From the NCBI RefSeq assembly GCF_001971705.1, contig NZ_CP019327.1:1116001-1180000 (forward strand): a stretch of DNA of 64,000 nucleotides, read 5' to 3'. The translations under genes and the position numbers were made by a program. Shown one piece after another: positions 1-64,000 of the stretch. The stretch comes from Natronorubrum daqingense. GTDB taxonomy: Archaea > Halobacteriota > Halobacteria > Halobacteriales > Natrialbaceae. Below the pieces are notes generated by a model, which saw only the letters and a list, made by a program, of their open reading frames with translations, was not told the DNA's origin and did not search any database. The stretch's first letter is position 1, and each line of letters starts with the position of its first letter.

Positions 1-549
1 AGCGACGTGGAACGGGAGTGAGAGCGCGCCGAGTGCGAGCGAGGCGGTCGCGTGTGTCGCCGTCAGTTGTGACTCCCAGACGAGAACGGTCGCGACCACG
101 AACAGGACGAAGATGAGAACGGCCGTCCAGAAGTGAAGCTGGAGGATGTCCATCGTGTACTGCGTGACGGTTTCGCGGCCGAGGACGACCTGAATCGGCG
201 TCAAAATCGCGCCGAGAACGACGAGGCCGGCGATCCGGTTGTCGATGTCCGGCAGCCGCCAAGACGCGAATGCCGTGGCGACGATGGCGAACCCGGCGAA
301 CATCGCGACGAAGCGGTGGAACCACTCGTAGAAACTGGGCATGTTCGCCGGGAACGCGTTGTAGGGTCCGGCGTCGCAAAGCGGCCAGTTTTGCTCGCAG
401 GCGAGGCCGGAGCCGGTCGCCTTCGCCGCAACGCCGAGGAGAATCGTCGCGGCGACCAGCAAGAGCGTCGTCACGAGCAGGTGGCGAAAGCCAAACCGTT
501 CGATCAGCGGGCGCAATACCGGACGGGAAGTGTAACTATCGGTCGACAC
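1..549 (-). CDS. ctaA: Heme A synthase (CtaA/COX15 family), N-terminal part, cut by window edge
   Basis: Converts heme O to heme A for aa3-type terminal oxidases in the cytoplasmic membrane. Only the first 183 codons are present; the gene continues leftwards beyond position 1. Visible features are a first membrane helix at about residues 20-40, the family signature GSGLACEQNWPLC with two cysteines, the heme-ligand motif EWFHR shortly after it, and further helices, including one carrying LQLHFW. The start is the GTG at 549-547, giving a short hydrophilic N-terminus before the first helix; there is no ATG as close to that helix. It is transcribed away from the M24-like gene, so 550-792 holds divergent promoters. 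Family assignment is firm; the start codon is inferred. Confidence 0.9.
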   Translation of the reverse strand, partial: MSTDSYTSRPVLRPLIERFGFRHLLVTTLLLVAATILLGVAAKATGSGLACEQNWPLCDAGPYNAFPANMPSFYEWFHRFVAMFAGFAIVATAFASWRLPDIDNRIAGLVVLGAILTPIQVVLGRETVTQYTMDILQLHFWTAVLIFVLFVVATVLVWESQLTATHATASLALGALSLPFHVA

Positions 550-792
550 GGGCGTTCAGGCGAGGGTTAGCACTATCGCTACTTAGGTTACCCGAGTCGT
601 TCCTACACCACTGGAATCGCCAGACAGGGACGGTACGCCGGTGATTCGCTCGAGTCCGTGCTCGTCCGCACCGACGCGGGCCGCGTTCGCCACGCTCGCT
701 CGAGGCTGCCTTCGCCACGCCCACGCGAGGCCGGACTCGCAGCGCGCCCTCGCGTTCGTCGCATTCAAACGTTGTCCGTCCCAGCACCCGCT

Positions 793-1896
793 ATGGACAA
801 ACGCGAGCGACTCGAGGCCTACCTCGAGTCGAACGGACTCGATTCGGTCTGGTTCGCTCGGCCGAACAGTTTCGCCTGGCTGACGGGCGGTTCGAACGTG
901 ATCGACCGCGAAACGGATGCCGGTGTCGCCGCCGTGGGGTACGACGGCACGGACGTTCGTGTCGTGACCAACAACATCGAGGCGGATCGAATCGCGGCCG
1001 AGGAACTCCCGGATCTCGCCGTCGAAGACGTCTCGCTCGAGACGTACTCCTGGCACGCCTCGTCGCTCGGCGAGGCGATCGCCGCCCGCGTCGGCGCGGA
1101 CGAACGCGGCGCAGCCGACGTCGACGTTCCCGGTCTCGAGCGCATCGATCCGACGCCGCTTCGACAGCCACTGACCGAGCGGGATCGAGAGCGATACCGG
1201 ACGCTGGGGCGGGAAACAGCCGCCGCCGTCGAATCGGTCTGTCGCGAACTCCGAGCCGAGGATACCGAACACGAGGTCGCCTCGGCGTTGCGCGTCGCCC
1301 TCACGGCGCGAGACATCGAAGCCCCCGTAGTGCTCGTCGGCGGGGCAGAGCGAGCACAGGAGTATCGCCACTACACGCCGACGACAGCCGAATTGGGTGA
1401 CTACGTGCTCGTCTCCGTCACGACCCAACGCGCCGGCCTCCACGCGAGTTGTACGCGCGCCGTCGCGTTCGACCCGCCCGAGTGGCTCGAGGAGCGCCAC
1501 GCGGCAGCGGCACGCGTCGAGACGACCGCGCTCGCAGCGACCCAGCAGGCAGCCCTCGAGGGCGAATCCGCGGGAACCGTCTTCTCGGCGATTCGAGACG
1601 CCTACGATGTCGTGGGCTTCGACGGCGAGTGGGAGTATCACCACCAGGGGGGAGCGGCCGGCTTCGCCGGCCGAGAGTGGATCGCGACGCCGGACCACCG
1701 GGCCCCGGTGATCGAGCCGATGGCGTACGCGTGGAATCCGACCGTTCGAGGTGCCAAAAGCGAAGGGACCGCACTCGTCACGGCCGAATCGGTCGAGGAC
1801 CTGACGACGACGGATCGCTGGCCGACCACGACGGCCCGGGCCGTCGGCTACGAGTTAGCACTCGAGCGCCCGGCCGTACTCGGCCTCGAGGAGTGA
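793..1896 (+). CDS. M24-family (aminopeptidase/creatinase fold) protein with degraded metal site
   Basis: A 367-residue protein with a creatinase-like N-terminal domain (about 1-125) and a C-terminal pita-bread domain. Family enzymes cleave N-terminal or Xaa-Pro bonds using two metals held by Asp, Asp, His, Glu, Glu. Here the usual first Asp appears to be Ser208 (VLVSVTT), the second Ser219 (HASCTR), and the Glu of the usual EPG motif is Asn315 (AWNPT); only His283/284 and Glu324 look retained. It is therefore probably not a standard metallopeptidase. The ATG at 793 is chosen because the upstream in-frame extension is Arg-rich and unlike the family. Fold assignment is fairly sure; function is unknown. 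Confidence 0.75.
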   Translation: MDKRERLEAYLESNGLDSVWFARPNSFAWLTGGSNVIDRETDAGVAAVGYDGTDVRVVTNNIEADRIAAEELPDLAVEDVSLETYSWHASSLGEAIAARVGADERGAADVDVPGLERIDPTPLRQPLTERDRERYRTLGRETAAAVESVCRELRAEDTEHEVASALRVALTARDIEAPVVLVGGAERAQEYRHYTPTTAELGDYVLVSVTTQRAGLHASCTRAVAFDPPEWLEERHAAAARVETTALAATQQAALEGESAGTVFSAIRDAYDVVGFDGEWEYHHQGGAAGFAGREWIATPDHRAPVIEPMAYAWNPTVRGAKSEGTALVTAESVEDLTTTDRWPTTTARAVGYELALERPAVLGLEE

Positions 1897-1905
1897 GGAA
1901 TAGAC

Positions 1906-2574
1906 CTATTCGTCGTCCGTCCGCTGATCCGTGTCGCCGGCTACACTCGAGTCGGTGGCATCGTCAGTATCCGACTCCGGACGGTTCGGTGTACTCGAGC
2001 CCACGCCGTCCGTCTCTGTACTTGTGTCCGGTTCGTCCCGGGTTTCGGTCGAATCGATGTGGTCAGTCGATTCGGTCGATTCGGTTGGGTCGGTATCGTC
2101 GACGGTAATCGTCACCGGCTCGAGGTCGGAACCCCCATCGGAGGGGCGCTCGAGGATCGAATCGAGCGTGAAAATCGTGTTCAACTCGCGTTGAACCTGA
2201 TCGACGACCCCCCCGACGAGATCGCTCGGTTGGATTGCGGTGTAGGCGTAGGGATTGTTGCCGGCACCGTCGTTTACGCGTTTCTCGCGCGTGACTCGCT
2301 CCTCGTCGTGGAGTTCTGCGAGTGCTTCTCGAACCGTACTCGGATAGAGGCCCGTGCCCGTCGCCACCTCCTCGGCGGTACTCGCGGGATTCGCGAGCAA
2401 GAAGACGTAGATCTTCGCGCGGGTCTCGGTGTCGAGAATCCACGAGAGCAGATCGACGATTCGCTGGTCGACCTCCTCGAGTGCGACCGTTCGGACGGCG
2501 TCGTCGTCACCGTCTCGAGGACGATCGGGTTGGTTCTCCTCGCGCGGACGCCCGTCTGTGTTGTCCGAACCCAT
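1906..2574 (-). CDS. Winged-helix DNA-binding protein with acidic Ser/Thr-rich tail
   Basis: A 222-residue cytoplasmic protein. About residues 35-115 form an ArsR/TrmB-like winged helix: an ETRAKIYVFLL helix, then TAEEVATGTGLYPSTVREAL as the helix-turn-helix, then a wing ending near KRVNDG. The last 90 residues are low-complexity Asp/Glu/Ser/Thr (DDTDPTESTESTD type), probably disordered. The start MGSDN at 2574 is preferred over upstream in-frame codons because the product then begins with the usual short acidic leader. It ends 9 bases after the convergent M24-like gene. A transcription regulator is likely, but its target is not evident from the neighbours. Confidence 0.75.
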   Translation of the reverse strand: MGSDNTDGRPREENQPDRPRDGDDDAVRTVALEEVDQRIVDLLSWILDTETRAKIYVFLLANPASTAEEVATGTGLYPSTVREALAELHDEERVTREKRVNDGAGNNPYAYTAIQPSDLVGGVVDQVQRELNTIFTLDSILERPSDGGSDLEPVTITVDDTDPTESTESTDHIDSTETRDEPDTSTETDGVGSSTPNRPESDTDDATDSSVAGDTDQRTDDE

Positions 2575-2656
2575 CTGTCTCTCGAGTGGGGCGACACGTC
2601 CCACGGCAGTAAATCTTTGCGGGCCCTGAACAACTCGCTGGGAGACCAGTCGGTCG

Positions 2657-3745
2657 TTACTCGGTCCCGAGAAGCAGCGACTGACACAGGGCGTCGGGGC
2701 CGTCTTCCTCCCGAAGTCGCCGCTGGCGCTCGGCACCGCTTTCGCGTTCGTAGACGCGTTTGATCCCCTCGATACCGAGACGTTCGCACTCGCGGTCGAC
2801 GACCTCGCCCAGATCGACCGTTCCCTCGAGGTCGCGAGTGATAAACGAGGCGTCCTGGCCGTGGCGAATCGCCCGCCACTTGTTTTCGTCGAGGAGTTCG
2901 CGGCGGTGCTCGCGACCGTAGCCGGGCGCGCCGTCCTCGTACTCCGCGGCGAGGGCCTCGACGAGCGCGTGGGCGTACTCGACGAACGCCATCACGATAT
3001 CCGGGTCGGCCTGTCCGTCCGGCGTGCGGAGTTCGACGGTTCCGTGGGCCGTGTGCGGGCGCACGTCGTACCAGAGTTCGCCGCGGTCCTCGATCGCGTT
3101 CGTCTCGAGCATCCGTCGCTCGAACTGGTCGAACGCCTCGTAGTCCTCGAAGTACGTCGGCATGCCCGTGTTCGGCAGCGCCTCGAAAATCTTGGCGCGC
3201 GCGGACTGGAGGCCGGTGTCGAATCCGTTCCAGTACGGCGAGTTTGCCGAAAGCGCGAGCATGATCGGCACGTACCAGCGCAGTTCGTTCGCGATCCAGA
3301 CCGCTTTGTCCGCGTCGTCGACGCCGACGTGGACGTGGACGCCGGCGGTCGTATTCCGGTGTTGTGGATACTGGATTCGGTCGAGTTGCGATTGGTAGCG
3401 GGGCTTTTCGGCGTGCTCGAGTTCGCGCCACTTCGCGAGGGGATGTAAGCCGGCGGCGGCGATCTGGAAGCCGTGTTCGTTCGCGTGGTCGACCAGCGCG
3501 CGTCGGATCTCGAGCAGCGACTCTCGGGCGTCGCTCGGTTCCTCGATCAGCGGCGTCTGCGTCTCGATGACGAACTTGAACAGCTCGTGGTCGAGGCGGT
3601 CGTCGAGGATCTCCGGCGGGTCGTGTTCGTAGACGAGTTCGTCGGTGCCACTCGTAGGGCGGCCGTCGTCGTCGACGACGAAACACTCCTCTTCGATCCC
3701 CAGCGTGCCCATGCGCGTAAACGATTCCCGGGACCCGCGTTCCAT
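2657..3745 (-). CDS. gshA: Glutamate-cysteine ligase, carboxylate-amine ligase family
   Basis: Joins glutamate and cysteine with ATP to make gamma-glutamylcysteine, which is the main low-molecular-weight thiol known in haloarchaea. The 362-residue protein belongs to the GCS2/YbdK carboxylate-amine ligase family. Diagnostic stretches are [14 protein letters not shown] at the N-terminus, [13 protein letters not shown] in the middle, and [12 protein letters not shown] near the C-terminus. Length is normal for the family. The start at 3745 gives [13 protein letters not shown], matching the usual haloarchaeal N-terminus; the internal Met before GTLGIEEE is an alternative. It reads in the same direction as the wHTH gene, 82 bases upstream of its start. 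Confidence 0.92.
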
Positions 3746-3860
3746 CGTCTCTCGTTTTCGCCCGCGGTGATAAATACCGTTTGGACTCGGAACTGACTGC
3801 GGTGTGATCCCCGTCGAAACGCTCGAGGAGGCAAAACGGGCGAGAGAATTCGCCAGAAGC

Positions 3861-5444
3861 TCAGGTGGTCGTGATCTCTGCGTCCGGTTCGACGGCGTCG
3901 TCGTCCTCGCGAAGCCTGAACTTCTGGACTTTCCCGCTCGGGTTCTTGGGGAGTTCGTCGACGAAGTAGTACGCGCGCGGCCGCTTGAAGTCGGCGAGGT
4001 CGTCGCTCTCGAGGACCGCGGCGTCGAGTTCGTCCGCGCTGACGCCGTCGGCGACGACGTAGGCGACGACCAGTTCGCCCCACTCCTCGTCGGGTTCGCC
4101 GAGGACGGCGGCTTCTTCGACGGCGTCGTGGGCGAACAGGACGTCTTCGACCTCGGCGGGGTAGATGTTCTCGCCGCCGGAGACGATCATGTCGTCCTTT
4201 CGGTCGACGACGAAGAGGTAGCCGTCCTCGTCGCAGTAGCCGAGGTCCCCCGTGTAGTACCACGTCGTTCCGTCGACCTCCCGAAGCGAGTGGTCGGTCG
4301 CCTCGGGGCGGTTCCAGTACTCGCGCATCACGCAGGGGCTGGCAATGAGAATCTCCCCGATTTCTCCTTGCTCGAGGGTCTGATCCGGATCCGCATCCGG
4401 CTCGACGATTCGAACCTGATGGTTGAGGCCGGGCAGGCCGGCAGAGCCCTGTTTCGGGTGTTGATCCTCGGGTGGCTGAAAGACCCCTGCTGGCCCGATC
4501 TCGGTCATACCGTAGGCCTGCACGTAATCGTCACAGAGGTGCTCCCGGCAGTTCTCGAGGACCTGTTCTGGCATCGGTGCTGCGCCGTAGAGGCCGAGTC
4601 GGAGCGAGGAGGTGTCGACGGGGGAGTCCGCGGCGGTGAGCGACAACGCGTTCCACGCCGTCGGTGCGGCGAACAGGAGCGACACGTCGTGTTCGTCGAT
4701 CGCCTCGAGCGCGGCGACGGGGTCGAACTCGTGGTGGATGACGCTCGTCGCGCCCCGGTGGACGCGCGGGAACAGGTTGCAGTGTAACTCGGCGCAGTGA
4801 TAGAGGGGCATGATCGACAACCCGACGTCGTCGCGAGTGAGGTTCATCTCGGCGATACACAGCAGGTTGTGCTCGACCATGCTTCGGTGTTCGTGAACCA
4901 CTCCTTTCGGCCGACCAGTCGTTCCCGAGGTGTAGATGAACGCGTACACGTCGTCTTCCTCGACGGTGGCGTTCGGTCGCTCGGCCGTGCCGGACTCGAG
5001 GAGGTCGTAAAACCCGCTGGCGTACTCCGGCACGTCGTCGTCGATGTAGACGTACGAGTCGACGGTCTCGAGGGCCGGCTTCGCCCCTTCGACGGACTCT
5101 CGAGTCGACGATTCGAACACCACGACGTCGGCCGCCGCGTCGTTCACGATGTACTCGATCTCACCCGGCGGCAAGCGGAAGTTCAGCGGGGTGAAGACCG
5201 CACCGAGTTTCGCACACGCGTAGACGGTGAGCGCCATCTCCGACCCGTTTTGGAGTACCGTCGCGACGCGGTCGCCCTTCTCGACGCCCGACTCGCGAAA
5301 CGAGTTCGCCAGTCGATTCACGCGCTCGTCGAACTCCTCGTAGGTCCAGCGCTGGTCCTTGTGCGGATAGACGATCGCTTCCCGGTTGGGGTGTCGATCA
5401 ACCGTCTGCTCGAGCGTGTCGCCGATCGTGGGATGTGCAGACAT
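3861..5444 (-). CDS. AMP-forming acyl-CoA synthetase
   Basis: Activates a carboxylic acid to its CoA thioester through an acyl-adenylate. The 527-residue protein has the complete adenylate-forming core set: phosphate loop [11 protein letters not shown] (171-181), YGMTEIG, YTGDLGY, the hinge [16 protein letters not shown] and the C-terminal catalytic lysine region [10 protein letters not shown]. Length and order match medium- or long-chain fatty-acid CoA ligases; the exact chain preference cannot be read. No beta-oxidation partner is adjacent, but an acyl-CoA dehydrogenase lies at 51.2-52.5 kb. A strong TATA-like box sits 27-34 bases before the ATG, fitting a leaderless transcript. Confidence 0.9.
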
Positions 5445-5460
5445 AACGCGCTAGAATATC

Positions 5461-5480
5461 ACAAACATCCTTATATTTGT
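5461..5480 (-). promoter_or_regulatory. Promoter of acyl-CoA synthetase with overlapping inverted repeat
   Basis: Read on the minus strand, an A/T-rich TATA-like box (AAATATAA, 5471-5478) lies about 27-34 bases before the start at 5444, the usual distance for a leaderless haloarchaeal transcript. The box is enclosed by inverted 5-base arms ACAAA (5461-5465) and TTTGT (5476-5480), so a repressor bound there would cover the TATA element. Confidence 0.55.
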
Positions 5481-5537
5481 TATCGCACATCGGACCAGCG
5501 TCCAGCCGCTCTTTCAAAAACTGAACTCAAGCTCGAG

Positions 5538-6173
5538 CTATCGCGGCCGAGCGACGATACCGAGGTGATCCGTGTGATAGTCGTCGAGTCGGCGCGTCTC
5601 GAGCACGTCGTACGCCGACTCGAGTTCCTCGCGAACGTCAGCGAACACGTCGCTCGGCTCTCGCGTCACGTCCTCGCTTCGGGCCTTCACGGCGAGTAAG
5701 AGTCGGCCGTCGTCTGCCAGGAATCGGGCGTTCTCGCAGGCGACGCGGGCCTGCCCGCGCGTCGCGACGTCCTGAACGAGCATGTCGACGTTCGATTCGA
5801 CGACGTGGGCGTACGTCTCCGGTTTTCTGGCGTCCGCGAGCAACGGGAAGAGCCGCGGGCGGGACTCCGCGGCCTCGAGCAAGTCTCTGGCCGGCCGAGG
5901 CGCGAACTCGACGGCGTACGTCGGCCCGGAAAAATCGGCGACGTGGCTGACCGTCGTCCCGCTCGCCGCGCCGAGATAGAGGACAGTTTCTTCACCCGCG
6001 AGGGAGGTGTCCATCTCCAACTCGAGCATCGCCCCCAGTTTCGATCGATTCGGGTTCCAGGCTCGCCACTCGCCGTCCCTCGGTTCGCCGTAGACCGGCT
6101 CTCCGCGAGTCGCGAGGCGTTCCGTCCCGTCGATTTCGCGGTGCTCGACGCCCGCCGGGAGCGCGTCACTCAT
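5538..6173 (-). CDS. flpA: Fibrillarin-like rRNA/tRNA 2'-O-methyltransferase
   Basis: The catalytic subunit of archaeal box C/D sRNPs, transferring methyl from SAM to ribose 2'-OH at sites chosen by guide sRNAs. The 211-residue protein shows the fibrillarin pattern: WNPNRSKLGAML, SAM-binding strand VLYLGAASGTTVSHVAD, then YAVEFAPRPARDLL and the motif VDMLVQDVATRGQ, with KARSEDVT towards the end. Normal archaeal length. The start at 6173 lies inside the end of nop5, an 8-base overlap, so the two genes are translationally coupled, as expected for subunits of one complex. Confidence 0.95.
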   Translation of the reverse strand: MSDALPAGVEHREIDGTERLATRGEPVYGEPRDGEWRAWNPNRSKLGAMLELEMDTSLAGEETVLYLGAASGTTVSHVADFSGPTYAVEFAPRPARDLLEAAESRPRLFPLLADARKPETYAHVVESNVDMLVQDVATRGQARVACENARFLADDGRLLLAVKARSEDVTREPSDVFADVREELESAYDVLETRRLDDYHTDHLGIVARPR

Positions 6174-7059
6174 CGTCACCCTCCGGTTCGTCGCTATCGC
6201 TCGAACCAGCGTCGTCGGTTCGCGCCTGAATCGTTTCGATTCGCTCCGCGAGTTCGGCCTCGAGGTCGGGCTTTCGCTCACCGGAATAGTGATCGACGCG
6301 GGCGGCGATAGAGAGTTTCCCGGCGAGGGCTCTCGCCGCCGAGCCCCGCTCGTCGGGATGGGTCTGTCGCACCGCGTCGTGTGTGTAGATGATCCCGTGT
6401 TTTGGCGAGGGTGCGTGCCCACGGAGGTGAGCGAACAGCGCGTCCTCGGCACCGAGCACCTGTACCGTTCCGCTCGGCTTCTTCGCGAGGTTCTCGAGTC
6501 CCCCGGCTAGCGAGATCAGCCGCGCACCGAGGACGGGGCCGGCGAGCGCCGCGAGGTTCGGTGCGACTGTCGGCATCTGTCGCTCGACGTACTCCCGCAA
6601 CGCCTCGGCCTCGTCGGCCAGACCCACCGCGCGCTCGGCGAGCGAGACGAGTGGCTGCGGTGGGTGCTCGCTCGCTGGGTCTCGAGTCGCGAGTTCGCGG
6701 GCGTAATCGATTCCCGTTCCGGCGTCGGGATCGACCGTCCCAGCCCACTCGGCGAGGCGTTCGGCGAGTTCGTTCGCCGTCCGCGTACAGTCGTCCATCG
6801 TGCGCACTGCGTGGACCAACTGGCGGTCGTCGGCCCCCTCGCGCTCGGTCACGGCCCCTCGAGTCGCCGCCATCGAGGCCTCGTGGAGCGCGTCGTAGTA
6901 GGCGTTCTCGTCGTCGACGAACCCGGCCTCGAGCGCGAGCGTCGGCCAGTCTCGAGGCTCGTCGGCACGCCCCTCGCGAATCGCCGTTGCGGCGGCCGCT
7001 GTGTCCTCCGCGTCGACGTTCGCGAACCATCCATCGTCCGCGGCGAACGTATCGGTCAT
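6166..7059 (-). CDS. nop5: NOP5/NOP56-family box C/D sRNP core protein
   Basis: The scaffold that joins fibrillarin to the L7Ae-bound guide sRNA. The 297-residue protein has an N-terminal fibrillarin-contact region, a central coiled-coil segment (about 75-150) and the Nop domain with MPTVAPNLAALAGPVLGARLISLAGGLENLAKKPSGTVQVLGAEDALFAHLRG, whose GAEDALFAHL stretch is a family hallmark. It ends in an acidic tail typical of haloarchaea instead of the Lys/Glu-rich tail of eukaryotes. The start MTDTFAADDG at 7059 is chosen because the in-frame extension upstream is Arg-rich. First gene of the nop5-flpA operon. Confidence 0.94.
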   Translation of the reverse strand: MTDTFAADDGWFANVDAEDTAAAATAIREGRADEPRDWPTLALEAGFVDDENAYYDALHEASMAATRGAVTEREGADDRQLVHAVRTMDDCTRTANELAERLAEWAGTVDPDAGTGIDYARELATRDPASEHPPQPLVSLAERAVGLADEAEALREYVERQMPTVAPNLAALAGPVLGARLISLAGGLENLAKKPSGTVQVLGAEDALFAHLRGHAPSPKHGIIYTHDAVRQTHPDERGSAARALAGKLSIAARVDHYSGERKPDLEAELAERIETIQARTDDAGSSDSDEPEGDDE

Positions 7060-7263
7060 ACCGTCCCTTGGTGGCCGCGCTCGTATATGCGTTCTCGAAA
7101 CCGTTCGAACTCGGCCTCGCGGTCGCTTCGAACGCTTCGACTCGAGGGTTCTGCCGAATTCGTTAGCCCCCGACGTCTCGTGCACGAGTGCGGGTCAACG
7201 ACTGGCGGACGTCGTAACGCCTTTCGTCTCACCGCCACAACCTTCGATTCGTTATGGTCTCGC

Positions 7264-7268
7264 GGAGG
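7264..7268 (+). promoter_or_regulatory. Shine-Dalgarno-like GGAGG before trkA
   Basis: GGAGG lies 11 bases before the ATG at 7280. It supports that start over the long in-frame extension upstream, whose translation is Arg/Pro-rich and does not resemble TrkA. Spacing is slightly long for a ribosome binding site. Confidence 0.4.
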
Positions 7269-7279
7269 CGCGGTCGCTA

Positions 7280-8614
7280 ATGTACGTCCTCGTCGTCGGC
7301 GCGGGGGAGGTCGGGAAGATGATCGCCTCTAATCTCGAGGACTCACACGACGTCGCGATGGTCGATCGAGATCCCGACATCGTCGACGACCTCACCTACA
7401 CCTACGACGTGCTCGCCATCGAGGGCGACGGCACGGACCTCGAGGTGCTTCACGAGGCGGGTCTCGAGAAGGCGGATCTCGTCGTCGCGTGCACGGACAA
7501 CGACGAGACGAACATCGTCGTCTGTGGCACGGTCAAAACCGACAGCGACGCGTTCACGATCGCTCGAGTCAGGAATCGAACCTTGCTCGACACCTGGCAG
7601 GGGTCACAGGGTGGATTCGGGGTCAACTTCATGGTCTGTACCGATCTGCTGGTCGCACAGACGATCTTTCGAATTTCGGGGTTCCCGCAGGCTCAGGACG
7701 TCGAGATGTTCGCCGGCGGACTCATCCGGATGGCCGAGTTCGAAATCGACGCGGAGAGCCCCCTCGTCGACCAGCGCGTCAGCGAGGCCGACGAGTACGA
7801 TTCGATGACGTTCGCCGGCGTCTTCAGGGGCGACGAGATGATCGTCGCCCGCGGGGAGACCGTTTTCTGTGCGGGTGATCGAATCGTCGTTATCGGGAGC
7901 CCCGAGTCCGTCAAAGCGTTCGCGTTGGACGCCGTCTCCGATACGACCTCACCAACCGAAGACGTCGTCATCGTCGGCGGCAGCGAGATCGGGTTTCAGG
8001 CCGCCCGCGAGTTCGAAGCCCACGGCTTCGAGCCGCGATTGATCGAACGAGAGCACGACCGCGCTCGCGAAATCGCGGAGGCGCTTCCAGACACGTTCGT
8101 CATGGAAAACGACGCGACGGACCGGGAGTTCCTGGCCCGCGAACACATCGACGAAGCCGACATCGTCGTCGCCGCACTCGACAGCGACGAGAAAAACCTG
8201 CTCGTCTCCTTGTTAGCTCAGCGCGTCGGCGTCGACCGAACGGTCGCGATCATCGAGAACACGCAGTACACCGACCTCTTCGAAACCGTCGGCATCGACG
8301 TCGCGATCAACCCTCGCGAGGAGACGGCCGAGGAGATCATCCGCTTTACGCGCACGAATCAAACCGAGAAGATCGCCATGCTCGAGCACGACCGCGCCGA
8401 GGTCATCGAGGTCGAACTCGGCGAGGACAGTGCCCTGACTGGACGACCGATCGCGGAATCGATGGACGACCTGCCCGATTGCGTCGTCATCGGCGCGATT
8501 TCTCGCGGTGGCGACCTCATCACCCCCCGCGGAACCACGGAGCCCCAACCCGGCGACCACGTCGTGCTCTTCGTCGACGCGACCGTGCTCGATGAAGTGT
8601 CCGCGGTGTTGTGA
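7280..8614 (+). CDS. trkA: Trk potassium uptake regulator TrkA, two NAD-binding/TrkA-C units
   Basis: A cytoplasmic gating subunit of Trk/Ktr potassium channels that binds NAD(H) or nucleotides. The 444-residue protein is a tandem duplication: a Rossmann strand MYVLVVGAGEVGKMIA, acidic ribose binder VDRD, then a TrkA-C domain to about 225; a second Rossmann strand DVVIVGGSEIGFQAARE at about 230-250 and a second TrkA-C domain ending at 444. This is the full-length bacterial-type TrkA layout, in contrast to the single-unit protein at 10159-10830. It converges exactly on trkH, the two stop codons forming TGATCA with no gap. Confidence 0.94.
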   Translation: MYVLVVGAGEVGKMIASNLEDSHDVAMVDRDPDIVDDLTYTYDVLAIEGDGTDLEVLHEAGLEKADLVVACTDNDETNIVVCGTVKTDSDAFTIARVRNRTLLDTWQGSQGGFGVNFMVCTDLLVAQTIFRISGFPQAQDVEMFAGGLIRMAEFEIDAESPLVDQRVSEADEYDSMTFAGVFRGDEMIVARGETVFCAGDRIVVIGSPESVKAFALDAVSDTTSPTEDVVIVGGSEIGFQAAREFEAHGFEPRLIEREHDRAREIAEALPDTFVMENDATDREFLAREHIDEADIVVAALDSDEKNLLVSLLAQRVGVDRTVAIIENTQYTDLFETVGIDVAINPREETAEEIIRFTRTNQTEKIAMLEHDRAEVIEVELGEDSALTGRPIAESMDDLPDCVVIGAISRGGDLITPRGTTEPQPGDHVVLFVDATVLDEVSAVL

Positions 8615-10162
8615 TCACCGGTAGAGGGAGGCCGAACGAAAGAGCGCCCCCAGTAACACAGTGATCGGGATAATCTCGAGACGGCCGATCCACATGTTGA
8701 AAAGCAACATCACCTTGGCAGCGTCGGGCATCTCCGGGCCAGTGATTCCGGCGTCGAGTCCGACGTTGCTCTGTGCGCTCATCACGTCGAAGATAACGTA
8801 CTCGAGCGGGTGAGTCGGCGATAGCACCCACAGCAAGACAGCGACGCCGACGACGAGAAAGACGATCCAGAGGACGAACACCACGGCCGCCTCGGTGTAC
8901 TCACGACGGATCTGGTTTCGATCGAGCGTTCGTTTTCCGAGCCTGAGTCGACGGACCGCCGTCTCGGGCGAAAAGACGTTTTTGACTTGCCAGATCGTGC
9001 CTTTGATGAGCGTGATGGTTCGGATGAGTTTGAGTCCGCCAACCGTCGACCCGGCCGCCGCCCCAGTCAGCATTCCCAGACAGATCAACAACGTCGCGCC
9101 GGCCGTCCAGACCTGCTCCGTACCGTCGCCGATCGTCGTCGTTCCGAATCCGGTGTTCGACGTTGCGGAGACGAACTGGAACAGCCCGGTCCGGAACGTC
9201 TCCTCGAGGGAGCCGTACTGTCCGTTGACGGAGAGGAGACCGACCAGCGCGATCGAACCAGTGGCGAACCAGAGGAACACCCAGCGGGTCTGGATGTCGG
9301 CGTAGAAGTTTCGCAACTCGCCCTTGAGAATCAAGTAGTGAATCGGAAACGCGATGCTACCGGCGACCATCACCGGCACGACGGCGTACTCGATCAGCGG
9401 ACTCCCGTAGTGACCGATCGAGTCGGCGTGGATCGAGAACCCGCCCGTCGCGATAGCGGTCATCGCGTGATTGATCGCACCCCAGAGCGGCATGCCAACC
9501 GCGAGGAAGAGTGCGACTGCTGCAACCGTCAGCCCAAGATAGATCTTCCAAATTTCCGTGACGGTCGAGACGATACTCGGATGTATCTTCTCCGATCGTG
9601 CTTCGCTCTCGAACAGCGTGAGAGAACCGCTTCCGGGTCGTGCGAGGATGGCGACGGTGAGGACGATAACGCCGACACCCCCGACCCACTCGGTGAACGA
9701 ACGCCACCAGTGAAGCGACTGCGGGAGGTCGTCTTCGACGGCGGCCATCGTCAATCCGGTGCTCGTAAAGCCGCTGACGCTCTCGAAGATCGCGTTCAAC
9801 GGATCGCGGAAGGCGGCGACGGTTTCGTTCCCTACCGGCGTGTTCATCCAGGCTGGATACGGATCCAGCGCGATGGTCCACGCGACGAGGACGAACGGGA
9901 GTCCGCCGAGAACGCCGACCATCCCCCACGCCGAGGCGGCAGTGATCATCGCCTCGAGTTTACCCATGTCGCGTGCCCCTCGGTACCGTCGTGCGAGTGC
10001 CGTTCCGATGCCAGCCATCGCGACCGCAGACGCGACAAACGCGGGAATTGCGTAGAACTCGCCAGTAACCACGGCGACAGGGATCGAGACGAGTAGCATA
10101 AGCGAGACTACCTGAAGGATGCGACCGAGGTCCCTCCCGATGGTCGAGTACTGGACGTTCAT
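8615..10162 (-). CDS. trkH: TrkH-family potassium transporter (first copy)
   Basis: A membrane pore subunit for potassium uptake, 515 residues, with four M1-P-M2 repeats. The four selectivity-filter stretches are visible: SGFTSTGLT, TGGFSIHADS, TSNTGFGTTT and SNVGLDAGIT, each with the filter glycine. It starts inside the end of trkA2 (ATGA overlap), so usp-trkA2-trkH is a translationally coupled operon on the minus strand. The C-terminal helix GRLEIIPITVLLGALF is the conserved TrkH/KtrB end. Paralogous to 17818-19356. Confidence 0.95.
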   Translation of the reverse strand: MNVQYSTIGRDLGRILQVVSLMLLVSIPVAVVTGEFYAIPAFVASAVAMAGIGTALARRYRGARDMGKLEAMITAASAWGMVGVLGGLPFVLVAWTIALDPYPAWMNTPVGNETVAAFRDPLNAIFESVSGFTSTGLTMAAVEDDLPQSLHWWRSFTEWVGGVGVIVLTVAILARPGSGSLTLFESEARSEKIHPSIVSTVTEIWKIYLGLTVAAVALFLAVGMPLWGAINHAMTAIATGGFSIHADSIGHYGSPLIEYAVVPVMVAGSIAFPIHYLILKGELRNFYADIQTRWVFLWFATGSIALVGLLSVNGQYGSLEETFRTGLFQFVSATSNTGFGTTTIGDGTEQVWTAGATLLICLGMLTGAAAGSTVGGLKLIRTITLIKGTIWQVKNVFSPETAVRRLRLGKRTLDRNQIRREYTEAAVVFVLWIVFLVVGVAVLLWVLSPTHPLEYVIFDVMSAQSNVGLDAGITGPEMPDAAKVMLLFNMWIGRLEIIPITVLLGALFRSASLYR

Positions 10163-10830
10163 TGTCGGTCGCCCGTAAACGCCCCAACCGCGTCGGCTAA
10201 CGTCGCGTCGTCGGTAAACACCGTGACGTCGTCTCTCGCTCGTATCGTCGTGTCCCCACGGGGCGCGCGAATTTCACCGTCGCGTTTGAGCGCGACCACG
10301 AGACAACCCGCGGGGAGGGTGCCGTCTTCGTTAGCCGTCTCGAGGAGGTGTCCGTCCATCGGCGCGTCCGGCGTGACGGTTAACTCGACCAGTTCCGTCT
10401 CGTCGTCGAGGTCGATGAAGTCGCTGACGCCGGGATACCTGACCGAGTGATAGAGGTAGTCGGCGATCAACCGCTGTGGATTTTCGATGAGTGTGACGCC
10501 GATTTTTTCGAAAACGGGCAGATTCTCGGTGTCGTGAACCACGCTGACGAGGTTCGGCACGTCGTGTTCTTGGGCGAGCAACATCACCATGATGTTGACC
10601 GCGTCGACGTTCGTCGTCGATATAACGGCGTCCGCACGCTCGATGTCGGCGTCTCTGAGTGTGGCGTGGTTCGTCGCGTCGGCGTTGAGCACGAGGCAAT
10701 CGTACCGAGAAGCGACATCGTTCGCGCGCGTCTCGTCGCGTTCGACGACCACGACGTCGTTGCCGTCACGCACCGCGAGATCGATCAGATTCGAGCCGAT
10801 ACTTCCTGCGCCGATGATAACGATGTACAT
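10159..10830 (-). CDS. Single-unit TrkA-family potassium channel regulator
   Basis: A 223-residue cytoplasmic ring subunit with one Rossmann domain (MYIVIIGAGSIGSNLI at the N-terminus, VVVVERDE as nucleotide binder) and one TrkA-C domain from about residue 140 (ETELVELTVTPDAPMDG). Length fits KtrA/TrkA half-size proteins that assemble as octamers under a TrkH/KtrB pore. Overlaps trkH by 4 bases and follows the usp gene by 11 bases, so it is the dedicated gating subunit of the TrkH encoded next to it. Confidence 0.93.
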   Translation of the reverse strand: MYIVIIGAGSIGSNLIDLAVRDGNDVVVVERDETRANDVASRYDCLVLNADATNHATLRDADIERADAVISTTNVDAVNIMVMLLAQEHDVPNLVSVVHDTENLPVFEKIGVTLIENPQRLIADYLYHSVRYPGVSDFIDLDDETELVELTVTPDAPMDGHLLETANEDGTLPAGCLVVALKRDGEIRAPRGDTTIRARDDVTVFTDDATLADAVGAFTGDRQ

Positions 10831-10841
10831 AGTGGTTTCTG

Positions 10842-11294
10842 TTAGGTGTGCTTCGGATCGTCGTCCGACTCGCGTCTCGAGAAGACGACGAGAGGTCGCT
10901 CGCTTTCCGTGATCAGGCGGTAGGCGTCGCTTCTAAACAGCAGTCGTCGGAGTCGACTACGAGGGCGGGTCACGAATCCGATGGCCGTCGCATCGACGTC
11001 CGCCGCGGCAGCGAGTATCTCGTCGACGACGTCGGTTCCGTATCGGAGTTCGCGTCGTATTCGTGGTCCGTCGGCGAAGCGCTCCTCGACGATTGAAAAG
11101 ATCCGCTCGGCCTGTTCCTGGCGGGCCTCGAGGGGTGCTTTGTCCATGTACCCGGCCGTCTTTTCGATGACATGAACGACGGTGACGACGTTCGCGTGCT
11201 CTTCGATGACCGACTCGAGTTCGTTGCACGTCGTCGTTGCGTCGGTTTCGTTCGCGACTGGGACGACAGTCTTTCTCAGAAGTTCGCTCGTCAT
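10842..11294 (-). CDS. Universal stress protein (UspA family)
   Basis: A small nucleotide-binding stress protein of about 150 residues, first gene of the usp-trkA-trkH operon. The fold is seen as an N-terminal strand KTVVPVANETDA, a second strand VVTVVHVIEK, the middle segment VVDEILAAAADVDATAIGFV and the ATP-site-like stretch RPRSRLRRLLFRSDAYRLI before the last strand RPLVVFSR. The usual G-x2-G-x9-G(S/T) is degenerate, with Arg-rich residues in place of the glycines, so ATP binding is uncertain. The ATG at 11294 is preferred; a GTG nine bases upstream is possible. Context suggests a potassium or energy sensor for the Trk channel. Confidence 0.85.
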   Translation of the reverse strand: MTSELLRKTVVPVANETDATTTCNELESVIEEHANVVTVVHVIEKTAGYMDKAPLEARQEQAERIFSIVEERFADGPRIRRELRYGTDVVDEILAAAADVDATAIGFVTRPRSRLRRLLFRSDAYRLITESERPLVVFSRRESDDDPKHT

Positions 11295-11372
11295 CCACGC
11301 CACCTCTCGATGGGCCGATGCCGTTCGGTCGATTTTCCATCTAACATAGTTGCTCCACCGACACTATTACTG

Positions 11373-11413
11373 ATTGCGGAATATAAAACTCTAGGATTGT
11401 GGAATCGAAAACT
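11373..11413. promoter_or_regulatory. Two 18-base imperfect direct repeats in usp/lrp divergent promoter region
   Basis: ATTGCGGAATATAAAACT at 11373-11390 and ATTGTGGAATCGAAAACT at 11396-11413 match at 15 of 18 positions and start 23 bases apart. The first contains the TATA-like stretch ATATAAAA. They lie in the 237-base gap between the divergent usp operon and the Lrp/TrkA-C regulator gene and are plausible binding sites for that regulator. Confidence 0.5.
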
Positions 11414-11531
11414 GCCTATTAAGGTAGGTTTCTAACACGGCATGCCCCCAGAGTGAGTGTAGGTTGCTGATCGTGGCCACAATCCGATCGAAAACAGGAC
11501 GCTTTCAGTGTGGGCCCTCGTATTCGCGCGT

Positions 11532-12275
11532 ATGAGCATCCGTCTCGACGACGTAAACAAACGCATTATCCACGCACTGATGGGGGACGCCCGAAACACG
11601 TCCGCGCCCATGATCGCCGACGAAGTCGGCGTTTCTCCCGCAACGATCCGGAATCGAATCAACCAGTTGGAAGACGCGGGCGTCATTCGCGGCTATCATG
11701 CGAACGTGGATTTCGACGCCGCCGACGAGATGCTCACGACGCTGTACGTCGTTTCGGTCCCGATCGAAGAGCGTGCCCGACTCGCCCAGCAGGCACGGAC
11801 GATCACAGGGGTAATCAACGTTCGAGAGTTCATGGCCGGCGAAGCGAACCTGCATGTACTCGCCGTCGGCGACACGGTAAACGCACTCAACGATATCGCA
11901 CGTGAGTTGACGTCGCTCGGGGCTGAAATCACCGACGAAAAACTCGTTCAGACGGAGCAATTCCAGTCATACCATCCGTTTGGACCGACCGAAACCCACC
12001 AGCAGTTCTCGGACTACATCAGCCTCGCCGGCGGCAACGAAGTCGTCGAGCTTACCGTCGACGACGATGCCCCCATCGCCGGCATGACTCTCGAGGAAGC
12101 AGGAGATGCCGAATTACTCGAAGACGGGGTCCTCGTCGTCTCCATTGAACGTGATGATACGGTACTGACTCCACAGGGTGAGAGTTCGATCCGCGCCGGC
12201 GACATCTTGACGGTACTCTCTCGAGGCGGCTTCTCGGATGCGACGTTCGACGTTTTTGAAACAGAAACTAGCTAA
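11532..12275 (+). CDS. Lrp/AsnC-family regulator fused to a TrkA-C domain
   Basis: A 247-residue transcription factor. Residues 1-60 are an AsnC-type helix-turn-helix (LDDVNKRIIHALMGDARNTSAPMIADEVGVSPATIRNRI), about 65-145 an Lrp effector-like alpha/beta domain, and about 165-245 a TrkA-C (RCK_C) domain with NEVVELTVDDDAPIAGMTLEEAG and a terminal GDILTVLSRGG. TrkA-C domains bind small ligands such as cyclic di-AMP or metabolites in potassium channels. It is divergent from the usp-trkA-trkH operon and upstream of the APC-Usp permease, so it probably controls them. The start at 11532 lies 27 bases after a weak TATA-like GCTTTCAG. Confidence 0.9.
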   Translation: MSIRLDDVNKRIIHALMGDARNTSAPMIADEVGVSPATIRNRINQLEDAGVIRGYHANVDFDAADEMLTTLYVVSVPIEERARLAQQARTITGVINVREFMAGEANLHVLAVGDTVNALNDIARELTSLGAEITDEKLVQTEQFQSYHPFGPTETHQQFSDYISLAGGNEVVELTVDDDAPIAGMTLEEAGDAELLEDGVLVVSIERDDTVLTPQGESSIRAGDILTVLSRGGFSDATFDVFETETS

Positions 12276-12433
12276 GCCGAAGTTGTTGAAGCGAAAAGAT
12301 AGGGTAGGAGTAGTTACCGAAGGCCAATACTCTTATTTCATCGGAACCAATCAAGGGCAGGTGTATGACTACTGCGCTTTGGTCGACCATCGTCGTTGAT
12401 CGGTCATTGCTTCTCACTCGATCAGGTGCCACT

Positions 12434-12442
12434 GGTGGTGAG
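12434..12442 (+). promoter_or_regulatory. Ribosome binding site deciding the APC-Usp permease start
   Basis: GGTGGTGAG ends 7 bases before the ATG at 12450 and resembles the archaeal anti-SD complement. It fixes the start at MADSDQELARDLG, which also matches the N-terminus of the paralogue on the other strand; the upstream in-frame ATG at 12396 is therefore unlikely. Confidence 0.5.
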
Positions 12443-12449
12443 TCAGAAC

Positions 12450-14771
12450 ATGGCTGACTCCGATCAGGAACTCGCGCGTGACCTCGGCTTTCTCGAGGCG
12501 TACACCCTTGGACTTGGGACGATGATCGGTGCGGGAATCTTCGTGTTGCCTGGTATCGTCGCCGAGAGCGCGGGCCCGGCGAGCATGATATCGTTTATGA
12601 TCGGCGGTGTCGTCGCCTTGCTGGCTGCCCTCTCGTTATCCGAACTGGCAACTGGGATGCCGAAAGCCGGCGGGAGCTACTACTACGTGAACCACGCGCT
12701 GGGGAGTTTCTTCGGCACCATCGTCGGCTGGGGAATGTGGGCCGGCTTGATGTTCGCGACCGCGTTCTACATGCTCGGTTTCGGCCAGTACTTACTCGAC
12801 CAGCCCTCCGACGCATTCGCCGTGATCCTCGCCGGAGTGGTCATGGCGTCGCTCCTCGTGGCGATCAACTACCGTGGCGTCAAAGAGACGGGATCGTTAC
12901 AGAACGTCATCGTTATTCTGTTACTGGGGCTGATCGTCGTCTTCATCCTCGTCGGCTTGCTCGCGATCGATACGGACCTGCTCACGCCGTTCGTTCCGGA
13001 GGGTGAGGGGTATCCCGTTGTTGCAGCAACCGCAGGAACGGTGTTCGTCACCTTCATCGGCTTCGAAGTGATCGCGACCAGCGCAGAAGAGATCGAGAAC
13101 CCCGGCCGCAACCTGCCGCTGTCGATGATCGCCGCCGTCGTCACGCCGACGATTCTCTACGTCCTCGTCATGCTCGTCAGCACGGGCACGCTTCCGATTC
13201 CCGACCTGGCAGAGTCGGACGTTCCCGTCGCGGACGTCGCCGCAACGGCCGCCGACATGTTCGGCGCGCTCGCCATCGGCGAGTACACGCTCGAGTTCGC
13301 GACCGTCGGCTCGGTCGTGATGATCTCGGGGGCAATTCTGGCGACCATCTCCTCGGCGAACGCGTCGATCCTCTCGGCGGCCCGCGTCAACTTCGCGATG
13401 GGGCGAGACAAGATCCTCACGAACTGGCTCAACAAGATCCACGACGAGTACCGAACGCCGTATCGAGCGATTCTCGCGACGGGTGCCGTCATCCTCGCAC
13501 TGATCGCCAGTCCGCTTCCGATCGATACGCTCGCGGACGTTGCGAGTTTCATGTTCCTCATCACGTACGCGCTCGTCCACACCGCAGTCGTCGTTTTGCG
13601 ACGGGCCGAGCCCGACGAGTACGAGCCGGACTTTCGGATCCCGTCGCTCCTCTACCCGATCGTGCCAGCGCTTGGATTCATCACGTGCATTGCAGTGATG
13701 CTCCAGATGGAACCGGTCGTGCAACTGATCGGCCTCGGAATCGTCGGGGTCGGCATCGCCTGGTATCACTTCTACGCGAAAGAGCAGGCCGTCTCGACGA
13801 CACTCATCGGCGAAGCGGTCGCTCCACGGGAGACGGAAGCAGAGACAATCGACGACGGCTACCGCGTCGTCGTTCCCGTCTCGAACCCGAACACCCAACA
13901 GCCGCTGTTGAACTACGCGGCGGCGAGCGCCGCGAGTCAAGACACGGAAGCCGAACTCGTCGCCGTCAACGTCATCGAGGTCCCACCGCAGACCTCGCCG
14001 GCACAGATCGAATTCGAGGAAACGCGCGTCGAACGCCAGCAACAACTCCTCGAGAGCGTCCGGGACGTCGCCGAGGCCTTAGACGTCGCCGTCCGAACGC
14101 GCGCGATCGTCGCCCGGAGCGCCGAAGACACGCTCCTCTCGGTCATCGACGAGGAGGACGCCGACCACGTCCTGCTCGGCTGGGGTGGCGAGCGCCGACG
14201 CCGGGACGTCCTCTTCGGGTCGACGATCGACCCGCTCCTCGAGCGTGCGCCGTGTGACGTGACGTTAGTCAAAGACCCGACCGACTCGCCGGGGCGAATC
14301 GTTTCGCTCGCCGGTAGCGGTCCCCACGCCTCGACGTCCGCGCGCCGGGCGGGCGAACTTCAGCGCGTGTTCGCCGACAGTTCGCTCACGCTGTTGAACG
14401 TCCAACCGGAACTGGACGACGACGCCACTGGAGACGACGCTGTCGAGGAAGCGAAAGCTCCCATCGATCCGGTTGCCGTTGGTCGGGAAACTATCGATTC
14501 AGTCGCGGCTGACGCCGGTCTCGACTCGCCAGAGTACGACTCTCGAGTCGTCGTCGACGACGACGTGACGGGGGCACTCGTCGACGCCGCCGCCGAGTAC
14601 GACACTATCGTGATCGGTGCAACGGGAACCAGCACCGTCGCGCAGGCGTTGTACGGTTCGATTCCACAACGCATCGTCGAAGAAAGCGACGGGGCAGTGA
14701 TTATGTCCCGCGGCGAGCAGCGAGCGCCGCGAACGTTCCGTCAGGCGCTCCTCCAGCGTCTGGAACGCTAA
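12450..14771 (+). CDS. APC-family amino acid permease with two C-terminal UspA domains (copy 1)
   Basis: A 773-residue fusion. Residues 1-440 form about 12 membrane helices of the amino acid-polyamine-cation family, with the substrate-site motif GTMIGAGIFVLPG near the N-terminus, PKAGGSYYYVNHALG, and FVTFIGFEVIATSAEEIENPGRNLP. After residue 470 two cytoplasmic UspA-like domains follow (YRVVVPVSNPNTQQ onwards; a second ending DTIVIGATGTSTVAQALYGSIPQRIVEESDGAVIM, with a good G-x-G ATP site). Haloarchaeal relatives are annotated as cationic amino acid transporters; the substrate here is inferred. It is convergent with its paralogue, 21 bases between stops. Confidence 0.9.
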   Translation: MADSDQELARDLGFLEAYTLGLGTMIGAGIFVLPGIVAESAGPASMISFMIGGVVALLAALSLSELATGMPKAGGSYYYVNHALGSFFGTIVGWGMWAGLMFATAFYMLGFGQYLLDQPSDAFAVILAGVVMASLLVAINYRGVKETGSLQNVIVILLLGLIVVFILVGLLAIDTDLLTPFVPEGEGYPVVAATAGTVFVTFIGFEVIATSAEEIENPGRNLPLSMIAAVVTPTILYVLVMLVSTGTLPIPDLAESDVPVADVAATAADMFGALAIGEYTLEFATVGSVVMISGAILATISSANASILSAARVNFAMGRDKILTNWLNKIHDEYRTPYRAILATGAVILALIASPLPIDTLADVASFMFLITYALVHTAVVVLRRAEPDEYEPDFRIPSLLYPIVPALGFITCIAVMLQMEPVVQLIGLGIVGVGIAWYHFYAKEQAVSTTLIGEAVAPRETEAETIDDGYRVVVPVSNPNTQQPLLNYAAASAASQDTEAELVAVNVIEVPPQTSPAQIEFEETRVERQQQLLESVRDVAEALDVAVRTRAIVARSAEDTLLSVIDEEDADHVLLGWGGERRRRDVLFGSTIDPLLERAPCDVTLVKDPTDSPGRIVSLAGSGPHASTSARRAGELQRVFADSSLTLLNVQPELDDDATGDDAVEEAKAPIDPVAVGRETIDSVAADAGLDSPEYDSRVVVDDDVTGALVDAAAEYDTIVIGATGTSTVAQALYGSIPQRIVEESDGAVIMSRGEQRAPRTFRQALLQRLER

Positions 14772-14792
14772 GGCAGTCCTCGAGTGCCCGAT

Positions 14793-17117
14793 TCAGTCGT
14801 CCTCCGATCGACTGCCGACGAGACGATCCCAGAACGACCGTTCCGTCGGCCGTTCGGCGAGCAGAACGGAACACTCGACTTCATTGACCACGCTGTAGGC
14901 CAACGATCCCCGGATGAGCCGCGAGAGGAGGCCGCGTCCGGTTGCGCCGAGGATAATCAACGAGTGGTCGCGCGCCGCCGTCGCGATGGCGTCTTCGATG
15001 TCTCCCGACGTATCGACTCGTATCGTCGCGTCCTCGAGGCCGTGTTCCGTCGCCCACTCCGTCAGGAAGGCTTCACCTTCGGCCTGGCTCTTCTCGTCGA
15101 CGACGTGTAAGAGCGTGATCTCGCTGTCGAATTGCTCGCGGAGGTATCGCGCAATTTCGGCGCTGAGGACGGAGTCCGGACCGCCAGCGGTCGGAACCAG
15201 GACTCGGTCAGTCTCGAGACCGCGGTCGTTCAGGACGAGAAAGTCACACGGGAGGTCGTGGGTCAGCTCGTCGAGTGGCCGTTCGGCGCGCCCGGCACTC
15301 CACGGACGATCCGGCCCCCAGCCCATGACGACGGTATCAGCGTGTTCGCGGCGGGCGACGTCGAACACTTCTTCGAACGAGCGGTGGGACGCGACCGTTC
15401 GAACCTCGACCGGCACGTCGAGGGTTTCCGTACTCTTGCGGACGTTCTCCATCAGGCGCTGTGACTCGTCGTCGATTCGCTGAACGTGTTCGGAACCTTC
15501 GACGAGTGGCGTCTGGTCGGGCACCTCGACGATGTGGACAGCTTCGACGACGCCGTCGTTGGCCTTGGCGACGACGCTCGCCAGCGAGAGCAGGTGAGAT
15601 TCCGTTCGCGGGTTCGAAACTGGAACGACGACGGTGTGTTCGTTCTCAGCTTTCGGTTTGGCGACGTTCGCGGCCGAAACGGCGACGTCTGGCATCTCTT
15701 CGGTGCGAGAGAGGATGTAGTTGCTCAGGACGCCCTCGCGGTCGGTCTCGTGACGGGCGTAGATGCCGTACCAGATGAGCGCAGCGACGACGAACAGGAG
15801 GCTCAACGCGACCTCGATCATGTCCATGAACCCGATGAGTCCGAGCGAGAGGACGATCCCGAGGATCGGCGTGATCGGATAGAACGGGACGGTGAAGTCC
15901 GGATCGTAGTCGGGAACGTCCGCCTCGCGAAAGACGATCAACGCGGCGTTGATGAGCGCGTACACGATGAGGTGTAACGCGCTGGCAGCTTTCGAGAGCA
16001 CCTCGAGGTTCTCGCCGAGCAAGATGATGAAGACGAGGATCATCCCGCCGGTGACGGCGATCGAGCGATACGGCGTCGCGAAGCGCGGGTGGATCTCGTT
16101 GAGCCAGTCGGTGACGATCTTGTCCCGTCCCATCGCGAAGTTGATTCGCGCGGAGGCGAGAATCGACGCGTTCGCACTCGAGGCCGTGGCTAACAGTGCA
16201 GCGAGCGTGATCGAGGTGACGCCGATGACGCCGAGATTGTTCTCGAAGATGACCCCTGCCACGTCGGACATCGGCGTCTCCTCGCTGATCGCGTCGTAGG
16301 GGATGATCCCGATCATCAACGCCACGAGAATCGAATAGATGATCATCACGATGACGACGCTGCCGATGATCGCGATAGGGAGATTTCGACCGGGATTCTC
16401 GAGTTCCTCACCGATGGTCGCGATCTTCGCGTAGCCGAGGTAGGAGACGAACACGAGGGCCGTTCCGGGCAACACTTCGCCGTAGCCAAGTGGGGCGAGG
16501 GTGCCGTCGGTCGTCACGGTCCCCCAGTCGAAGGAAAAGAAACCGACGAACGCGAAGACGGTGAGGATCGCGAGGAGCAGCGTGACGATGGCCGTCTGGA
16601 TGCTCCCCGTCTCCTTCGCGCCGATGTAGTTGATGCCGACGAACGCGATTCCGGCGAGGAGCGCTCCGATCTGGATCTCGGTCAGGACGAGCGGACCCAG
16701 CGCGATGGTCGGGAGGAGTGCGAGTTCGCCGACGCCGGGAATCGGGACCACAACGCCGTCTAACAGCGTCGCGAGGTAGCCACCGAACCCGATGCAGTAG
16801 AAGGCGCTCGCGAAGGCGAGCCCGATCCAGTCGCCGACGCCGGAGATGGAGCCAAAGAGCGGCCCGAGCGCGCGATTGATGTAGTAGTACGCGCCGCCGG
16901 CTTTGGGCATCGCCGTCCCCAGTTCGCTCACCGAAAAGGCGTTTACGAGGGCGATCATCCCGCCGATAACGAACGAGAGGACGACGATCGGACCCGCCTC
17001 CTGTGCGGCCTCACCCGGGAGGATGAAAATTCCCGCACCGACCATCGTCCCGATTCCAATCGCGAGCGCGGAAAACAAGCCCAGGTCTTTCGCAAGTTCC
17101 TCGTCGGCCCCAGTCAT
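14793..17117 (-). CDS. APC-family amino acid permease with two C-terminal UspA domains (copy 2)
   Basis: A 774-residue paralogue of the preceding gene with the same architecture: GTMVGAGIFILPG, PKAGGAYYYINRALG, LVFVSYLGYAKIATIGEELENPGRNLP in the 12-helix membrane part, then HTVVVPVSNPRTES opening the first UspA domain and a second domain with SLIILGATGRGLLSRLIRGSLAYSVVNEVECSVLL. The final G-x2-G-x9-GS pattern is intact, so nucleotide binding is likely in the last domain. The Usp parts probably gate transport in response to energy or stress. Convergent arrangement of two full-length paralogues suggests an old inverted duplication. Confidence 0.9.
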   Translation of the reverse strand: MTGADEELAKDLGLFSALAIGIGTMVGAGIFILPGEAAQEAGPIVVLSFVIGGMIALVNAFSVSELGTAMPKAGGAYYYINRALGPLFGSISGVGDWIGLAFASAFYCIGFGGYLATLLDGVVVPIPGVGELALLPTIALGPLVLTEIQIGALLAGIAFVGINYIGAKETGSIQTAIVTLLLAILTVFAFVGFFSFDWGTVTTDGTLAPLGYGEVLPGTALVFVSYLGYAKIATIGEELENPGRNLPIAIIGSVVIVMIIYSILVALMIGIIPYDAISEETPMSDVAGVIFENNLGVIGVTSITLAALLATASSANASILASARINFAMGRDKIVTDWLNEIHPRFATPYRSIAVTGGMILVFIILLGENLEVLSKAASALHLIVYALINAALIVFREADVPDYDPDFTVPFYPITPILGIVLSLGLIGFMDMIEVALSLLFVVAALIWYGIYARHETDREGVLSNYILSRTEEMPDVAVSAANVAKPKAENEHTVVVPVSNPRTESHLLSLASVVAKANDGVVEAVHIVEVPDQTPLVEGSEHVQRIDDESQRLMENVRKSTETLDVPVEVRTVASHRSFEEVFDVARREHADTVVMGWGPDRPWSAGRAERPLDELTHDLPCDFLVLNDRGLETDRVLVPTAGGPDSVLSAEIARYLREQFDSEITLLHVVDEKSQAEGEAFLTEWATEHGLEDATIRVDTSGDIEDAIATAARDHSLIILGATGRGLLSRLIRGSLAYSVVNEVECSVLLAERPTERSFWDRLVGSRSEDD

Positions 17118-17399
17118 CGGCGCTGTCCACCTCGCTTATCCCCGTTTCTGTAGAATTGTCCTCGCATACTATCGTACTCGTCCTCGAGGGCTGTCTCGTA
17201 TTGGCTCCGAGTTGGCGATCCGTGTCGGAAATTCGGTGTCTGGACCGGCCCCGTTTCCGTCGCTGTACAGCCCCCTCCAAAACATACTCGTGGCAAGTGC
17301 CACCTACTTCTTAATACTGTTCGTTTCCCGATACCGGCCGTTCTGCGTGGTCTCGTGTGTCGTTCGCCAGTCGCAGTTCGATCCGAGAAGAACCGTCCG

Positions 17400-17615
17400 T
17401 TAGCGCGTGGATTCCCCTGATGAACTGGAGAGAATCCGAGTGATGGCCCAGAGCACCCACCCGAAGACGATCGCGGTGAAGACCCCCATCTCGAGGCGGA
17501 CGAACGATCCGTGCCATATCGTGAGCACGATCGCGACGAGGACGATCGTACTGACGGTGACGGTGAAGACGTCGAAAAACGACGTCGGGTGTCGGAGACT
17601 GGGCAGTCTGATCAT
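17400..17615 (-). CDS. Small two-helix membrane protein
   Basis: A 71-residue protein with two probable membrane helices: about 17-34 (VFTVTVSTIVLVAIVLTIW) and 43-61 (GVFTAIVFGWVLWAITRIL), a charged hairpin HGSFVRLEM between them and a Ser-rich hydrophilic end. It lies divergently before the second trkH, between it and the second APC-Usp permease. No family is recognised. Hydrophobic pattern and position argue for a real gene; a role as accessory subunit of a neighbouring transporter is only a guess. Confidence 0.55.
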   Translation of the reverse strand: MIRLPSLRHPTSFFDVFTVTVSTIVLVAIVLTIWHGSFVRLEMGVFTAIVFGWVLWAITRILSSSSGESTR

Positions 17616-17817
17616 CGATACTCAAGTCGCCCCTACGATCCGAGAGACCGTAAACGACCGTGTGACCGGTACCCGCGTCAGTTCCGGTGGGGGTCGCTCG
17701 CCTTCCTCCGCACCTGTTTCGCGACGATCGTTTCAAATCTCGTTGAACGTGGAATTATGTGCCGCCAGCACGTTGGAACAGTCGTTATTTGGCGTCACGA
17801 CCATCATCAGTCGACCC

Positions 17818-19356
17818 ATGAAAATACGCGTTGATTGGCGGGCGAGTGTCTCTCTCACCGGCACGATCTGTAAATACCTCTCTCTTGCACTTTTCGTCCC
17901 GCTCGCCGTGGCCGTCGTCTACCAACGCGATATCCTCGTCTTCGTCGTGACGATCGTGATCACCGTCACGATCGGTCTCTTGCTCGAGCGAGTCGATCCC
18001 GACCCCGAGTTACGGCCTCGAGAGGCGATGTTACTGGTGGCGCTCTCCTGGTTCGCCGTTGCAATACTCGGGGCGATTCCGTACCTGCTCGCGACCGTCG
18101 GAACAGACTCTTCGCTCGCGCACCCGGTGAACGCGCTTTTCGAATCCATGTCCGGATTCACGACGACCGGGGCAACCGTGATGGACGAAATTTCGACCGA
18201 TCGCTACTCACACGCGCTCTTGTTGTGGCGACAGATGACCCAATGGCTCGGCGGGATGGGAATCATCGTGTTGATGATCGCCATCTTACCGAAACTCGCG
18301 GTAAACGGTGCACAACTGATCCAGATCGAATCTCCGGGCCCCGAATTCCAGAAACTCACCCCGAGAATCGCCGAAACGGCGCGTATCCTCTGGGCGGTTT
18401 ACTTCGTACTCACGCTCGTTCTCGCCGCCTCGCTCTACGGCCTCCACCTCGTCGGTCTCGCACCGAACATGACGGCGTACAACGCCGTCGCACACAGCTT
18501 CACGACGCTACCGACCGGCGGGTTTTCTCCCGAGCCGAACAGCATCGCGGCGTTCTCCGCGCCAGTCCAGTGGATTCTCATCCCGTTCATGGTCGTCGCG
18601 GGGACGAACTTTGCGCTCTTCTGGTATCTGGTGCGTGTCGAACCTCGACGATTTCTCGAGAACACCGAATTCCGGGCTTATGCAGGAGTCATAGCCGTCC
18701 TCACTGGAATCGTCGGTGTAATGCTGTACGGGGGCGCAGCCCCTGCACTCGGCGAACTGGGTGGCACGACCGAGGGATCCGGCGAGAGCGCCCTCCGTCA
18801 CGGGCTCTTCCAGATCGTTTCGCTGCTCAACTCGACCGGATTCGCGACGAGTGACTTCGCGGCGTGGGATTCGACCGCCCAATTCATGTTGCTCACCGCG
18901 ATGTTCGTCGGCGGCAGCGCCGGGTCGACCGGCGGCGGGATCAAGATCATCCGCTGGCTCGTCATCTGGAAGGTCGCCCGCCGGGAACTGGTCACCGCCG
19001 CCCATCCCGAGGCCGTGAAACCGATCCGTCTCGGCGGGTACGTCATCGACGAGGACGTCATTCGTGGCGTGCTCGGCTTCACCCTTCTCTACCTCCTCGT
19101 GTTCGTCGCCGCGACGGTGTTCATCGTGCTCAATTCGGCCCGCGTCGGCTCCTCGCTCACCGTCCTCGAGGCCATCAGCGCGAGCATCGCAACGATCGGC
19201 AACATCGGCCCCGGATTCGGAACGCTCGGCCCGTTCGGGAGTTACCTCGAATTTCCAATGACGTCGAAACTCGTGATGATTTTCCTCATGTGGATCGGTC
19301 GTCTCGAGATCATTCCTGTCCTGGTGTTGTTCACCGGTGCGTTCTGGAAACGCTGA
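17818..19356 (+). CDS. trkH: TrkH-family potassium transporter (second copy)
   Basis: A 512-residue potassium-translocating membrane subunit. Filter stretches SGFTTTGATV, LPTGGFSPE, NSTGFATSD and ATIGNIGPGFG are all present, and the end GRLEIIPVLVLFTGAFW matches TrkH. The start MKIRVDWRASVSL at 17818 is chosen because the long in-frame extension upstream is Arg/Ser/Thr-rich and covers the divergent promoter region. No trkA is adjacent, so it must pair with one of the TrkA proteins at 7-11 kb or one outside the window. It gives the organism at least two Trk pores in this block. Confidence 0.94.
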   Translation: MKIRVDWRASVSLTGTICKYLSLALFVPLAVAVVYQRDILVFVVTIVITVTIGLLLERVDPDPELRPREAMLLVALSWFAVAILGAIPYLLATVGTDSSLAHPVNALFESMSGFTTTGATVMDEISTDRYSHALLLWRQMTQWLGGMGIIVLMIAILPKLAVNGAQLIQIESPGPEFQKLTPRIAETARILWAVYFVLTLVLAASLYGLHLVGLAPNMTAYNAVAHSFTTLPTGGFSPEPNSIAAFSAPVQWILIPFMVVAGTNFALFWYLVRVEPRRFLENTEFRAYAGVIAVLTGIVGVMLYGGAAPALGELGGTTEGSGESALRHGLFQIVSLLNSTGFATSDFAAWDSTAQFMLLTAMFVGGSAGSTGGGIKIIRWLVIWKVARRELVTAAHPEAVKPIRLGGYVIDEDVIRGVLGFTLLYLLVFVAATVFIVLNSARVGSSLTVLEAISASIATIGNIGPGFGTLGPFGSYLEFPMTSKLVMIFLMWIGRLEIIPVLVLFTGAFWKR

Positions 19357-19402
19357 GGTGAGCCCGTTTCTGTCGGTAGTTCGCAGAAATAGTCGCCGGC
19401 GA

Positions 19403-20542
19403 TTAGATGGCGAACGTCGCTCGAAGCATATCACGCGTTCCGGGTCCGAGTCCGACTGCGACGACGGTGATCATCATCAGGATAGCGAATCGAGGACTCT
19501 CCTCGAAGATCTCCTCGTTGAAGATCCAGATGATGAACACCGGTGCGGCGAGCTTGAGGAGGGCGAACGGCCAAGCTTCACCGATGGTGTCCGTGAGACC
19601 TGACGGCACGAAGAACAGCCAGTCGAGCACCGCCTCCGTGTGCGTGACGATGGCGTCGTTGACTGGGTGTTTCGGGGCGTAGGCCAGTCCCCAGACGTGC
19701 GACCAATCGAGCATCAACTGGTTCGCAAAGCCGTCGACGGCGTGGGCCCAGATGACGACGATTCCCATGTAGCCGGTTCCGCGGTTCAGTGACGGCGCGA
19801 ATCGCTGGATTCCCGCCCAGACGATCGCAGTCGAAACCGTCGCGGCCACGAGGACGATGGCGGCGATCGACGGGACGAATCCGACGTAGTCCGTCACCGC
19901 GGCGAGGTAGCCGAGCCACCCGAGCGTCACGGCGAGGACAACTGTCCCAATTCCGAACAGCGGATACTCGTAGCCCGAAACGTAGTCGTTTCGCTCGAGC
20001 CAGACCGACGCAACGACTGCGATGAGAGCGATTAATGCCACCGTGAAGTAGATCAGCGGGCTGATCAGGAAGCCCGACCACGGTAGCTGAATCGCGAGGT
20101 CGCCGGTCGCGCCGTATGCGGCGACGTTCGCGTCCTCGACGGTTCGCAGTGCGCCCCCGAAGAGCATGAACGGGAACAGCGCGAAAAAGCCCGCTCGATA
20201 CCGGTCGATATCGAGACGCCGAATTGCGAACAGAATTCCGACCGCCATCAGGATGAGCGTCGGGATGTAACCGGCGTAGGAAACGGCGGTGTAGCCGGGT
20301 GAGGCGGTCGGTCCATCGTCTCCCGTGACCTCGCCGCATTCTAATTGGTCACCATCGGCCCACGTAACACAGTTCCATCCGTGCGCGTCGGCGACCACCG
20401 GTCCCCAGTAGTACTGCCAGATGAAGTCGACGTACACGCGCTGGGGAAAGAGGAATGCAGCGAGTGCAACGGCGCCCGCGAGGAGGACGACGGTCGCGAC
20501 CCAGAGGCGCTCGGCCCCGTACCGTTCGATATACTCGTCCAT
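19403..20542 (-). CDS. DUF63-family multi-helix membrane protein
   Basis: A 379-residue integral membrane protein of the archaeal DUF63 family, function unknown. It has about 9-10 predicted membrane helices, a cysteine-containing extracellular-type loop ([17 protein letters not shown]) and the conserved-looking polar stretches [32 protein letters not shown] and [18 protein letters not shown]. The start [14 protein letters not shown] at 20542 gives a short amphipathic N-terminus before the first helix. It is convergent with trkH and follows the inositol-phosphatase gene on the same strand by 136 bases. The histidines and acidic residues within helices hint at a metal site or enzymatic role, but this is not established. 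Confidence 0.85.
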
Positions 20543-20678
20543 GGATATCGAATATCCGTAGCGGCTGGCGCTTACCGTTTCCGATTTTCTACAGTTGGCG
20601 AAACTGGCTCCGTTCTTCCCACCCGAGCGTCGCTCCTCTCCCGTTATCCTGACCAAGTACCCGTTTCGGCGCTCGATT

Positions 20679-21491
20679 TCAGCTCATCCCGACGTCGATC
20701 TCTCGAGCAGCCTGCAGAACCTCCTCGTGAAGTTCACCGTTCGAGGCGACCAGTCCCGTACTGTCGTGGTGCCAGCGATTCCCCTCGAGATCGGTTACCG
20801 TCCCGCCCGCCTCGCGAACCAAGTGAACGCCGAGAACGGTGTCCCACGCCGGCGTTTGCAGATTCGTCACGACACCCTCGAGTCCCCCCGAGGCGACCAT
20901 CGCGAGCTCGAGTTGCGCGCAGCCGAGGCGGCGCATGTCGCCGAAGCGTTCGACGATCGCTCGAGTCGCCGCGGCGTAGTGTTCGCGCTGGTCGAAGTCC
21001 CACCAGTAGGTCGGGCAGACGGTAGCAGTCTCGGGATCGCGACGCTCACTGACCGACATCGGCTCCCCGTTTCGAAACACGCCGTCGGGGCCGACGCGGT
21101 AGGTATCCGAGAGTGCGGGGCAGACGAACGCGCCAGCGACCGGCCGACCATCGCGAATGGCGGCGACGGCCGTGCCGAACGCCGAAATGCCGTCGACGTA
21201 GTTGTTCGTTCCGTCGATCGGGTCGACGATCCAGGCCGGCCCCTCTTCGGGGACGGTCTTCAGCGCCTCCGCTTCCTCGCCGACGACCGGCTCTCCCGGA
21301 AACACGTCGTCGATCCTGTCGATGACCGCCTCCTGTGCGTCTCGATCGGCTTGGGTGACGACGTCCGTCTTCCCGTCTTTGTGTTCGACAGCGAGATCAC
21401 CCCGAAACGACCTCGCCGCGACCGCTGCACCCTCCGTCGCCGCCTCGAGTGCAACGCTCGCGCGTCGAGCGTCCGCGTCTCTTTCACTCAT
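20679..21491 (-). CDS. Inositol monophosphatase / SuhB-family phosphatase
   Basis: A 270-residue magnesium-dependent phosphatase (inositol-1-phosphate or fructose-1,6-bisphosphate; the two cannot be separated here). The metal-binding signatures are present: VVGEEAEAL with the first glutamates, [13 protein letters not shown] with the DPIDGT core, and [17 protein letters not shown] with the WD motif. Length is usual. In archaea such enzymes supply inositol for archaetidylinositol or act in gluconeogenesis. Same strand as DUF63 downstream; no clear pathway link to either neighbour. Confidence 0.9.
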
Positions 21492-21542
21492 TGTCGACTG
21501 TCTGTGTCGGGGCGTGAAAAGTATCGTCCTCCAGTCGGTGGC

Positions 21543-22580
21543 CTAATCGGTCCGAAGGAACCGGTCGTCGTGTTCCGGTTCGTCCTCCCGGAGGAAAAAG
21601 AGCGCAGACGACCGCGCCGGGACGTCCGTCAGTCGCGTCGAAACCGACTCGAGTTCGGGATCCCAGCCGATCTTCTCGGATCGAACCGCGAGCGTGATCA
21701 CGAACTCCGCGGGAACCGTCTCGAGTTCGAGTTCGGCGTAGAGTTCGTCCCAGGACCGGACGGACGCGAATTCGGCCACAACGTCGATTTCGACGAGATC
21801 GAAGAGCGTCCGATAGTGTTGGACGTTCTGTTCGAACACCCAGACCGTGACGGACGCCTCGAGCGTGCTCGCGAGTTGTTTGACGTTGTAAATCGCCTCG
21901 TAGAATCCTTCGTGGTGATCGATGTGTTGTGGGACGACGACGTGCAGCCGTTCTTTCTCCGAGAGGGCACCATCGAGATGGACCAGATACGTTGGGAGGG
22001 ACGTCTCCGCGAGGACGTGATCGGCCGTTCGACCGAACGTCGCCCCCTCGCTGGCGTGGGACGGTTCGTGTCCCATGACGACCAGATCCGTCTCCGTTTC
22101 GTCGACCGTCTGAGCGACCGTCGCCGGTACGTCCTCGCTCTCGGTCGTATCCGAGTTGATGGCCGTGTTCTCCGCCGCTTCGAGGCCCGAAAACTGGCCG
22201 GGTGTACTCGAGTCCGCGTCGGAATCACCCGCCCCCGCGCGCGCTTCGGTAGATTGGATTCGAAGGAGGTGAACGGGTTCGTCACCGTAGCGATGCTTGA
22301 TCGAGCACGCGAACGCGAGTACCTGCTCGGTGACGTCGTCGGTCGCGTCCGGGAAGTCTGGAAGGAAAATACGCGGATCGATCGCTCGAGCGTCGTCGAC
22401 GTCTTCGGAGTCGAAAATCGACAACTGGGGTGACGCACTCCGAAGCGTCGATTCGGAGGACTCCTCGCTTCCGTCTGCGTGGCTATCACGCTGTCTCTGG
22501 ATTCTGAAGCCGGCGACGACGAGGACGACGACACTGATGACGAGCGTGCTGGCGACGACGAGTGGACTTGAAAGCGTCAT
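21543..22580 (-). CDS. Membrane-anchored protein with Usp-like domains
   Basis: A 345-residue protein beginning MTLSSPLVVASTLVISVVV, a single N-terminal membrane anchor, followed by an acidic linker and two diverged UspA-like halves: RIFLPDFPDATDDVTEQVLAFACS to DLVVMGHEPSHASEGATFGRTADHVLAETSLPTYLVHLDG, and ERLHVVVPQHIDHHEGFYEAIYNVKQLASTLEASVTVWVF to EFVITLAVRSEKIGWDPELESV. The arrangement recalls soluble tails of cation/proton antiporters without the transport part. The start at 22580 is chosen at the membrane helix. Position at the end of the Trk/Usp block suggests a stress-linked regulatory role. Confidence 0.7.
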   Translation of the reverse strand: MTLSSPLVVASTLVISVVVLVVAGFRIQRQRDSHADGSEESSESTLRSASPQLSIFDSEDVDDARAIDPRIFLPDFPDATDDVTEQVLAFACSIKHRYGDEPVHLLRIQSTEARAGAGDSDADSSTPGQFSGLEAAENTAINSDTTESEDVPATVAQTVDETETDLVVMGHEPSHASEGATFGRTADHVLAETSLPTYLVHLDGALSEKERLHVVVPQHIDHHEGFYEAIYNVKQLASTLEASVTVWVFEQNVQHYRTLFDLVEIDVVAEFASVRSWDELYAELELETVPAEFVITLAVRSEKIGWDPELESVSTRLTDVPARSSALFFLREDEPEHDDRFLRTD

Positions 22581-22978
22581 CTGGTTAGAACCGCCGATAA
22601 CAGTGCCAAGCGTTGATCGCCACGCGATACGTCTCGTCACCGCGACTCGAGACAGTCCGCACTCGTGAGTCGTCCACTGTTCAAAACACCTACTCGTCAC
22701 TCGGGACTTCAGGAATATAACTGTATTCAATCACGGCTCATATTCGAATGTTTGCGCCACGATTTTCCGACGATAAAAGTACAAACGTACAATAATATTT
22801 GGAACTGATTGACAAAGTGGCGTGGTTAGAGATGACACTGTCTCTCGACGAGTCGGTTTCGACCACTCCAGTTCTGCCCACTCTCGAGGCAGCTGTGCGC
22901 GATGGCTTCGCTCCTCGAAAGGAGTGCCCGTAGAAGTTTGCGAGGGCAAGATACTGCTCTTGCCGCACTGTTTGACAG

Positions 22979-22999
22979 TGCGAGGGGAGGGAATCGAAC
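22979..22999 (-). repeat. Copy of the 3' end of tRNA-Leu (probable old attachment site)
   Basis: TGCGAGGGGAGGGAATCGAAC is identical to 23091-23111, the 3' 21 bases of tRNA-Leu (acceptor 3' strand, T-arm). The copies start 112 bases apart in direct orientation. Archaeal integrases recombine at tRNA 3' ends and leave such duplications. No integrase is present, so this is a relic. The rest of 22581-23090 contains no convincing gene. Confidence 0.65.
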
Positions 23000-23090
23000 T
23001 ACCTCCGAGAACCTGCGCGAAGCGCAGAACCTCGGCGTCATTCGATCCCTCCGTGCATTTTCGTTCGGCGCGGTGTGCGCCTCACTGCAA

Positions 23091-23173
23091 TGCGAGGGGA
23101 GGGAATCGAACCCACGAACGTCTACACGAGCGGATCTTGAGTCCGCCGCCGTTGGCCGCTTGGCTACCCTCGC
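23091..23173 (-). tRNA. tRNA-Leu (anticodon CAA)
   Basis: On the minus strand the 83-base gene folds as a class II tRNA: acceptor GCGAGGG paired with CCCTCGC plus discriminator A, anticodon stem-loop GCGGA-CTCAAGA-TCCGC with anticodon CAA (complement at 23137-23139), a long variable arm of about 15 bases, and a TTCGATT loop. The T stem has one U-U mismatch. Long variable arm and CAA anticodon identify leucine (UUG codon). The CCA end is not encoded. No intron is visible. Confidence 0.93.
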
Positions 23174-23282
23174 ACGCAGTACGTGGTTTCGCCCTCACAG
23201 GGTTAAATCGTCCGATTTCTGGTTTTGGACACACGCGAAAACGCCGTCGTCTCGAGTGAGGTCTCTCGAGTCGACTGAAAAC

Positions 23283-23289
23283 GCTTAGG
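23283..23289 (+). promoter_or_regulatory. Weak TATA-like box before the zinc-ribbon gene
   Basis: GCTTAGG centred about 27 bases before the GTG at 23313 fits a leaderless transcript and supports the GTG over the internal ATG at 23343. Confidence 0.35.
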
Positions 23290-23312
23290 GGTTCGCACAC
23301 GATACGTAACCT

Positions 23313-23540
23313 GTGAGCGAGAATCGCGTCGTTCAAGGGCGAATGGTTACGGCTGGCAAACTCGCGGAGCTGATCGAGGACGACTCCGTGATGGAGGCCG
23401 AATCGATCGAAGAGGCCGACAGGGAGTGTCCCGACTGTGGCGGAGACGTGTTGAAAGTTGGCTACATGCCTTCAGTCACCGAGTTCGTTACCGGCTGGAA
23501 GTGCCAGGATTGCGACTGGAGCGACACCGACCGAGAGTGA
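23313..23540 (+). CDS. Small zinc-ribbon protein, DUF5795-like
   Basis: A 75-residue protein with an N-terminal helix (VTAGKLAELIEDDSVMEAESIEEADRE) and a C-terminal four-cysteine zinc ribbon CPDCGG...CQDCDW. Such haloarchaeal mini proteins are conserved but uncharacterised; the DUF5795 label is from memory of the family and moderately sure. GTG start at 23313 preferred. It converges with the next gene, 25 bases apart. Confidence 0.75.
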   Translation: MSENRVVQGRMVTAGKLAELIEDDSVMEAESIEEADRECPDCGGDVLKVGYMPSVTEFVTGWKCQDCDWSDTDRE

Positions 23541-23565
23541 GCCGACACGAAGAGTCGGCTTCGAG

Positions 23566-24036
23566 TCATCGATCGACTTCGTAGAGAACGACGAGCAACG
23601 CGAGCAAGATGGCCTCCGAGAGTTTACTCACCAGGTCGCGATAATCGTCGAGCATGTGGTCGATTACCGTCTCGAGTACGCCCATCTCGGCGTGCCCGTG
23701 GGCTTCGATGTGGGGCCAGAAGCCGCCGTGCTCGAGGACGGTGTGCCAGGCGACGTACCCGAGGAGGTACGCGAGCATCAACCCGATGCCGAGCGCGTAG
23801 ACTCGGCGCTTGGCAATCTCGAGGAAGACGACGGCGATTCCGGCGAGGATCGCGAGGCCAGAGACGGTAAATGCGAGGGGGCGCGGATCGTACAGCGTCC
23901 CCAACTGAATGTGTTCGACGAGTCGCGGAATTCCTAATTCGGGGTGGAGCAAGTGGACTCCTGCGACGAAAAACGCGAAGAACGCTGCGTTGTACCTGAG
24001 CAACCGAACGTTTACAGAGGTGTGAGTGTCGGTCAT
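23566..24036 (-). CDS. Four-helix membrane protein of unknown function
   Basis: A 156-residue membrane protein with about four helices: residues 11-29, 51-71, 79-98 and a C-terminal one near 137-153. Histidine-rich loops stand out (HLLHPELGIPRLVEHIQ, WHTVLEHGGFWPHIEAHGHAEMG) and could bind a metal or heme. No family is recognised. It is transcribed in the same direction as the UbiA gene upstream but separated by 145 bases, so it probably has its own promoter. Confidence 0.7.
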   Translation of the reverse strand: MTDTHTSVNVRLLRYNAAFFAFFVAGVHLLHPELGIPRLVEHIQLGTLYDPRPLAFTVSGLAILAGIAVVFLEIAKRRVYALGIGLMLAYLLGYVAWHTVLEHGGFWPHIEAHGHAEMGVLETVIDHMLDDYRDLVSKLSEAILLALLVVLYEVDR

Positions 24037-24181
24037 GGCTGAGATCCGTGAGTCGTGGGAACTCTGGCTACAGTGGCACGTACGAACGTCGTGGTATCAT
24101 AATACTCTGGTTTATCTGTCGAACGAGTGTCCGACGGACGTGCGTCGAACCTGTCCGGAGTCCGCTCGCTACGCACCGACG

Positions 24182-25054
24182 TCACCAGACGAGCCACTCG
24201 AGAGCCAGGACGACTGCTGCCAGAAACACGTGTTCTCCGTCGACGACGAAGCCGTAGTAAAGCGGTCCGCGCTCCGGCGTCGCGAAGGGAATGTAGGCCG
24301 CGACGTATCCGTTCATCGCAAGTAACGCGAGGAACTCGAGCGAGAGACCGGTTCCGACGACCAACGCGACGACGGCGACACCGATCGCGACGTTCGCGAC
24401 CTGCGAGTAGCGTCGCGTCGCCGCCGGGCCGAGTCTGTTGGGAACGGTAGCGATCCCCTCGGCCCGATCGCCCGGAATATCCTTCACGTCGAAAATGACC
24501 GCGGCGACGGTGATCATCGCCGTCACGTACCCCGTAATCACGAGGATCTCGAGCGTCCAGAGCTGTTGGGAGTAGTAACCGACACCGAGTGGAATCGCCC
24601 CCCACGCCAGTCCGACGAAGCCGTTTTTCACCAGAAAGAGCTCCTTGACGCCACCGACCGAGTACAAAATTGCCACGACGAGGGGCAAAAGCAGGTAGAC
24701 TGCACCCGGCAGCCCCTGCGAGACGGCGACCGCAATTGCGACGACGTAACAGCCGACCGCGAGCGCGAGCAGAAACCGGCCGTAGCGTTTCGTGAACGAC
24801 GCGCGCTCGGGTACGTTCGCCTCGTCTTCCTCGAGGTCGGTGAATCGGTTGACCGTGTAGACGAACAACGTCGCGCCGAAGACGATGAACAACGGCAGGG
24901 CCTCGAGTGGGAGGTCCGCGAGGACGACCGTCGTGACCACGACGCTCATCGTCGCGAGCGAGATGAAGAGGTTGCTGTGGACCAGCACTCGGAGTGCCCG
25001 CTGGAGGGACGCGAGCCACTGGCGTTCGGTCGGGTTCGCAGTAGGTGTGGTCAC
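24182..25054 (-). CDS. UbiA-family prenyltransferase
   Basis: An intramembrane enzyme that attaches an isoprenyl chain to an acceptor (quinone ring precursor, lipid or heme). The 290-residue protein has about 8-9 helices and both Asp-rich motifs: NRFTDLEED (first, N-x3-D-x3-D) and DVKDIPGD (second). Start GTG at 25054 gives VTTPTANPTERQ; a TTG further upstream is in frame but would add an unusual basic leader. Substrate cannot be read from the sequence; archaeal paralogues make menaquinone, digeranylgeranylglyceryl phosphate or heme O. Confidence 0.87.
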   Translation of the reverse strand: MTTPTANPTERQWLASLQRALRVLVHSNLFISLATMSVVVTTVVLADLPLEALPLFIVFGATLFVYTVNRFTDLEEDEANVPERASFTKRYGRFLLALAVGCYVVAIAVAVSQGLPGAVYLLLPLVVAILYSVGGVKELFLVKNGFVGLAWGAIPLGVGYYSQQLWTLEILVITGYVTAMITVAAVIFDVKDIPGDRAEGIATVPNRLGPAATRRYSQVANVAIGVAVVALVVGTGLSLEFLALLAMNGYVAAYIPFATPERGPLYYGFVVDGEHVFLAAVVLALEWLVW

Positions 25055-25498
25055 GTCAGTTGCGCCTCCGGGCGGACGTAGCGACGACGAGCATCGATTC
25101 GGGATACCCGATCGATCGATTGGGTTGTAACGTCCGTATGCGTATCCGTTGCGTCCGCTTGGAAACAAACGCTTCGGTACTCCAGTCGCCGAGAGTCCCG
25201 GTTTCTCGGCACGCTCGTGTCGACCGGACGACGCGAGTCAGGTACGCTTTCAAAGAGGAGAGACGACGGGAGTCGTTATCGTGCCGGAAATTGACAAACA
25301 CACACCGATGGCGTCGAATGTCACCGCGGTTCGGACGCGTGATCGATATTCGGCGTACTATAGTTGAAAAAACACAGCGAAAACGTATTTGAGAAAACGG
25401 TACGCGTGTCGTGTGTCGGTACAGTTGGTACCTGTTGATAGATTCCGGTTGCGAATTGAAACTAACAGGATTTAAGCAAGGTCGGAACGGCCGTTCGA
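25055..25498. other. 444-base intergenic region before sucC
   Basis: No convincing gene is seen. The left part is GC-rich with a small hairpin (TCGGG-ATA-CCCGA near 25100). From about 25350 the sequence turns A/T-rich (TACTATAGTTGAAAAAAC) and leads into the sucC promoter. Both strands probably carry promoter elements here because UbiA and sucC are divergent. Confidence 0.5.
25452..25476 (+). promoter_or_regulatory. sucCD promoter (BRE and TATA-like box)
   Basis: CGAATTGAAA (25452-25461) followed by TTTAAG (25471-25476) places a TATA-like centre about 26 bases before the ATG at 25499. This is the expected spacing for a leaderless sucCD transcript and favours the first of two close ATGs. Confidence 0.5.
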
Positions 25499-26653
25499 AT
25501 GGCTATGAAACTACACGAGTATCAGGCGAAGCAAGTCTTCGCCGACGCCGGGATCCCGACGCCGGCGTCTCAACTCGCCTCTGACGTCGACGGCGCTGTT
25601 GCCGCGGCCGAGGAAATCGGGTATCCAGTCGCAATCAAAGCGCAGGTACAGGTCGGCGGCCGTGGCAAGGCCGGTGGCATCAAACTCGTCGACGACGACG
25701 AGGAAGCCCGCGAGGCAGCCGACGAGATTCTGGGGATGGATCTCAAGGGCTACCACGTCGACCGCGTGCTCGTCGAGGGCGCAGTCGACTTCACCGACGA
25801 ACTCTACGTCGGAATCACGATGGACCGCGGCGAGGGCAAACCCGTCGCGATGGTCTCGACGAAAGGCGGCGTCAACATCGAAGAGGTCGCCGAGGAAGAC
25901 CCAGACGCCATCGCGCGCGAACACATCGACCCGGCCTTCGGCATGCATCCGTACCAGGCCCGAAAGGCAGTCTACGACGCAGGCGTCGACAAGGCGATCG
26001 CCCGCGACGTCTCGAGCGTCCTCACCACGCTCTACGATCTCTGGGAGAACCGCGACGGCTCCGACGCGGAGATCAACCCGCTGATGGTCACCGCAGACGA
26101 CGAGGTCATCGCGGCCGACGCCGTGATGAACATCGACGAAGACGCGCTCTTCCGCCAGCCCGAGTTGGCGGAAATGGAAGACGAAGCCGCAGGCGGCGAC
26201 GAACTCGAGCAAAAGGCGGACGAGTACGGCTTCGACTATGTCCGACTCGAGGGCAACGTCGGCATCATCGGCAACGGTGCCGGGCTGGTCATGACGACGC
26301 TCGACCTCGTCGACTACTACGACGGCGAACCGGCGAATTTCCTCGACGTCGGCGGTGGCGCGAAGGCAGAGCGGATCGCCAACGCACTCGATATGGTCTT
26401 CTCCGACGATAACGTCGACTCGGTCGTCTTCAACATCTTCGGCGGGATCACCCGCGGCGACGAGGTCGCCAAAGGGATCAACGAGGCCCTCGAGCAGTTC
26501 GACGAGATTCCAAAGCCGGTCGTCGTCCGCCTCGCGGGGACGAACTGGGAGGAAGGCATGGAGATTCTGAACGAAGACCTCGTGACGGTCGAACAGACCC
26601 TCGAGGACGCGGTCGAGCGTACCGTCGCGTACGCCGAGGAGGTGAACGAATAA
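25499..26653 (+). CDS. sucC: Succinate-CoA ligase (ADP-forming), beta subunit
   Basis: The ATP-grasp subunit of succinyl-CoA synthetase in the citric acid cycle. The product, 384 residues from ATG 25499 (382 from ATG 25505), begins [20 protein letters not shown] after the optional MA and contains [12 protein letters not shown], the nucleotide-binding ATP-grasp region, and the CoA-side motifs [22 protein letters not shown] and [16 protein letters not shown]. Complete and normal length. The stop overlaps the sucD start (TAATG), so the subunits are translationally coupled. Confidence 0.97.
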
Positions 26654-27522
26654 TGAGTGTACTCGTCGACGACGACACGCGCGTCGTGGTACAGGGAATT
26701 ACGGGCGGGGAAGGCAAGTTCCACGCCGAACAGATGATGGAGTACGGGACGAACGTCGTCGCCGGAGCGGTGCCCGGCAAAGGCGGACAGGAAGCCGCCG
26801 GCGTCCCCGTCTACGACACGGTCCACGAAGCGGTCGAGGAGGAAAACGCCGACACCTCGGTAATCTTCGTTCCGCCGGCGTTCGCCGGCGACGCCGTCTT
26901 CGAATCGCTCGACTCGGATCTCGACCTCGCGGTCGCGATCACGGAAGGCATTCCGACCCAGGACATGGCGAAAGTAAACAAGCGCCTCACCGAGACCGAC
27001 ACGCGACTGATCGGTCCGAACTGTCCGGGTCTCATCACCCCCGGCGAGGCGAAACTCGGCATCCTCCCCGGAAACATCTTCTCGGCGGGTAACGTCGGTC
27101 TCGTCTCGCGCTCCGGGACGCTGACCTACCAGGTCGTCGACAGCCTGACCAACCGCGGCATCGGTCAGACGACCGCCATCGGCATCGGCGGCGACCCGAT
27201 TATCGGCACGGACTTCGTCGACGCCCTCGAGCTTTTCGAGAACGACGACGACACCGACGCCATCGTCATGTGCGGTGAGATCGGCGGCGAGGACGAGGAA
27301 GAAGCAGCCCACTTCATCGACGAGAACGTCGACACGCCCGTCGCCGGCTTCATCGCCGGCCGCACCGCGCCTCCGGGCAAACGCATGGGCCACGCCGGTG
27401 CGATCGTCTCCGGGTCCGGAACCGGCACCGCCGAGAGCAAGATTTCGGCGCTCAACGACGCCGGCGTTCCGGTTGGTGACACCCCCGAGGAAGTCGCAGA
27501 CCACATCGAGAGCTTCCTCTAA
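26653..27522 (+). CDS. sucD: Succinate-CoA ligase, alpha subunit
   Basis: Binds CoA and carries the phosphohistidine of succinyl-CoA synthetase. The 289-residue protein has the CoA-binding N-terminus ([19 protein letters not shown]), the GNCPG-type loop [12 protein letters not shown], and the active-site histidine in [21 protein letters not shown]. Normal length. Co-transcribed with sucC; followed at once by a T-rich stretch that should end transcription. Confidence 0.97.
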
Positions 27523-27537
27523 CACCGCCGCGCGTCG

Positions 27538-27555
27538 TTCTTTCTCTCCCTTTTC
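27538..27555 (+). terminator. T-rich terminator after sucD
   Basis: Pyrimidine-rich GTTCTTTCTCTCCCTTTT begins 16 bases after the sucD stop. Short T tracts without a hairpin are the usual archaeal termination signal. The rest of 27556-27818 shows no gene. Confidence 0.5.
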
Positions 27556-27818
27556 TGCTGTCTCGAGTATCCAGCAGTCAAACGACTTCAGTAGTCAGAA
27601 CGTGGTTCGAAACACGCGTTTGAGACAGGTCGTACACGTTTTGGCAACCTGAGTACCCGTCAGCGAACGCTAGTGCCTCGCAATTCTCGGCCGGGATACG
27701 ACTCGACGTATTCCACGTCTTCGTGGTCACAACGATCCCCTCGCGAAAGCAATCGACGTTCTCTCCTCACCAGTATCCGCGTCTGTTCTAGAAGATATCT
27801 TATATTATCGAACATGTT

Positions 27819-28421
27819 ATGAGCACGAAGCTACGACGCATCAGTTGCATGGCGACGTACCTTCCCCAGCCGAGTGGATCGCTGGATCGGCTTCGGCAAA
27901 CTGGCTTCTATATATCAGTACTGCTGATTGTCGCGAGTCTGTACGTTGCCCGTCACGTTTCGCTACTGGTGGCAGCCGGATTCGTTCTCTCCGCTGTAGG
28001 CATTGCAGTACGTTCCTTTCCGTTCGAAGTGTTTCGGACGACAGAACGCACCATCTACCTCTACAATCGCGCCGAGACACCCATCCGGTTTACTCTGAAG
28101 ACGAGCGCGGAGGACGATGACGCGAAGCGATCAGGGGACGCGTACGAACTATCACCCGAGAACAGGATGATCGTGACGGATCAATTCGAGATCGATCGAC
28201 GCTACACCGTCTCGATAATTATCAACGGACGAGAACTGAAGGCTGACGTGACACCCGCGAAATCAGCGGAACGTGGGGGCTCGAGGGAACCGTACGTCGC
28301 GTTCGATAGGGATACCGTCCAAAGCGGGTGGCATTACCCGGCTGACTCCCAGTTCACAGGCCGGACGGTGGTGCAATCGCCCTCTGGAAACACGAGGAGT
28401 ACGCTGTATCACGACTGGTAG
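27819..28421 (+). CDS. Two-helix membrane-anchored protein of unknown function
   Basis: A 200-residue protein (190 if the Met at 27849 is used). Two membrane helices lie at about 27-44 and 48-65 (FYISVLLIVASLYVA, LLVAAGFVLSAVGIAV), followed by a soluble part with alternating hydrophobic strands (RTIYLYNRAETPIRFTLKT, YTVSIIINGRELKADVTP) that looks like a small beta-sandwich. The end, RSTLYHDW, is Trp/Tyr rich. No family is recognised. Base composition is lower in GC than the flanking housekeeping genes, and it starts an orphan-rich stretch. Confidence 0.6.
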   Translation: MSTKLRRISCMATYLPQPSGSLDRLRQTGFYISVLLIVASLYVARHVSLLVAAGFVLSAVGIAVRSFPFEVFRTTERTIYLYNRAETPIRFTLKTSAEDDDAKRSGDAYELSPENRMIVTDQFEIDRRYTVSIIINGRELKADVTPAKSAERGGSREPYVAFDRDTVQSGWHYPADSQFTGRTVVQSPSGNTRSTLYHDW

Positions 28422-28504
28422 TTTTCGTATCAGTATATTGAACGACCCAAATCACGATTTCACTCTGCAGAAAGCATTTAATCAGTGACACATGATTATA
28501 ACCT

Positions 28505-29041
28505 ATGAACCGGCGGGATTTTCTCGGTGCCGGCGGCGCGGGAATGGCTATGGGCGTTAGTGGCTGCCTCAGTGATTTAGCCGTAAACGTCCCCCCATCC
28601 AACGATAATTCTGCCACTAACGAAGAAGTTCCTGACGAAAAATCCGAACAGGGGCACGCAGACCCACTTACGGCTAGCGCTGAAGTCAGCACAGACGATG
28701 TCCGTGATGGACTCGATAACGAAACGATCTGTCAAAGCGAGGCGAGTGAAGCCGCATTCCACGTAATTCAATCGGAACTCGGCGATTCGTTTGATGAAGC
28801 TGAGTCTGACGATTCGTGGCAGTCGATCACCCCTTCTGTGTCCTCGAGCGATGGTGTCTCAATCAGAATGACGACAGTTCTTTCCCGTAACGGCGATGTC
28901 CGCAGGACCCCGAAAAGTGATTTCGAGGAAGTCGTCGAGGTTACCCCGGAAACAGTCGATATAACCGTCGATATCGACGGCGAAACGTATCAGTGTACGG
29001 ATGATGTGACTGTTGTACAGGAGGCTGAACAGGAGGATTAA
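28505..29041 (+). CDS. Tat-exported lipoprotein, orphan
   Basis: A 178-residue protein with a textbook haloarchaeal Tat lipoprotein signal: twin Arg in NRRDFLGAGGAGMAMG and lipobox VSGC, so the mature protein is anchored through Cys21 outside the cell. The mature part is acidic, with a disordered linker and a compact beta-rich end (RMTTVLSRNGDVRRTPKSDFEEVVEVTPETVDITVDIDGETYQCTDDVTVVQE), similar in style to extracellular Ig-like domains. No family is recognised. It follows the membrane-anchored orphan by 83 bases in the same direction and may share its role. Confidence 0.75.
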   Translation: MNRRDFLGAGGAGMAMGVSGCLSDLAVNVPPSNDNSATNEEVPDEKSEQGHADPLTASAEVSTDDVRDGLDNETICQSEASEAAFHVIQSELGDSFDEAESDDSWQSITPSVSSSDGVSIRMTTVLSRNGDVRRTPKSDFEEVVEVTPETVDITVDIDGETYQCTDDVTVVQEAEQED

Positions 29042-29120
29042 CAGTGGATAGCAGCGCGATTTCTTTATTCAGAAGCAACTGAAACGGGGGCAGATGATCC
29101 GGTCACCACGTGTGCCAACC

Positions 29121-29163
29121 TTTTGCTCTACGTGCGGTCGCAAAGCGACCGCACTCGGCAAAA
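29121..29163. repeat. Nested perfect palindrome in intergenic region
   Basis: An inner hairpin with a perfect 10-base stem, GTGCGGTCGC (29132-29141), loop AAA, GCGACCGCAC (29145-29154), is enclosed by outer arms TTTTGC (29121-29126) and GCAAAA (29158-29163). It lies in the 370-base gap 29042-29411, which otherwise has no gene. A second GC-rich stretch CCCGCTCGCTCACTCCGTTCGCTCGCGG follows near 29210. The pair resembles dispersed intergenic elements I associate with haloarchaeal genomes; this cannot be proven from one copy. Confidence 0.55.
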
Positions 29164-29411
29164 CGTTGATGAAAAGCACTCCTCCCTCCCCGACGGGTCG
29201 GTCGTCGGCCCGCTCGCTCACTCCGTTCGCTCGCGGTGAACATACACTCCTTGCCCTGTCCTGAACGCGAGTTTCATGAGCCGTTTTTAATAAAGGAACA
29301 ATATTATCGACTACTGCTATTACCAGCGAGTCAGTACGGATGAGTACACGAGACGTTCGCATACTGCTGTGAGAATTCGTTCAGGATTGAGAGCCCCATC
29401 CCAATTATCCG

Positions 29412-29759
29412 CTACTTCTTCAGCACGTCCGGCGGGAGCCGACAGCCACAGGGGGCAACTTGCGCGGCAGACGGTTCGACGAGCGCGACGACCATGACCT
29501 TACGGTGGCACTTCGGACAGTGCGTCCAGCGTTTCATGCCGTTCGCGTCGCGGTAGGCGTACTCGTCGTATCCTGTGGGGTCGTCACTCGAGTCCAGGTC
29601 CTTCCTCGAGCACTCGCCATCTCTCGGTGCGTTGTCGTCCCTCGTTGTGCTGTCACCTCTCGATACGCCGGTGTCCCTCGATGCTCCGTCTCCCTCCGTT
29701 GCAGCGTCGAATTCGCGATTCGACTCGTCGCCGCGATCCGGTGTTCGATCGTCGGTCAC
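29412..29759 (-). CDS. Small protein with disordered acidic N-terminus and C-terminal zinc-finger-like motif
   Basis: A 115-residue protein. Residues 1-65 are low-complexity Asp/Arg/Ser/Thr (repeated SRD, TRD, PRD units). Residues 66-115 hold GYDEYAYRDANGMKRWTHCPKCHRKVMVV and APCGC, a possible CPxC...CxC zinc site. No family is recognised. The low-complexity part arises from imperfect repetition of short TCCCTCG-type units in the DNA, suggesting slippage growth. It could be a shortened relative of zinc-ribbon regulators; confidence is moderate that it is expressed. Confidence 0.55.
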   Translation of the reverse strand: MTDDRTPDRGDESNREFDAATEGDGASRDTGVSRGDSTTRDDNAPRDGECSRKDLDSSDDPTGYDEYAYRDANGMKRWTHCPKCHRKVMVVALVEPSAAQVAPCGCRLPPDVLKK

Positions 29760-29857
29760 GGACGACCACCGCCTGCGGACTGGTACATTAGCGTCTGTTG
29801 TGGGTACGTTCGGTGCTGTGCGGGACGTTTATATCGTCGGAGTAGTAACGTAATCAT

Positions 29858-29918
29858 GGCTTTTCAGATCCCCGTGAAGGGATGAAAGCCACGTCTCGGG
29901 TGCTTCTTCCACCCGGGG
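29858..29918. other. Two consecutive hairpins, possible IS200/IS605-type end relic
   Basis: Hairpin 1 pairs GGCTTT (29858-29863) with AAAGCC (29885-29890) and inside it ATCCC (29868-29872) with GGGAT (29879-29883). Hairpin 2 pairs CGGGTG (29897-29902) with CACCCG (29910-29915) around a 7-base loop. A GGGATGAAAGCC segment followed by a GC-rich hairpin is reminiscent of the right end of haloarchaeal TnpB elements, but no transposase or TnpB frame is present nearby. The gap 29760-30102 otherwise shows no gene. Confidence 0.3.
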
Positions 29919-30129
29919 CAGTTCAGGGATATGCCCTCGCTGCTTGCTGGAGCGCGGCTTCCGGTATGATTGTTGAAGTATAGTCACTTATAACTACTGT
30001 TGAACGTGTGAAATTGGCTGTGCGAACCCGAGTCCCGCCTGCAGAAACGTGCCCGGCCCCTTCTCGAGCGTCCTTCGACCGGACAGTGCCGACACCGAGA
30101 TAATGTTCGTCCGTGGTGTGGATCGGGCT

Positions 30130-30291
30130 ATGCCCGTCACGATTCAGTGTGATGACTGCGGCCTCGAGCACACAATTCCGGATCGACCAGATCAACAGGG
30201 TGGTGGAACAGGGTGCCCGCAGTGTGGGGGCAGGTCGTTCACCGTTCGCCGGGATGAACTCGAGTGGCATCCCCGTTGTGCGGAGGGGTGA
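30130..30291 (+). CDS. Mini zinc-ribbon protein
   Basis: A 53-residue protein MPVTIQCDDCGLEHTIPD... with two CxxC knuckles, CDDCG and CPQCGG, 24 residues apart, and a short basic end. An in-frame ATG at 30103 would add nine residues. It resembles the rubredoxin-like zinc ribbons common in haloarchaea, for which no function is known. It stands alone, convergent with the acidic protein that follows. Confidence 0.55.
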   Translation: MPVTIQCDDCGLEHTIPDRPDQQGGGTGCPQCGGRSFTVRRDELEWHPRCAEG

Positions 30292-30343
30292 AACGGGGCG
30301 GAAAATGACTGATAGCTGTGGCGGGGGTGGTCGCTGTGTGTAA

Positions 30344-31063
30344 TTAGAAGAGACTGCGCAGTTTCGCTCGAAGGCGAGCGAAGAGTCCGGATGACTCGGT
30401 AGTCTCGATTTCCGACTGGTCGTCTGTGTCGGCCGCCTCCGGGTCGTCCGTCTTAAATTCCGTTGGAGGGGACGGGTCGTCACTCGGTTCGACTGGCCCC
30501 TCATCCACCGTTTCCTCCGCCGAGATGTCGGGCTCTTCCGGCGAAGTATCCTCGTCGGGATCCACGGGAACGTCGTCGGTATCCGCGTCCATCTCGCTAT
30601 CTGACTCTTGACTATCGGTTGGTTTCTGGGTGACCAGTTCGGAGTCCGACTCGCGGTCGCGTTCTTCGTCGGTCTCGACCCAGAGGAACTCGTCTGCTTT
30701 CGTCCGCCCGGTGAGCAACAGCGCCGCCAGTTCGTCGTCGTCGACGCTGAGAGCCTCGTCGATCTCGGGTTCCGGCTCTGGATCGTCCGCACTCGCGATG
30801 ATGTCTTCGGGGCTCTCGTCCTCGAGAACGCCATCTGCGTCGTTTTCTGCGGATTCGCGAAGTTGATCGAACACGTCGGCAGCCGTTTGGTCCGTGACGC
30901 CCTCACCGTCGGACGCCCGATCGGCTGGCGGCTCGTCGTCGATTTCATCAGCGTGTTCGTCCTCGAGTGACTCGTCTGTCGGCTCGCCGAAGAAGTCCTC
31001 GCCGCTCGAGTTCAGGTCGAATGCGCTCCCACCCGACCGCGTCTCTATCGAACTATCAGTCAT
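30344..31063 (-). CDS. Highly acidic, probably disordered protein with C-terminal amphipathic helix
   Basis: A 239-residue protein made mostly of Asp, Glu, Ser, Thr and Pro, with two short ordered-looking islands: TAADVFDQLRESAEND and DDDELAALLLTGRTKADEFLWVET. It ends SGLFARLRAKLRSLF, a basic amphipathic helix that could bind membrane or a partner protein. The start at 31063 is preceded by a TATA-like GTTAAAGT on the minus strand at suitable distance. No family is recognised. Such architecture (acidic stalk plus basic tail helix) suggests an adaptor rather than an enzyme. Confidence 0.65.
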   Translation of the reverse strand: MTDSSIETRSGGSAFDLNSSGEDFFGEPTDESLEDEHADEIDDEPPADRASDGEGVTDQTAADVFDQLRESAENDADGVLEDESPEDIIASADDPEPEPEIDEALSVDDDELAALLLTGRTKADEFLWVETDEERDRESDSELVTQKPTDSQESDSEMDADTDDVPVDPDEDTSPEEPDISAEETVDEGPVEPSDDPSPPTEFKTDDPEAADTDDQSEIETTESSGLFARLRAKLRSLF

Positions 31064-31430
31064 ACTGTCCTTCGCCCTATCTACATTATCACACGACTTT
31101 AACTTTTGGAGTTTTCACAGACTGCTTTACTGACTATTCTGACGTATTAGCGTATCGGCCGATTTCTCTCCCGCTCGAATTTCCAGTGACCGAATGTTCA
31201 TTTAATAGGATATATAGTGAACGTACGCCAATAGTTGTCCGAGTGACATTGAGCTTGGAATCGCTAATCGTTCGAGAGAGATGCGTAGCGGGTGGCTCAG
31301 GACGTGGCCATCGTTGTCCCGCGGACCTTCAGTTCCGTCAGTCTCGGGTTGGGTCTCTTGAGCATGACTGAAATCTGTCTCGTTTTATTCTCACTGACGA
31401 GGAGGGTGCAATTCTCGCGACGTTCCAAAC
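31064..31430. other. Intergenic region between acidic protein gene and bioB
   Basis: No convincing gene. An A/T-rich segment with GTTCA (31194-31198) and TGAAC (31218-31222) as inverted arms around a TATA-like GGATATATAG lies in the middle and could be a promoter with operator for a short transcript towards bioB. Confidence 0.3.
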
Positions 31431-31437
31431 AGTTATC
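31431..31437 (+). promoter_or_regulatory. TATA-like box of the biotin operon
   Basis: AGTTATC is centred about 27 bases before the GTG at 31462, fitting a leaderless transcript. The in-frame TTG at 31438 would lie inside or directly after the box and is therefore rejected as start. Confidence 0.45.
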
Positions 31438-31461
31438 TTGTCGTCAACCTCTCCTAGAATT

Positions 31462-32571
31462 GTGGTTTACGAGACGAACAACACGACGATCGACGACGCA
31501 CTCGAGCGAATCTGGGCTGGCGAGCGACTCGACCGAACCGACGGAATCGCACTCATGGCTCAGCCGATCGACGCGCTTTCGGAGGCTGGCGGGGCCGTTC
31601 GCGATCACTTCGGCGACGGAACGGTCGACGCCTGTTCGATCGTGAACGCGAAGGCGGGCAACTGCGCCGAGGACTGTGGCTTTTGTGCCCAGTCGGTCCA
31701 CTTCGACACCGGCATCGAGACCTACGGCTTTCTCGGCCCCGAGAAGATTCTCGAGGCTGCCAAACGAGCCGAACGTGACGGCGCACAACGATTCGGCATC
31801 GTCGTCGCGGAAAAAGGCGTCTCGAAAGAACGCCGGCCCGAGGAGTGGCAGGAGGTCCTCGAGTCCATTCGACTCGTTCGAGACGAGTGCGACCTCGAGG
31901 TCGACGCCTCGCTCGGTATTCTCACCGAGGAGGAAGCGAAAATCCTCGCTGCGGAGGGGATCAACCACTACAATCACAACATCGAGACCTCGCCGCGGTA
32001 CTTCCCCGAAATCGTCGACACGCACAGTTTCGAAGACCGCGTGAAGACGCTCGAGATCGCCAAAGATGCCGGGATGGACCTCTGTGCCGGTGTCATCCTC
32101 GGAATGGGTGAGACGCCGACCGACCGCGTGGATGCCGCGATCGCGCTCCAGGAGATCGGCATTTCCTCGCTTCCGGTGAACGTCCTCAATCCCGTCGCAG
32201 GGACGCCGTTAGCGAAACGGGGCGTCTCGATTACGACCGAGGAAATCGTCAAGACGGTCGCGGTGTACAAACTGCTCCACCCTAACTCACGGGTGCGACT
32301 CACGGGCGGGCGCGAGGTCAATCTCGAACCCGACGAGCAACATCTCCCACTCGAGGCCGGAGCGGACGGTCTCCTCACTGGCGACTACCTGACGACGGAG
32401 GGCCAATCCCCCGGAGACGACATCGACATCATCGAACGGGCCGGACTCGAGCCGAATCAGGAGACGAACGAGTTCGATCCGGAGGCGGTTAAGGCCCGAA
32501 ACAGGGATGGGGCGAGCGACTCCCCACCCGAGACGCAGGCGAGTACGGGTCCGGAACCAGGTGACGACTAA
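31462..32571 (+). CDS. bioB: Biotin synthase
   Basis: A radical-SAM enzyme that inserts sulfur into dethiobiotin, the last step of biotin synthesis. The 369-residue protein carries the cluster motif C68-x3-C72-x2-C75 in GNCAEDCGFCAQS, plus YNHNIETSPRYFPEI, GVILGMGET and the C-terminal GGREVNLEPDEQ, all typical of BioB. Start GTG at 31462 gives MVYETNNTTIDDALERI, the usual haloarchaeal N-terminus, and matches the TATA spacing. First gene of the bio operon; an acidic disordered C-terminus of about 40 residues is added, as is common in halophiles. Confidence 0.95.
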   Translation: MVYETNNTTIDDALERIWAGERLDRTDGIALMAQPIDALSEAGGAVRDHFGDGTVDACSIVNAKAGNCAEDCGFCAQSVHFDTGIETYGFLGPEKILEAAKRAERDGAQRFGIVVAEKGVSKERRPEEWQEVLESIRLVRDECDLEVDASLGILTEEEAKILAAEGINHYNHNIETSPRYFPEIVDTHSFEDRVKTLEIAKDAGMDLCAGVILGMGETPTDRVDAAIALQEIGISSLPVNVLNPVAGTPLAKRGVSITTEEIVKTVAVYKLLHPNSRVRLTGGREVNLEPDEQHLPLEAGADGLLTGDYLTTEGQSPGDDIDIIERAGLEPNQETNEFDPEAVKARNRDGASDSPPETQASTGPEPGDD

Positions 32572-32595
32572 CGACGCACGATTGGAGACACAATT

Positions 32596-33666
32596 ATGAA
32601 CGACATCACGTTTGCAGTACTCGGAACCGGCGGTATCGGTCGACGAACACTCGAGGTCAGCCAGCACACGGACGAACTCACGCCCGTCGCGGCGTGTGAC
32701 CGTCACGGGGCGGCGGTCGATTTCGATGGGTTGGACGTCGAAGAACTCCTCGCGGCGACGGAAGGCAACATCGACAGCGGGCCCGGGGACGGCGACGTCG
32801 CGACAGACGGCGGCGCAGTCGCCGACGCCCCGTCCGGAGTCAAACAACACGGCGAGTCCGTCGGCGTCGTCGCCTCCGAGCAAGCCACTCCCAGCGACGA
32901 TCCGATCCAGGCGATCATCGACCGCGGAGACCGGATCGACGCCGTCTTGCTCGCGTTACCGAACTACGAACACGACTTCATCCCTCGCGTCGCGGATCGA
33001 TTCCTCGAGGGCGGCTACTCGGGAGTCCTGATCGACGTGCTCAAACGCTCGCGCGTGATCGAGATGCTCGACGAGCGCGGTGAAGCCTTCGACGATGCAG
33101 GGATCACGTTCGTCTGTGGGGCGGGCGCGACCCCGGGCTTGCTGACCGGCGCGGCGACCCTCGCCGCCCAGTCGTTCGTCGAGGTCACCGACGTCGACAT
33201 CTGGTGGGGCGTGGGTCTCAAATCCGGCTACGAGGACAACCGCGGCACCGTCCGCGAAGACATCGCCCACCTCCCGGAGTACGACATCGAAACGGCGCGC
33301 GACCTCTCCGAATCGGAACTCGAGGCCGTTATCGACGACCACGACGGCGTCATCGAGTTCGAAGACATGGAACACGCGGACGACGTCCTCCTCGAGCGAG
33401 CGGGCGTTTGCGACGCGGAGGACGTGAGCGTCGGCGGGATTCTCGACGTTCGACGCGACGAGAAGCCCACGACGACGACGGTCTCCGTCACGGGACGGAC
33501 GTTCGACGGCGAGACGGCGACGAACACGTTCGAACTCGGCGACGCGACGAGCATGGAGGCAAACGTCAACGGCCCAGCACTCGGCTACCTGAAGACCGGC
33601 GTCCGACGGAATCGCGCCGACGAATACGGCGTCTTCGGCCCCGCCGAATTGATGCCGCGCTTCTAA
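32596..33666 (+). CDS. Dinucleotide-binding oxidoreductase, candidate BioU (8-amino-7-oxononanoate amination)
   Basis: A 356-residue protein of the saccharopine-dehydrogenase-like/GAPDH-like type: Rossmann motif VLGTGGIGRRTLEV at residues 8-21, a halophile-type acidic insertion (about 55-100), and a C-terminal alpha/beta catalytic domain with AVLLALPNYEHDF, LIDVLKRSRVIEML (Lys150), CGAGATPGLLTGAA and WWGVGLKSGYEDNRGTVREDI. It lies 24 bases after bioB and before bioF-bioD, and no bioA is present. BioU, known from cyanobacteria and reported in haloarchaea, replaces BioA using an active-site lysine as amino donor. Role as BioU is inferred from context and fold; which lysine would act is not proven. 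Confidence 0.7.
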   Translation: MNDITFAVLGTGGIGRRTLEVSQHTDELTPVAACDRHGAAVDFDGLDVEELLAATEGNIDSGPGDGDVATDGGAVADAPSGVKQHGESVGVVASEQATPSDDPIQAIIDRGDRIDAVLLALPNYEHDFIPRVADRFLEGGYSGVLIDVLKRSRVIEMLDERGEAFDDAGITFVCGAGATPGLLTGAATLAAQSFVEVTDVDIWWGVGLKSGYEDNRGTVREDIAHLPEYDIETARDLSESELEAVIDDHDGVIEFEDMEHADDVLLERAGVCDAEDVSVGGILDVRRDEKPTTTTVSVTGRTFDGETATNTFELGDATSMEANVNGPALGYLKTGVRRNRADEYGVFGPAELMPRF

Positions 33667-33792
33667 CCGACGACGCGCGTTCAACAATTGTGACTCGACT
33701 CGAGACCCATACCAGACGAAACCGCCAGACGATGTCGAATTTCGACAGCGGCCGAACCACCGTCCCCCAATCAGAACCGTGAGAGTGAAACC

Positions 33793-35025
33793 GTGGCACT
33801 GACACCGTTGATGCGAATGGAAGATCGCGGGATCGATCTCGAGGATCGACTGGCCGACCTCGAGACAGCCAACCTGAAACGATCACTCTCTCCCGTCGAC
33901 CGGATCGCCGAGCGGGGTCACTTCGCGCCGCCGGCAGCCGGCGACCTCCCAGTACTCGACTCCACGGACGCGCTGGTGTTCGCCTCCAATAACTATCTGG
34001 GGTTGACCGACGACGAGCGCGTCCAGGATGCGGCCCGGCAGGCCGCTGCTACCGTCGGGACCGGAGCCGGTGCGAGTCGGCTCGTGACCGGCGACACGCT
34101 GGTCCACCACGACCTCGAGCGACTCCTCGCCGAGACGAAGGCGACCGAGCGCGCGCTCACGTTTTCGTCCGGCTACGCCGCGAACGTCGGGACGATCACG
34201 GCGCTCGAGCCGGACGTGATCTTTTCGGACGAGTACAACCACGCGAGCATTATCGACGGCTGTCGTCTCTCCGGGGCCGAATCGATCGTCTACGACCACT
34301 GTGGCGCTGGCGACCTCCGTTCGAAACTCGAGGCTCGAGCGGCCGACGACGAGCACGCGGACGAATCGTGGCTCATCGTCACCGACTCCGTCTTCAGCAT
34401 GGACGGCACCGTCGCCCCGCTCGCGGAACTCTGCGACGTCGCCGAGGAGTTCGGCGCGTGGGTCATGGTCGACGAAGCTCACGCGACGGGCCTCTACGCG
34501 AACGGTGGCGGCGTCGTGCAGGCGGAAGGGCTCGAGGATCGCGTGCACGTCCAGTTAGGAACGCTCTCGAAGGCGCTGGCGAGTCAAGGTGGCTACGTCG
34601 CGGGCAGTTCCGAACTCGTCGAGTGTCTGATCAACGACGCCCGGTCGTTCGTCTTCTCGACCGGCCTCACGCCGCCAGCGGCCGCCGCAGCGAGTGAAGC
34701 ACTCCACGTCTCCCGCCACAGTGACGTCCGCGAACGGCTCTGGGAGAACGTCGCCCACCTTCGAGACGGCCTCGAGACGATGGGTTTCGAGGTCCCCGGC
34801 GACTCCCAGATCCTCCCGGTGGTCATCGGCGACCGACGGGATGCACTCGCGCTCGCTGACGGGCTTCGGTCGCGCGATATCGTGGCTCCGGCGATTCGCC
34901 CGCCGACGGTCCCCGAGGGGACGAGTCGGATTCGCGTCGTCCCGATCGCTTCACACGACCAACAAGATATCGTCACCTGTCTCGAGGCGTTTCGAGCCGC
35001 TGGACAGGATGTCGGCCTTCTCTGA
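33793..35025 (+). CDS. bioF: 8-amino-7-oxononanoate synthase
   Basis: A PLP enzyme that condenses pimeloyl thioester with alanine, the first committed step of biotin ring assembly. The 410-residue protein has FASNNYLGLTDDERV near the N-terminus, GTGAGASRLVTGDTLVHHDLE, the PLP-phosphate and aspartate region MVDEAHATGLYANGG, and the Schiff-base lysine in LGTLSKALASQGGYVAGS. The GTG at 33793 is the longest reasonable start; Met codons at 33811 and 33817 are alternatives. Follows the BioU-like gene by 126 bases and precedes bioD by 14. Confidence 0.94.
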   Translation: MALTPLMRMEDRGIDLEDRLADLETANLKRSLSPVDRIAERGHFAPPAAGDLPVLDSTDALVFASNNYLGLTDDERVQDAARQAAATVGTGAGASRLVTGDTLVHHDLERLLAETKATERALTFSSGYAANVGTITALEPDVIFSDEYNHASIIDGCRLSGAESIVYDHCGAGDLRSKLEARAADDEHADESWLIVTDSVFSMDGTVAPLAELCDVAEEFGAWVMVDEAHATGLYANGGGVVQAEGLEDRVHVQLGTLSKALASQGGYVAGSSELVECLINDARSFVFSTGLTPPAAAAASEALHVSRHSDVRERLWENVAHLRDGLETMGFEVPGDSQILPVVIGDRRDALALADGLRSRDIVAPAIRPPTVPEGTSRIRVVPIASHDQQDIVTCLEAFRAAGQDVGLL

Positions 35026-35039
35026 TCACAGGACACCAC

Positions 35040-35723
35040 ATGACCACTCCGATCGCAATCGTCGGCACTGACACCGACGTCGGGAAGACAGTCGTTACGG
35101 CAGGACTCACCAGCGCCCTGCGCGAGCGAGGAATCGACGCGCGAGCGATTAAACCCGCCCAGACCGGGTATCCGCCGGACGACGACGCCGGCTTCGTCGC
35201 CGAGGCGTGTGATGACCCTGCGGCCGCAACGTGTCCACACTATCTCGAGCCCGCACTCGCGCCGCGAGTTGCCGCAGCCGAAGCCGACGCGGAACTCGGC
35301 TACGAATCGATTCTAACGGCCTGTGAAGCCGAAATTGCAGACACATCGTTCCCGATCGTCGAGGGCATCGGCGGCCTTCGGGTGCCACTGGCCGGGGACC
35401 GCGAGGTGATCGACCTCGTCGCCGACCTGAACGCGACGGCCGTCGTCGTCACCCGATCCGGACTCGGGACGCTCAATCATAGCGCCCTCTCCGTCGAGGC
35501 CCTCGAGCGCCGCGGCGTCGACGTCGCCGGCATTGTGTGCAACGAGTACGCCGGTGCGACGCTCGCGGAACGGACGAATCCCGAGGAACTCGAGCGAATG
35601 ATTGGGCACGAGGTCGAAACGGTCCCGTCTCTCGAGGGAGAGACACCAGCAGCGCTCGCTGGCGGTGTCGAAGACGCACTTTCCCCGGAATTCGTCGATC
35701 GAGTACTCGCATACGGCGAGTGA
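35040..35723 (+). CDS. bioD: Dethiobiotin synthetase
   Basis: ATP-dependent closure of the ureido ring of 7,8-diaminononanoate. The 227-residue protein has the P-loop GTDTDVGKT at residues 9-17, the substrate-side KPAQTGYPPDDD, and VEGIGGLRVPLAGD with the Glu and Gly residues of the family. Normal length. Last gene of the bio operon; the 113-base gap to the convergent rfcL contains the likely end of transcription. Confidence 0.94.
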   Translation: MTTPIAIVGTDTDVGKTVVTAGLTSALRERGIDARAIKPAQTGYPPDDDAGFVAEACDDPAAATCPHYLEPALAPRVAAAEADAELGYESILTACEAEIADTSFPIVEGIGGLRVPLAGDREVIDLVADLNATAVVVTRSGLGTLNHSALSVEALERRGVDVAGIVCNEYAGATLAERTNPEELERMIGHEVETVPSLEGETPAALAGGVEDALSPEFVDRVLAYGE

Positions 35724-35836
35724 GTGGGTTCGTCGACTTCGTCGGTGTGTTCGTGGTATTCCGATACTGTCCGCGATACGTTCTCGAGTGATCCTATCAA
35801 AATCGAGCTAACGGCGCTCCCCCCTCAAAACGCCGG

Positions 35837-37363
35837 CTACATGAAATCGCTCAGTCCAGACTGGTCGTCGTCTTCGTCTGCCTCCGTTGCACCCTCCTCG
35901 ACCCCGGATTCACTGCCACCGTCGTCCGAACCACTTGCTGCAGCGAGCGTCTCCTGTCCGTCCGACTCCTCGCCCGCGGTCGACTCGTTCGTCGCCGATT
36001 CGTCCGATTCGTCCGATCCGGCGGATTGGTTGTCGTCGCCGCTCGAGTCACCGGTGTTGAAAAATGCCGATCCCGAGTGCTCGACGGTCTGTTTCTCCCG
36101 GCGTTCCTCGGCGTCTTCGACGATCGATTCGACTTTGTTCGTGCTCTTGCCGCTGCCGGTGACGAACGACACTTCGGATTCGTCGAGTTCGTAGGCGCCG
36201 GCCATTCGAACGGTCAACTCACGATTTTTGCAGTGATGGGTCATCGCCGAGAGGAACGGGAGGATCTCCCGGCGTGCAGTGGCGACACTCGTACCTTCGC
36301 GCTCGGCGACGCGCTCGGCGATGGCGTCTCGAGTGTTTCGCGTGCCCTTCGTCCGCCCGAGTTTCGACCAGTAACTCGGCGGGCCGTAACGCGTCCAGCC
36401 CCCCTTGTCGCCGCGACGGGAGGCGGCGACGCCGGCGGTCATGTTGTCCGTCGCGTAGCGCCAGAACGAGTAGTTCTGACTCGAGCGGACGCGACCGAGC
36501 CAGCGATCGGCGTTCGAGAGGTACTGGTAGGCGTCGGCCAACTCGCCACCCTCGTAGTCCTTCGGAACGTTGTCTTCGATCCAGTTGAGCATCTCGTCGG
36601 GATTCTCGTCGACGTCGTAAGACGCACGGAGTGCACCCTCGGCGTCTGCTTCCTTGATCACGGTGTCCAAAAAGTCGAAGATCCCTTCGGTCGTATCCCG
36701 CTGGCTCGTCACGACGTCGTCGACGGTTAATTTGTCCGTCTGCTCGGCGACCGCCTGCAGGTCGTTGACCGCCGATCGAAGGTCGCCACTCGTCGACTCG
36801 GCGATTTTCTCGAGTGCCTCATCTTCGTACTCGACGTCCTCGCGCCGGCAGATATCCCGCAGCACGGGAACAATCGAGCGCTTCGAAACGTCCCGGAACT
36901 CGATCGTCTCGCAGGCGTTTCGCAGCGACTTGCTCATATCGTAGAACTCGTTGGCCACGAGGACGACCGGCTGATTGGCCTCTTTGACGACTCGAGTCAC
37001 TTCGGCCGAACCGCCGTAGTCGGCGTTCCCGTGGAAGTTGTCCGCCTCGTCTAAGATCACGAGTCGGCGGCCGGTTCCGCCCGCGCTCAAGGTGCCGCTC
37101 TTCGAGGCTTCGCCGGCGACGCGTTCGATCACGTCGGCTCCGCGACTGTCGCTGGCGTTGAGTTCCATCACCGGCCACCCCATGTCGCTGGCCAGCGCGT
37201 GCGCCGCGGAGGTCTTCCCGACCCCAGGGCTGCCGTGGACGATCGCCGCGTCCCGGTGGTCGTCCCAGGTTTCGGCCCACTCCTCGAGTGCGTCGCGGGC
37301 TTTGTTGTTTCCGCGTACCTCCGACAGTGTCGTCGGTCGGTACTTCTCGGTCCAATCGCTCAT
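35837..37363 (-). CDS. rfcL: Replication factor C, large subunit
   Basis: The clamp-loader subunit that helps open and load PCNA on DNA. The 508-residue AAA+ protein shows Walker A HGSPGVGKTS (about 43-52), Walker B LVILDEADNFHG, sensor 1 region and the RFC collar domain with TRYGPPSYWSKLGRTKGTRNTRDAIAERVA. The last 90 residues are a long acidic low-complexity tail ending QSGLSDFM, a PCNA-interacting-peptide-like end (Q-x2-L-x2-F). Start MSDWTEKYRP is standard. It is divergent from the CinA-like gene and convergent with bioD. Confidence 0.96.
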   Translation of the reverse strand: MSDWTEKYRPTTLSEVRGNNKARDALEEWAETWDDHRDAAIVHGSPGVGKTSAAHALASDMGWPVMELNASDSRGADVIERVAGEASKSGTLSAGGTGRRLVILDEADNFHGNADYGGSAEVTRVVKEANQPVVLVANEFYDMSKSLRNACETIEFRDVSKRSIVPVLRDICRREDVEYEDEALEKIAESTSGDLRSAVNDLQAVAEQTDKLTVDDVVTSQRDTTEGIFDFLDTVIKEADAEGALRASYDVDENPDEMLNWIEDNVPKDYEGGELADAYQYLSNADRWLGRVRSSQNYSFWRYATDNMTAGVAASRRGDKGGWTRYGPPSYWSKLGRTKGTRNTRDAIAERVAEREGTSVATARREILPFLSAMTHHCKNRELTVRMAGAYELDESEVSFVTGSGKSTNKVESIVEDAEERREKQTVEHSGSAFFNTGDSSGDDNQSAGSDESDESATNESTAGEESDGQETLAAASGSDDGGSESGVEEGATEADEDDDQSGLSDFM

Positions 37364-37498
37364 TGCGCTGTGGTTGGGCCGAGTCGCGTTTAGTGGTTGC
37401 GGAGCGTTACTCTTCGGCGACTGAGACGAGGCGTTGCCAGATGCGATTTCCGCACGATAGGGCGACGAGGCTAACTACCGCACGACCGAACGGCCCGT

Positions 37499-38245
37499 AT
37501 GAACGTCGCGATCGTCACCGTCGGCGACGAGATTCTGGCCGGATCGACGACGAACACGAACGCTACCTGGCTCGCCTCGAGACTCACCGACCGCGGGAAC
37601 ACCGTCGAGCGAATTCTGACGGTTCCCGACGAGCGAGCGCTCATCGCCGACACGGTCTCGGCGTGGGCGGACGCGTTCGACGCCGTCATCGTCACCGGCG
37701 GGATCGGCGGGACGCCCGACGACGTGACCGTCGAGGCCGTCGCCGACGGGCTGAATCGGGACCTCGTCGTCCACGAACGGATCAGAGACGAACTCCTCGA
37801 GAAGTCGACCGCGTTTCGCGAGGAGAATCCCGAACTGGTCGAGGAGTACGACCTGCACCTCGATATCGACGCTGCGGCATCGATTCCCGAAGGAGCGACC
37901 CCCCTCGTCACAGACGAGGGCTGGGCGCCGGGCTGTACCGTCGAGAACGTCTACGTCTTCGCCGGGATTCCCGATGAGATGCACGCGATGTTCGACCTCG
38001 TCGCCGAGGAGTTCCAGGGCTCCGTCGTCACCCGTACGATCCACACGCCCGCTCCCGAGGGCTCGCTCCACGACGTCCTCGAGGGGGTTATCGACCGCTA
38101 CGGCGTCGGCGTCGGGAGTTATCCCCGTGGAGAGACGCACCCTGGTCGAATACGTATTCGGGGGGAAGACGAATCGACGGTCGATGCGGCAGCCTCGTGG
38201 GTGCGAGAGCGAATCGAAACGGTCGACGACCCGCCGGCGGAGTGA
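37499..38245 (+). CDS. CinA/MoCF-like molybdopterin-binding-fold protein
   Basis: A 248-residue protein of the MoaB/MogA/CinA N-terminal fold: VAIVTVGDEILAGSTTNTNATWLASRLTDRG at the start, then FDAVIVTGGIGGTPDDVTVEAVADGL, the diagnostic molybdopterin-type binding loop, and VYVFAGIPDEMHAMFDLVAEEF. It lacks the nicotinamide-nucleotide amidase domain of full CinA. Function is uncertain: archaeal single-domain CinA proteins may be ADP-ribose or FAD pyrophosphatases. Stand-alone gene, divergent from rfcL. Confidence 0.85.
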   Translation: MNVAIVTVGDEILAGSTTNTNATWLASRLTDRGNTVERILTVPDERALIADTVSAWADAFDAVIVTGGIGGTPDDVTVEAVADGLNRDLVVHERIRDELLEKSTAFREENPELVEEYDLHLDIDAAASIPEGATPLVTDEGWAPGCTVENVYVFAGIPDEMHAMFDLVAEEFQGSVVTRTIHTPAPEGSLHDVLEGVIDRYGVGVGSYPRGETHPGRIRIRGEDESTVDAAASWVRERIETVDDPPAE

Positions 38246-38300
38246 GTGGACGGAAATACCCTAAACCTGCCGTGAATCAAAACAAGGAGCGCCACAGCGC

Positions 38301-38387
38301 TTCGACGCGGATGGCGAGTCGCCTGCGAGTTCGACGCGGATGGCGATCCGCCCGTGGGTTCGACGTGGATAACGAGGTGCCCGTGAG
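38301..38387. repeat. Three tandem 29-base repeat units
   Basis: Units at 38301-38329, 38330-38358 and 38359-38387 begin TTCGACGCGGATGGCGA, TTCGACGCGGATGGCGA and TTCGACGTGGATAACGA and end in a CC-GTG-type stretch. The first two are closest; the third is more diverged. They lie between the CinA-like gene and the small membrane protein and do not encode an extended frame, because 29 is not a multiple of three. Confidence 0.75.
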
Positions 38388-38408
38388 GGTGTAGGTGTGG
38401 TCCGTCGT

Positions 38409-38681
38409 TTACCGGTAGAGAGAGAGATAGAGCATGCCGAAGCCGACGATGAACGGTACCGTCTCGGCGATGAAAAGCAACGACGGCGTGGACGAAAGCT
38501 GGGAGTTGATCGTCGTCAGCCCGACTCCCATGCTGAGGAAGGCGAAGCCGATGAACGCCGACTCGAGGCGTTTGGATCCCGTTTGGTTGTACGACTGGAA
38601 GCTAATGAGCGTCAGTCCGAGCGACAACGCGAAGACGACCATCTGGAGGATCATCAACACCGCGTTGAGGAGTTCGTTCAT
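38409..38681 (-). CDS. Three-helix small membrane protein
   Basis: A 90-residue protein that is almost entirely hydrophobic: helices at about 5-25 (LNAVLMILQMVVFALSLGLTL), 40-58 (AFIGFAFLSMGVGLTTI) and 67-87. A polar loop SYNQTGSKRLE lies between helices 1 and 2. It follows the ArsR-like regulator on the same strand by 71 bases; haloarchaea often pair such small membrane proteins with a winged-helix regulator. No function known. Confidence 0.7.
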   Translation of the reverse strand: MNELLNAVLMILQMVVFALSLGLTLISFQSYNQTGSKRLESAFIGFAFLSMGVGLTTINSQLSSTPSLLFIAETVPFIVGFGMLYLSLYR

Positions 38682-38752
38682 CGACGCTCACCAACGCATT
38701 GACGCCGCCTCGATCGGGTTTTCCGACTGTATGTAGTGCACATCGTTCGACG

Positions 38753-39103
38753 TTAGTTCGTTCCGAGTTCGTCCCACAGTTTCGTGAACCGATCGGGGAG
38801 ATTCTCCTCGCGGAAGATACGAACGTCGTACTCGTCGTCTTCCAAGGAGATGACCGTGCTATTGAAGTTGCACGTGTACTCCTTGTAGTGATTACCGTCG
38901 TCGGCGACGAGCGTCCGGTCTTCGATCAGGTCGTTTTCCTCGAGTAACTCCAGGCGGCGGTAGATCGTCGGTTGGGAGAGCTCGAGTCGCGCTGCCAGTT
39001 CCTTTGCCGAGCCCGGCTCACGGCTGATCGAGGCGAGGACGGTGCGGGCGTGTTCGTCCCCGATTGTATTGAGGACTTCCTCGATAGAAGACTCGTCATC
39101 CAT
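38753..39103 (-). CDS. ArsR-family winged-helix regulator
   Basis: A 116-residue transcription regulator with a complete ArsR-like winged helix: SIEEVLNTIGDEHARTVLASISREPGSAKELAARLELSQPTIYRRLELLEENDLIEDRTLV, then a C-terminal beta part (YKEYTCNFNSTVISLEDDEYDVRI) and a basic-acidic helix. No metal-binding cysteine pair of classical ArsR is seen. Operon partner of the downstream small membrane protein, which it may control. Its own promoter region (39104-39386) is divergent from the zinc-ribbon gene. Confidence 0.85.
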   Translation of the reverse strand: MDDESSIEEVLNTIGDEHARTVLASISREPGSAKELAARLELSQPTIYRRLELLEENDLIEDRTLVADDGNHYKEYTCNFNSTVISLEDDEYDVRIFREENLPDRFTKLWDELGTN

Positions 39104-39386
39104 GTGTCTCTAATTAGAATACTCACCGCAAAAGGTTTTCCGAGTATTGATGAAAATCAGAAATACAGATAAAAACTCGGATTACAACGTCTTGGGATCA
39201 CTCTCTCGCACCCACACGCGGATCCCTCCCGTCGCGAGCGTTTGCAAGCATTCGTTTAAAAAAGCTGCCAGATACTGATCAGTACGCGAGGGTATTATCT
39301 CGAATTGAGAACGCCTATTTATACCACTTCTCTTGGCACGAAGTCACTGTGGATGATATATCGTGATGTAGTACGATGGGGACAGT

Positions 39387-39587
39387 ATGGCAACGACTAG
39401 TGGCGTATCAAACGGGATGAGAGAACCGTGCGAAGAGTGTGAAACGGACACATTGCACGAGGTTTCTATCCAACTCGTTACGGAGAGTAGAAGTGAAGAT
39501 AACGCACAATATTCCCGAGAGCCATACCGCGTCCGGGAGTGTACGCGCTGTGGCAACCTCGATAGCCAGCGAATGAACAACGCGTAA
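39387..39587 (+). CDS. Mini zinc-ribbon protein
   Basis: A 66-residue protein with CEEC at residues 14-17 and CTRCG at about 52-56, forming a two-knuckle zinc ribbon, separated by a beta-hairpin-like stretch (TLHEVSIQLVTESR). Similar short proteins are widespread in haloarchaea and may modulate transcription or translation, but none is characterised as far as I know. Stand-alone gene. Confidence 0.65.
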   Translation: MATTSGVSNGMREPCEECETDTLHEVSIQLVTESRSEDNAQYSREPYRVRECTRCGNLDSQRMNNA

Positions 39588-39790
39588 CGATCTCTCGATA
39601 GCCTGTCCGTTTCAACCACACCAATTCTTCTCGCCGACGAATTCGACCGTTCGATCAGGCGTCCCTTTATACCGATCAGGTCGGCCCGTCACGTCGGAGT
39701 GCCACCTCGTTCGCAGGGCCGCCGAACCGCCAGTAATCGCTACCGAACCGTCTTCAGTAGCTACTTGAGTCGACCGCGTAACAACGACGT

Positions 39791-40501
39791 ATGAGCGGTC
39801 GTGGGCCCAAACGAGAACTCGCGGAGAAGATCGCCGGAGAGATCACGCTGAGTGACGATCCGGGCGCCACGCTACGCAAGTGGCGGACCGATTTCAACAT
39901 CTCCCAGACGGATCTGGCGTCCGAACTCGAGATTTCGTCGTCGGTCATCTCCGACTACGAGAGCGGTCGACGTGAGAGTCCCGGCATCGGCGTCGTTCGC
40001 CGACTCGTAAACGGACTGCTCGGTATCGACGAACGCCGAGGCGGGGACCGAATCCGACAGTACGGGCGCGTGCTCTCGGCCGGATTCGACAGCGACGTCG
40101 TCCACGACCTGCGAGAATACGCCACCTCGATTCCCCTCTCGACGCTCCACGATGACCTCGAGGCGACCGAAATCGTCACGAACAATACGACGCACATTAG
40201 CGGCCACACGGTCATCGACAGCATCGAAGCGATCACGCGACTCTCGAGCGAGGAGTTCTTCAGACTCTACGGCCAGAGCACGAATCGCGTCCTGGTGTTC
40301 ACCAACGTCACTCGCGGCGAGGGCGTCGGTATCGCCCTTCGCGTACTCAATCCGACGCCCAACGCCGTGATCCTCCACGGGCTCGAGGAAGACGAGTTGT
40401 GGGACCACGCCCGGGAACTCGCGCGTATCGACGGCTACGATCTGGCCGTGACGAACGTCGACCTCGAGGAGATGCTCGAGCGACTCGCCGCACTCGAGTG
40501 A
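39791..40501 (+). CDS. XRE-family helix-turn-helix regulator with conserved archaeal C-terminal domain
   Basis: A 236-residue DNA-binding protein. About residues 22-85 form a Cro/CI-type HTH (LRKWRTDFNISQTDLASELEISSSVISDYESGRRESPGIGVVRRLVNGLL). The remaining 150 residues form an alpha/beta domain (STLHDDLEATEIVTNNTTHISGHTVIDSIEAITRLSSEEFFRLYGQ..RVLVFTNVTRGEGVGIALRVLNPTPNAVILHGLEEDEL) found in archaeal regulators of the COG1709 type. Ligand unknown. The stop overlaps a possible GTG start of the next small membrane gene, suggesting co-expression. Confidence 0.88.
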   Translation: MSGRGPKRELAEKIAGEITLSDDPGATLRKWRTDFNISQTDLASELEISSSVISDYESGRRESPGIGVVRRLVNGLLGIDERRGGDRIRQYGRVLSAGFDSDVVHDLREYATSIPLSTLHDDLEATEIVTNNTTHISGHTVIDSIEAITRLSSEEFFRLYGQSTNRVLVFTNVTRGEGVGIALRVLNPTPNAVILHGLEEDELWDHARELARIDGYDLAVTNVDLEEMLERLAALE

Positions 40502-40515
40502 CCGAGGTGGACGCG

Positions 40516-40707
40516 ATGGCTATGAGAGACCGATTCGATTGGACCGAACGACTGACGATCGTCTTGACGCTCGTTTTCGTCCTCTCGCTGGGACTCGTCC
40601 GCCTGAGTGGGAGCGCCGTTGCCTGGGTCGTCTGGGGTGTCGCGATGGTTCTCGTGAGCGGTATCGCGCTCGTTCTCGTCAACCGATCCGAGCGGCCGGC
40701 GGAGTAA
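40516..40707 (+). CDS. Two-helix small membrane protein
   Basis: A 63-residue protein MAMRDRFDWTERLTIV... with two helices (about 12-30 and 33-55) and short charged ends. A GTG at 40498 overlapping the regulator stop (GTGA) could add six residues. It is downstream of and coupled to the XRE regulator. No family recognised; the hydrophobic profile and coupling support a real gene. Confidence 0.6.
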   Translation: MAMRDRFDWTERLTIVLTLVFVLSLGLVRLSGSAVAWVVWGVAMVLVSGIALVLVNRSERPAE

Positions 40708-40722
40708 GAGACGCGCGGAAAT

Positions 40723-41106
40723 TCAGGCGATCTGTTCTTCGTACTCGTCGGCCGAGAGCAGGTCGTCGAGTTCGCTCGTATCGTCCGCATCGATCTCGAG
40801 CATCCAGCCGTCGCCGAAGGGGTCGTCGTTGACGAGTTCGGGGGCGTTGAAGAGGTCCTCGTTGACGGCCGTGACTTCGCCGCCGACCGGTGCGTAGAGA
40901 TCGGAGACGGCTTTGATCGACTCGATGACGCCGAACTCCTCGCCCTGTGCGAGCTCGTCGCCCTCGTCGGGAAGTTCCACGAAGACGACGTCACCGAGTT
41001 CGTCCTGTGCGAAATCCGAGATGCCGATTCGGACGGTGCCGTCTTCTTCGTGTGCCCATTCGTGCGATTCGAGGTACTGTCTGTCGTCTGGAATATCGAA
41101 ACTCAT
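40723..41106 (-). CDS. gcvH: Glycine cleavage system H protein
   Basis: The lipoyl carrier that shuttles the aminomethyl group between the P, T and L proteins. The 127-residue protein has [22 protein letters not shown] at the start and the lipoylation site Lys65 in [20 protein letters not shown]. Normal length. Starts 1 base after the gcvT stop on the same strand, so gcvT-gcvH are an operon; P and L proteins are not in the window. Confidence 0.96.
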
Positions 41107-41107
41107 G

Positions 41108-42226
41108 TTATACGGTGTCGATGAAGGGGATGGTTTCAACTCTTGCCTTTTTGGACTGTCCGCGAACGACGACGTGAAGCGTCGTTCCCGGCTCCGCGTA
41201 CTCACTCGGAACGTATCCGAGTCCGATCGCTTTCTCGAGCGACGGACTCATCGTTCCACTCGAGACGGCACCGACGACGCGGCCGTCGGTGTTCGTGATG
41301 TCGTACCCGTGTCGCGGGATACCTCGGTCGATCAATTGAAAGCCGACGAGGCGCTCGTCGACGCCCTCGCGTTGTATTTCGGCCAGCGCGTCTCGACCGA
41401 CGAACTCGGTGTCGAGGTCGACCGTGAAGCCGATTCCCGCCTCGTAGGGCGTTCGCGGGTTCGACTCGAGGTCGAAGTCCTGGCCGGCGAGTAGGAGGCC
41501 CGCTTCGATTCGGAGCGTGTCTCGAGCACCGAGGCCACAGGGCTGGCACTCGAACAACTCCCAGATCCGTTCGGCGTCGGACCACGGGACGAGTAGCTCG
41601 AAGCCGTCTTCGCCGGTGTAGCCCGTCCGGGCGACCCAGCATCGACTGTCGTCTACCGTCGCGTAGCGGGCCTGAAATCGCGAGAGGTCTGACACGGGGT
41701 CGTCGCTCACGCGCTCGAGGAGGTCGGGTGCGTCGGGTCCCTGCACGGCGAACATTGCGAACTCGTCGGTCTGGTTGTCGACGGTGGCCTCGAGGTCCCA
41801 CTCGTTGCGGTAGCTGATCCAGCGTTCGTGGGTCGCCTCGTCGGTGCCGGCGTTTGGGACGAAGAGGTAGGATTTTTCGCCCGCGACGTCGGGTTCGTCG
41901 CTGCCCGCATCTGGGAGTCGGTAGACGACGGTATCGTCGATGATGGCACCGTTCTCGTTGGTGATCGCAGCGTACTGGGAGTCGCCGACGGCGAGTTGGG
42001 TCACGTCGTTCGTCGTGAGTCGTTGCATCAACTCGGTCGCGTCGGGACCGGTGACGGAGAGTTGGCCCATATGCGAGACGTCGAAGATGCCGACATCTTC
42101 GCGTACGGCCGCGTGTTCCGTCTGGATCGAGTCGAACTCGACCGGCATATCCCAGCCGCCAAACTCCGTGAACTTCGCGCCCCGATCGGCGTGCACGTCA
42201 CGTAACGGCGGCGTTTGAAGCGGCAT
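41108..42226 (-). CDS. gcvT: Glycine cleavage system aminomethyltransferase (T protein)
   Basis: Transfers the methylene group from the H-protein arm to tetrahydrofolate, releasing ammonia. The 372-residue protein contains [26 protein letters not shown] with the folate-site Asp, [15 protein letters not shown] and [16 protein letters not shown], all GcvT hallmarks. Start [19 protein letters not shown] at 42226 is chosen over an in-frame upstream extension because it matches the family N-terminus. First gene of gcvT-gcvH. Confidence 0.95.
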
Positions 42227-42467
42227 ACTCGCTAAATCACCCGGGGAGTAGTAATGTCTTTTCGTCGCGTGGGCTGTGGTGTCGACTCTCAGATGTGTTT
42301 TCGTCGACGCATCGTCGTTCGCCGCCGCAGTCTGACACCACTGGGTCCGTCGATCGACTCGCACGCAGTCACGCTCTCGTCCGTCTCCCCACTCGTTCTC
42401 CCGATTCATTCACGTAACTACTATGAGTTACAACTGATTACCGCATCGTCTCCGGTTGCCGAACACA

Positions 42468-42473
42468 TTTATC
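42468..42473 (+). promoter_or_regulatory. TATA-like box before aldehyde dehydrogenase
   Basis: TTTATC is centred 28 bases before the ATG at 42499, the spacing of a leaderless transcript. Confidence 0.45.
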
Positions 42474-42498
42474 TGAAAATAACGGTAGTAACGAACGG

Positions 42499-43980
42499 AT
42501 GAGTACCCACGAACTCGAGCCGACAGCTGATTGGAGCCAATTGTACATCGATGGTGAGTGGTGCGACGCCTCGAGCGACGAGACGATCGCGGTCGAAAAC
42601 CCCTCGAAACGAGAAGCGTTTACGTCGGTTCCGGCCGCGAGCGAGGCCGACGTCGACGCGGCCTACGAGGCAGCCGAGGCCGCCCAACCGGCCTGGGCGG
42701 AGACGCCTCGAGACGAACGAACCGAGATCGTCCAGAACCTGCGCTCGCAGCTGAACGATCACTACGACGAGATTACGACGCTCTTAGCGACCGAAGCCGG
42801 CACCCCGTCGTATCGCGCGACGGCCGAGTTCGCAACCGCGACCGGCGACGTGGAGATGGCGCTCAATCTAGAAGCACCCGACGAAGAAGTGCGCCAGTCG
42901 CCGTCGATTCCGGACAAGGACAACCACGTCATCTACGAACCGGTCGGCGTCGTCGGCATCATTTCGCCGTGGAACTTCCCGTTACACCTCTCCTTACGCG
43001 CGCTCGCGCCGGCGATCGCACTCGGTAACACCGTCGTCCTCAAGCCCGCGACGGATACGCCGATCACCGGCGGACTGTTGATCGCGAAACTCTGTGAACT
43101 GGCCGGCGTCCCGGACGGCGTCGTCAACGTCGTCACCGGTCGCGGCTCTGCGATCGGCGACCGATTCGTCGAGCACCCGGCCGCACGCGTGATCTCCTTT
43201 ACCGGATCGACAGCCGTCGGAAAGGACGTCGCCGGGCAGGCCGGTCGAACCCTCGCACAACCCGCACTCGAGTTGGGCGGTAACGCTCCCTTCATCGTCA
43301 CCGACGAGGCCGACCTCGAGAAGGCTGCGCGCGCCGGCGCGTTCGGCTCGTTCTTCCACCAAGGACAGGTTTGTATCTCTATCAATCGCCACCTCGTTCA
43401 CGAGTCGCTTTACGACGAATACGTCGACTTGCTCGTCGAACACGCCCGGTCGCTTACCGTCGGCGATCCCTCCGAGGACGACCGCGTCACCTTCGGCCCG
43501 GTCCAGAACGAAGCCCAGCGCGACGACCTCATCGAGTACGTCGAGGCGACGCTCGAGGCGGGTGCGACGCTCGAAACCGGCGGCGACGCGGAGGGCTTGT
43601 TCGTCGAACCGACGGTGCTCTCGGGGTGTACGAACGAGATGGCGGCTGCGTGCAACGAACACTTCGGCCCGATCGCGCCGGTGATTCCCTTCTCCGACGA
43701 CCAGGAGGCCCTCGAGTTGGCTAACGACACCGAGTACGGTCTCTCCGCCGCGATCCAGTGCGAGGACGAAACGCGCGCTCGCGAACTCGCCGACGGAATC
43801 GACGCGGGGATGGTCCACATCAACGATCAACCGATCAACGAGGACCACAACGCACCCTTCGGCGGCGTCAAGCAGTCCGGACTCGGCCGGTATCACGGCG
43901 AGTGGATCGTCGACGAACTCACCGAACCGAAGTGGATCTCCGTCCAACACGACGAACGCGATTACTTGATCTTCGAGTGA
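42499..43980 (+). CDS. NAD(P)-dependent aldehyde dehydrogenase
   Basis: Oxidises an aldehyde to its acid. The 493-residue protein retains all catalytic residues: Asn159 (ISPWNF), Lys182 (VVLKPATDTP), Glu258 (LELGGNAPF), and the nucleophile Cys292 (HQGQVCISINR), plus VEPTVLSG and FGGVKQSGLGRYHGEW near the end. Normal length. The sequence resembles benzaldehyde/salicylaldehyde- or betaine-type ALDHs, but the substrate cannot be settled. Monocistronic. Confidence 0.93.
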   Translation: MSTHELEPTADWSQLYIDGEWCDASSDETIAVENPSKREAFTSVPAASEADVDAAYEAAEAAQPAWAETPRDERTEIVQNLRSQLNDHYDEITTLLATEAGTPSYRATAEFATATGDVEMALNLEAPDEEVRQSPSIPDKDNHVIYEPVGVVGIISPWNFPLHLSLRALAPAIALGNTVVLKPATDTPITGGLLIAKLCELAGVPDGVVNVVTGRGSAIGDRFVEHPAARVISFTGSTAVGKDVAGQAGRTLAQPALELGGNAPFIVTDEADLEKAARAGAFGSFFHQGQVCISINRHLVHESLYDEYVDLLVEHARSLTVGDPSEDDRVTFGPVQNEAQRDDLIEYVEATLEAGATLETGGDAEGLFVEPTVLSGCTNEMAAACNEHFGPIAPVIPFSDDQEALELANDTEYGLSAAIQCEDETRARELADGIDAGMVHINDQPINEDHNAPFGGVKQSGLGRYHGEWIVDELTEPKWISVQHDERDYLIFE

Positions 43981-44051
43981 GCGACTGAGCGACCGAGCGC
44001 GAGCGGGTCACTTTCGTCACATCTATCTCGCGGCCCCAGAAACGCTCGAGC

Positions 44052-44522
44052 ATGTTCGACCGCGTTCGCGCCCGTTTCGGCCAGAGCGAGGAGTCTGCTC
44101 CCGACCGCGAGCCGTCGGTGGGCCTGTTCGTCGACGGGCCGAACGTCTTTCGGGACGAGTTCGACGTCGATCTGAACGACCTGCGCGACGCCGCGCGCGA
44201 CCTCGGACGCGTGGGCATCATCCGAATCTATCTCGACGAACACGCGACGCCGGGGCTCATTCAGGCCGCCGAAGCGCGAGGCTTCGAGGTCATCATCACG
44301 AGCGGTGACGTCGACGTGAAACTCGCCGTCGACGCGACCGCGCTGTGCAGCGAGGGGACGATCGACCGACTGGCCATCGCCTCTCGAGACACGGATTTCA
44401 AGCCCGCCCTCGAGTACGCCGGCTCGGTCGGCGTCGAGACGATCGCGATCGCGCCGGGCGAACACGGTCGCTCGGACGCGCTGAAAAACGCCGCGGACGA
44501 CGCGATCACGCTCGAGCGCTGA
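44052..44522 (+). CDS. NYN-domain protein (PIN-like nuclease fold)
   Basis: A 156-residue protein of the archaeal NYN family. VGLFVDGPNVFRDEF carries the first acidic residue with the family Asn, then GDVDVKLAVDATALC and ASRDTDFKPALEYA supply the other aspartates of a metal-dependent RNase-like site. Probably an RNA-processing or toxin-like nuclease; no partner is evident. The N-terminal 20 residues are a basic/acidic leader before the fold. Confidence 0.85.
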   Translation: MFDRVRARFGQSEESAPDREPSVGLFVDGPNVFRDEFDVDLNDLRDAARDLGRVGIIRIYLDEHATPGLIQAAEARGFEVIITSGDVDVKLAVDATALCSEGTIDRLAIASRDTDFKPALEYAGSVGVETIAIAPGEHGRSDALKNAADDAITLER

Positions 44523-44598
44523 GGTTCCCGCGCCACGACGCCGGCAGTCGGCGTCGGAAGTCGGAGCGTTTTCCCCTGAGGGCCCCTCACTGTCCGCT

Positions 44599-45441
44599 AT
44601 GATCGACGAGGAGACGCCCGTACTCGACAATCACCTCCACCTCGATCCGGACAACCACCGCGGCATCGACGCGGTTCGAGACTTCGCTCGAGTCGGTGGG
44701 ACACACTTGCTCGTCGTCAACAAACCCTCCTGGCACCTCGGCGTCGAGGCTGAGACTGGCGAGGACTTCAGGGAGGTCTTCGAGCGGACGATCGAGGTCG
44801 TCGACGAAGCCGACGAGGAACTCGAGGGGCGAGCCTGGCCCGTGCTTGGCGTCCATCCCGGACTCGTGTCGCGACTCGTCGACGAACGCGGGTTCACACC
44901 CGAGGACGCGCGCGACCTGATGCGAGCCGGAATCGACGCGGCGGCCGAGTACGTCGAGTCGGGCGACGCACTGGCGCTGAAATCGGGCCGACCGCATTAC
45001 GAGGTCGACGACGCCGTTTGGGAGGCCTCGAACGCCGTCATGCGTCACGCGTTCGAACGCGGGGCCGACCTCGAGTGTGCCGTCCAACTCCACGCGGAAG
45101 CGAGCGAGGAGATGACCGAGGTCGCGGAGTGGGCCGAGGACGCGGGCCTCTCGCGACACAAGGTCGTCAAACACTACGCGGGCGGCCGACTCGAGGGGCC
45201 GATTCCGAGCGTGATGTGCGACAAAGGTCGACTCGAAACGGCCGTCGAACGCGGCGAACCGTTTTTGATGGAGACCGACTACATCGACGACCCGGACCGG
45301 CCAGGGGCCGTACTGGGGCCAAAGACCGTCCCCCGACGGGTTGCGTGGTTGCTCGAGAACGGTCACGCCGAAGCGGTCCGGAATGCCCACGTCGAAACTC
45401 CGGATCTCGTCTACGGAATTGACACGGAAGGAACCCTCTAA
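44599..45441 (+). CDS. TatD-related metal-dependent hydrolase
   Basis: A 280-residue TIM-barrel amidohydrolase-like protein. Metal ligands are suggested by DNHLHLD (HxH) near the N-terminus, VLGVHPGLV, the central QLHAEASEEM and KVVKHYAGG, and the late Asp in METDYIDDP. This is the archaeal variant of the TatD family; DNase activity is shown for bacterial relatives only. Same direction as the NYN gene, 76 bases downstream. Confidence 0.85.
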   Translation: MIDEETPVLDNHLHLDPDNHRGIDAVRDFARVGGTHLLVVNKPSWHLGVEAETGEDFREVFERTIEVVDEADEELEGRAWPVLGVHPGLVSRLVDERGFTPEDARDLMRAGIDAAAEYVESGDALALKSGRPHYEVDDAVWEASNAVMRHAFERGADLECAVQLHAEASEEMTEVAEWAEDAGLSRHKVVKHYAGGRLEGPIPSVMCDKGRLETAVERGEPFLMETDYIDDPDRPGAVLGPKTVPRRVAWLLENGHAEAVRNAHVETPDLVYGIDTEGTL

Positions 45442-45524
45442 CGACACAGAACGGGCGATAACGGTTCGTTCGGATTACCGTACAGTAGAGAAAGGCATTT
45501 CAAGCGGCCGGTGTAGGTGTCTGT

Positions 45525-46106
45525 ATGAGCAATCCCCCGACCGAGTTCTACTCGGAGGAACGTTGGCAAAACTGGATCAGCCGCATCAAAGACGAAGAGA
45601 TCGATCCGGAAGACGAGTCGTCGGCGCGGCTCCTGTTAAATCTACAGGACGACACGGCGATCGCGATCGCGAAGATCGTCGCCGCCTACGACGACGGGGA
45701 CCTCGAGGAAGAGGCCGCACTCGAGGAGATCGCCGATGTCCGCGAGATCGTTCTCGGCGAGGTCGACATCGAGGACGAGGAGAAACTGATCCTCGTCGAC
45801 GGCGTCCAGACGAGTCTCGTCTGCGTGTTCTTCGCCGCGGAGGAGTACATCGCTGGCGGCCCACCGGAAGACGGTAGCGTCGGCGACTACCTCGGCGCTG
45901 CGGCGGACGCGGAAGCGGAGGAGGAACTCGACGCCGCCCTCGGCTACGCCGCACAGGCCGGCACCCTCATCATCGACGGCGAGGAACTCGACATGGGCGT
46001 CGCAGAGGACCTCGAGTACGGCCTCGTTACCGAGTGGGTCAACGGACTCGACAGCCTCCAGAGCGCGATGAGCGATCCAGAAGTCGTCGAAGAAGAAGAC
46101 GAGTAA
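45525..46106 (+). CDS. DUF2150-family protein
   Basis: A 193-residue acidic soluble protein conserved in haloarchaea and relatives, function unknown. The family pattern is seen in FYSEERWQNWISRIKDEEI, DTAIAIAKIVAAYDDGDL and LVDGVQTSLVCVFFAAEEYI, with mainly helical structure predicted. C-terminus is Glu-rich. Follows the TatD-like gene by 83 bases. Confidence 0.85.
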   Translation: MSNPPTEFYSEERWQNWISRIKDEEIDPEDESSARLLLNLQDDTAIAIAKIVAAYDDGDLEEEAALEEIADVREIVLGEVDIEDEEKLILVDGVQTSLVCVFFAAEEYIAGGPPEDGSVGDYLGAAADAEAEEELDAALGYAAQAGTLIIDGEELDMGVAEDLEYGLVTEWVNGLDSLQSAMSDPEVVEEEDE

Positions 46107-46463
46107 TCCCGACTAGTCCTCCCGCGATAGGTCGTCGTTCGTGGCGTTTTCGTCACTGGTACCGACCCGATACTCTCAGGCCGAGCAGCGTAGAGTGATT
46201 TTCAGCAGTTCGGCGGTCACCCGTTCCGCGTCGGGAGGTTTACCTCGACGACTCGAGTGTAACGCGTCCAAACAGTCACGAGCTTGTGATAGTGGCAATA
46301 CGGTCCTCGTCTTCCGGCGAACGTGATGTCGCCGCGTTCACCACCGAGTTGTCGCGATCCGTCCTCGAGTCGCGGAATGCGTCGTCTCGTTGCGATTCGG
46401 GCCGATCGCGCGTCGTCGCGAGCCGTCGCAGTTTCCGTCAGACGTTTCCGCTCCCCCAAAGCG
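46107..46463. other. 357-base region without a recognised gene
   Basis: Between DUF2150 and the PAPS-reductase-family gene. Short open frames here are Arg-rich or Ser-rich and lack the acidic composition of haloarchaeal proteins, so none is accepted. It contains upstream sequence for the palindromic promoter at 46464-46489. Confidence 0.5.
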
Positions 46464-46489
46464 TTTAAATGAGGTAATTATATCTCATT
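46464..46489 (+). promoter_or_regulatory. Promoter with 22-base imperfect palindrome (candidate operator)
   Basis: TTTAAA (46464-46469) is centred about 30 bases before the ATG at 46497. Overlapping its end are arms AATGAGGTA (46468-46476) and TATCTCATT (46481-46489), complementary at 8 of 9 positions around the spacer ATTA. A dimeric regulator bound there would block transcription initiation. Confidence 0.55.
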
Positions 46490-46496
46490 ACACAGC

Positions 46497-47468
46497 ATGA
46501 CGGAGAACTTCCCCGACTACGTCGACGTGGATTACGACGACGGCGATGGCGAAGATCCGGAGGACTACCCGCACATCCAGGATCGAATCGAGAAGGCGAT
46601 CGAAGTCACTCGCACCGGTCTCGAGGAGTACGAGAACCCGGCGGTCATGTGGACCGGTGGGAAAGACTCGACGCTCACGCTGTACTTCATCAAGGAAGTC
46701 GCCGAGCGTTTCGACCTCGAGGTGCCGCCGGCGGTGTTCATCGACCACTACCAGCACTTCGACGAGATTCACGACTTCGTCGACCACTGGGCGACGGAGT
46801 GGGATCTCGAGGTCATCTACGCCCGAAACGAGAACGTCGGCGAGTACGTCGACGAACGCGGCCTCGAACCTGGCGACGAAATCGATATCTCGGAACTCTC
46901 CGAGCACAATCGACACCACGTTCGAGAGATCCTCGAGTACGAAGAAGAGACCTTCCCGTTCCTCCTCGACACCTACGTCGGCAACCACCTGTTGAAGACG
47001 GTCGCCCTCAACGACGCACTCGAGGAATACGACATCGACGGCGTCATCAGCGGTGTCCGCTGGGACGAACAGGAAGCCCGCGCCGACGAGACGTTCTTCT
47101 CGCCGCGTCACGATCCGGAGATTTACCCGCCACACGACCGCATTCAGCCCATCCTGCAGTTCGACGAGGCTGCGGTCTGGGAGGCCTTCTGGAACTTCGT
47201 CGTGCCGGACACGGTCGAGAACTTCCCCGAGGACGGCTACGTCCCCGAAAGCGACGAGGACCTACCGGAGGGCGTCGATCAGGACGATATCCCGATCTCG
47301 CCGAAGTACTTCGCCGGCTTCCGCTCGCTCGGCAGCGAGGTTTCGACGGAGAAGTCGGAAGAAGAGCCCGCCTGGTTGCAGGACCTCGAAGGAACCACCG
47401 AGCGTGCCGGGCGCGCTCAGGACAAAGAGGACCTGATGGAGCGCCTGCGCGACCTCGGCTACATGTGA
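46497..47468 (+). CDS. PAPS reductase-family (PP-loop) enzyme
   Basis: A 323-residue PP-loop ATP pyrophosphatase. The nucleotide motif WTGGKDST lies at residues 52-59; further family stretches are VPPAVFIDHYQHFDEIHDF, GVISGVRWDEQEARADETFFSPRHDPEIYPPHDRIQPIL and WEAFWNFVVPD. It resembles CysD/CysH-type enzymes of sulfur assimilation (sulfate adenylyltransferase small subunit or PAPS reductase) but lacks the Cys near the C-terminus of CysH, so reductase activity is doubtful. Stand-alone; likely controlled by the palindrome in its promoter. Confidence 0.8.
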   Translation: MTENFPDYVDVDYDDGDGEDPEDYPHIQDRIEKAIEVTRTGLEEYENPAVMWTGGKDSTLTLYFIKEVAERFDLEVPPAVFIDHYQHFDEIHDFVDHWATEWDLEVIYARNENVGEYVDERGLEPGDEIDISELSEHNRHHVREILEYEEETFPFLLDTYVGNHLLKTVALNDALEEYDIDGVISGVRWDEQEARADETFFSPRHDPEIYPPHDRIQPILQFDEAAVWEAFWNFVVPDTVENFPEDGYVPESDEDLPEGVDQDDIPISPKYFAGFRSLGSEVSTEKSEEEPAWLQDLEGTTERAGRAQDKEDLMERLRDLGYM

Positions 47469-47607
47469 GTGGACTCGAGTGATCGCACCCGAGTGAACCG
47501 GAACGAGGTGTCGGATTTCTCCGTCCACCTCACGTCGTCTACAGTCGTTACTGGCGAGTAGTGCCGTTCGAACCGCACTGACAGCAGTGTCAGATTCTCG
47601 AACGCGC

Positions 47608-47799
47608 TCAGTTCGTCGCGCGATACTCGCCGAATTTCACGCCGATCCCCAGCATGATCGCGCCGAATGCGATCATCGACGGGGCGACCATCATCAACAC
47701 GTCGTCGGTCTGCATCATGTCGGTCGCGATCATTCCGCCGACGCCGAGTGCGATGATGGCGACGAACGCAATTCCTGTCGTGAGTTCGTTGAACTCCAT
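47608..47799 (-). CDS. Two-helix small membrane protein
   Basis: A 63-residue protein MEFNELTTGIAFVAIIALGVGGMIATDMMQ... with two helices (about 7-25 and 36-55) rich in Met, Ala and Gly. Start at 47799 is chosen because the upstream extension is polar and unlike a membrane protein. Function unknown; similar short proteins are common in haloarchaea. Confidence 0.65.
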   Translation of the reverse strand: MEFNELTTGIAFVAIIALGVGGMIATDMMQTDDVLMMVAPSMIAFGAIMLGIGVKFGEYRATN

Positions 47800-47880
47800 A
47801 CGAAACTGTTGGAAATCGGTCGCCAAAGGATGTCGGAAATCGGTCGTCCGTTTGCGACCGTTCACAATGCGAGTACGTCC

Positions 47881-48630
47881 TTACCGGGACGGGCGAACCA
47901 GATTCGCCAGTGCGATGACGATACCGAGAAACCACCCCAGCGGGAACGAGATGCCGACCCACATCGCGGCGTAGGCGGCCCCCTCGAGTTGGTAGTTCGC
48001 GCGCAGGTACTCGTTCAGGTCGCCAATGTAGAGGACGTTATCGAGCGCCCAGACCGCGAAGTCGTAACTGGGTTCGAGGATGACGCCCTCGAGCGACGGC
48101 GTGACGAGTGCGGCGACGACCGGTGGCAAGAACAGCGCGGTCATCGCGAACGGGTAGGCGAGCAACACCGAGGTAAGTCGCCCGCCGAACTTCGAGGTGA
48201 TCGCGGCGAGCGCCGTCGAGACGGTCGCGACGCTGCTCGCGGCCGCGATGGCGATGACGGCTTCGGTCGGGAGCCGAAGGTGGGCGATAACTGTCAGGGT
48301 TCCCCAGACGACGACGGCCATGGCCGTGACGCCGACGATGCCCAGACGGGTCCGGGTCGAGTCGAGTTTCGCCGCGTAGAAGCGGGTTGCGAGTCCGATG
48401 ACGGTGAGGGGATACAAGAGGAGTAAGCCGAGGAATCCGAGCGAACTCCAGGTGTGGTAACCGATTCGCTGCGGGAGGGTGTCGGGCTTCCACTTCCCCA
48501 TGACGGAGTGACCGCGGCCACGCTGGCGTGGAAAGACGAGTTCCATCCACGCACCGTGTAACCGCTGAACGTCGGTCCTGATCGCACCGACGACCCCACC
48601 ACCGCCACGTTGTCGTGAGCGGGCGGACAT
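47881..48630 (-). CDS. Polytopic membrane protein of unknown function
   Basis: A 249-residue protein. After a basic, glycine-rich N-terminus (first 60 residues) there are about five helices: 66-84, 97-117, 124-144, 155-177 and 225-245. A long polar loop (EGVILEPSYDFAVWALDNVLYIGDLNEYLRANYQLEG) precedes the last helix. No family recognised. It lies upstream of the small membrane protein on the same strand. Confidence 0.7.
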   Translation of the reverse strand: MSARSRQRGGGGVVGAIRTDVQRLHGAWMELVFPRQRGRGHSVMGKWKPDTLPQRIGYHTWSSLGFLGLLLLYPLTVIGLATRFYAAKLDSTRTRLGIVGVTAMAVVVWGTLTVIAHLRLPTEAVIAIAAASSVATVSTALAAITSKFGGRLTSVLLAYPFAMTALFLPPVVAALVTPSLEGVILEPSYDFAVWALDNVLYIGDLNEYLRANYQLEGAAYAAMWVGISFPLGWFLGIVIALANLVRPSR

Positions 48631-48748
48631 ACGCGAGCCAAAAAGCCGTGATACCGTAAACTTTCCTGCTTTTCACGAACTCGAGTATGTTACTCGTACT
48701 GATACATAAGGGCGGACGAAGAGCGGGGAGGCACAGAACGCGAATCGG

Positions 48749-49606
48749 TCAGTTCCAGGGTCCAAAGTCCGGATCGACCTGCCGAGCGGTCTCCTCGATC
48801 GAATCGATTCGATCGATATCCTCTCGATCTAACTCGAGTGACAACGACGCCCAATTGTCACGAATGTGGTCTTCGCTCGTCGCTTTCGGAATCGATGTCA
48901 CGCCCTTCTCGCGCAACCAGGCGAGGCTGACCTGTGCTTCGCTGACGCCGTGTTTTTCGGCGACTGCCTGTAGTTCTGGCTGGGAGAACACCTCACCGCG
49001 GGCGATAGGCGAGTACGCGACGACGTCGACGTCGTAATCCGCACAGGTCTCGCGGAGTTCCGGCTGTTGAAGCAACGGGTGTAGTTCGACCTGATTCGCC
49101 AGAATCGGTGCGTCACAGACGTCGACGGCGACCTCGAGTTGCTCGGGCAAGAAGTTGCTGACGCCGACGTTCTCGATCAGCCCTTCGTCGTAGAGTTCGG
49201 AGAACGCGGCGAGCGTTTCTTCGGCGTCGTACGTCCGGGCCGGCCAGTGGACGTACAGGAGGTCGAGTGCGTCGACGCCGAGTCGGTCGATGCTCGCTCG
49301 AGCGGTCTCGAGGACGTCGTCGTAGGCGAGATTCGAGATCCACACTTTGGTGGCGAGGAAGACGTCGTCGCGGTCGACGTCGGCCGCTTCGATGCCGTCG
49401 CCGACGGACTCCTCGTTGTCGTAGGCCTGTGCGGTATCGATGTGGCGATACCCGGTCTCGAGTGCGGTTGTGACGCTTTCGACGCATTGCGTCGGGTCGT
49501 CGTGTTGCCAGGTGCCAAAGCCGAGCATCGGCATGCCGCCGCTCGTAGTCGGACAACATTCTGGTGTAACAGCATCGGCATCGTTCGTTCCCATGAGCGA
49601 AGACAT
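48749..49606 (-). CDS. Aldo/keto reductase
   Basis: A 285-residue NADPH-dependent oxidoreductase of the AKR TIM-barrel family. The catalytic tetrad is visible: Asp and Tyr in HIDTAQAYDNEESVG, Lys in LATKVWISN and His in LLYVHWPA. The cofactor-binding end SIPKATSEDHIRDN is intact. Length matches AKR5-type 2,5-diketogluconate reductase relatives. Start at 49606; a second Met four residues later is possible. Stand-alone gene. Confidence 0.92.
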   Translation of the reverse strand: MSSLMGTNDADAVTPECCPTTSGGMPMLGFGTWQHDDPTQCVESVTTALETGYRHIDTAQAYDNEESVGDGIEAADVDRDDVFLATKVWISNLAYDDVLETARASIDRLGVDALDLLYVHWPARTYDAEETLAAFSELYDEGLIENVGVSNFLPEQLEVAVDVCDAPILANQVELHPLLQQPELRETCADYDVDVVAYSPIARGEVFSQPELQAVAEKHGVSEAQVSLAWLREKGVTSIPKATSEDHIRDNWASLSLELDREDIDRIDSIEETARQVDPDFGPWN

Positions 49607-49687
49607 GGCCGTCGGGTGAAAATGGGTTGGGGTTGCGGCGAGGGTGTTGTTCGGGTGAGAACGGTCACTCGGAGGGATCCATCGAAT

Positions 49688-51112
49688 CTACTCGTAGAGA
49701 TGGTCCCACGGTCGTTCGCGCTCGAGTGCTCGGCTCGCGGCCAGGACGGTCTCGTCTTCGAATCGCCCGCCCGCAAGTTGGAGGCCGACGGGGTGTGAAT
49801 CTGCGCTCAGGCCGGCGGGTGCCGCGGCGACGGGGTGACCGGTCCAGTTGAACGGCCACGTGAGCGGCCACTCCCAGGCGCTCGAGGCGAGGTCCTCGCG
49901 CAGGCCCACGTCGGCGCGCGAGAGCGTCGGCGTGAGGAGCACGTCGTACTCCGCGAGCACGTCCTGAACCGCGTCGTAGAACTCCGTTCGGACGATTCCG
50001 GAGCGAGCGAGTTCCGTGGGACCGTACTTCTCGCCGATGTGGACCATCGCGAGGAAGCTGTCCGAAACCTCGTCGGGGTGCTCTCGCACGTCGATGCCGT
50101 GGGCTTCCTCGAGCACCGTCGCGGTCTCGAGAATCGAGGTCATGTACGTCGCCATCGTCGCCTCCTGAAGCTCCTCGAGCGTGGAGCCGTGATCGACGGT
50201 GATCTCTTCGACCGTCGCGCCCGCGGCTTCGAACGCGCCGAGTGCGTCCTCGACGACCGCCCGGACCTCCTCCGTGACCGGAAACACGTCGAGGTCCGGG
50301 CTGTAGGCGATCCGGCAGTCGTCGATCGAGTCCTCGAGCGCTCCCAGTGGGTCGATGTCGACGGGGACGCTCGAGGGGTCCGCGGGGTGGGAGCCGGCCA
50401 TCGCCTCGAGCATGAGCGCGGCGTCCTCGACCGTCCGGGCCATCGGCCCTTTCGTGACGTGTTGAGTTTTCCGGCCGAACGCGGTCGGTCGCCCGTCGTC
50501 CGGGACGAGTCCGAACGTCGGCTTGATCGCGTAGACGCCACAGGCCGCGGCGGGAATTCGAAGCGACCCGCCGGCGTCGCTCCCGGTCGCGAGCGAGGTC
50601 ATGCCAGCGGCGAGCGCCGCCGCCGAGCCGCCGGAGGAGCCGCCGGCGTTGAGGTCGGTGTCGATCGGCGACGCCGTCGGGCCGATCAGCCCGTTGTCGG
50701 TCGTCCCCTTGTGCCCGAACTCGGGCGTGTTCGTCGTGCCGATGACGATCGCCCCCGCGTTCTCGAGTCGCTCGACGATCGCCGACGTTTCGCTCGCGAC
50801 GTTTTCGGAAAAGAGCGGCGAACCGGACGTGTGGCGAACGCCTTCCTTGAGCGCGCCGAGGTCCTTCAACGCGAGGGGCACGCCGTGGAGCGGACCGACG
50901 TGGTCGCCTCGCTCGAGCGCCCGGTCGGCTTCGGCGGCAGCCTCGCGAGCGTCGTCCGCACAGACGGTCACGAAGGCGTTGAGCTCGTCGTCCAGACGCT
51001 CGATCTGCTCGAGGTGGGCCTCGACGGCGTCGCTCGCGGTTACGTCGCCCGTTCTGATTCGGTTCGCGAGTTCGCTCGCGGAGAGCCGTGTGAGTGCAGT
51101 CTCGAGTGACAT
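49688..51112 (-). CDS. Amidase-signature hydrolase (GatA-like family)
   Basis: A 474-residue amidase. The Ser-cisSer-Lys triad residues are present: Lys83 in ALKDLG, the GGSSGGSAA loop (Ser159/160) and Ser183 in GSDAGGSLRIPAA. It could hydrolyse small amides; the glutamine-channel features of GatA are not obvious and no gatB/C genes are adjacent, so it is more likely a free amidase. Same strand as the acyl-CoA dehydrogenase upstream (119-base gap). Confidence 0.9.
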   Translation of the reverse strand: MSLETALTRLSASELANRIRTGDVTASDAVEAHLEQIERLDDELNAFVTVCADDAREAAAEADRALERGDHVGPLHGVPLALKDLGALKEGVRHTSGSPLFSENVASETSAIVERLENAGAIVIGTTNTPEFGHKGTTDNGLIGPTASPIDTDLNAGGSSGGSAAALAAGMTSLATGSDAGGSLRIPAAACGVYAIKPTFGLVPDDGRPTAFGRKTQHVTKGPMARTVEDAALMLEAMAGSHPADPSSVPVDIDPLGALEDSIDDCRIAYSPDLDVFPVTEEVRAVVEDALGAFEAAGATVEEITVDHGSTLEELQEATMATYMTSILETATVLEEAHGIDVREHPDEVSDSFLAMVHIGEKYGPTELARSGIVRTEFYDAVQDVLAEYDVLLTPTLSRADVGLREDLASSAWEWPLTWPFNWTGHPVAAAPAGLSADSHPVGLQLAGGRFEDETVLAASRALERERPWDHLYE

Positions 51113-51231
51113 ACCACGAAGGTTGCACGGAACGTGTGTTATAGGTTAGCAAGTACGTAGCGAACTGCCACTTCTCCGGAAGCGTCCGAAACCCAGGAGA
51201 GACGGCGACAACTGGTGTGTTCGCAGACACG

Positions 51232-52521
51232 TCAATCGTGGTCCGGCCCCTCTGTTCGAGTCCGCCCGTCGAGCCACGGGAGCCCCTCGAGTTCGTTGCC
51301 GACGTAGGAGCCGTCGAACTCCTCGTCCTCGAGGACGCGATAGGCGTCGTGCTGGACGACGCTCTTCATCACTTCGGAGGCGCCGCCGAGGAATCGGCCG
51401 GCGCGGACGTCCCGCTGGATGCGCTCGATGGGATACGACGTGGTCGTGCCGATTCCACCGACGAGTTGGATGCAGGTATCCGCAATCTCGTGAGCGAGGT
51501 CGTTCCCGTACCACTTCGCCATCGCGCCTTCCATTCGACCGGCGGAAATCCCTCGCTCGTCCAGTATTCTGGCCGCTCGAGTGTTGAGGAGGTACGCCGC
51601 GTCGAGTTTCGTCGCCATCTCCGCGACCGAGTGGTTGACGGCCTGATAGCGCGACGTGGGGCGCTCGTTGACCACCCGATTCTCGGTGTAGTTCGCGGCG
51701 ATTTCGAGCGCGCGTTGGCTCGCCCCGAGGCAGTACCGGGCGACGGTCAGGTGCTCGAGGTTCAACTCGTCGGTGATATACGACCACGCGGCTCCCTCTT
51801 CGCCCACGAGGTTTTCCTCGGGAACGCGGACGTCGTCGAACTCCATCCACGCCGCCGCGGTCCCTCTGAAGCCGTGCCAGTCCGACTGCGACTCGAGGAA
51901 CTCGATCCCGTGGGCGTCGCCGTCGACGACGAGCAGCGAGACGCCCTCACGGTCCCCGTCGGCCCCGCTCGTTCGACACGGCAGGAAGTAGAAGTCGCCG
52001 TAGCGAGCGAAGTCGATGAATCGCTTTTGACCGTTTACCACCCACTCGTCGCCGTCTTTGTCGGCGGTCGTCTCGAGATGTGCGAGGTCGGTTCCGCTCG
52101 AGGGTTCCGTATAGGCTTGCGAGACGATCAACTCGCCCTCGAGCATCGGTGCGAGGTACGTCTCCGTGAGGTGGTCGTTGCCGTGTTCGTACAGCGTCCG
52201 GCCCACGTGCTGGGTGAGCGACGTCTGGCAGGCGTGGACGATCGTCCCGCAGTAGCCGATCGCCTGCTCGGCGAGTACGGTCTCCACGACGGTGCCGCCC
52301 GCTCCGTTGTACTCCTCGGGAACGGTGATTCCAGCGAAGTCGTGAGAGCCCATCCGACTGACGTATTCCTCCCAGTCCGCCCGCGATTCCTCGTTTCGAT
52401 CGAGTTCCTGGAAGTGTTCCGCGTCGAGTTGGTCGACGAAGACCTCTTGCTCGAGGGTTTCGATGCACGCAGAGAGGAACTCCTGTTCTGCCGAGGTCAA
52501 ACTGGTATCTTCTCCGATCAT
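51232..52521 (-). CDS. Acyl-CoA dehydrogenase
   Basis: An FAD enzyme that introduces the 2,3-double bond in acyl-CoA. The 429-residue protein has SQAYTEPSSGTDLAHLETTADKDGDEWVVNGQKRFID (FAD/substrate region), FRGTAAAWMEFDDVRVPEENLVGEEGAAW and the C-terminal TCIQLVGGIGTTTSYPIERIQRDVRAGRFLGGASEVMKSVV, typical of the family, although the usual catalytic Glu context is diverged. N-terminus is acidic and helical. It may serve fatty-acid or branched-chain catabolism together with acyl-CoA synthetases such as that at 3.9-5.4 kb. Confidence 0.9.
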   Translation of the reverse strand: MIGEDTSLTSAEQEFLSACIETLEQEVFVDQLDAEHFQELDRNEESRADWEEYVSRMGSHDFAGITVPEEYNGAGGTVVETVLAEQAIGYCGTIVHACQTSLTQHVGRTLYEHGNDHLTETYLAPMLEGELIVSQAYTEPSSGTDLAHLETTADKDGDEWVVNGQKRFIDFARYGDFYFLPCRTSGADGDREGVSLLVVDGDAHGIEFLESQSDWHGFRGTAAAWMEFDDVRVPEENLVGEEGAAWSYITDELNLEHLTVARYCLGASQRALEIAANYTENRVVNERPTSRYQAVNHSVAEMATKLDAAYLLNTRAARILDERGISAGRMEGAMAKWYGNDLAHEIADTCIQLVGGIGTTTSYPIERIQRDVRAGRFLGGASEVMKSVVQHDAYRVLEDEEFDGSYVGNELEGLPWLDGRTRTEGPDHD

Positions 52522-52621
52522 GCGTATGGCTATCAGTCACAAGGTCAACTCGTATAAAGCTACGAACCGATCTGTCGCTTTCACGGTTCGATCCGACCGC
52601 CACACCAGTGATACCAGTCGG

Positions 52622-53998
52622 TTAGTACTTCGGCTCCGCACCCGTGATGTCGTAGACCTGATCCATGACGGCGTCGCGCTCGGCCTGCCAGGCGTCGAAG
52701 TGTTCGGGGCCGTCCGGGTAGCTATCGTAGACGTCTTTGAGCGTGCCGGCCGATTTCTGGACCTTGTAGAGATCGTAGAGCGTGTCCCAGTGGCCGACGG
52801 TCTTGACGAGCGTCTTGAGCTTCAGGCCGATGCTCATCTCGGCAGTTCCCTTCTTGCCGATAGTATCGACGAGTTGCTGGCCGGGGAGGACGGTGATGAC
52901 CGAGATCAGGTCGTCGAGGTCTCGCGCGGTACCGAAGATGTTGTAGAGGTCCATCGCCGCGAAGCGCTTCCCGAAGTCGGTCTGGACGCGGTGGTTGTAC
53001 TCCCAGAGTGCGCCTTCGCTCACGTCACCGTTCGAAATCGCTTCCGTTGCAACCTTCGCGGCCCAGTGGCCCGCCTTCGCAGCGCCGGGAATGCCGCCGC
53101 CGGTACAGGGATTGACGTGTCCAGCAGCGTCACCGACGGCGACGTAGCCGGGGTGGACGGCGGAATCTAACGGCCGTCGGGTCGGCAACGCCGCGCCGAG
53201 TTTGTTCTTGACCGTCGCGCCCTGGAACTCGTCGCGGTTGGCGATGTCGTCTTTGAGCACGTCGACGAGTTCCATGGGCTCCTGACTCATTTGGAAGCCG
53301 AGTCCGGCGTTGATTTCCGTCGAAGAGCGCGGGAAGTACCAGAGGTAGCCGAGTTCGGCCGTCGGCTTGAAGACGAGCGCGTCGTCCCACTCGACCGGTT
53401 CGGGCACCTCGAGGACCTCGCGGTAGGCCGAACAGAACTGTGAGTAGTTGACGTTCGTGTCGAACGACGAGCGAGCGAGGTCAGCTTTGTCCTGCAACAC
53501 GGAGAGGGCACCGGCGGCGTCGACGACGACGTCGGCTTCGTACTCGATGACCTCGTCGTCTCGGATAGCCGTGACACCCTCTACCTGTCCGTTCGGCTGG
53601 ATAACGTCGTTGACGACGGTATTGTAGTGGATGTCGACGCCCGCGCGGTCGGTCTCCTCGAGCAACACCTGTCCGTACCGATATCGGTCGACGACGGCAC
53701 CCGACCGGTCGAAGGGAATATCGAGGTGTTCGTCGGTCTGTGGGTTCTCGAAGACGGCGCGCGTGATGCCTTCGTTAGTGAACGACTCGGCTCTGAGTCG
53801 GTCGCGGTCGACGACGTCGGGGAACGTACTCTTGCCCTTGATGCCGTCGCCACAGGCGATGTGGCCGCCGTCGTCCTCGCTTTTTCGCTCGAGTAAGACG
53901 ACGTCGAGGCCCTCGCGGGCGGCGGTCGATGCTGCGAAGCACCCACCCGTGCCGCCGCCGACGACGACCATGTCGGACGTCCTGGTCTTCGATGCCAT
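52622..53998 (-). CDS. Geranylgeranyl reductase-family flavoprotein
   Basis: A 458-residue FAD-dependent reductase of the archaeal lipid or quinone type, which saturates the double bonds of geranylgeranyl chains. FAD-binding motifs are VVVGGGTGGCFAAS, the GHIACGDGIKGKS loop with a Cys typical of geranylgeranyl reductases, and GYVAVGDAAGHVNPCTGGGIPGAAKAG. In haloarchaea paralogues act on membrane lipids or menaquinone; the substrate here is inferred. It has its own promoter 101 bases upstream of the acyl-CoA dehydrogenase start. Confidence 0.88.
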   Translation of the reverse strand: MASKTRTSDMVVVGGGTGGCFAASTAAREGLDVVLLERKSEDDGGHIACGDGIKGKSTFPDVVDRDRLRAESFTNEGITRAVFENPQTDEHLDIPFDRSGAVVDRYRYGQVLLEETDRAGVDIHYNTVVNDVIQPNGQVEGVTAIRDDEVIEYEADVVVDAAGALSVLQDKADLARSSFDTNVNYSQFCSAYREVLEVPEPVEWDDALVFKPTAELGYLWYFPRSSTEINAGLGFQMSQEPMELVDVLKDDIANRDEFQGATVKNKLGAALPTRRPLDSAVHPGYVAVGDAAGHVNPCTGGGIPGAAKAGHWAAKVATEAISNGDVSEGALWEYNHRVQTDFGKRFAAMDLYNIFGTARDLDDLISVITVLPGQQLVDTIGKKGTAEMSIGLKLKTLVKTVGHWDTLYDLYKVQKSAGTLKDVYDSYPDGPEHFDAWQAERDAVMDQVYDITGAEPKY

Positions 53999-54230
53999 TG
54001 CTATCCGTTCGAACGGTTTCAGTTATAAAAAATACGGGGAAACTGTCTTGACGCTATTGTGACATCAAAACACGTTGAATCGAGTTTAATTCCGAGAATC
54101 TCGAGGGTGGGGACGAAGCGGGGTGACGCCTCGAGGCGTTCACGAGTTGGCCAGCGTTCAGGATGGAACTCGGACACGACTCCCCGAGCCTTGAGGGACT
54201 CTGCGAGCCTTGGGAACGTGACGGGCGGCG

Positions 54231-54971
54231 TTACTGATACATCCGCAACGGCTGGGCCTGCGTGCTCTCCTCTTGGCCGATCTGTTGCATCTGCTGGGCG
54301 AACTGTTCGCGTTTTTCCCGAATCTCCTCGGCTCGGTCGACCAGGTCCTGGACGTCAATATCGAGTTCGGCGAGGGGCATGACTCCGTCCTCGAGGAGCG
54401 CGCCCGCCGCTTCGGGATCCGGAAACTGCGGGTCCGATTCGACGACGAGGCCGATACTCTCGTAGTTGCGGTGTATGGCGCGGTTGACGAGTGCACCGGT
54501 CGGCCCCGTGACGACGCCGTCCTCAGGAGGAGTGTCGATTTCCTCCGCCGCGAGCAACTCGTCTGCAGACCCCGTTCCGACGCCGTAGACGGCGGGACGT
54601 CCCTCTCGCTCGGCGGGAAGCCCGCTGAGGTAGATCGGGGTCGCCTCCTGTGAGACGATCCACTCGGTCAGGCAGTCGGCGACGGTGTGAACGGCACCGG
54701 AGGCGATCGGCGTGTCGCTCTGGAGGGCGAACAGGTCGTGTTCTTCGCTGACGTAGAGTCGAACTGGCGGCTGTGCGGTTCGCTCGCCGCTTCGGTAGAC
54801 GCCGATACCGGGCAGCCCCGAACAGTCGACGCTCGCGTAGTAGCGCATCTCGAGTTCGCGCACGAGGTGGTCGGTCGCGATTTTACCGACGAGTCCGAGT
54901 CCGGGAAATCCCTCGACGAACACCGGGTCCTCGAGGTCAGCTTCCTCACCCTGCAAGTGAATCTGTGCCAT
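54231..54971 (-). CDS. PAC2-family protein (proteasome assembly chaperone-like)
   Basis: A 246-residue protein of the PAC2 family, archaeal members of which resemble proteasome assembly chaperones. Core stretches: PVFVEGFPGLGLVGKIATDHLVRELEM, LPGIGVYRSGERTAQPPVRLY, and GPTGALVNRAIHRNYESIGLVVES near the end, followed by a Gln-rich C-terminal helix (EKREQFAQQMQQIGQEE). Start MAQIHLQGEEADLE at 54971. Divergent from the methyltransferase gene. Confidence 0.9.
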   Translation of the reverse strand: MAQIHLQGEEADLEDPVFVEGFPGLGLVGKIATDHLVRELEMRYYASVDCSGLPGIGVYRSGERTAQPPVRLYVSEEHDLFALQSDTPIASGAVHTVADCLTEWIVSQEATPIYLSGLPAEREGRPAVYGVGTGSADELLAAEEIDTPPEDGVVTGPTGALVNRAIHRNYESIGLVVESDPQFPDPEAAGALLEDGVMPLAELDIDVQDLVDRAEEIREKREQFAQQMQQIGQEESTQAQPLRMYQ

Positions 54972-55112
54972 GGGTGAACTGTGTGCTGGCGCGCTCATAA
55001 AATCGAGGGGGAATCGGTGGAGAGACGACCGATACGACGCGGGTGAAGCGGGGACAGACGCCAGTATCGCGCTTCGAAACCCACAAACGCCGGCTCTCCC
55101 AAACGAGAGTAC

Positions 55113-56021
55113 ATGGAGCCACTCGAGCGGTATCGGCCGATCGTCGACGATTTCGAGGCGTTTCTCGAGGCCTGTGCGCGGCCACTCGGTAGTGCCGTGC
55201 GCATCAACACGATCAAGGCCTCGGTCGACCGGACGCTCGAGGCGCTCGACGAGCACGGTGTCGCGTACGAACAGGCGGCCTGGAACCCTCGCGTCTTGCG
55301 TCTCGAGACGGATTCCCCGGGGTCGACGTGGACCTCGTTCCACGGCTTTACGCACGGGCAGGAGGAGGTTTCGGCGGTTCCACCCGTCGTTCTCGACCCC
55401 CAACCCGGCGAGCGCGTCTGGGACTGCTGCGCTGCCCCCGGCGGGAAGGCGACCCAACTCGCGGCGCGCATGGACGACCGCGGTACCGTCGTCGCGAACG
55501 ACAGCAACCTCGGGCGCATCTCCGCGCTCCGGTTCAACGCGGAGCGACTCGGCGCGACGAGCCTCGCGGTGACGAACGACGACGCTCGGAACTACTCGCT
55601 CGAGCGGTTCACATTCGACGAGTTCGATCGGACGCTCGTCGACGCACCCTGTTCGTGCGAAGGGACGATTCGGAAGAACCCCGACGCGCTGGACAACTGG
55701 TCGGAGGGCCAAATCAGCTCCGTCGCGGGCATTCAGAAGGGAATTCTCCGCCGAGCGATTCAGGCCACCCGCGAGGGCGGCACGGTCGTCTACTCGACGT
55801 GTACGTTCGCCCCCGAGGAGAACGAAGCCGTCGTCCAGCACGCTCTCGAGACCGAATCCTGTCGCGTCGTCGACTTCGACATCGGCCTCGAGTACGCGCC
55901 GGGACTCACCGAGTGGGACGACGAGGAGTACGACGAGAGCCTCGAGCGCGCCGCCAGAATCTACCCGCACCACAACGACACCGGCGGTTTTTTCGTCGCG
56001 AAACTGGAGGTGAGCGCCTGA
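55113..56021 (+). CDS. RNA cytosine-5 methyltransferase (NOP2/RsmB/NSUN family)
   Basis: A SAM-dependent m5C methyltransferase for rRNA or tRNA. The 302-residue protein has SAM motif CCAAPGGKATQLA (about 105-117), VANDSNLGRISALR, and both catalytic cysteines: Cys180 in DAPCSCEG and Cys230 in YSTCTF. N-terminal RNA-contact region GSAVRINTIKAS is present, but the C-terminal PUA-like domain found in many relatives is absent; it is encoded by the next gene, whose ATG overlaps this stop (TGATG). Confidence 0.93.
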   Translation: MEPLERYRPIVDDFEAFLEACARPLGSAVRINTIKASVDRTLEALDEHGVAYEQAAWNPRVLRLETDSPGSTWTSFHGFTHGQEEVSAVPPVVLDPQPGERVWDCCAAPGGKATQLAARMDDRGTVVANDSNLGRISALRFNAERLGATSLAVTNDDARNYSLERFTFDEFDRTLVDAPCSCEGTIRKNPDALDNWSEGQISSVAGIQKGILRRAIQATREGGTVVYSTCTFAPEENEAVVQHALETESCRVVDFDIGLEYAPGLTEWDDEEYDESLERAARIYPHHNDTGGFFVAKLEVSA

Positions 56022-56554
56022 TGGGAGAGGACTCGTCCCCCACGGAGACCGAGCAAAACGACGGCCAGCGGTTCGATCGACTCCCCGAAACGCCCGACGA
56101 GCGAACCGTCGAAGGCCGCGCCAGTCGCGAGGAGGTCGTCGAGTATTTCGACGACCGGTTCGAGATACCACCCGAGACGTTCGACGACTACACCTTCTGG
56201 GAGAAGGGGGCCGGCAAGATCTGGATCTACGCCGGGGAGTCACCGTCGCCCCTCGAGATCGAAGCGATCGGAATGACCTGCCTGCGAACCCGACAGGAAC
56301 ACTGGAAGCCGACGACGGACTTCGCTCAGCGCTTCGGTCGCCACGCGAGTTCGTGCGTAGTCGAACTCGAGGACGACCGGGCAAAACGGTTCGCGGCGGG
56401 CGAAGACCAGGACCTCGAGCGATGGGACGGCGACTGGGGCTACCTGATCGGCGCCCACGAACTAGCCGGTGAACTCGAACCGATCGGAATCGGCCTCTAC
56501 GTTCACGGCGAACTCCGGTCGATGGTGCCGAAAGGCCGACAGCGGGAGCTGTAG
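56021..56554 (+). CDS. PUA-like partner protein of the m5C methyltransferase (DUF7122-like)
   Basis: A 177-residue protein translationally coupled to the methyltransferase. After a disordered acidic N-terminus and EEVVEYFDDRFEIPPETFDDYTFWEKGAGKIWIY, the rest follows the C-terminal domain of NOL1/NOP2/Sun proteins: IEAIGMTCLRTRQEHWKPTTDFAQRFG, CVVELEDDRAKRFAAGEDQ, GYLIGAHELAGELEPIGIGLYVHGELRSMVPKGRQREL. It probably supplies RNA binding in trans. The DUF7122 label is from memory. A decayed copy of its 3' end is found at 58874-58963. Confidence 0.8.
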   Translation: MGEDSSPTETEQNDGQRFDRLPETPDERTVEGRASREEVVEYFDDRFEIPPETFDDYTFWEKGAGKIWIYAGESPSPLEIEAIGMTCLRTRQEHWKPTTDFAQRFGRHASSCVVELEDDRAKRFAAGEDQDLERWDGDWGYLIGAHELAGELEPIGIGLYVHGELRSMVPKGRQREL

Positions 56555-56642
56555 CGGACCAGCCGGCGATATGCCGGCAGCGTCGTTTTGGCGCTGGGTC
56601 CGTACTGTCGAGCACACGTGCACCGTACCGCGAGTGATCACG

Positions 56643-57725
56643 ATGGCCGGTGAGGACGTCGACCCCGGTGAGAACGTCGTTGGCGACAACGAGGTGGAAC
56701 CGCCGTCCACATCGCTGGACGACACGTCCGTCTTCGAACGGCTCAACGCCGAGGAGTTCGTCCGCTGGACGTTCCTCTACGGTGACCGGCGCGTTATCTC
56801 CGGCCTACTACTGCTCGCGGTCTTCGCTGCCTCGCTGTTGCTCATCCGGGGCGGACTGATCACGCCCGCCGAGGCTGGCGACATCACGGCCATCAGCGCG
56901 GCCCTCGTCGGCGGGATGCTCCCCTTTATCACCGTCGTCCTCGCGATCAACCAGCTCATCCTCTCCGAGGAGTTCGGCTCGACCGGCGCCTTCTTCGAGC
57001 GACTCGAGGAGACCCGAGAGTACCGCAAGCGGATCGAAGACCACACCGGCTATCGGCCGACGCCAGCCGAACCGTCGTCGTTCCTCCGCGTCCTGATCGA
57101 GTCGAAGCGCCGGACTGCGCGGGGATTGCAGACCATCTGTCGCGACGGACCGGACGACCTACAGTCGCGGGTCGACGCGTTCGTCTCGCAAACCGACCCG
57201 CGGGATCGGGACGCGATCGAGACGCTCGAGGGCGCCACGTTCGGCTCGTTCACCGTCATCTCCGTCATCCTGCACTACAACGATCCCTGGCAGCTACAGA
57301 TCGTTCGCCAGCTTCGGGAGGGTCATCGAAACGACCTCTCGGAGGCCGCGGACGGACAACTCGAGCGACTCGAGGAACTCCTCGGCGACATCCACATCGC
57401 TCGCCAGTACTTCAAGACGGTGTACATGCAACAGGAGCTCGCCGATCTGTCGAAAATTCTCCTGTACGTCGGCTTTCCGACGCTGTTGGGCGGCGCGTTC
57501 GTCATCGTCTCCTACGGAAACCTGCTGGCGATGGGGCTGCACCCGTCGGTCTACGTGCTGGTCGTCAGTACGACCGTGACGGCGCTGTTCAGTCCCTTCG
57601 CCGTCCTGCTCGTCTACGTCCTCCGGATTGCGACCATCGCCCGCCGGACTGCCGCGGACTTCGGTCCGTTCGTGCTCCAACAGGAGCTTCCACGGGAGGA
57701 GACCGAGATCATGGAGTCGTCGTGA
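56643..57725 (+). CDS. Four-helix membrane protein with large cytoplasmic domain, unknown function
   Basis: A 360-residue protein with two helix pairs: about 54-70 and 80-104 (ISGLLLLAVFAASLLLI, ITAISAALVGGMLPFITVVLAINQLIL) and about 280-300 and 305-335 near the C-terminus. Between them is a 175-residue charged, helical domain (FFERLEETREYRKRIEDHTGY ... LREGHRNDLSEAADGQLERLEELLGD). No family recognised. It lies inside the segment bounded by the intact and decayed copies of the preceding gene's end, so it may have arrived with that insertion. Confidence 0.7.
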   Translation: MAGEDVDPGENVVGDNEVEPPSTSLDDTSVFERLNAEEFVRWTFLYGDRRVISGLLLLAVFAASLLLIRGGLITPAEAGDITAISAALVGGMLPFITVVLAINQLILSEEFGSTGAFFERLEETREYRKRIEDHTGYRPTPAEPSSFLRVLIESKRRTARGLQTICRDGPDDLQSRVDAFVSQTDPRDRDAIETLEGATFGSFTVISVILHYNDPWQLQIVRQLREGHRNDLSEAADGQLERLEELLGDIHIARQYFKTVYMQQELADLSKILLYVGFPTLLGGAFVIVSYGNLLAMGLHPSVYVLVVSTTVTALFSPFAVLLVYVLRIATIARRTAADFGPFVLQQELPREETEIMESS

Positions 57726-57751
57726 GCCGGCGCTAACGAGCACTCGATCGG

Positions 57752-57828
57752 TCGGACGATCAGCCGCTGGCGATCAAGAGTCGGACGATCAGCCGCCGGC
57801 GATCAAGAGTCGGACGATCGGCTGTCGA
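57752..57828. repeat. Tandem 29-base repeats between membrane protein and dioxygenase genes
   Basis: Units at 57752-57780 and 57781-57809 (TCGGACGATCAGCCGCTGGC... and TCGGACGATCAGCCGCCGGC..., differing at one base) are followed by a partial third unit from 57810. They lie just after the stop of the membrane protein and before the convergent dioxygenase. Near identity of units 1 and 2 shows the duplication is recent. Confidence 0.75.
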
Positions 57829-57847
57829 CCAATCGAGGGGTGTCCGA

Positions 57848-58774
57848 TCAGGGGGAGAGCTCCGGCAATCCGGCTTCGATCTCCTCGCGTCTGTCCTCGA
57901 GCCACTCGGTGAGGACGAGCCGTTCGCCTAACTCGTCGAGTTCTTCGTCGACCGTGTAGCCCGGTTCGGCGGTCGCGTACTCGAAGAGCACGCCGCCGTG
58001 TTCGCGGGCGTAAACCGACTCGAACCACTTGCGGTCGATGACCTCGGTCGGGCGGAGCCCCCGGTCCATCAGGAGCTGGCGCCAGTCGGGGTGGTCGTCC
58101 CTCGAAACTCGGAAGGCGACGTGGTGGACGGTTCCCGCGCCGGGGATTCCGCGTGGCGCCTGCGGGTCCTCGAGCACGTCGACGACGTATCCCAGGTCGC
58201 CGTCGGCCTCGTACCGGTTTCGGCGCCCCTCGCGGTCTGTCTGGCGGTACCCCATCGCTTTCAGCAGGTCGCCGGTGGCGTCGCCGCTCGTTAGCGAGAG
58301 CGTGACACCGAAGAAGCCGCGAATCGCGTGCGCGTGGGGAACCGGGCTCTCGGGAAGGTTCGCCGGCGGGGCGTCCTCGCGGGCGACCAGTTCCAGCGGG
58401 AGCCCGTCGGGATCGGTAAACGCCAGAACAGTGTCGCCGAACCGCTCGCGGGGCTCCTCGAGGTCGACGCCGACGTCTTCGAGGCGGTCGCGCCAGTAGT
58501 TAATCGAGCCTGCGGGGACGAGAAACGAGACGGCGGTGGCTTGCCCCGAACCGACTTGTCCGGGTCGGGCGTCGGTGTAGGGAAAGAAAGTCATACTCGT
58601 CCCCGGCGTTCCCTCGTGATCCGCGTAGAACAGGTGATAGACCGAGACGTCGTCCTGGTTGACGCTTCGCTTGACGAGTCGCAAGCCGAGCGTCTCCGTG
58701 TAGAACTCGTAGTTTGCTCGCGGGTCGCTCGCAACCGCGGTGACGTGGTGGATACCGGGAATATCGTCGGGCAT
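57848..58774 (-). CDS. Ring-cleaving dioxygenase / glyoxalase-family protein (MhqO-like)
   Basis: A 308-residue two-module vicinal-oxygen-chelate protein. Metal ligands are His in IHHVTAVASDP at the N-terminus, His in TVHHVAFRVSRDDH and Glu in GVLFEYATAEPG. Length and motif spacing match hydroquinone-type MhqO/PcpA ring-cleaving dioxygenases. Substrate unknown. Convergent with the membrane protein; also inside the suspected inserted segment. Confidence 0.88.
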   Translation of the reverse strand: MPDDIPGIHHVTAVASDPRANYEFYTETLGLRLVKRSVNQDDVSVYHLFYADHEGTPGTSMTFFPYTDARPGQVGSGQATAVSFLVPAGSINYWRDRLEDVGVDLEEPRERFGDTVLAFTDPDGLPLELVAREDAPPANLPESPVPHAHAIRGFFGVTLSLTSGDATGDLLKAMGYRQTDREGRRNRYEADGDLGYVVDVLEDPQAPRGIPGAGTVHHVAFRVSRDDHPDWRQLLMDRGLRPTEVIDRKWFESVYAREHGGVLFEYATAEPGYTVDEELDELGERLVLTEWLEDRREEIEAGLPELSP

Positions 58775-58873
58775 ACGCCTCTTTACGTCGTCAGCGGGGA
58801 TAATGCTGAGGGCGTGCGAACTGGGATACTGAACGGCCAGGACAGCGTGCGGACCGAATCGACGGAGCGGGGC

Positions 58874-58963
58874 GGTGCCGTCGCCATTCGAGATCGAAGC
58901 GATCGGAATCGGCCTCTACGTTCAGGAGTAACTGCGTTCGATGGTGCCGAAGGAACGCTAGCG
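58874..58963 (+). pseudogene. Decayed, internally deleted copy of the 3' end of the PUA-like gene
   Basis: Translated in frame, PSPFEIEAIGIGLYVQE-stop-LRSMVPKER-stop matches two separated parts of the protein encoded at 56021-56554: PSPLEIEAIG and IGLYVHGELRSMVPK. The join falls exactly at CGATCGGAAT, which occurs twice in the parent gene (56265-56274 and 56481-56490, 216 bases apart), so an in-frame deletion between direct repeats created it. It then gained stop codons. It is the right boundary of a 2.4-kb segment holding the membrane protein and dioxygenase. Confidence 0.85.
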
Positions 58964-58973
58964 AACGGTGTAA

Positions 58974-59447
58974 TTACGTTGAGAGCGGCGGCAACTCAGC
59001 CTGTTCGAACCAGAAGGCTTCGATCGCGTGACCCAACTCGGCGAACTCGTCCGGACTGCTCGGTTTCGTCAGATACGCGTTCGCACTGAGATCGTAACTT
59101 TTGGAAATATCGTCGATGGTCTCCGAACTCGTCAGGACGAGGACGGGCGGAGCGGAGAGGTCCGGATCGTCCTCGAGTCGCTCGAGGACGTCGAATCCGC
59201 CCAACCGGGGCAGGTTGAGATCGAGGAGGACGAGGTCGATCGTCGGAAGTGACGGATCCTGTTGGTGGTCGCGCAGGCGCTCGAGTGCCGGATACCCGTC
59301 GGTGACGGTGTGGAATCTCGTCTCGGTGACAGTCTCCTTGAAGGCCTCTTCGATTAACCGTACGTCGCCCGGATTGTCTTCGACGAGCAAGATGTGTATC
59401 GACTCGGTGGAAGGCGAGTGGCTCACGAATGGTGCACGTTCTTCCAC
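58974..59447 (-). CDS. Receiver-only response regulator
   Basis: A 157-residue CheY/Rcp-like protein consisting of a single receiver domain. HILLVEDNPGDVRLIEEAF supplies the acidic pocket, LVLLDLNLPRLGG the phospho-Asp, LVLTSSE the Thr/Ser and YLTKPSS the Lys. No output domain and no histidine kinase gene nearby. Such Rcp1-type proteins shuttle phosphate between kinases. The N-terminal 15 residues before HILLV may be a longer start than used in vivo. Confidence 0.92.
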   Translation of the reverse strand: MEERAPFVSHSPSTESIHILLVEDNPGDVRLIEEAFKETVTETRFHTVTDGYPALERLRDHQQDPSLPTIDLVLLDLNLPRLGGFDVLERLEDDPDLSAPPVLVLTSSETIDDISKSYDLSANAYLTKPSSPDEFAELGHAIEAFWFEQAELPPLST

Positions 59448-59607
59448 TGACAGTTCAACACCTTAAGACTGCACACTACACATGTTGGAACTCGAACGAC
59501 TGCGGGTGATTTCGGGAGGTTCGACGGTCGAAATGAATCAGTCGCTTCGGCCGGTCAGAACACTCCGCTCGAAACGCGTCGTCCGCGACCATCGGTGTCC
59601 GGGAGCC

Positions 59608-60615
59608 TCAGCGGTGTCCGAGTGACTCGCGAATCGACTCGGCCGCGCGCTCGAGTCGCTCGCGCTCGTCGGTCGAGAGGTCCCACTCGACGATTTCGGC
59701 GACGCCGTCGCCGTCGAGGACGACCGGCACGCTCAGAGTGACGCCCTTGAGTCCGTACTCGCCGTCGAGTGGCGTCGCCAGACAGACGGGGTCCGCGTCG
59801 GGGTCGGTCCCACCCTCGAGCAGCCTCGAGACGATCAGCGAGATGCCGCGGCCGGTGACCCACCGCGAGGAGTCTCCGTTGTCCCGCATCTCGATGACGT
59901 CGTAGGGAACCGACCGAACGTAATCGAGGATCTCTACGCGTTCCGATTCCGCGAACTCGACCGGACGGCCGTCGACGGTCGTCCTCGAAAACACCGGCAC
60001 AATGTGTTCCCCATGTTCACCCAGGATCGGACAGTAGACGTCGGCTGGCGACACGTCCCCGTTCGAGGGTTCACGCGCCGAAACCCGTCGAGCGATCTCG
60101 TCCGCGATTCGAGCCGTTTCTGACAGCGAGTAGCCGAGGAACGAACCCCGCGGCCAGCCACTCGCTTCCCAGAGGCGGTGGGTCACCCGATCGGAGGGGT
60201 TCGCGACGACGACGGTCGGCGTCGGATCGGCCGACGCGAACCACTCGCCGAGATCGCTCGCGATCTCGAGGTTTCGCTCGAGGACGGACAGTCGGCCGCC
60301 GCGTTCGAGACTGTCCGAACTCCGAGGCTCGCTCGCGGTGACGACGATGGCGTCTGCAGCCTCGACGGGGTCGGGCTCGGGACTCGAGGTGGGATCGACG
60401 ACGGAGACGTCGCCGAGTGTTGAGGCCTCGAACTCCGGCCGGCCGATCGCGTGCGCTGCGTGAGAGCGAGAGTGGAACAGATCGATCGCGTGCCCTTCCG
60501 CGCGTTCTGCTTTCGGGTCGGCGAGCGTCACCTCGAGTGACGGATGTTGCGTCGCGAGCGTGTACGCGACGGTCGAACCGATCGTTCCCCCGCCGCCGAC
60601 GACGAGTACGTGCAT
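59608..60615 (-). CDS. Malate/lactate dehydrogenase-family protein with altered active site
   Basis: A 335-residue NAD-dependent LDH/MDH-fold protein: dinucleotide motif VLVVGGGGTIGSTVAYTLA, coenzyme Asp in VTLADPKAE, VVVANPSDRVTHRLWEASGWPRGSFLGY, catalytic His in LGEHGEHIVPVFSRTTVDG and LSVPVVLDGDGVAEIVEWDL at the end. The Asp of the usual Asp-His pair appears as Glu in SETARI, and the mobile-loop segment PRSSDSLERGGR is shifted. Relation to haloarchaeal malate dehydrogenase is clear, but substrate may differ. Start at 60615 gives the canonical N-terminus. Confidence 0.8.
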   Translation of the reverse strand: MHVLVVGGGGTIGSTVAYTLATQHPSLEVTLADPKAERAEGHAIDLFHSRSHAAHAIGRPEFEASTLGDVSVVDPTSSPEPDPVEAADAIVVTASEPRSSDSLERGGRLSVLERNLEIASDLGEWFASADPTPTVVVANPSDRVTHRLWEASGWPRGSFLGYSLSETARIADEIARRVSAREPSNGDVSPADVYCPILGEHGEHIVPVFSRTTVDGRPVEFAESERVEILDYVRSVPYDVIEMRDNGDSSRWVTGRGISLIVSRLLEGGTDPDADPVCLATPLDGEYGLKGVTLSVPVVLDGDGVAEIVEWDLSTDERERLERAAESIRESLGHR

Positions 60616-61029
60616 ACTCGCCAATTTACGTCGGCTTCCTTGAATGGTTCCCATGGCACACGGACACGGTGGGTAGCGTTTTCGGAGGCGTCCGATTTTC
60701 CGCCACTCGGTTCGACACCGAAGACACGACCGATTGGCTGGCAGCTATTGTTCGACGGTGTATCCAGCCACCGCCAGGACCACGTACAGGTGGAGACGAC
60801 CGCTGCGGTCGCGACGCAAGCACACCGTCCGCGAGCGGCTGGCGGGAGCGAGCGGCCTTGTAACGTATACTTTTGCACCGAGAGGTACGTGATCGAAGTC
60901 GTTCGAAAGACGCAAAGCGACGTTCGTGATGACGAGAAACCGCTGGTTTCTCGGCCCACGAGCGAACCCGAGGCGTACAAAGGGACATCCAGAGTGTACA
61001 GAGAGCGTCGGCTCAGGCGTGCAATCTTC
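60616..61029. other. Intergenic region between dehydrogenase and cspA, with a perfect hairpin
   Basis: No convincing gene is seen in this part of the 466-base gap. A hairpin CGAGAAACC-GCT-GGTTTCTCG (60933-60953, 9-base perfect stem) stands out and could belong to a small RNA or terminator. The remainder holds the dehydrogenase promoter. Confidence 0.45.
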
Positions 61030-61068
61030 TGAAAAATTGAAATTGTTGTCTGTCGCTGTGAACGACAG
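61030..61068 (-). terminator. Hairpin and T tract after cspA
   Basis: On the minus strand, 14 bases after the cspA stop, CTGTCG (61063-61068 side) pairs with CGACAG (61050-61055 side) around a 7-base loop and is followed by a T-rich run (AATTTCAATTTTTC, 61030-61043). This has the form of an intrinsic terminator. Confidence 0.6.
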
Positions 61069-61081
61069 TTGTGTCTCGGTA

Positions 61082-61288
61082 TTACTGCCGAACGACGTTC
61101 GTCGCGCGAGGCCCCTTGGGCGAGGACTCGATGTCGAACTCGACCTCAGTCCCTTCCGTGAGGTCTTCGCCGCCGACATCCTCCATGTGGAAGAAAACGT
61201 CTTCGTCGTCGTCGAGGTCGCCGTCATCTGTCGAAATGAAACCGTAGCCGCCAGTGTCGTTGAAGAAATCAACCTTACCGTTTGCCAT
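61082..61288 (-). CDS. cspA: Cold-shock-domain RNA chaperone
   Basis: A 68-residue single cold-shock domain protein that binds single-stranded nucleic acids. RNP1-like KVDFFNDTGGYGFIST and RNP2-like DVFFHMEDV are both present, and the end GPRATNVV is typical. Acidic residues (DDGDLDDDED) inserted in the loop are a halophile adaptation. Start at 61288 follows a short or absent leader. A perfect palindrome lies 44-59 bases upstream and a terminator follows. Confidence 0.94.
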   Translation of the reverse strand: MANGKVDFFNDTGGYGFISTDDGDLDDDEDVFFHMEDVGGEDLTEGTEVEFDIESSPKGPRATNVVRQ

Positions 61289-61331
61289 TACAAACAAATA
61301 GTGAGTTGGACGAGGGATAACCCTTCCGATG

Positions 61332-61347
61332 GTCGTGGTACCACGAC
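61332..61347. promoter_or_regulatory. 16-base perfect palindrome upstream of cspA
   Basis: GTCGTGGT followed directly by ACCACGAC forms a gapless 16-base dyad, 44-59 bases before the cspA start on the minus strand, just upstream of the probable TATA element (TTAT near 61316-61319). It could be an activator or repressor site; chance occurrence of a 16-base perfect dyad in this position is low but not negligible. Confidence 0.5.
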
Positions 61348-61546
61348 TCTTCACCCACATTCGCACGCAACGTTTGCGACCACGGTATCGTGATACGTGG
61401 CTGAAATGGACCCTGAAACAGGTCTTCACAGCTAGTCATCTCACATCGCCGAACGACTCGAGTCTCGTGTCTACCTTCAATCCTCGCGACGTACCGGGTC
61501 GCCGGTAACTGAAATTACAAGGGAGACCTGGCACATCCTCACATTC

Positions 61547-62944
61547 GTGGAGCCATCGGCAGGGTCGGGACGTGATCGGCTCATCGACATCTGGAGACGC
61601 GTGTTCGGCCTCTCCTGGCCGGTAATGGCAGAGCAGGTCCTCCGGACGCTGATGCGGACCACCGACCTCCTCGTCGCGGGGATGTTCTCTCCCGCCGCGG
61701 TCGCAGCCGTCGGCCTCGCGGATATCTACGGCCGCCTCCCCCTCTGGTTCGGTCTCGGTGTCGGCGACGGCGCGATCGCCCTCTCGAGTCAGGATACGGG
61801 AAGCGGACAGACGGCCAATCGAGACGAAGCCGTCACGCAGGCGCTCTTGCTCGGTATTCTCGCGGGGATTCCCTTCGCCCTGTTTGGACTCGTCGGGAGC
61901 TACTGGGCGATCGACGTCCTCGGCGCGGAGTCCGAGACCGTCCGGCTGGGCGGGCAGTATCTGGCGATCATCTTCCTGACGGCACCCGCGTTTCACGTGA
62001 CGATGATCGCCGCGCGAGCGATTCAGGGGACCGGCGACACGCGAACGCCGATGTACATCAACGCCGTGGCGAACGCGCTCAACATCGGCCTCACCGTGGG
62101 ACTGGCGTTCGGCCTCGGGCCGTTTCCGGAGCTATCGATCGTCGGCATCGCCGTCGCGACGGCCATCGGTGACGTGCTCGCCGCACTGACGTTTCTCGCC
62201 GTCATTTACAGCTCCTGGAGCGATTTGGGATTCGTCCGGCCGTCCCAGCCCGTCATCATGAAACAATTGCTCGTGATCAGTTCGCCGCGCATCGCCGAGG
62301 GGATCACCGAACTGATCGCCGAGTTCCCGTTCAACGCGATCTTGCTCGGGTTCGGTACCGGCGACGAGGTGAACGCGGCCTATCACGTCGGCAGACGGGT
62401 CTACCAGCAGATCTCCTCGCCACTCGCGCGGGGATACGGCGTCGCCGCGAACGTTCTCTCCGGACAGGCCTTGGGCCGCGGCGAGTCCGAGAAGGCGTAC
62501 TTCAACGGCCTCGCGACCGCCGCGCTCGCGGTTCTGACCGTCGGTGGGCTCGGTGTCGTGATCTTCGTCTTCGCCGAGACCGTCGTCCAACTGTTCTCGA
62601 ACGATCCGGAAACGATCGGCTACGCCGTCGGCTTCGCGCAGGCCTACGCCATCTCGACGTTTCTCATCGCCTGCTACGTCGTCCTCGCCGGTTCGCTTCG
62701 GGGCGGCAGCGAGACTCGGCCACCGTTCGTCGCGAAGGTCACCGGTGCCGTCTTCTTCTTGCTCGGCATCACCTACGTCTTCGGCGTCCAACTCGAGTAC
62801 GGCGTCACCGCCGCCTACGTCGCTATCGTCGCCGACTTCGTCTGGCGAAACCTCGTGGTCGGTGCCGTCTACCTCCGAGGACACTGGCTCGAGCGGGGCC
62901 TCTCGATGATGCACGAACGCGGAAGCCTCTCTAACGACGATTAA
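61547..62944 (+). CDS. MATE-family efflux transporter
   Basis: A 465-residue multidrug/toxic compound extruder with 12 predicted helices. Family stretches are LSWPVMAEQVLRTLMRTTDLLVAG at helix 1, the helix-5/6 region AARAIQGTGDTRTPMYINAVANALNIGL, and the repeat half SSPRIAEGITELIAEFPFNAILLGFGTGD with AANVLSGQALGRGESEKA. Probably driven by H+ or Na+. GTG start at 61547, with an A/T-rich AATTAC box about 30 bases before, fits a leaderless transcript. Convergent with the DUF790 gene, 24 bases apart. Confidence 0.92.
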   Translation: MEPSAGSGRDRLIDIWRRVFGLSWPVMAEQVLRTLMRTTDLLVAGMFSPAAVAAVGLADIYGRLPLWFGLGVGDGAIALSSQDTGSGQTANRDEAVTQALLLGILAGIPFALFGLVGSYWAIDVLGAESETVRLGGQYLAIIFLTAPAFHVTMIAARAIQGTGDTRTPMYINAVANALNIGLTVGLAFGLGPFPELSIVGIAVATAIGDVLAALTFLAVIYSSWSDLGFVRPSQPVIMKQLLVISSPRIAEGITELIAEFPFNAILLGFGTGDEVNAAYHVGRRVYQQISSPLARGYGVAANVLSGQALGRGESEKAYFNGLATAALAVLTVGGLGVVIFVFAETVVQLFSNDPETIGYAVGFAQAYAISTFLIACYVVLAGSLRGGSETRPPFVAKVTGAVFFLLGITYVFGVQLEYGVTAAYVAIVADFVWRNLVVGAVYLRGHWLERGLSMMHERGSLSNDD

Positions 62945-62968
62945 GCGCTCCAACGACGTTGCGGACCC

Positions 62969-64000
62969 TCACTCGCGCCGCTCGAGCGTGCCGCCGGCCA
63001 AGCCCTCCCACTCGACGCGGTAGCCGAGTTCCGCGAGGATCGCACTCGAGTCGGAGATGCCCACCTCCTCGAGCACATCCTCTGCGTCCGCGAGATCCAT
63101 CCCGACCTCGACGTCTTCGGCCAGCGACTCGAGCACTGACGGGCGAACGAGCGTTCTCCCGACTCGCTCGTGTTCCGGAAAGGCGACGTCCGCCAGTGCG
63201 TCCTCGCTCACGCCGTGAGCTGCGGCGAGGTCCTCGAGCGAGCGGACGTCCGCGTCGAGTCGCAACTCTGCGGGCAAGTCGGCGGCGCTCTCGGCGACGA
63301 GTTGGCGTTCGTACTCCCGAAGCACGGCCGCGACGTCTTTCATCCGAACGGTGCCCGTGTAGGGAATCGCCCGGAAATCCCGCGCCTCGATTTCCTCGCC
63401 GACGCCGAGTGACTCGTCGACGGCGACGACGAGTTCGACGTCCTCGAGTCCCTCGAGTTGGGCGAGTTTCTTCTCGACGTACTCGGGCGTCCAAAAGCCC
63501 ATAATTTCGACGTAAACGCGAAAGTCGCGGTGTGCGTAGTCGAACGCGAAATCGGGAATCATCACCCGCGTTCCCGTCGCGAGGGGTTCTGGCTCGCGCT
63601 GGAGGTCCCACTCAAGGTCGAGCGTCGAAAACCGGCCGGCGAAGTCGGCTTCCACGCCGCTGTCGAACGAGACGTCCGTCACGGGCTCCGCGTCGGGAAC
63701 GCGAACCGGATCCTCGTCGGACAGGGAGAGGGTCCGTTCGGTTCCGCGGTCGTCGATCGTGGCCTCGAGCGACCACTCCTCGGCCTTCGCGACGGTTCGC
63801 AGGAGCCGTGCGAAGCGCGTTCCGTACCGACGCGTCGCCCGAAAGAGGCGGGTCGGGCCAGTGACGACGATTTCGCGTTCGGCGATTCCGACATCGTCGT
63901 CGTCCGTCGCCGTGGAATCTGGAGTCAGCCGCTCGATTTCGTACATCAATCGCAGGCGCTTGATCGCCGAGACCAGCACCTTCGGATCGCTCGAGCGAAC
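62969..64000 (-). CDS. DUF790/Bax1-like nuclease, C-terminal part, cut by window edge
   Basis: The gene continues beyond position 64000; 343 codons are visible and the in-frame sequence at the edge reads VRSSDPKVLVSAIKRLRLMYEIE. Archaeal Bax1 (DUF790) proteins are structure-specific nucleases acting with the XPB helicase in nucleotide excision repair. The PD-(D/E)xK-like core is seen in RVMIPDFAFDYAHRDFRVYVEIMGFWTPEYVEKKLAQLE. The C-terminal part holds helical repeats with SLEDLAAAHGVSEDALADVAFPEHERVGRTLVRPS. An XPB gene would be expected just outside the window on the right. Confidence 0.85.
   Translation of the reverse strand, partial: VRSSDPKVLVSAIKRLRLMYEIERLTPDSTATDDDDVGIAEREIVVTGPTRLFRATRRYGTRFARLLRTVAKAEEWSLEATIDDRGTERTLSLSDEDPVRVPDAEPVTDVSFDSGVEADFAGRFSTLDLEWDLQREPEPLATGTRVMIPDFAFDYAHRDFRVYVEIMGFWTPEYVEKKLAQLEGLEDVELVVAVDESLGVGEEIEARDFRAIPYTGTVRMKDVAAVLREYERQLVAESAADLPAELRLDADVRSLEDLAAAHGVSEDALADVAFPEHERVGRTLVRPSVLESLAEDVEVGMDLADAEDVLEEVGISDSSAILAELGYRVEWEGLAGGTLERRE

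Follow-up and report, generated by a model that had tools for sequence, protein, structure and literature searches.

In Natronorubrum daqingense, the genes for a membrane protein (MEM) and a VOC-family protein (DIOX) that lie between a conserved DUF7122 gene and a response regulator were most probably imported as one fragment (probability about 0.82), through a homologous exchange at the left end and a probable microhomology join at the right end, with subsequent decay of a redundant copy of the DUF7122 gene. The processes involved are known ones, of which this event gives a clear and unusually well resolved example. Gene gain without mobile elements is usually a statistical inference; here there are a sister genome that lacks the insert and a genome near the donor, and both the homologous exchange and what is left of the old gene can be recognised. 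Because all of these traces are visible at one place the mechanism of haloarchaeal gene addition becomes testable.

The window, the whole 64,000-nucleotide stretch of chromosome that was analysed, contains the following features of the locus:

55113-56021, plus strand: RsmB/F-type (NOL1/NOP2/sun) RNA m5C methyltransferase (PF01189, TIGR00446); left core neighbour, resident
56021-56554, plus strand: DUF7122 or PUA-like gene (PF23437, N-terminal); mosaic
56504-56545, no strand: putative left homologous crossover interval, in sequence conserved in both the donor and the resident type
56546-58867, no strand: putative imported segment (~2.3 kb) with its nearest relatives in the N. texcoconense clade, left intergenic DNA included
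56643-57725, plus strand: membrane protein gene (MEM); no Pfam family
57848-58774, minus strand: VOC-family gene of the glyoxalase/dioxygenase fold (DIOX; PF00903)
58775-58867, no strand: putative donor intergenic DNA upstream of DIOX, alignable to N. texcoconense and G009 until about the stop of the donor response regulator
58855-58885, no strand: putative right junction, a microhomology join of the donor response-regulator end to the resident DUF7122 gene
58868-58973, plus strand: pseudogene remnant of the resident DUF7122 gene, consisting of a mid-gene block and the 3' end
58974-59426, minus strand: response regulator (PF00072), resident; its stop touches the original stop of the remnant
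59608-60654, minus strand: lactate/malate dehydrogenase-family gene (Ldh/MDH; PF02866/PF00056); shared resident cargo
61547-62944, plus strand: MatE transporter (PF01554); final gene of the shared resident cargo
62969-64000, minus strand: DUF790 (Bax1-like) gene (PF05626, E 5e-127); right core boundary, continuing beyond the window end

The genes between the core flanks encode the membrane protein, the dioxygenase, the response regulator, Ldh/MDH, what we take from its sequence to be a cold-shock protein, and MatE. The label "PUA-like" reflects only a weak, sub-threshold Pfam match (PF13636, Methyltranf_PUA) in the C-terminal part of the DUF7122 protein. DUF790 proteins are Bax1, the nuclease partner of archaeal XPB, and the intergenic DNA at 58775-58867 probably holds the DIOX promoter.

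Gene order in the sister genome

The initial annotation had predicted that some relative would lack both inserted genes, and such an arrangement was found in the closest relative compared (G005, locus L108; median gene identity 94.7% at the nucleotide level). There the methyltransferase is followed directly by the DUF7122 gene and the response regulator, the latter two lying tail to tail with their stop codons touching (TAATTA). Gene order and amino acid identity on both sides (GGR 97%, methyltransferase 96%, response regulator 92% compared with 65% to N. texcoconense, MDH 91%, MatE 98%) identify the two regions as the same locus, and the window's methyltransferase, GGR and response regulator each group with those of G005 in their trees, with support of 1.0. 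A search of the whole sister genome returned no match to DIOX at E<=1e-40 and no close homologue of MEM, just 33% paralogues.

The short order had also been proposed as ancestral. This stands for the window and its sister, in a comparison set of one genome per species with a single sister carrying the short arrangement; in the family, however, the long arrangement is probably the older one. N. texcoconense and N. halalkaliphilum have the order DUF7122-MEM-DIOX-response regulator, G009 has DUF7122-DIOX-response regulator, and Natronolimnohabitans innermongolicus (L020) has MEM (a fragment)-DIOX-response regulator-MDH-MatE. Because this fuller order resembles that of the window, the lineage of the window may have lost the MEM-DIOX pair and later regained it.

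A decayed copy of the DUF7122 gene

The sequence at 58868-58973 is a decayed copy of the resident DUF7122 gene, nearer to the sister allele than to the intact gene of the window. The decayed repeat of the gene end that had been noted beyond MEM and DIOX is therefore real, although its limits differ from the 58874-58963 first given. It consists of two blocks, matching 56233-56274 in the middle of the DUF7122 gene and 56475-56553 at its 3' end, which are fused at one copy of the 10-bp repeat CGATCGGAAT. This repeat occurs twice in the intact gene (56265-56274 and 56481-56490, 216 bp apart), and the remnant carries an in-frame 216-bp deletion between the repeats, at 58900-58909. Its reading frame contains two nonsense codons (58929-58931 and 58959-58961) ahead of the original stop at 58971-58973, and the in-frame translation is EIEAIGIGLYVQE*LRSMVPKER*RTV, followed by that stop.

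Gap-tolerant alignment of the remnant gave a score of 149.7 with the G005 gene, compared with 95.7 for the intact DUF7122 gene of the window itself. The remnant shares its stop and junction sequence with the G005 gene end, the G005 junction GTGTAATTACG being identical to the sequence that ends the remnant in the window. Its left block is of the resident type (CCGTCGCC..GAAGCG) and not of the N. texcoconense/G009 type (GAGACGCC..GAGGCC/GAAGCC). In a genome-wide search with the DUF7122 gene, the remnant was the sole significant second match (74 bits, E 1e-13; next best 1.7e-4). No comparable remnant was detected near the gene among 89 entries for relatives, which include five genomes entered twice (best E ~1e-7, versus 6e-16 in the window), and the DUF7122 gene end thus appears to have served here as an anchor rather than as a recurrent attachment site.

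The position of the repeat upstream of the DIOX gene would also suit a conserved regulatory sequence. We consider this to have almost no likelihood, given that the repeat comprises two ordered coding blocks including the original stop codon, that its score lies far above the maximum of 43-44 reached by 500 codon shuffles, and that it is absent at the same place in N. texcoconense, N. halalkaliphilum, G009 and every other locus entry tested. Site-specific integration at the gene 3' end by an integrase, with the remnant as an att duplication, would explain why the gene end is both preserved and found again beyond the insert, a pattern also produced by integration at tRNA genes or gene ends. It is nevertheless very improbable: one block of the remnant comes from the middle of the gene, the 3' part is no exact repeat but a resident allele that has diverged, and in relatives these genes occupy the same position with no repeat beside them. 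In agreement with the initial annotation, no integrase or transposase was recognisable between the flanking genes by Pfam or in the open reading frames. Integrase-mediated gene-end integration was rejected as a candidate mechanism, the locus having neither an integrase gene nor the short, exact att repeat that would restore the gene end.

Origin of the MEM-DIOX segment

Nucleotide identity of the segment to N. texcoconense is mostly 85-98% per 60 bp, falling in indel-rich stretches and near the right end, and the intergenic DNA at 56555-56640 is ~90% identical to that of N. texcoconense and unalignable to G005. MEM shares 96-97% of its amino acids with N. texcoconense and 92% with N. halalkaliphilum. 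Synonymous divergence (dS) from N. texcoconense is 0.25 for the MEM-containing open reading frame and 0.35 for DIOX, the two lowest values among 112 genes (median 0.68), compared with 0.55 for the flanking methyltransferase and 1.38 for the response regulator. This background compares 460 kb from the chromosome that carries the window with 400 kb per relative, after exclusion of nine frames with dS below that of MEM in which dN exceeded dS and which were probably read in the wrong frame. The DIOX tree places the window with N. texcoconense and G009 (support 1.0), and in the MEM tree the window gene groups with N. texcoconense. These affinities support acquisition of the MEM-DIOX segment from an organism related to the N. 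texcoconense/G009 clade, N. texcoconense and G009 being ~90% relatives over the segment and not the exact donor. A comparison of GC content had been suggested as a further check; the values of the two inserted genes (0.643 and 0.667) are like those of their neighbours, which is uninformative because donor and recipient would be close relatives.

Alternatively, the long arrangement might have been inherited vertically with a duplicated gene end, G005 having lost the segment through recombination between the copies. The long order is probably old, occurring also in N. texcoconense, in N. halalkaliphilum and in fuller form in L020, and deletion between direct repeats would yield the structure seen in G005. 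We regard this history as improbable, since it leaves unexplained why MEM and DIOX have the lowest dS to N. texcoconense, why their trees place them with N. texcoconense and G009 against the flanks, and why a resident gene end without N. texcoconense-like intergenic DNA abuts the response regulator in the window.

The flanks themselves are unusually diverged between the window and G005: in this one genome pair, dS ranks 113/121 for the methyltransferase and 111/121 for the response regulator, and more than one exchange may therefore have touched the locus.

Junctions and proposed history

The left junction lies within a stretch that is homologous between donor and recipient types, where the DUF7122 gene end is mosaic. 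The last site at which the window and G005 share a state seldom seen in 18 other genomes is 56503; between 56508 and 56549 the window differs from G005, frequently in the direction of the other genomes, and it resembles N. texcoconense from 56555 onwards. Donor-type GGGAGCTGTAGCGGACCA and intergenic DNA come after the last resident-specific site, which places the left exchange within the final ~50 bp of the gene; in this part, the alignment of the G005 and N. texcoconense types includes a stretch of 30 identical bases.

At the right end, the 260-275-bp N. texcoconense and G009 boundaries, compared with the entire resident gene, have their best local match at the left limit of the remnant. The G009 boundary matches as ACGCCGG..GG.GGCA.CGTCGCCTC, and the N. 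texcoconense patch is similar. The match comprises ~18-22 matching bases with a gap in a short, GC-rich patch of sequences that are relatives only of the donor; shuffled sequences did as well in 0/500 cases for G009 and 11/500 for N. texcoconense, and the N. halalkaliphilum boundary gave a 9-bp match at the edge only. From these patches, the right end is probably a microhomology join. The proposal of imported DNA with a homologous end as the mechanism is backed by the mosaic gene end and by the low dS to the N. texcoconense clade, but only the left end is clearly homologous.

In the history that we favour, the common ancestor of the window and G005 would have carried the DUF7122 gene directly tail to tail with the response regulator gene. 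A fragment donated by a relative of the N. texcoconense/G009 clade, presumably in one event and in that direction of transfer, would have brought its own DUF7122 end, MEM and DIOX, and undergone recombination with the chromosome of the recipient. Because the homologous exchange on the left fell in the conserved final ~50 bp, the DUF7122 gene would have stayed intact with a donor tail. At the right end the donor's next gene would probably have been joined, at the short similarity patch, to the central part of the resident DUF7122 gene, so that the 3' part of the resident gene was present a second time. Being redundant, this copy could then have decayed through the deletion between the 10-bp repeats and the two nonsense mutations.

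The mid-gene block of the remnant corresponds to sequence upstream of the left crossover, and since this block is of the resident type, resident sequence of ~56242-56503 (~260 bp) would once have stood on both sides of the insert, which calls for an extra step beyond a single simple exchange. One possibility is that a circular molecule entered through a single Campbell-type crossover within the DUF7122 gene, producing two hybrid copies of which the second decayed. From the anatomy of the locus, a single exchange would then suffice and would account for a second copy that extends upstream of the crossover; the left block of that copy would, however, be expected to be donor-type, yet it is resident-type (although the block measures only 42 bp and the donors compared are relatives). 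We therefore think this route unlikely, if less so than vertical inheritance. Under the preferred history, the extra step could have been recombination in a polyploid cell, involving two copies of its chromosome, or a subsequent gene conversion that affected the left copy. Haloarchaea are polyploid and Haloferax volcanii equalizes its genome copies (PMC10085750), making both unequal exchange between chromosome copies and gene conversion plausible.

The DUF7122-DUF790 gap

The DUF7122 and DUF790 genes are convergent in 67 of the 70 locus entries, and the gap between them ranges from 3 bp to 6.4 kb. Several Halorussus and Haladaptatus genomes have the 3-bp gap and part of the window's genus has one of ~80 bp; N. 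texcoconense has 2.9 kb, G005 4.0 kb and the window 6.4 kb. Mechanical clustering of open reading frames distinguished 38 kinds of first gene downstream of DUF7122. What lies between this pair of core genes varies from genome to genome, and the gap looks like a place of continual gene turnover, with content that differs in nearly every lineage; this marks it as a recurrent site of gene turnover across haloarchaea.

Among the best 25 matches to MEM, eight adjoin a DUF7122 gene (those of the window, N. texcoconense, N. halalkaliphilum, four members of genus g10 and G105), and the others have none within 1.5 kb.

Comparison with known systems

Homology-facilitated illegitimate recombination is known from Acinetobacter, Pseudomonas stutzeri and Streptococcus, and has been proposed for the T6SS effector-immunity arrays of Vibrio cholerae (PMC5361080). 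As in that process, one end of the insert in the window would be anchored by homology in a conserved gene and the other joined illegitimately. As in the Vibrio arrays, genes were apparently added while the displaced 3' part of the old gene stayed downstream as an orphan. Unlike the Vibrio case, the event concerns a haloarchaeon and is read from sequence, the anchoring gene is still an intact core gene, and the leftover extends beyond the crossover on its upstream side. We tentatively suggest, as a possibility somewhat short of even odds, that the locus records natural homology-facilitated illegitimate recombination between haloarchaeal species, in which the anchor gene stays whole with a tail from the donor, cargo repeatedly enters and leaves the gap, and recombination between polyploid chromosome copies leaves resident sequence on both sides.

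The locus also resembles the hotspots of gene turnover without mobile elements that Oliveira et al. 2017 (PMC5635113) described between core genes in bacteria: variable content lies between fixed core genes without a recognisable integrase, and one boundary is a repair-type gene; the flanking genes may also be unusually diverged, as they are in the one genome pair compared. Those hotspots are bacterial, within species and driven by double homologous exchange, whereas the exchange in the window would be archaeal, across species and apparently non-homologous at one end. Interspecies homologous recombination is frequent in haloarchaea (PMC4500145), and the left exchange would be consistent with such recombination between diverged species; unlike the haloarchaeal exchange reviewed there, the outcome here would be gene addition with a scar, and not allele replacement.

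The genes flanking the insert, encoding an RsmB/F-type methyltransferase (55113-56021) and a response regulator (58974-59426), were among the most diverged between the window and its closest relative at synonymous sites, ranking 113 and 111 of 121, respectively. This high synonymous divergence suggests that further exchanges may have taken place around the insert.

Within the insert, a 29-bp unit occurs twice in tandem (57751-57808; copies 97% alike) between the ends of the membrane-protein gene and the dioxygenase gene. Identity to Natronorubrum texcoconense falls at this position, and the pair is therefore probably the product of a recent tandem duplication. In G009, a relative from the same clade as N. 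texcoconense, the match to the DUF7122 gene (L116 6001-6552) is split, near the gene's 3' end, into two segments separated by about 40 nt. The reading frame stays open, as if a short in-frame insertion had arisen near this same end of the gene.

Across the gap that follows (56555-62968 in the window), the DUF7122 gene is convergent with a DUF790 (Bax1-like) gene. In three Natrinema genomes (L048, L045 and L055), the DUF790 gene lies 5.7-7.1 kb off and its orientation is reversed relative to the usual convergent one. The gap between the convergent pair was found in 67 of the 70 locus entries, where its size ranges from 3 bp to 6.4 kb and its gene content differs across most lineages, marking it as a turnover hotspot that adjoins a probable DNA-repair gene, DUF790.
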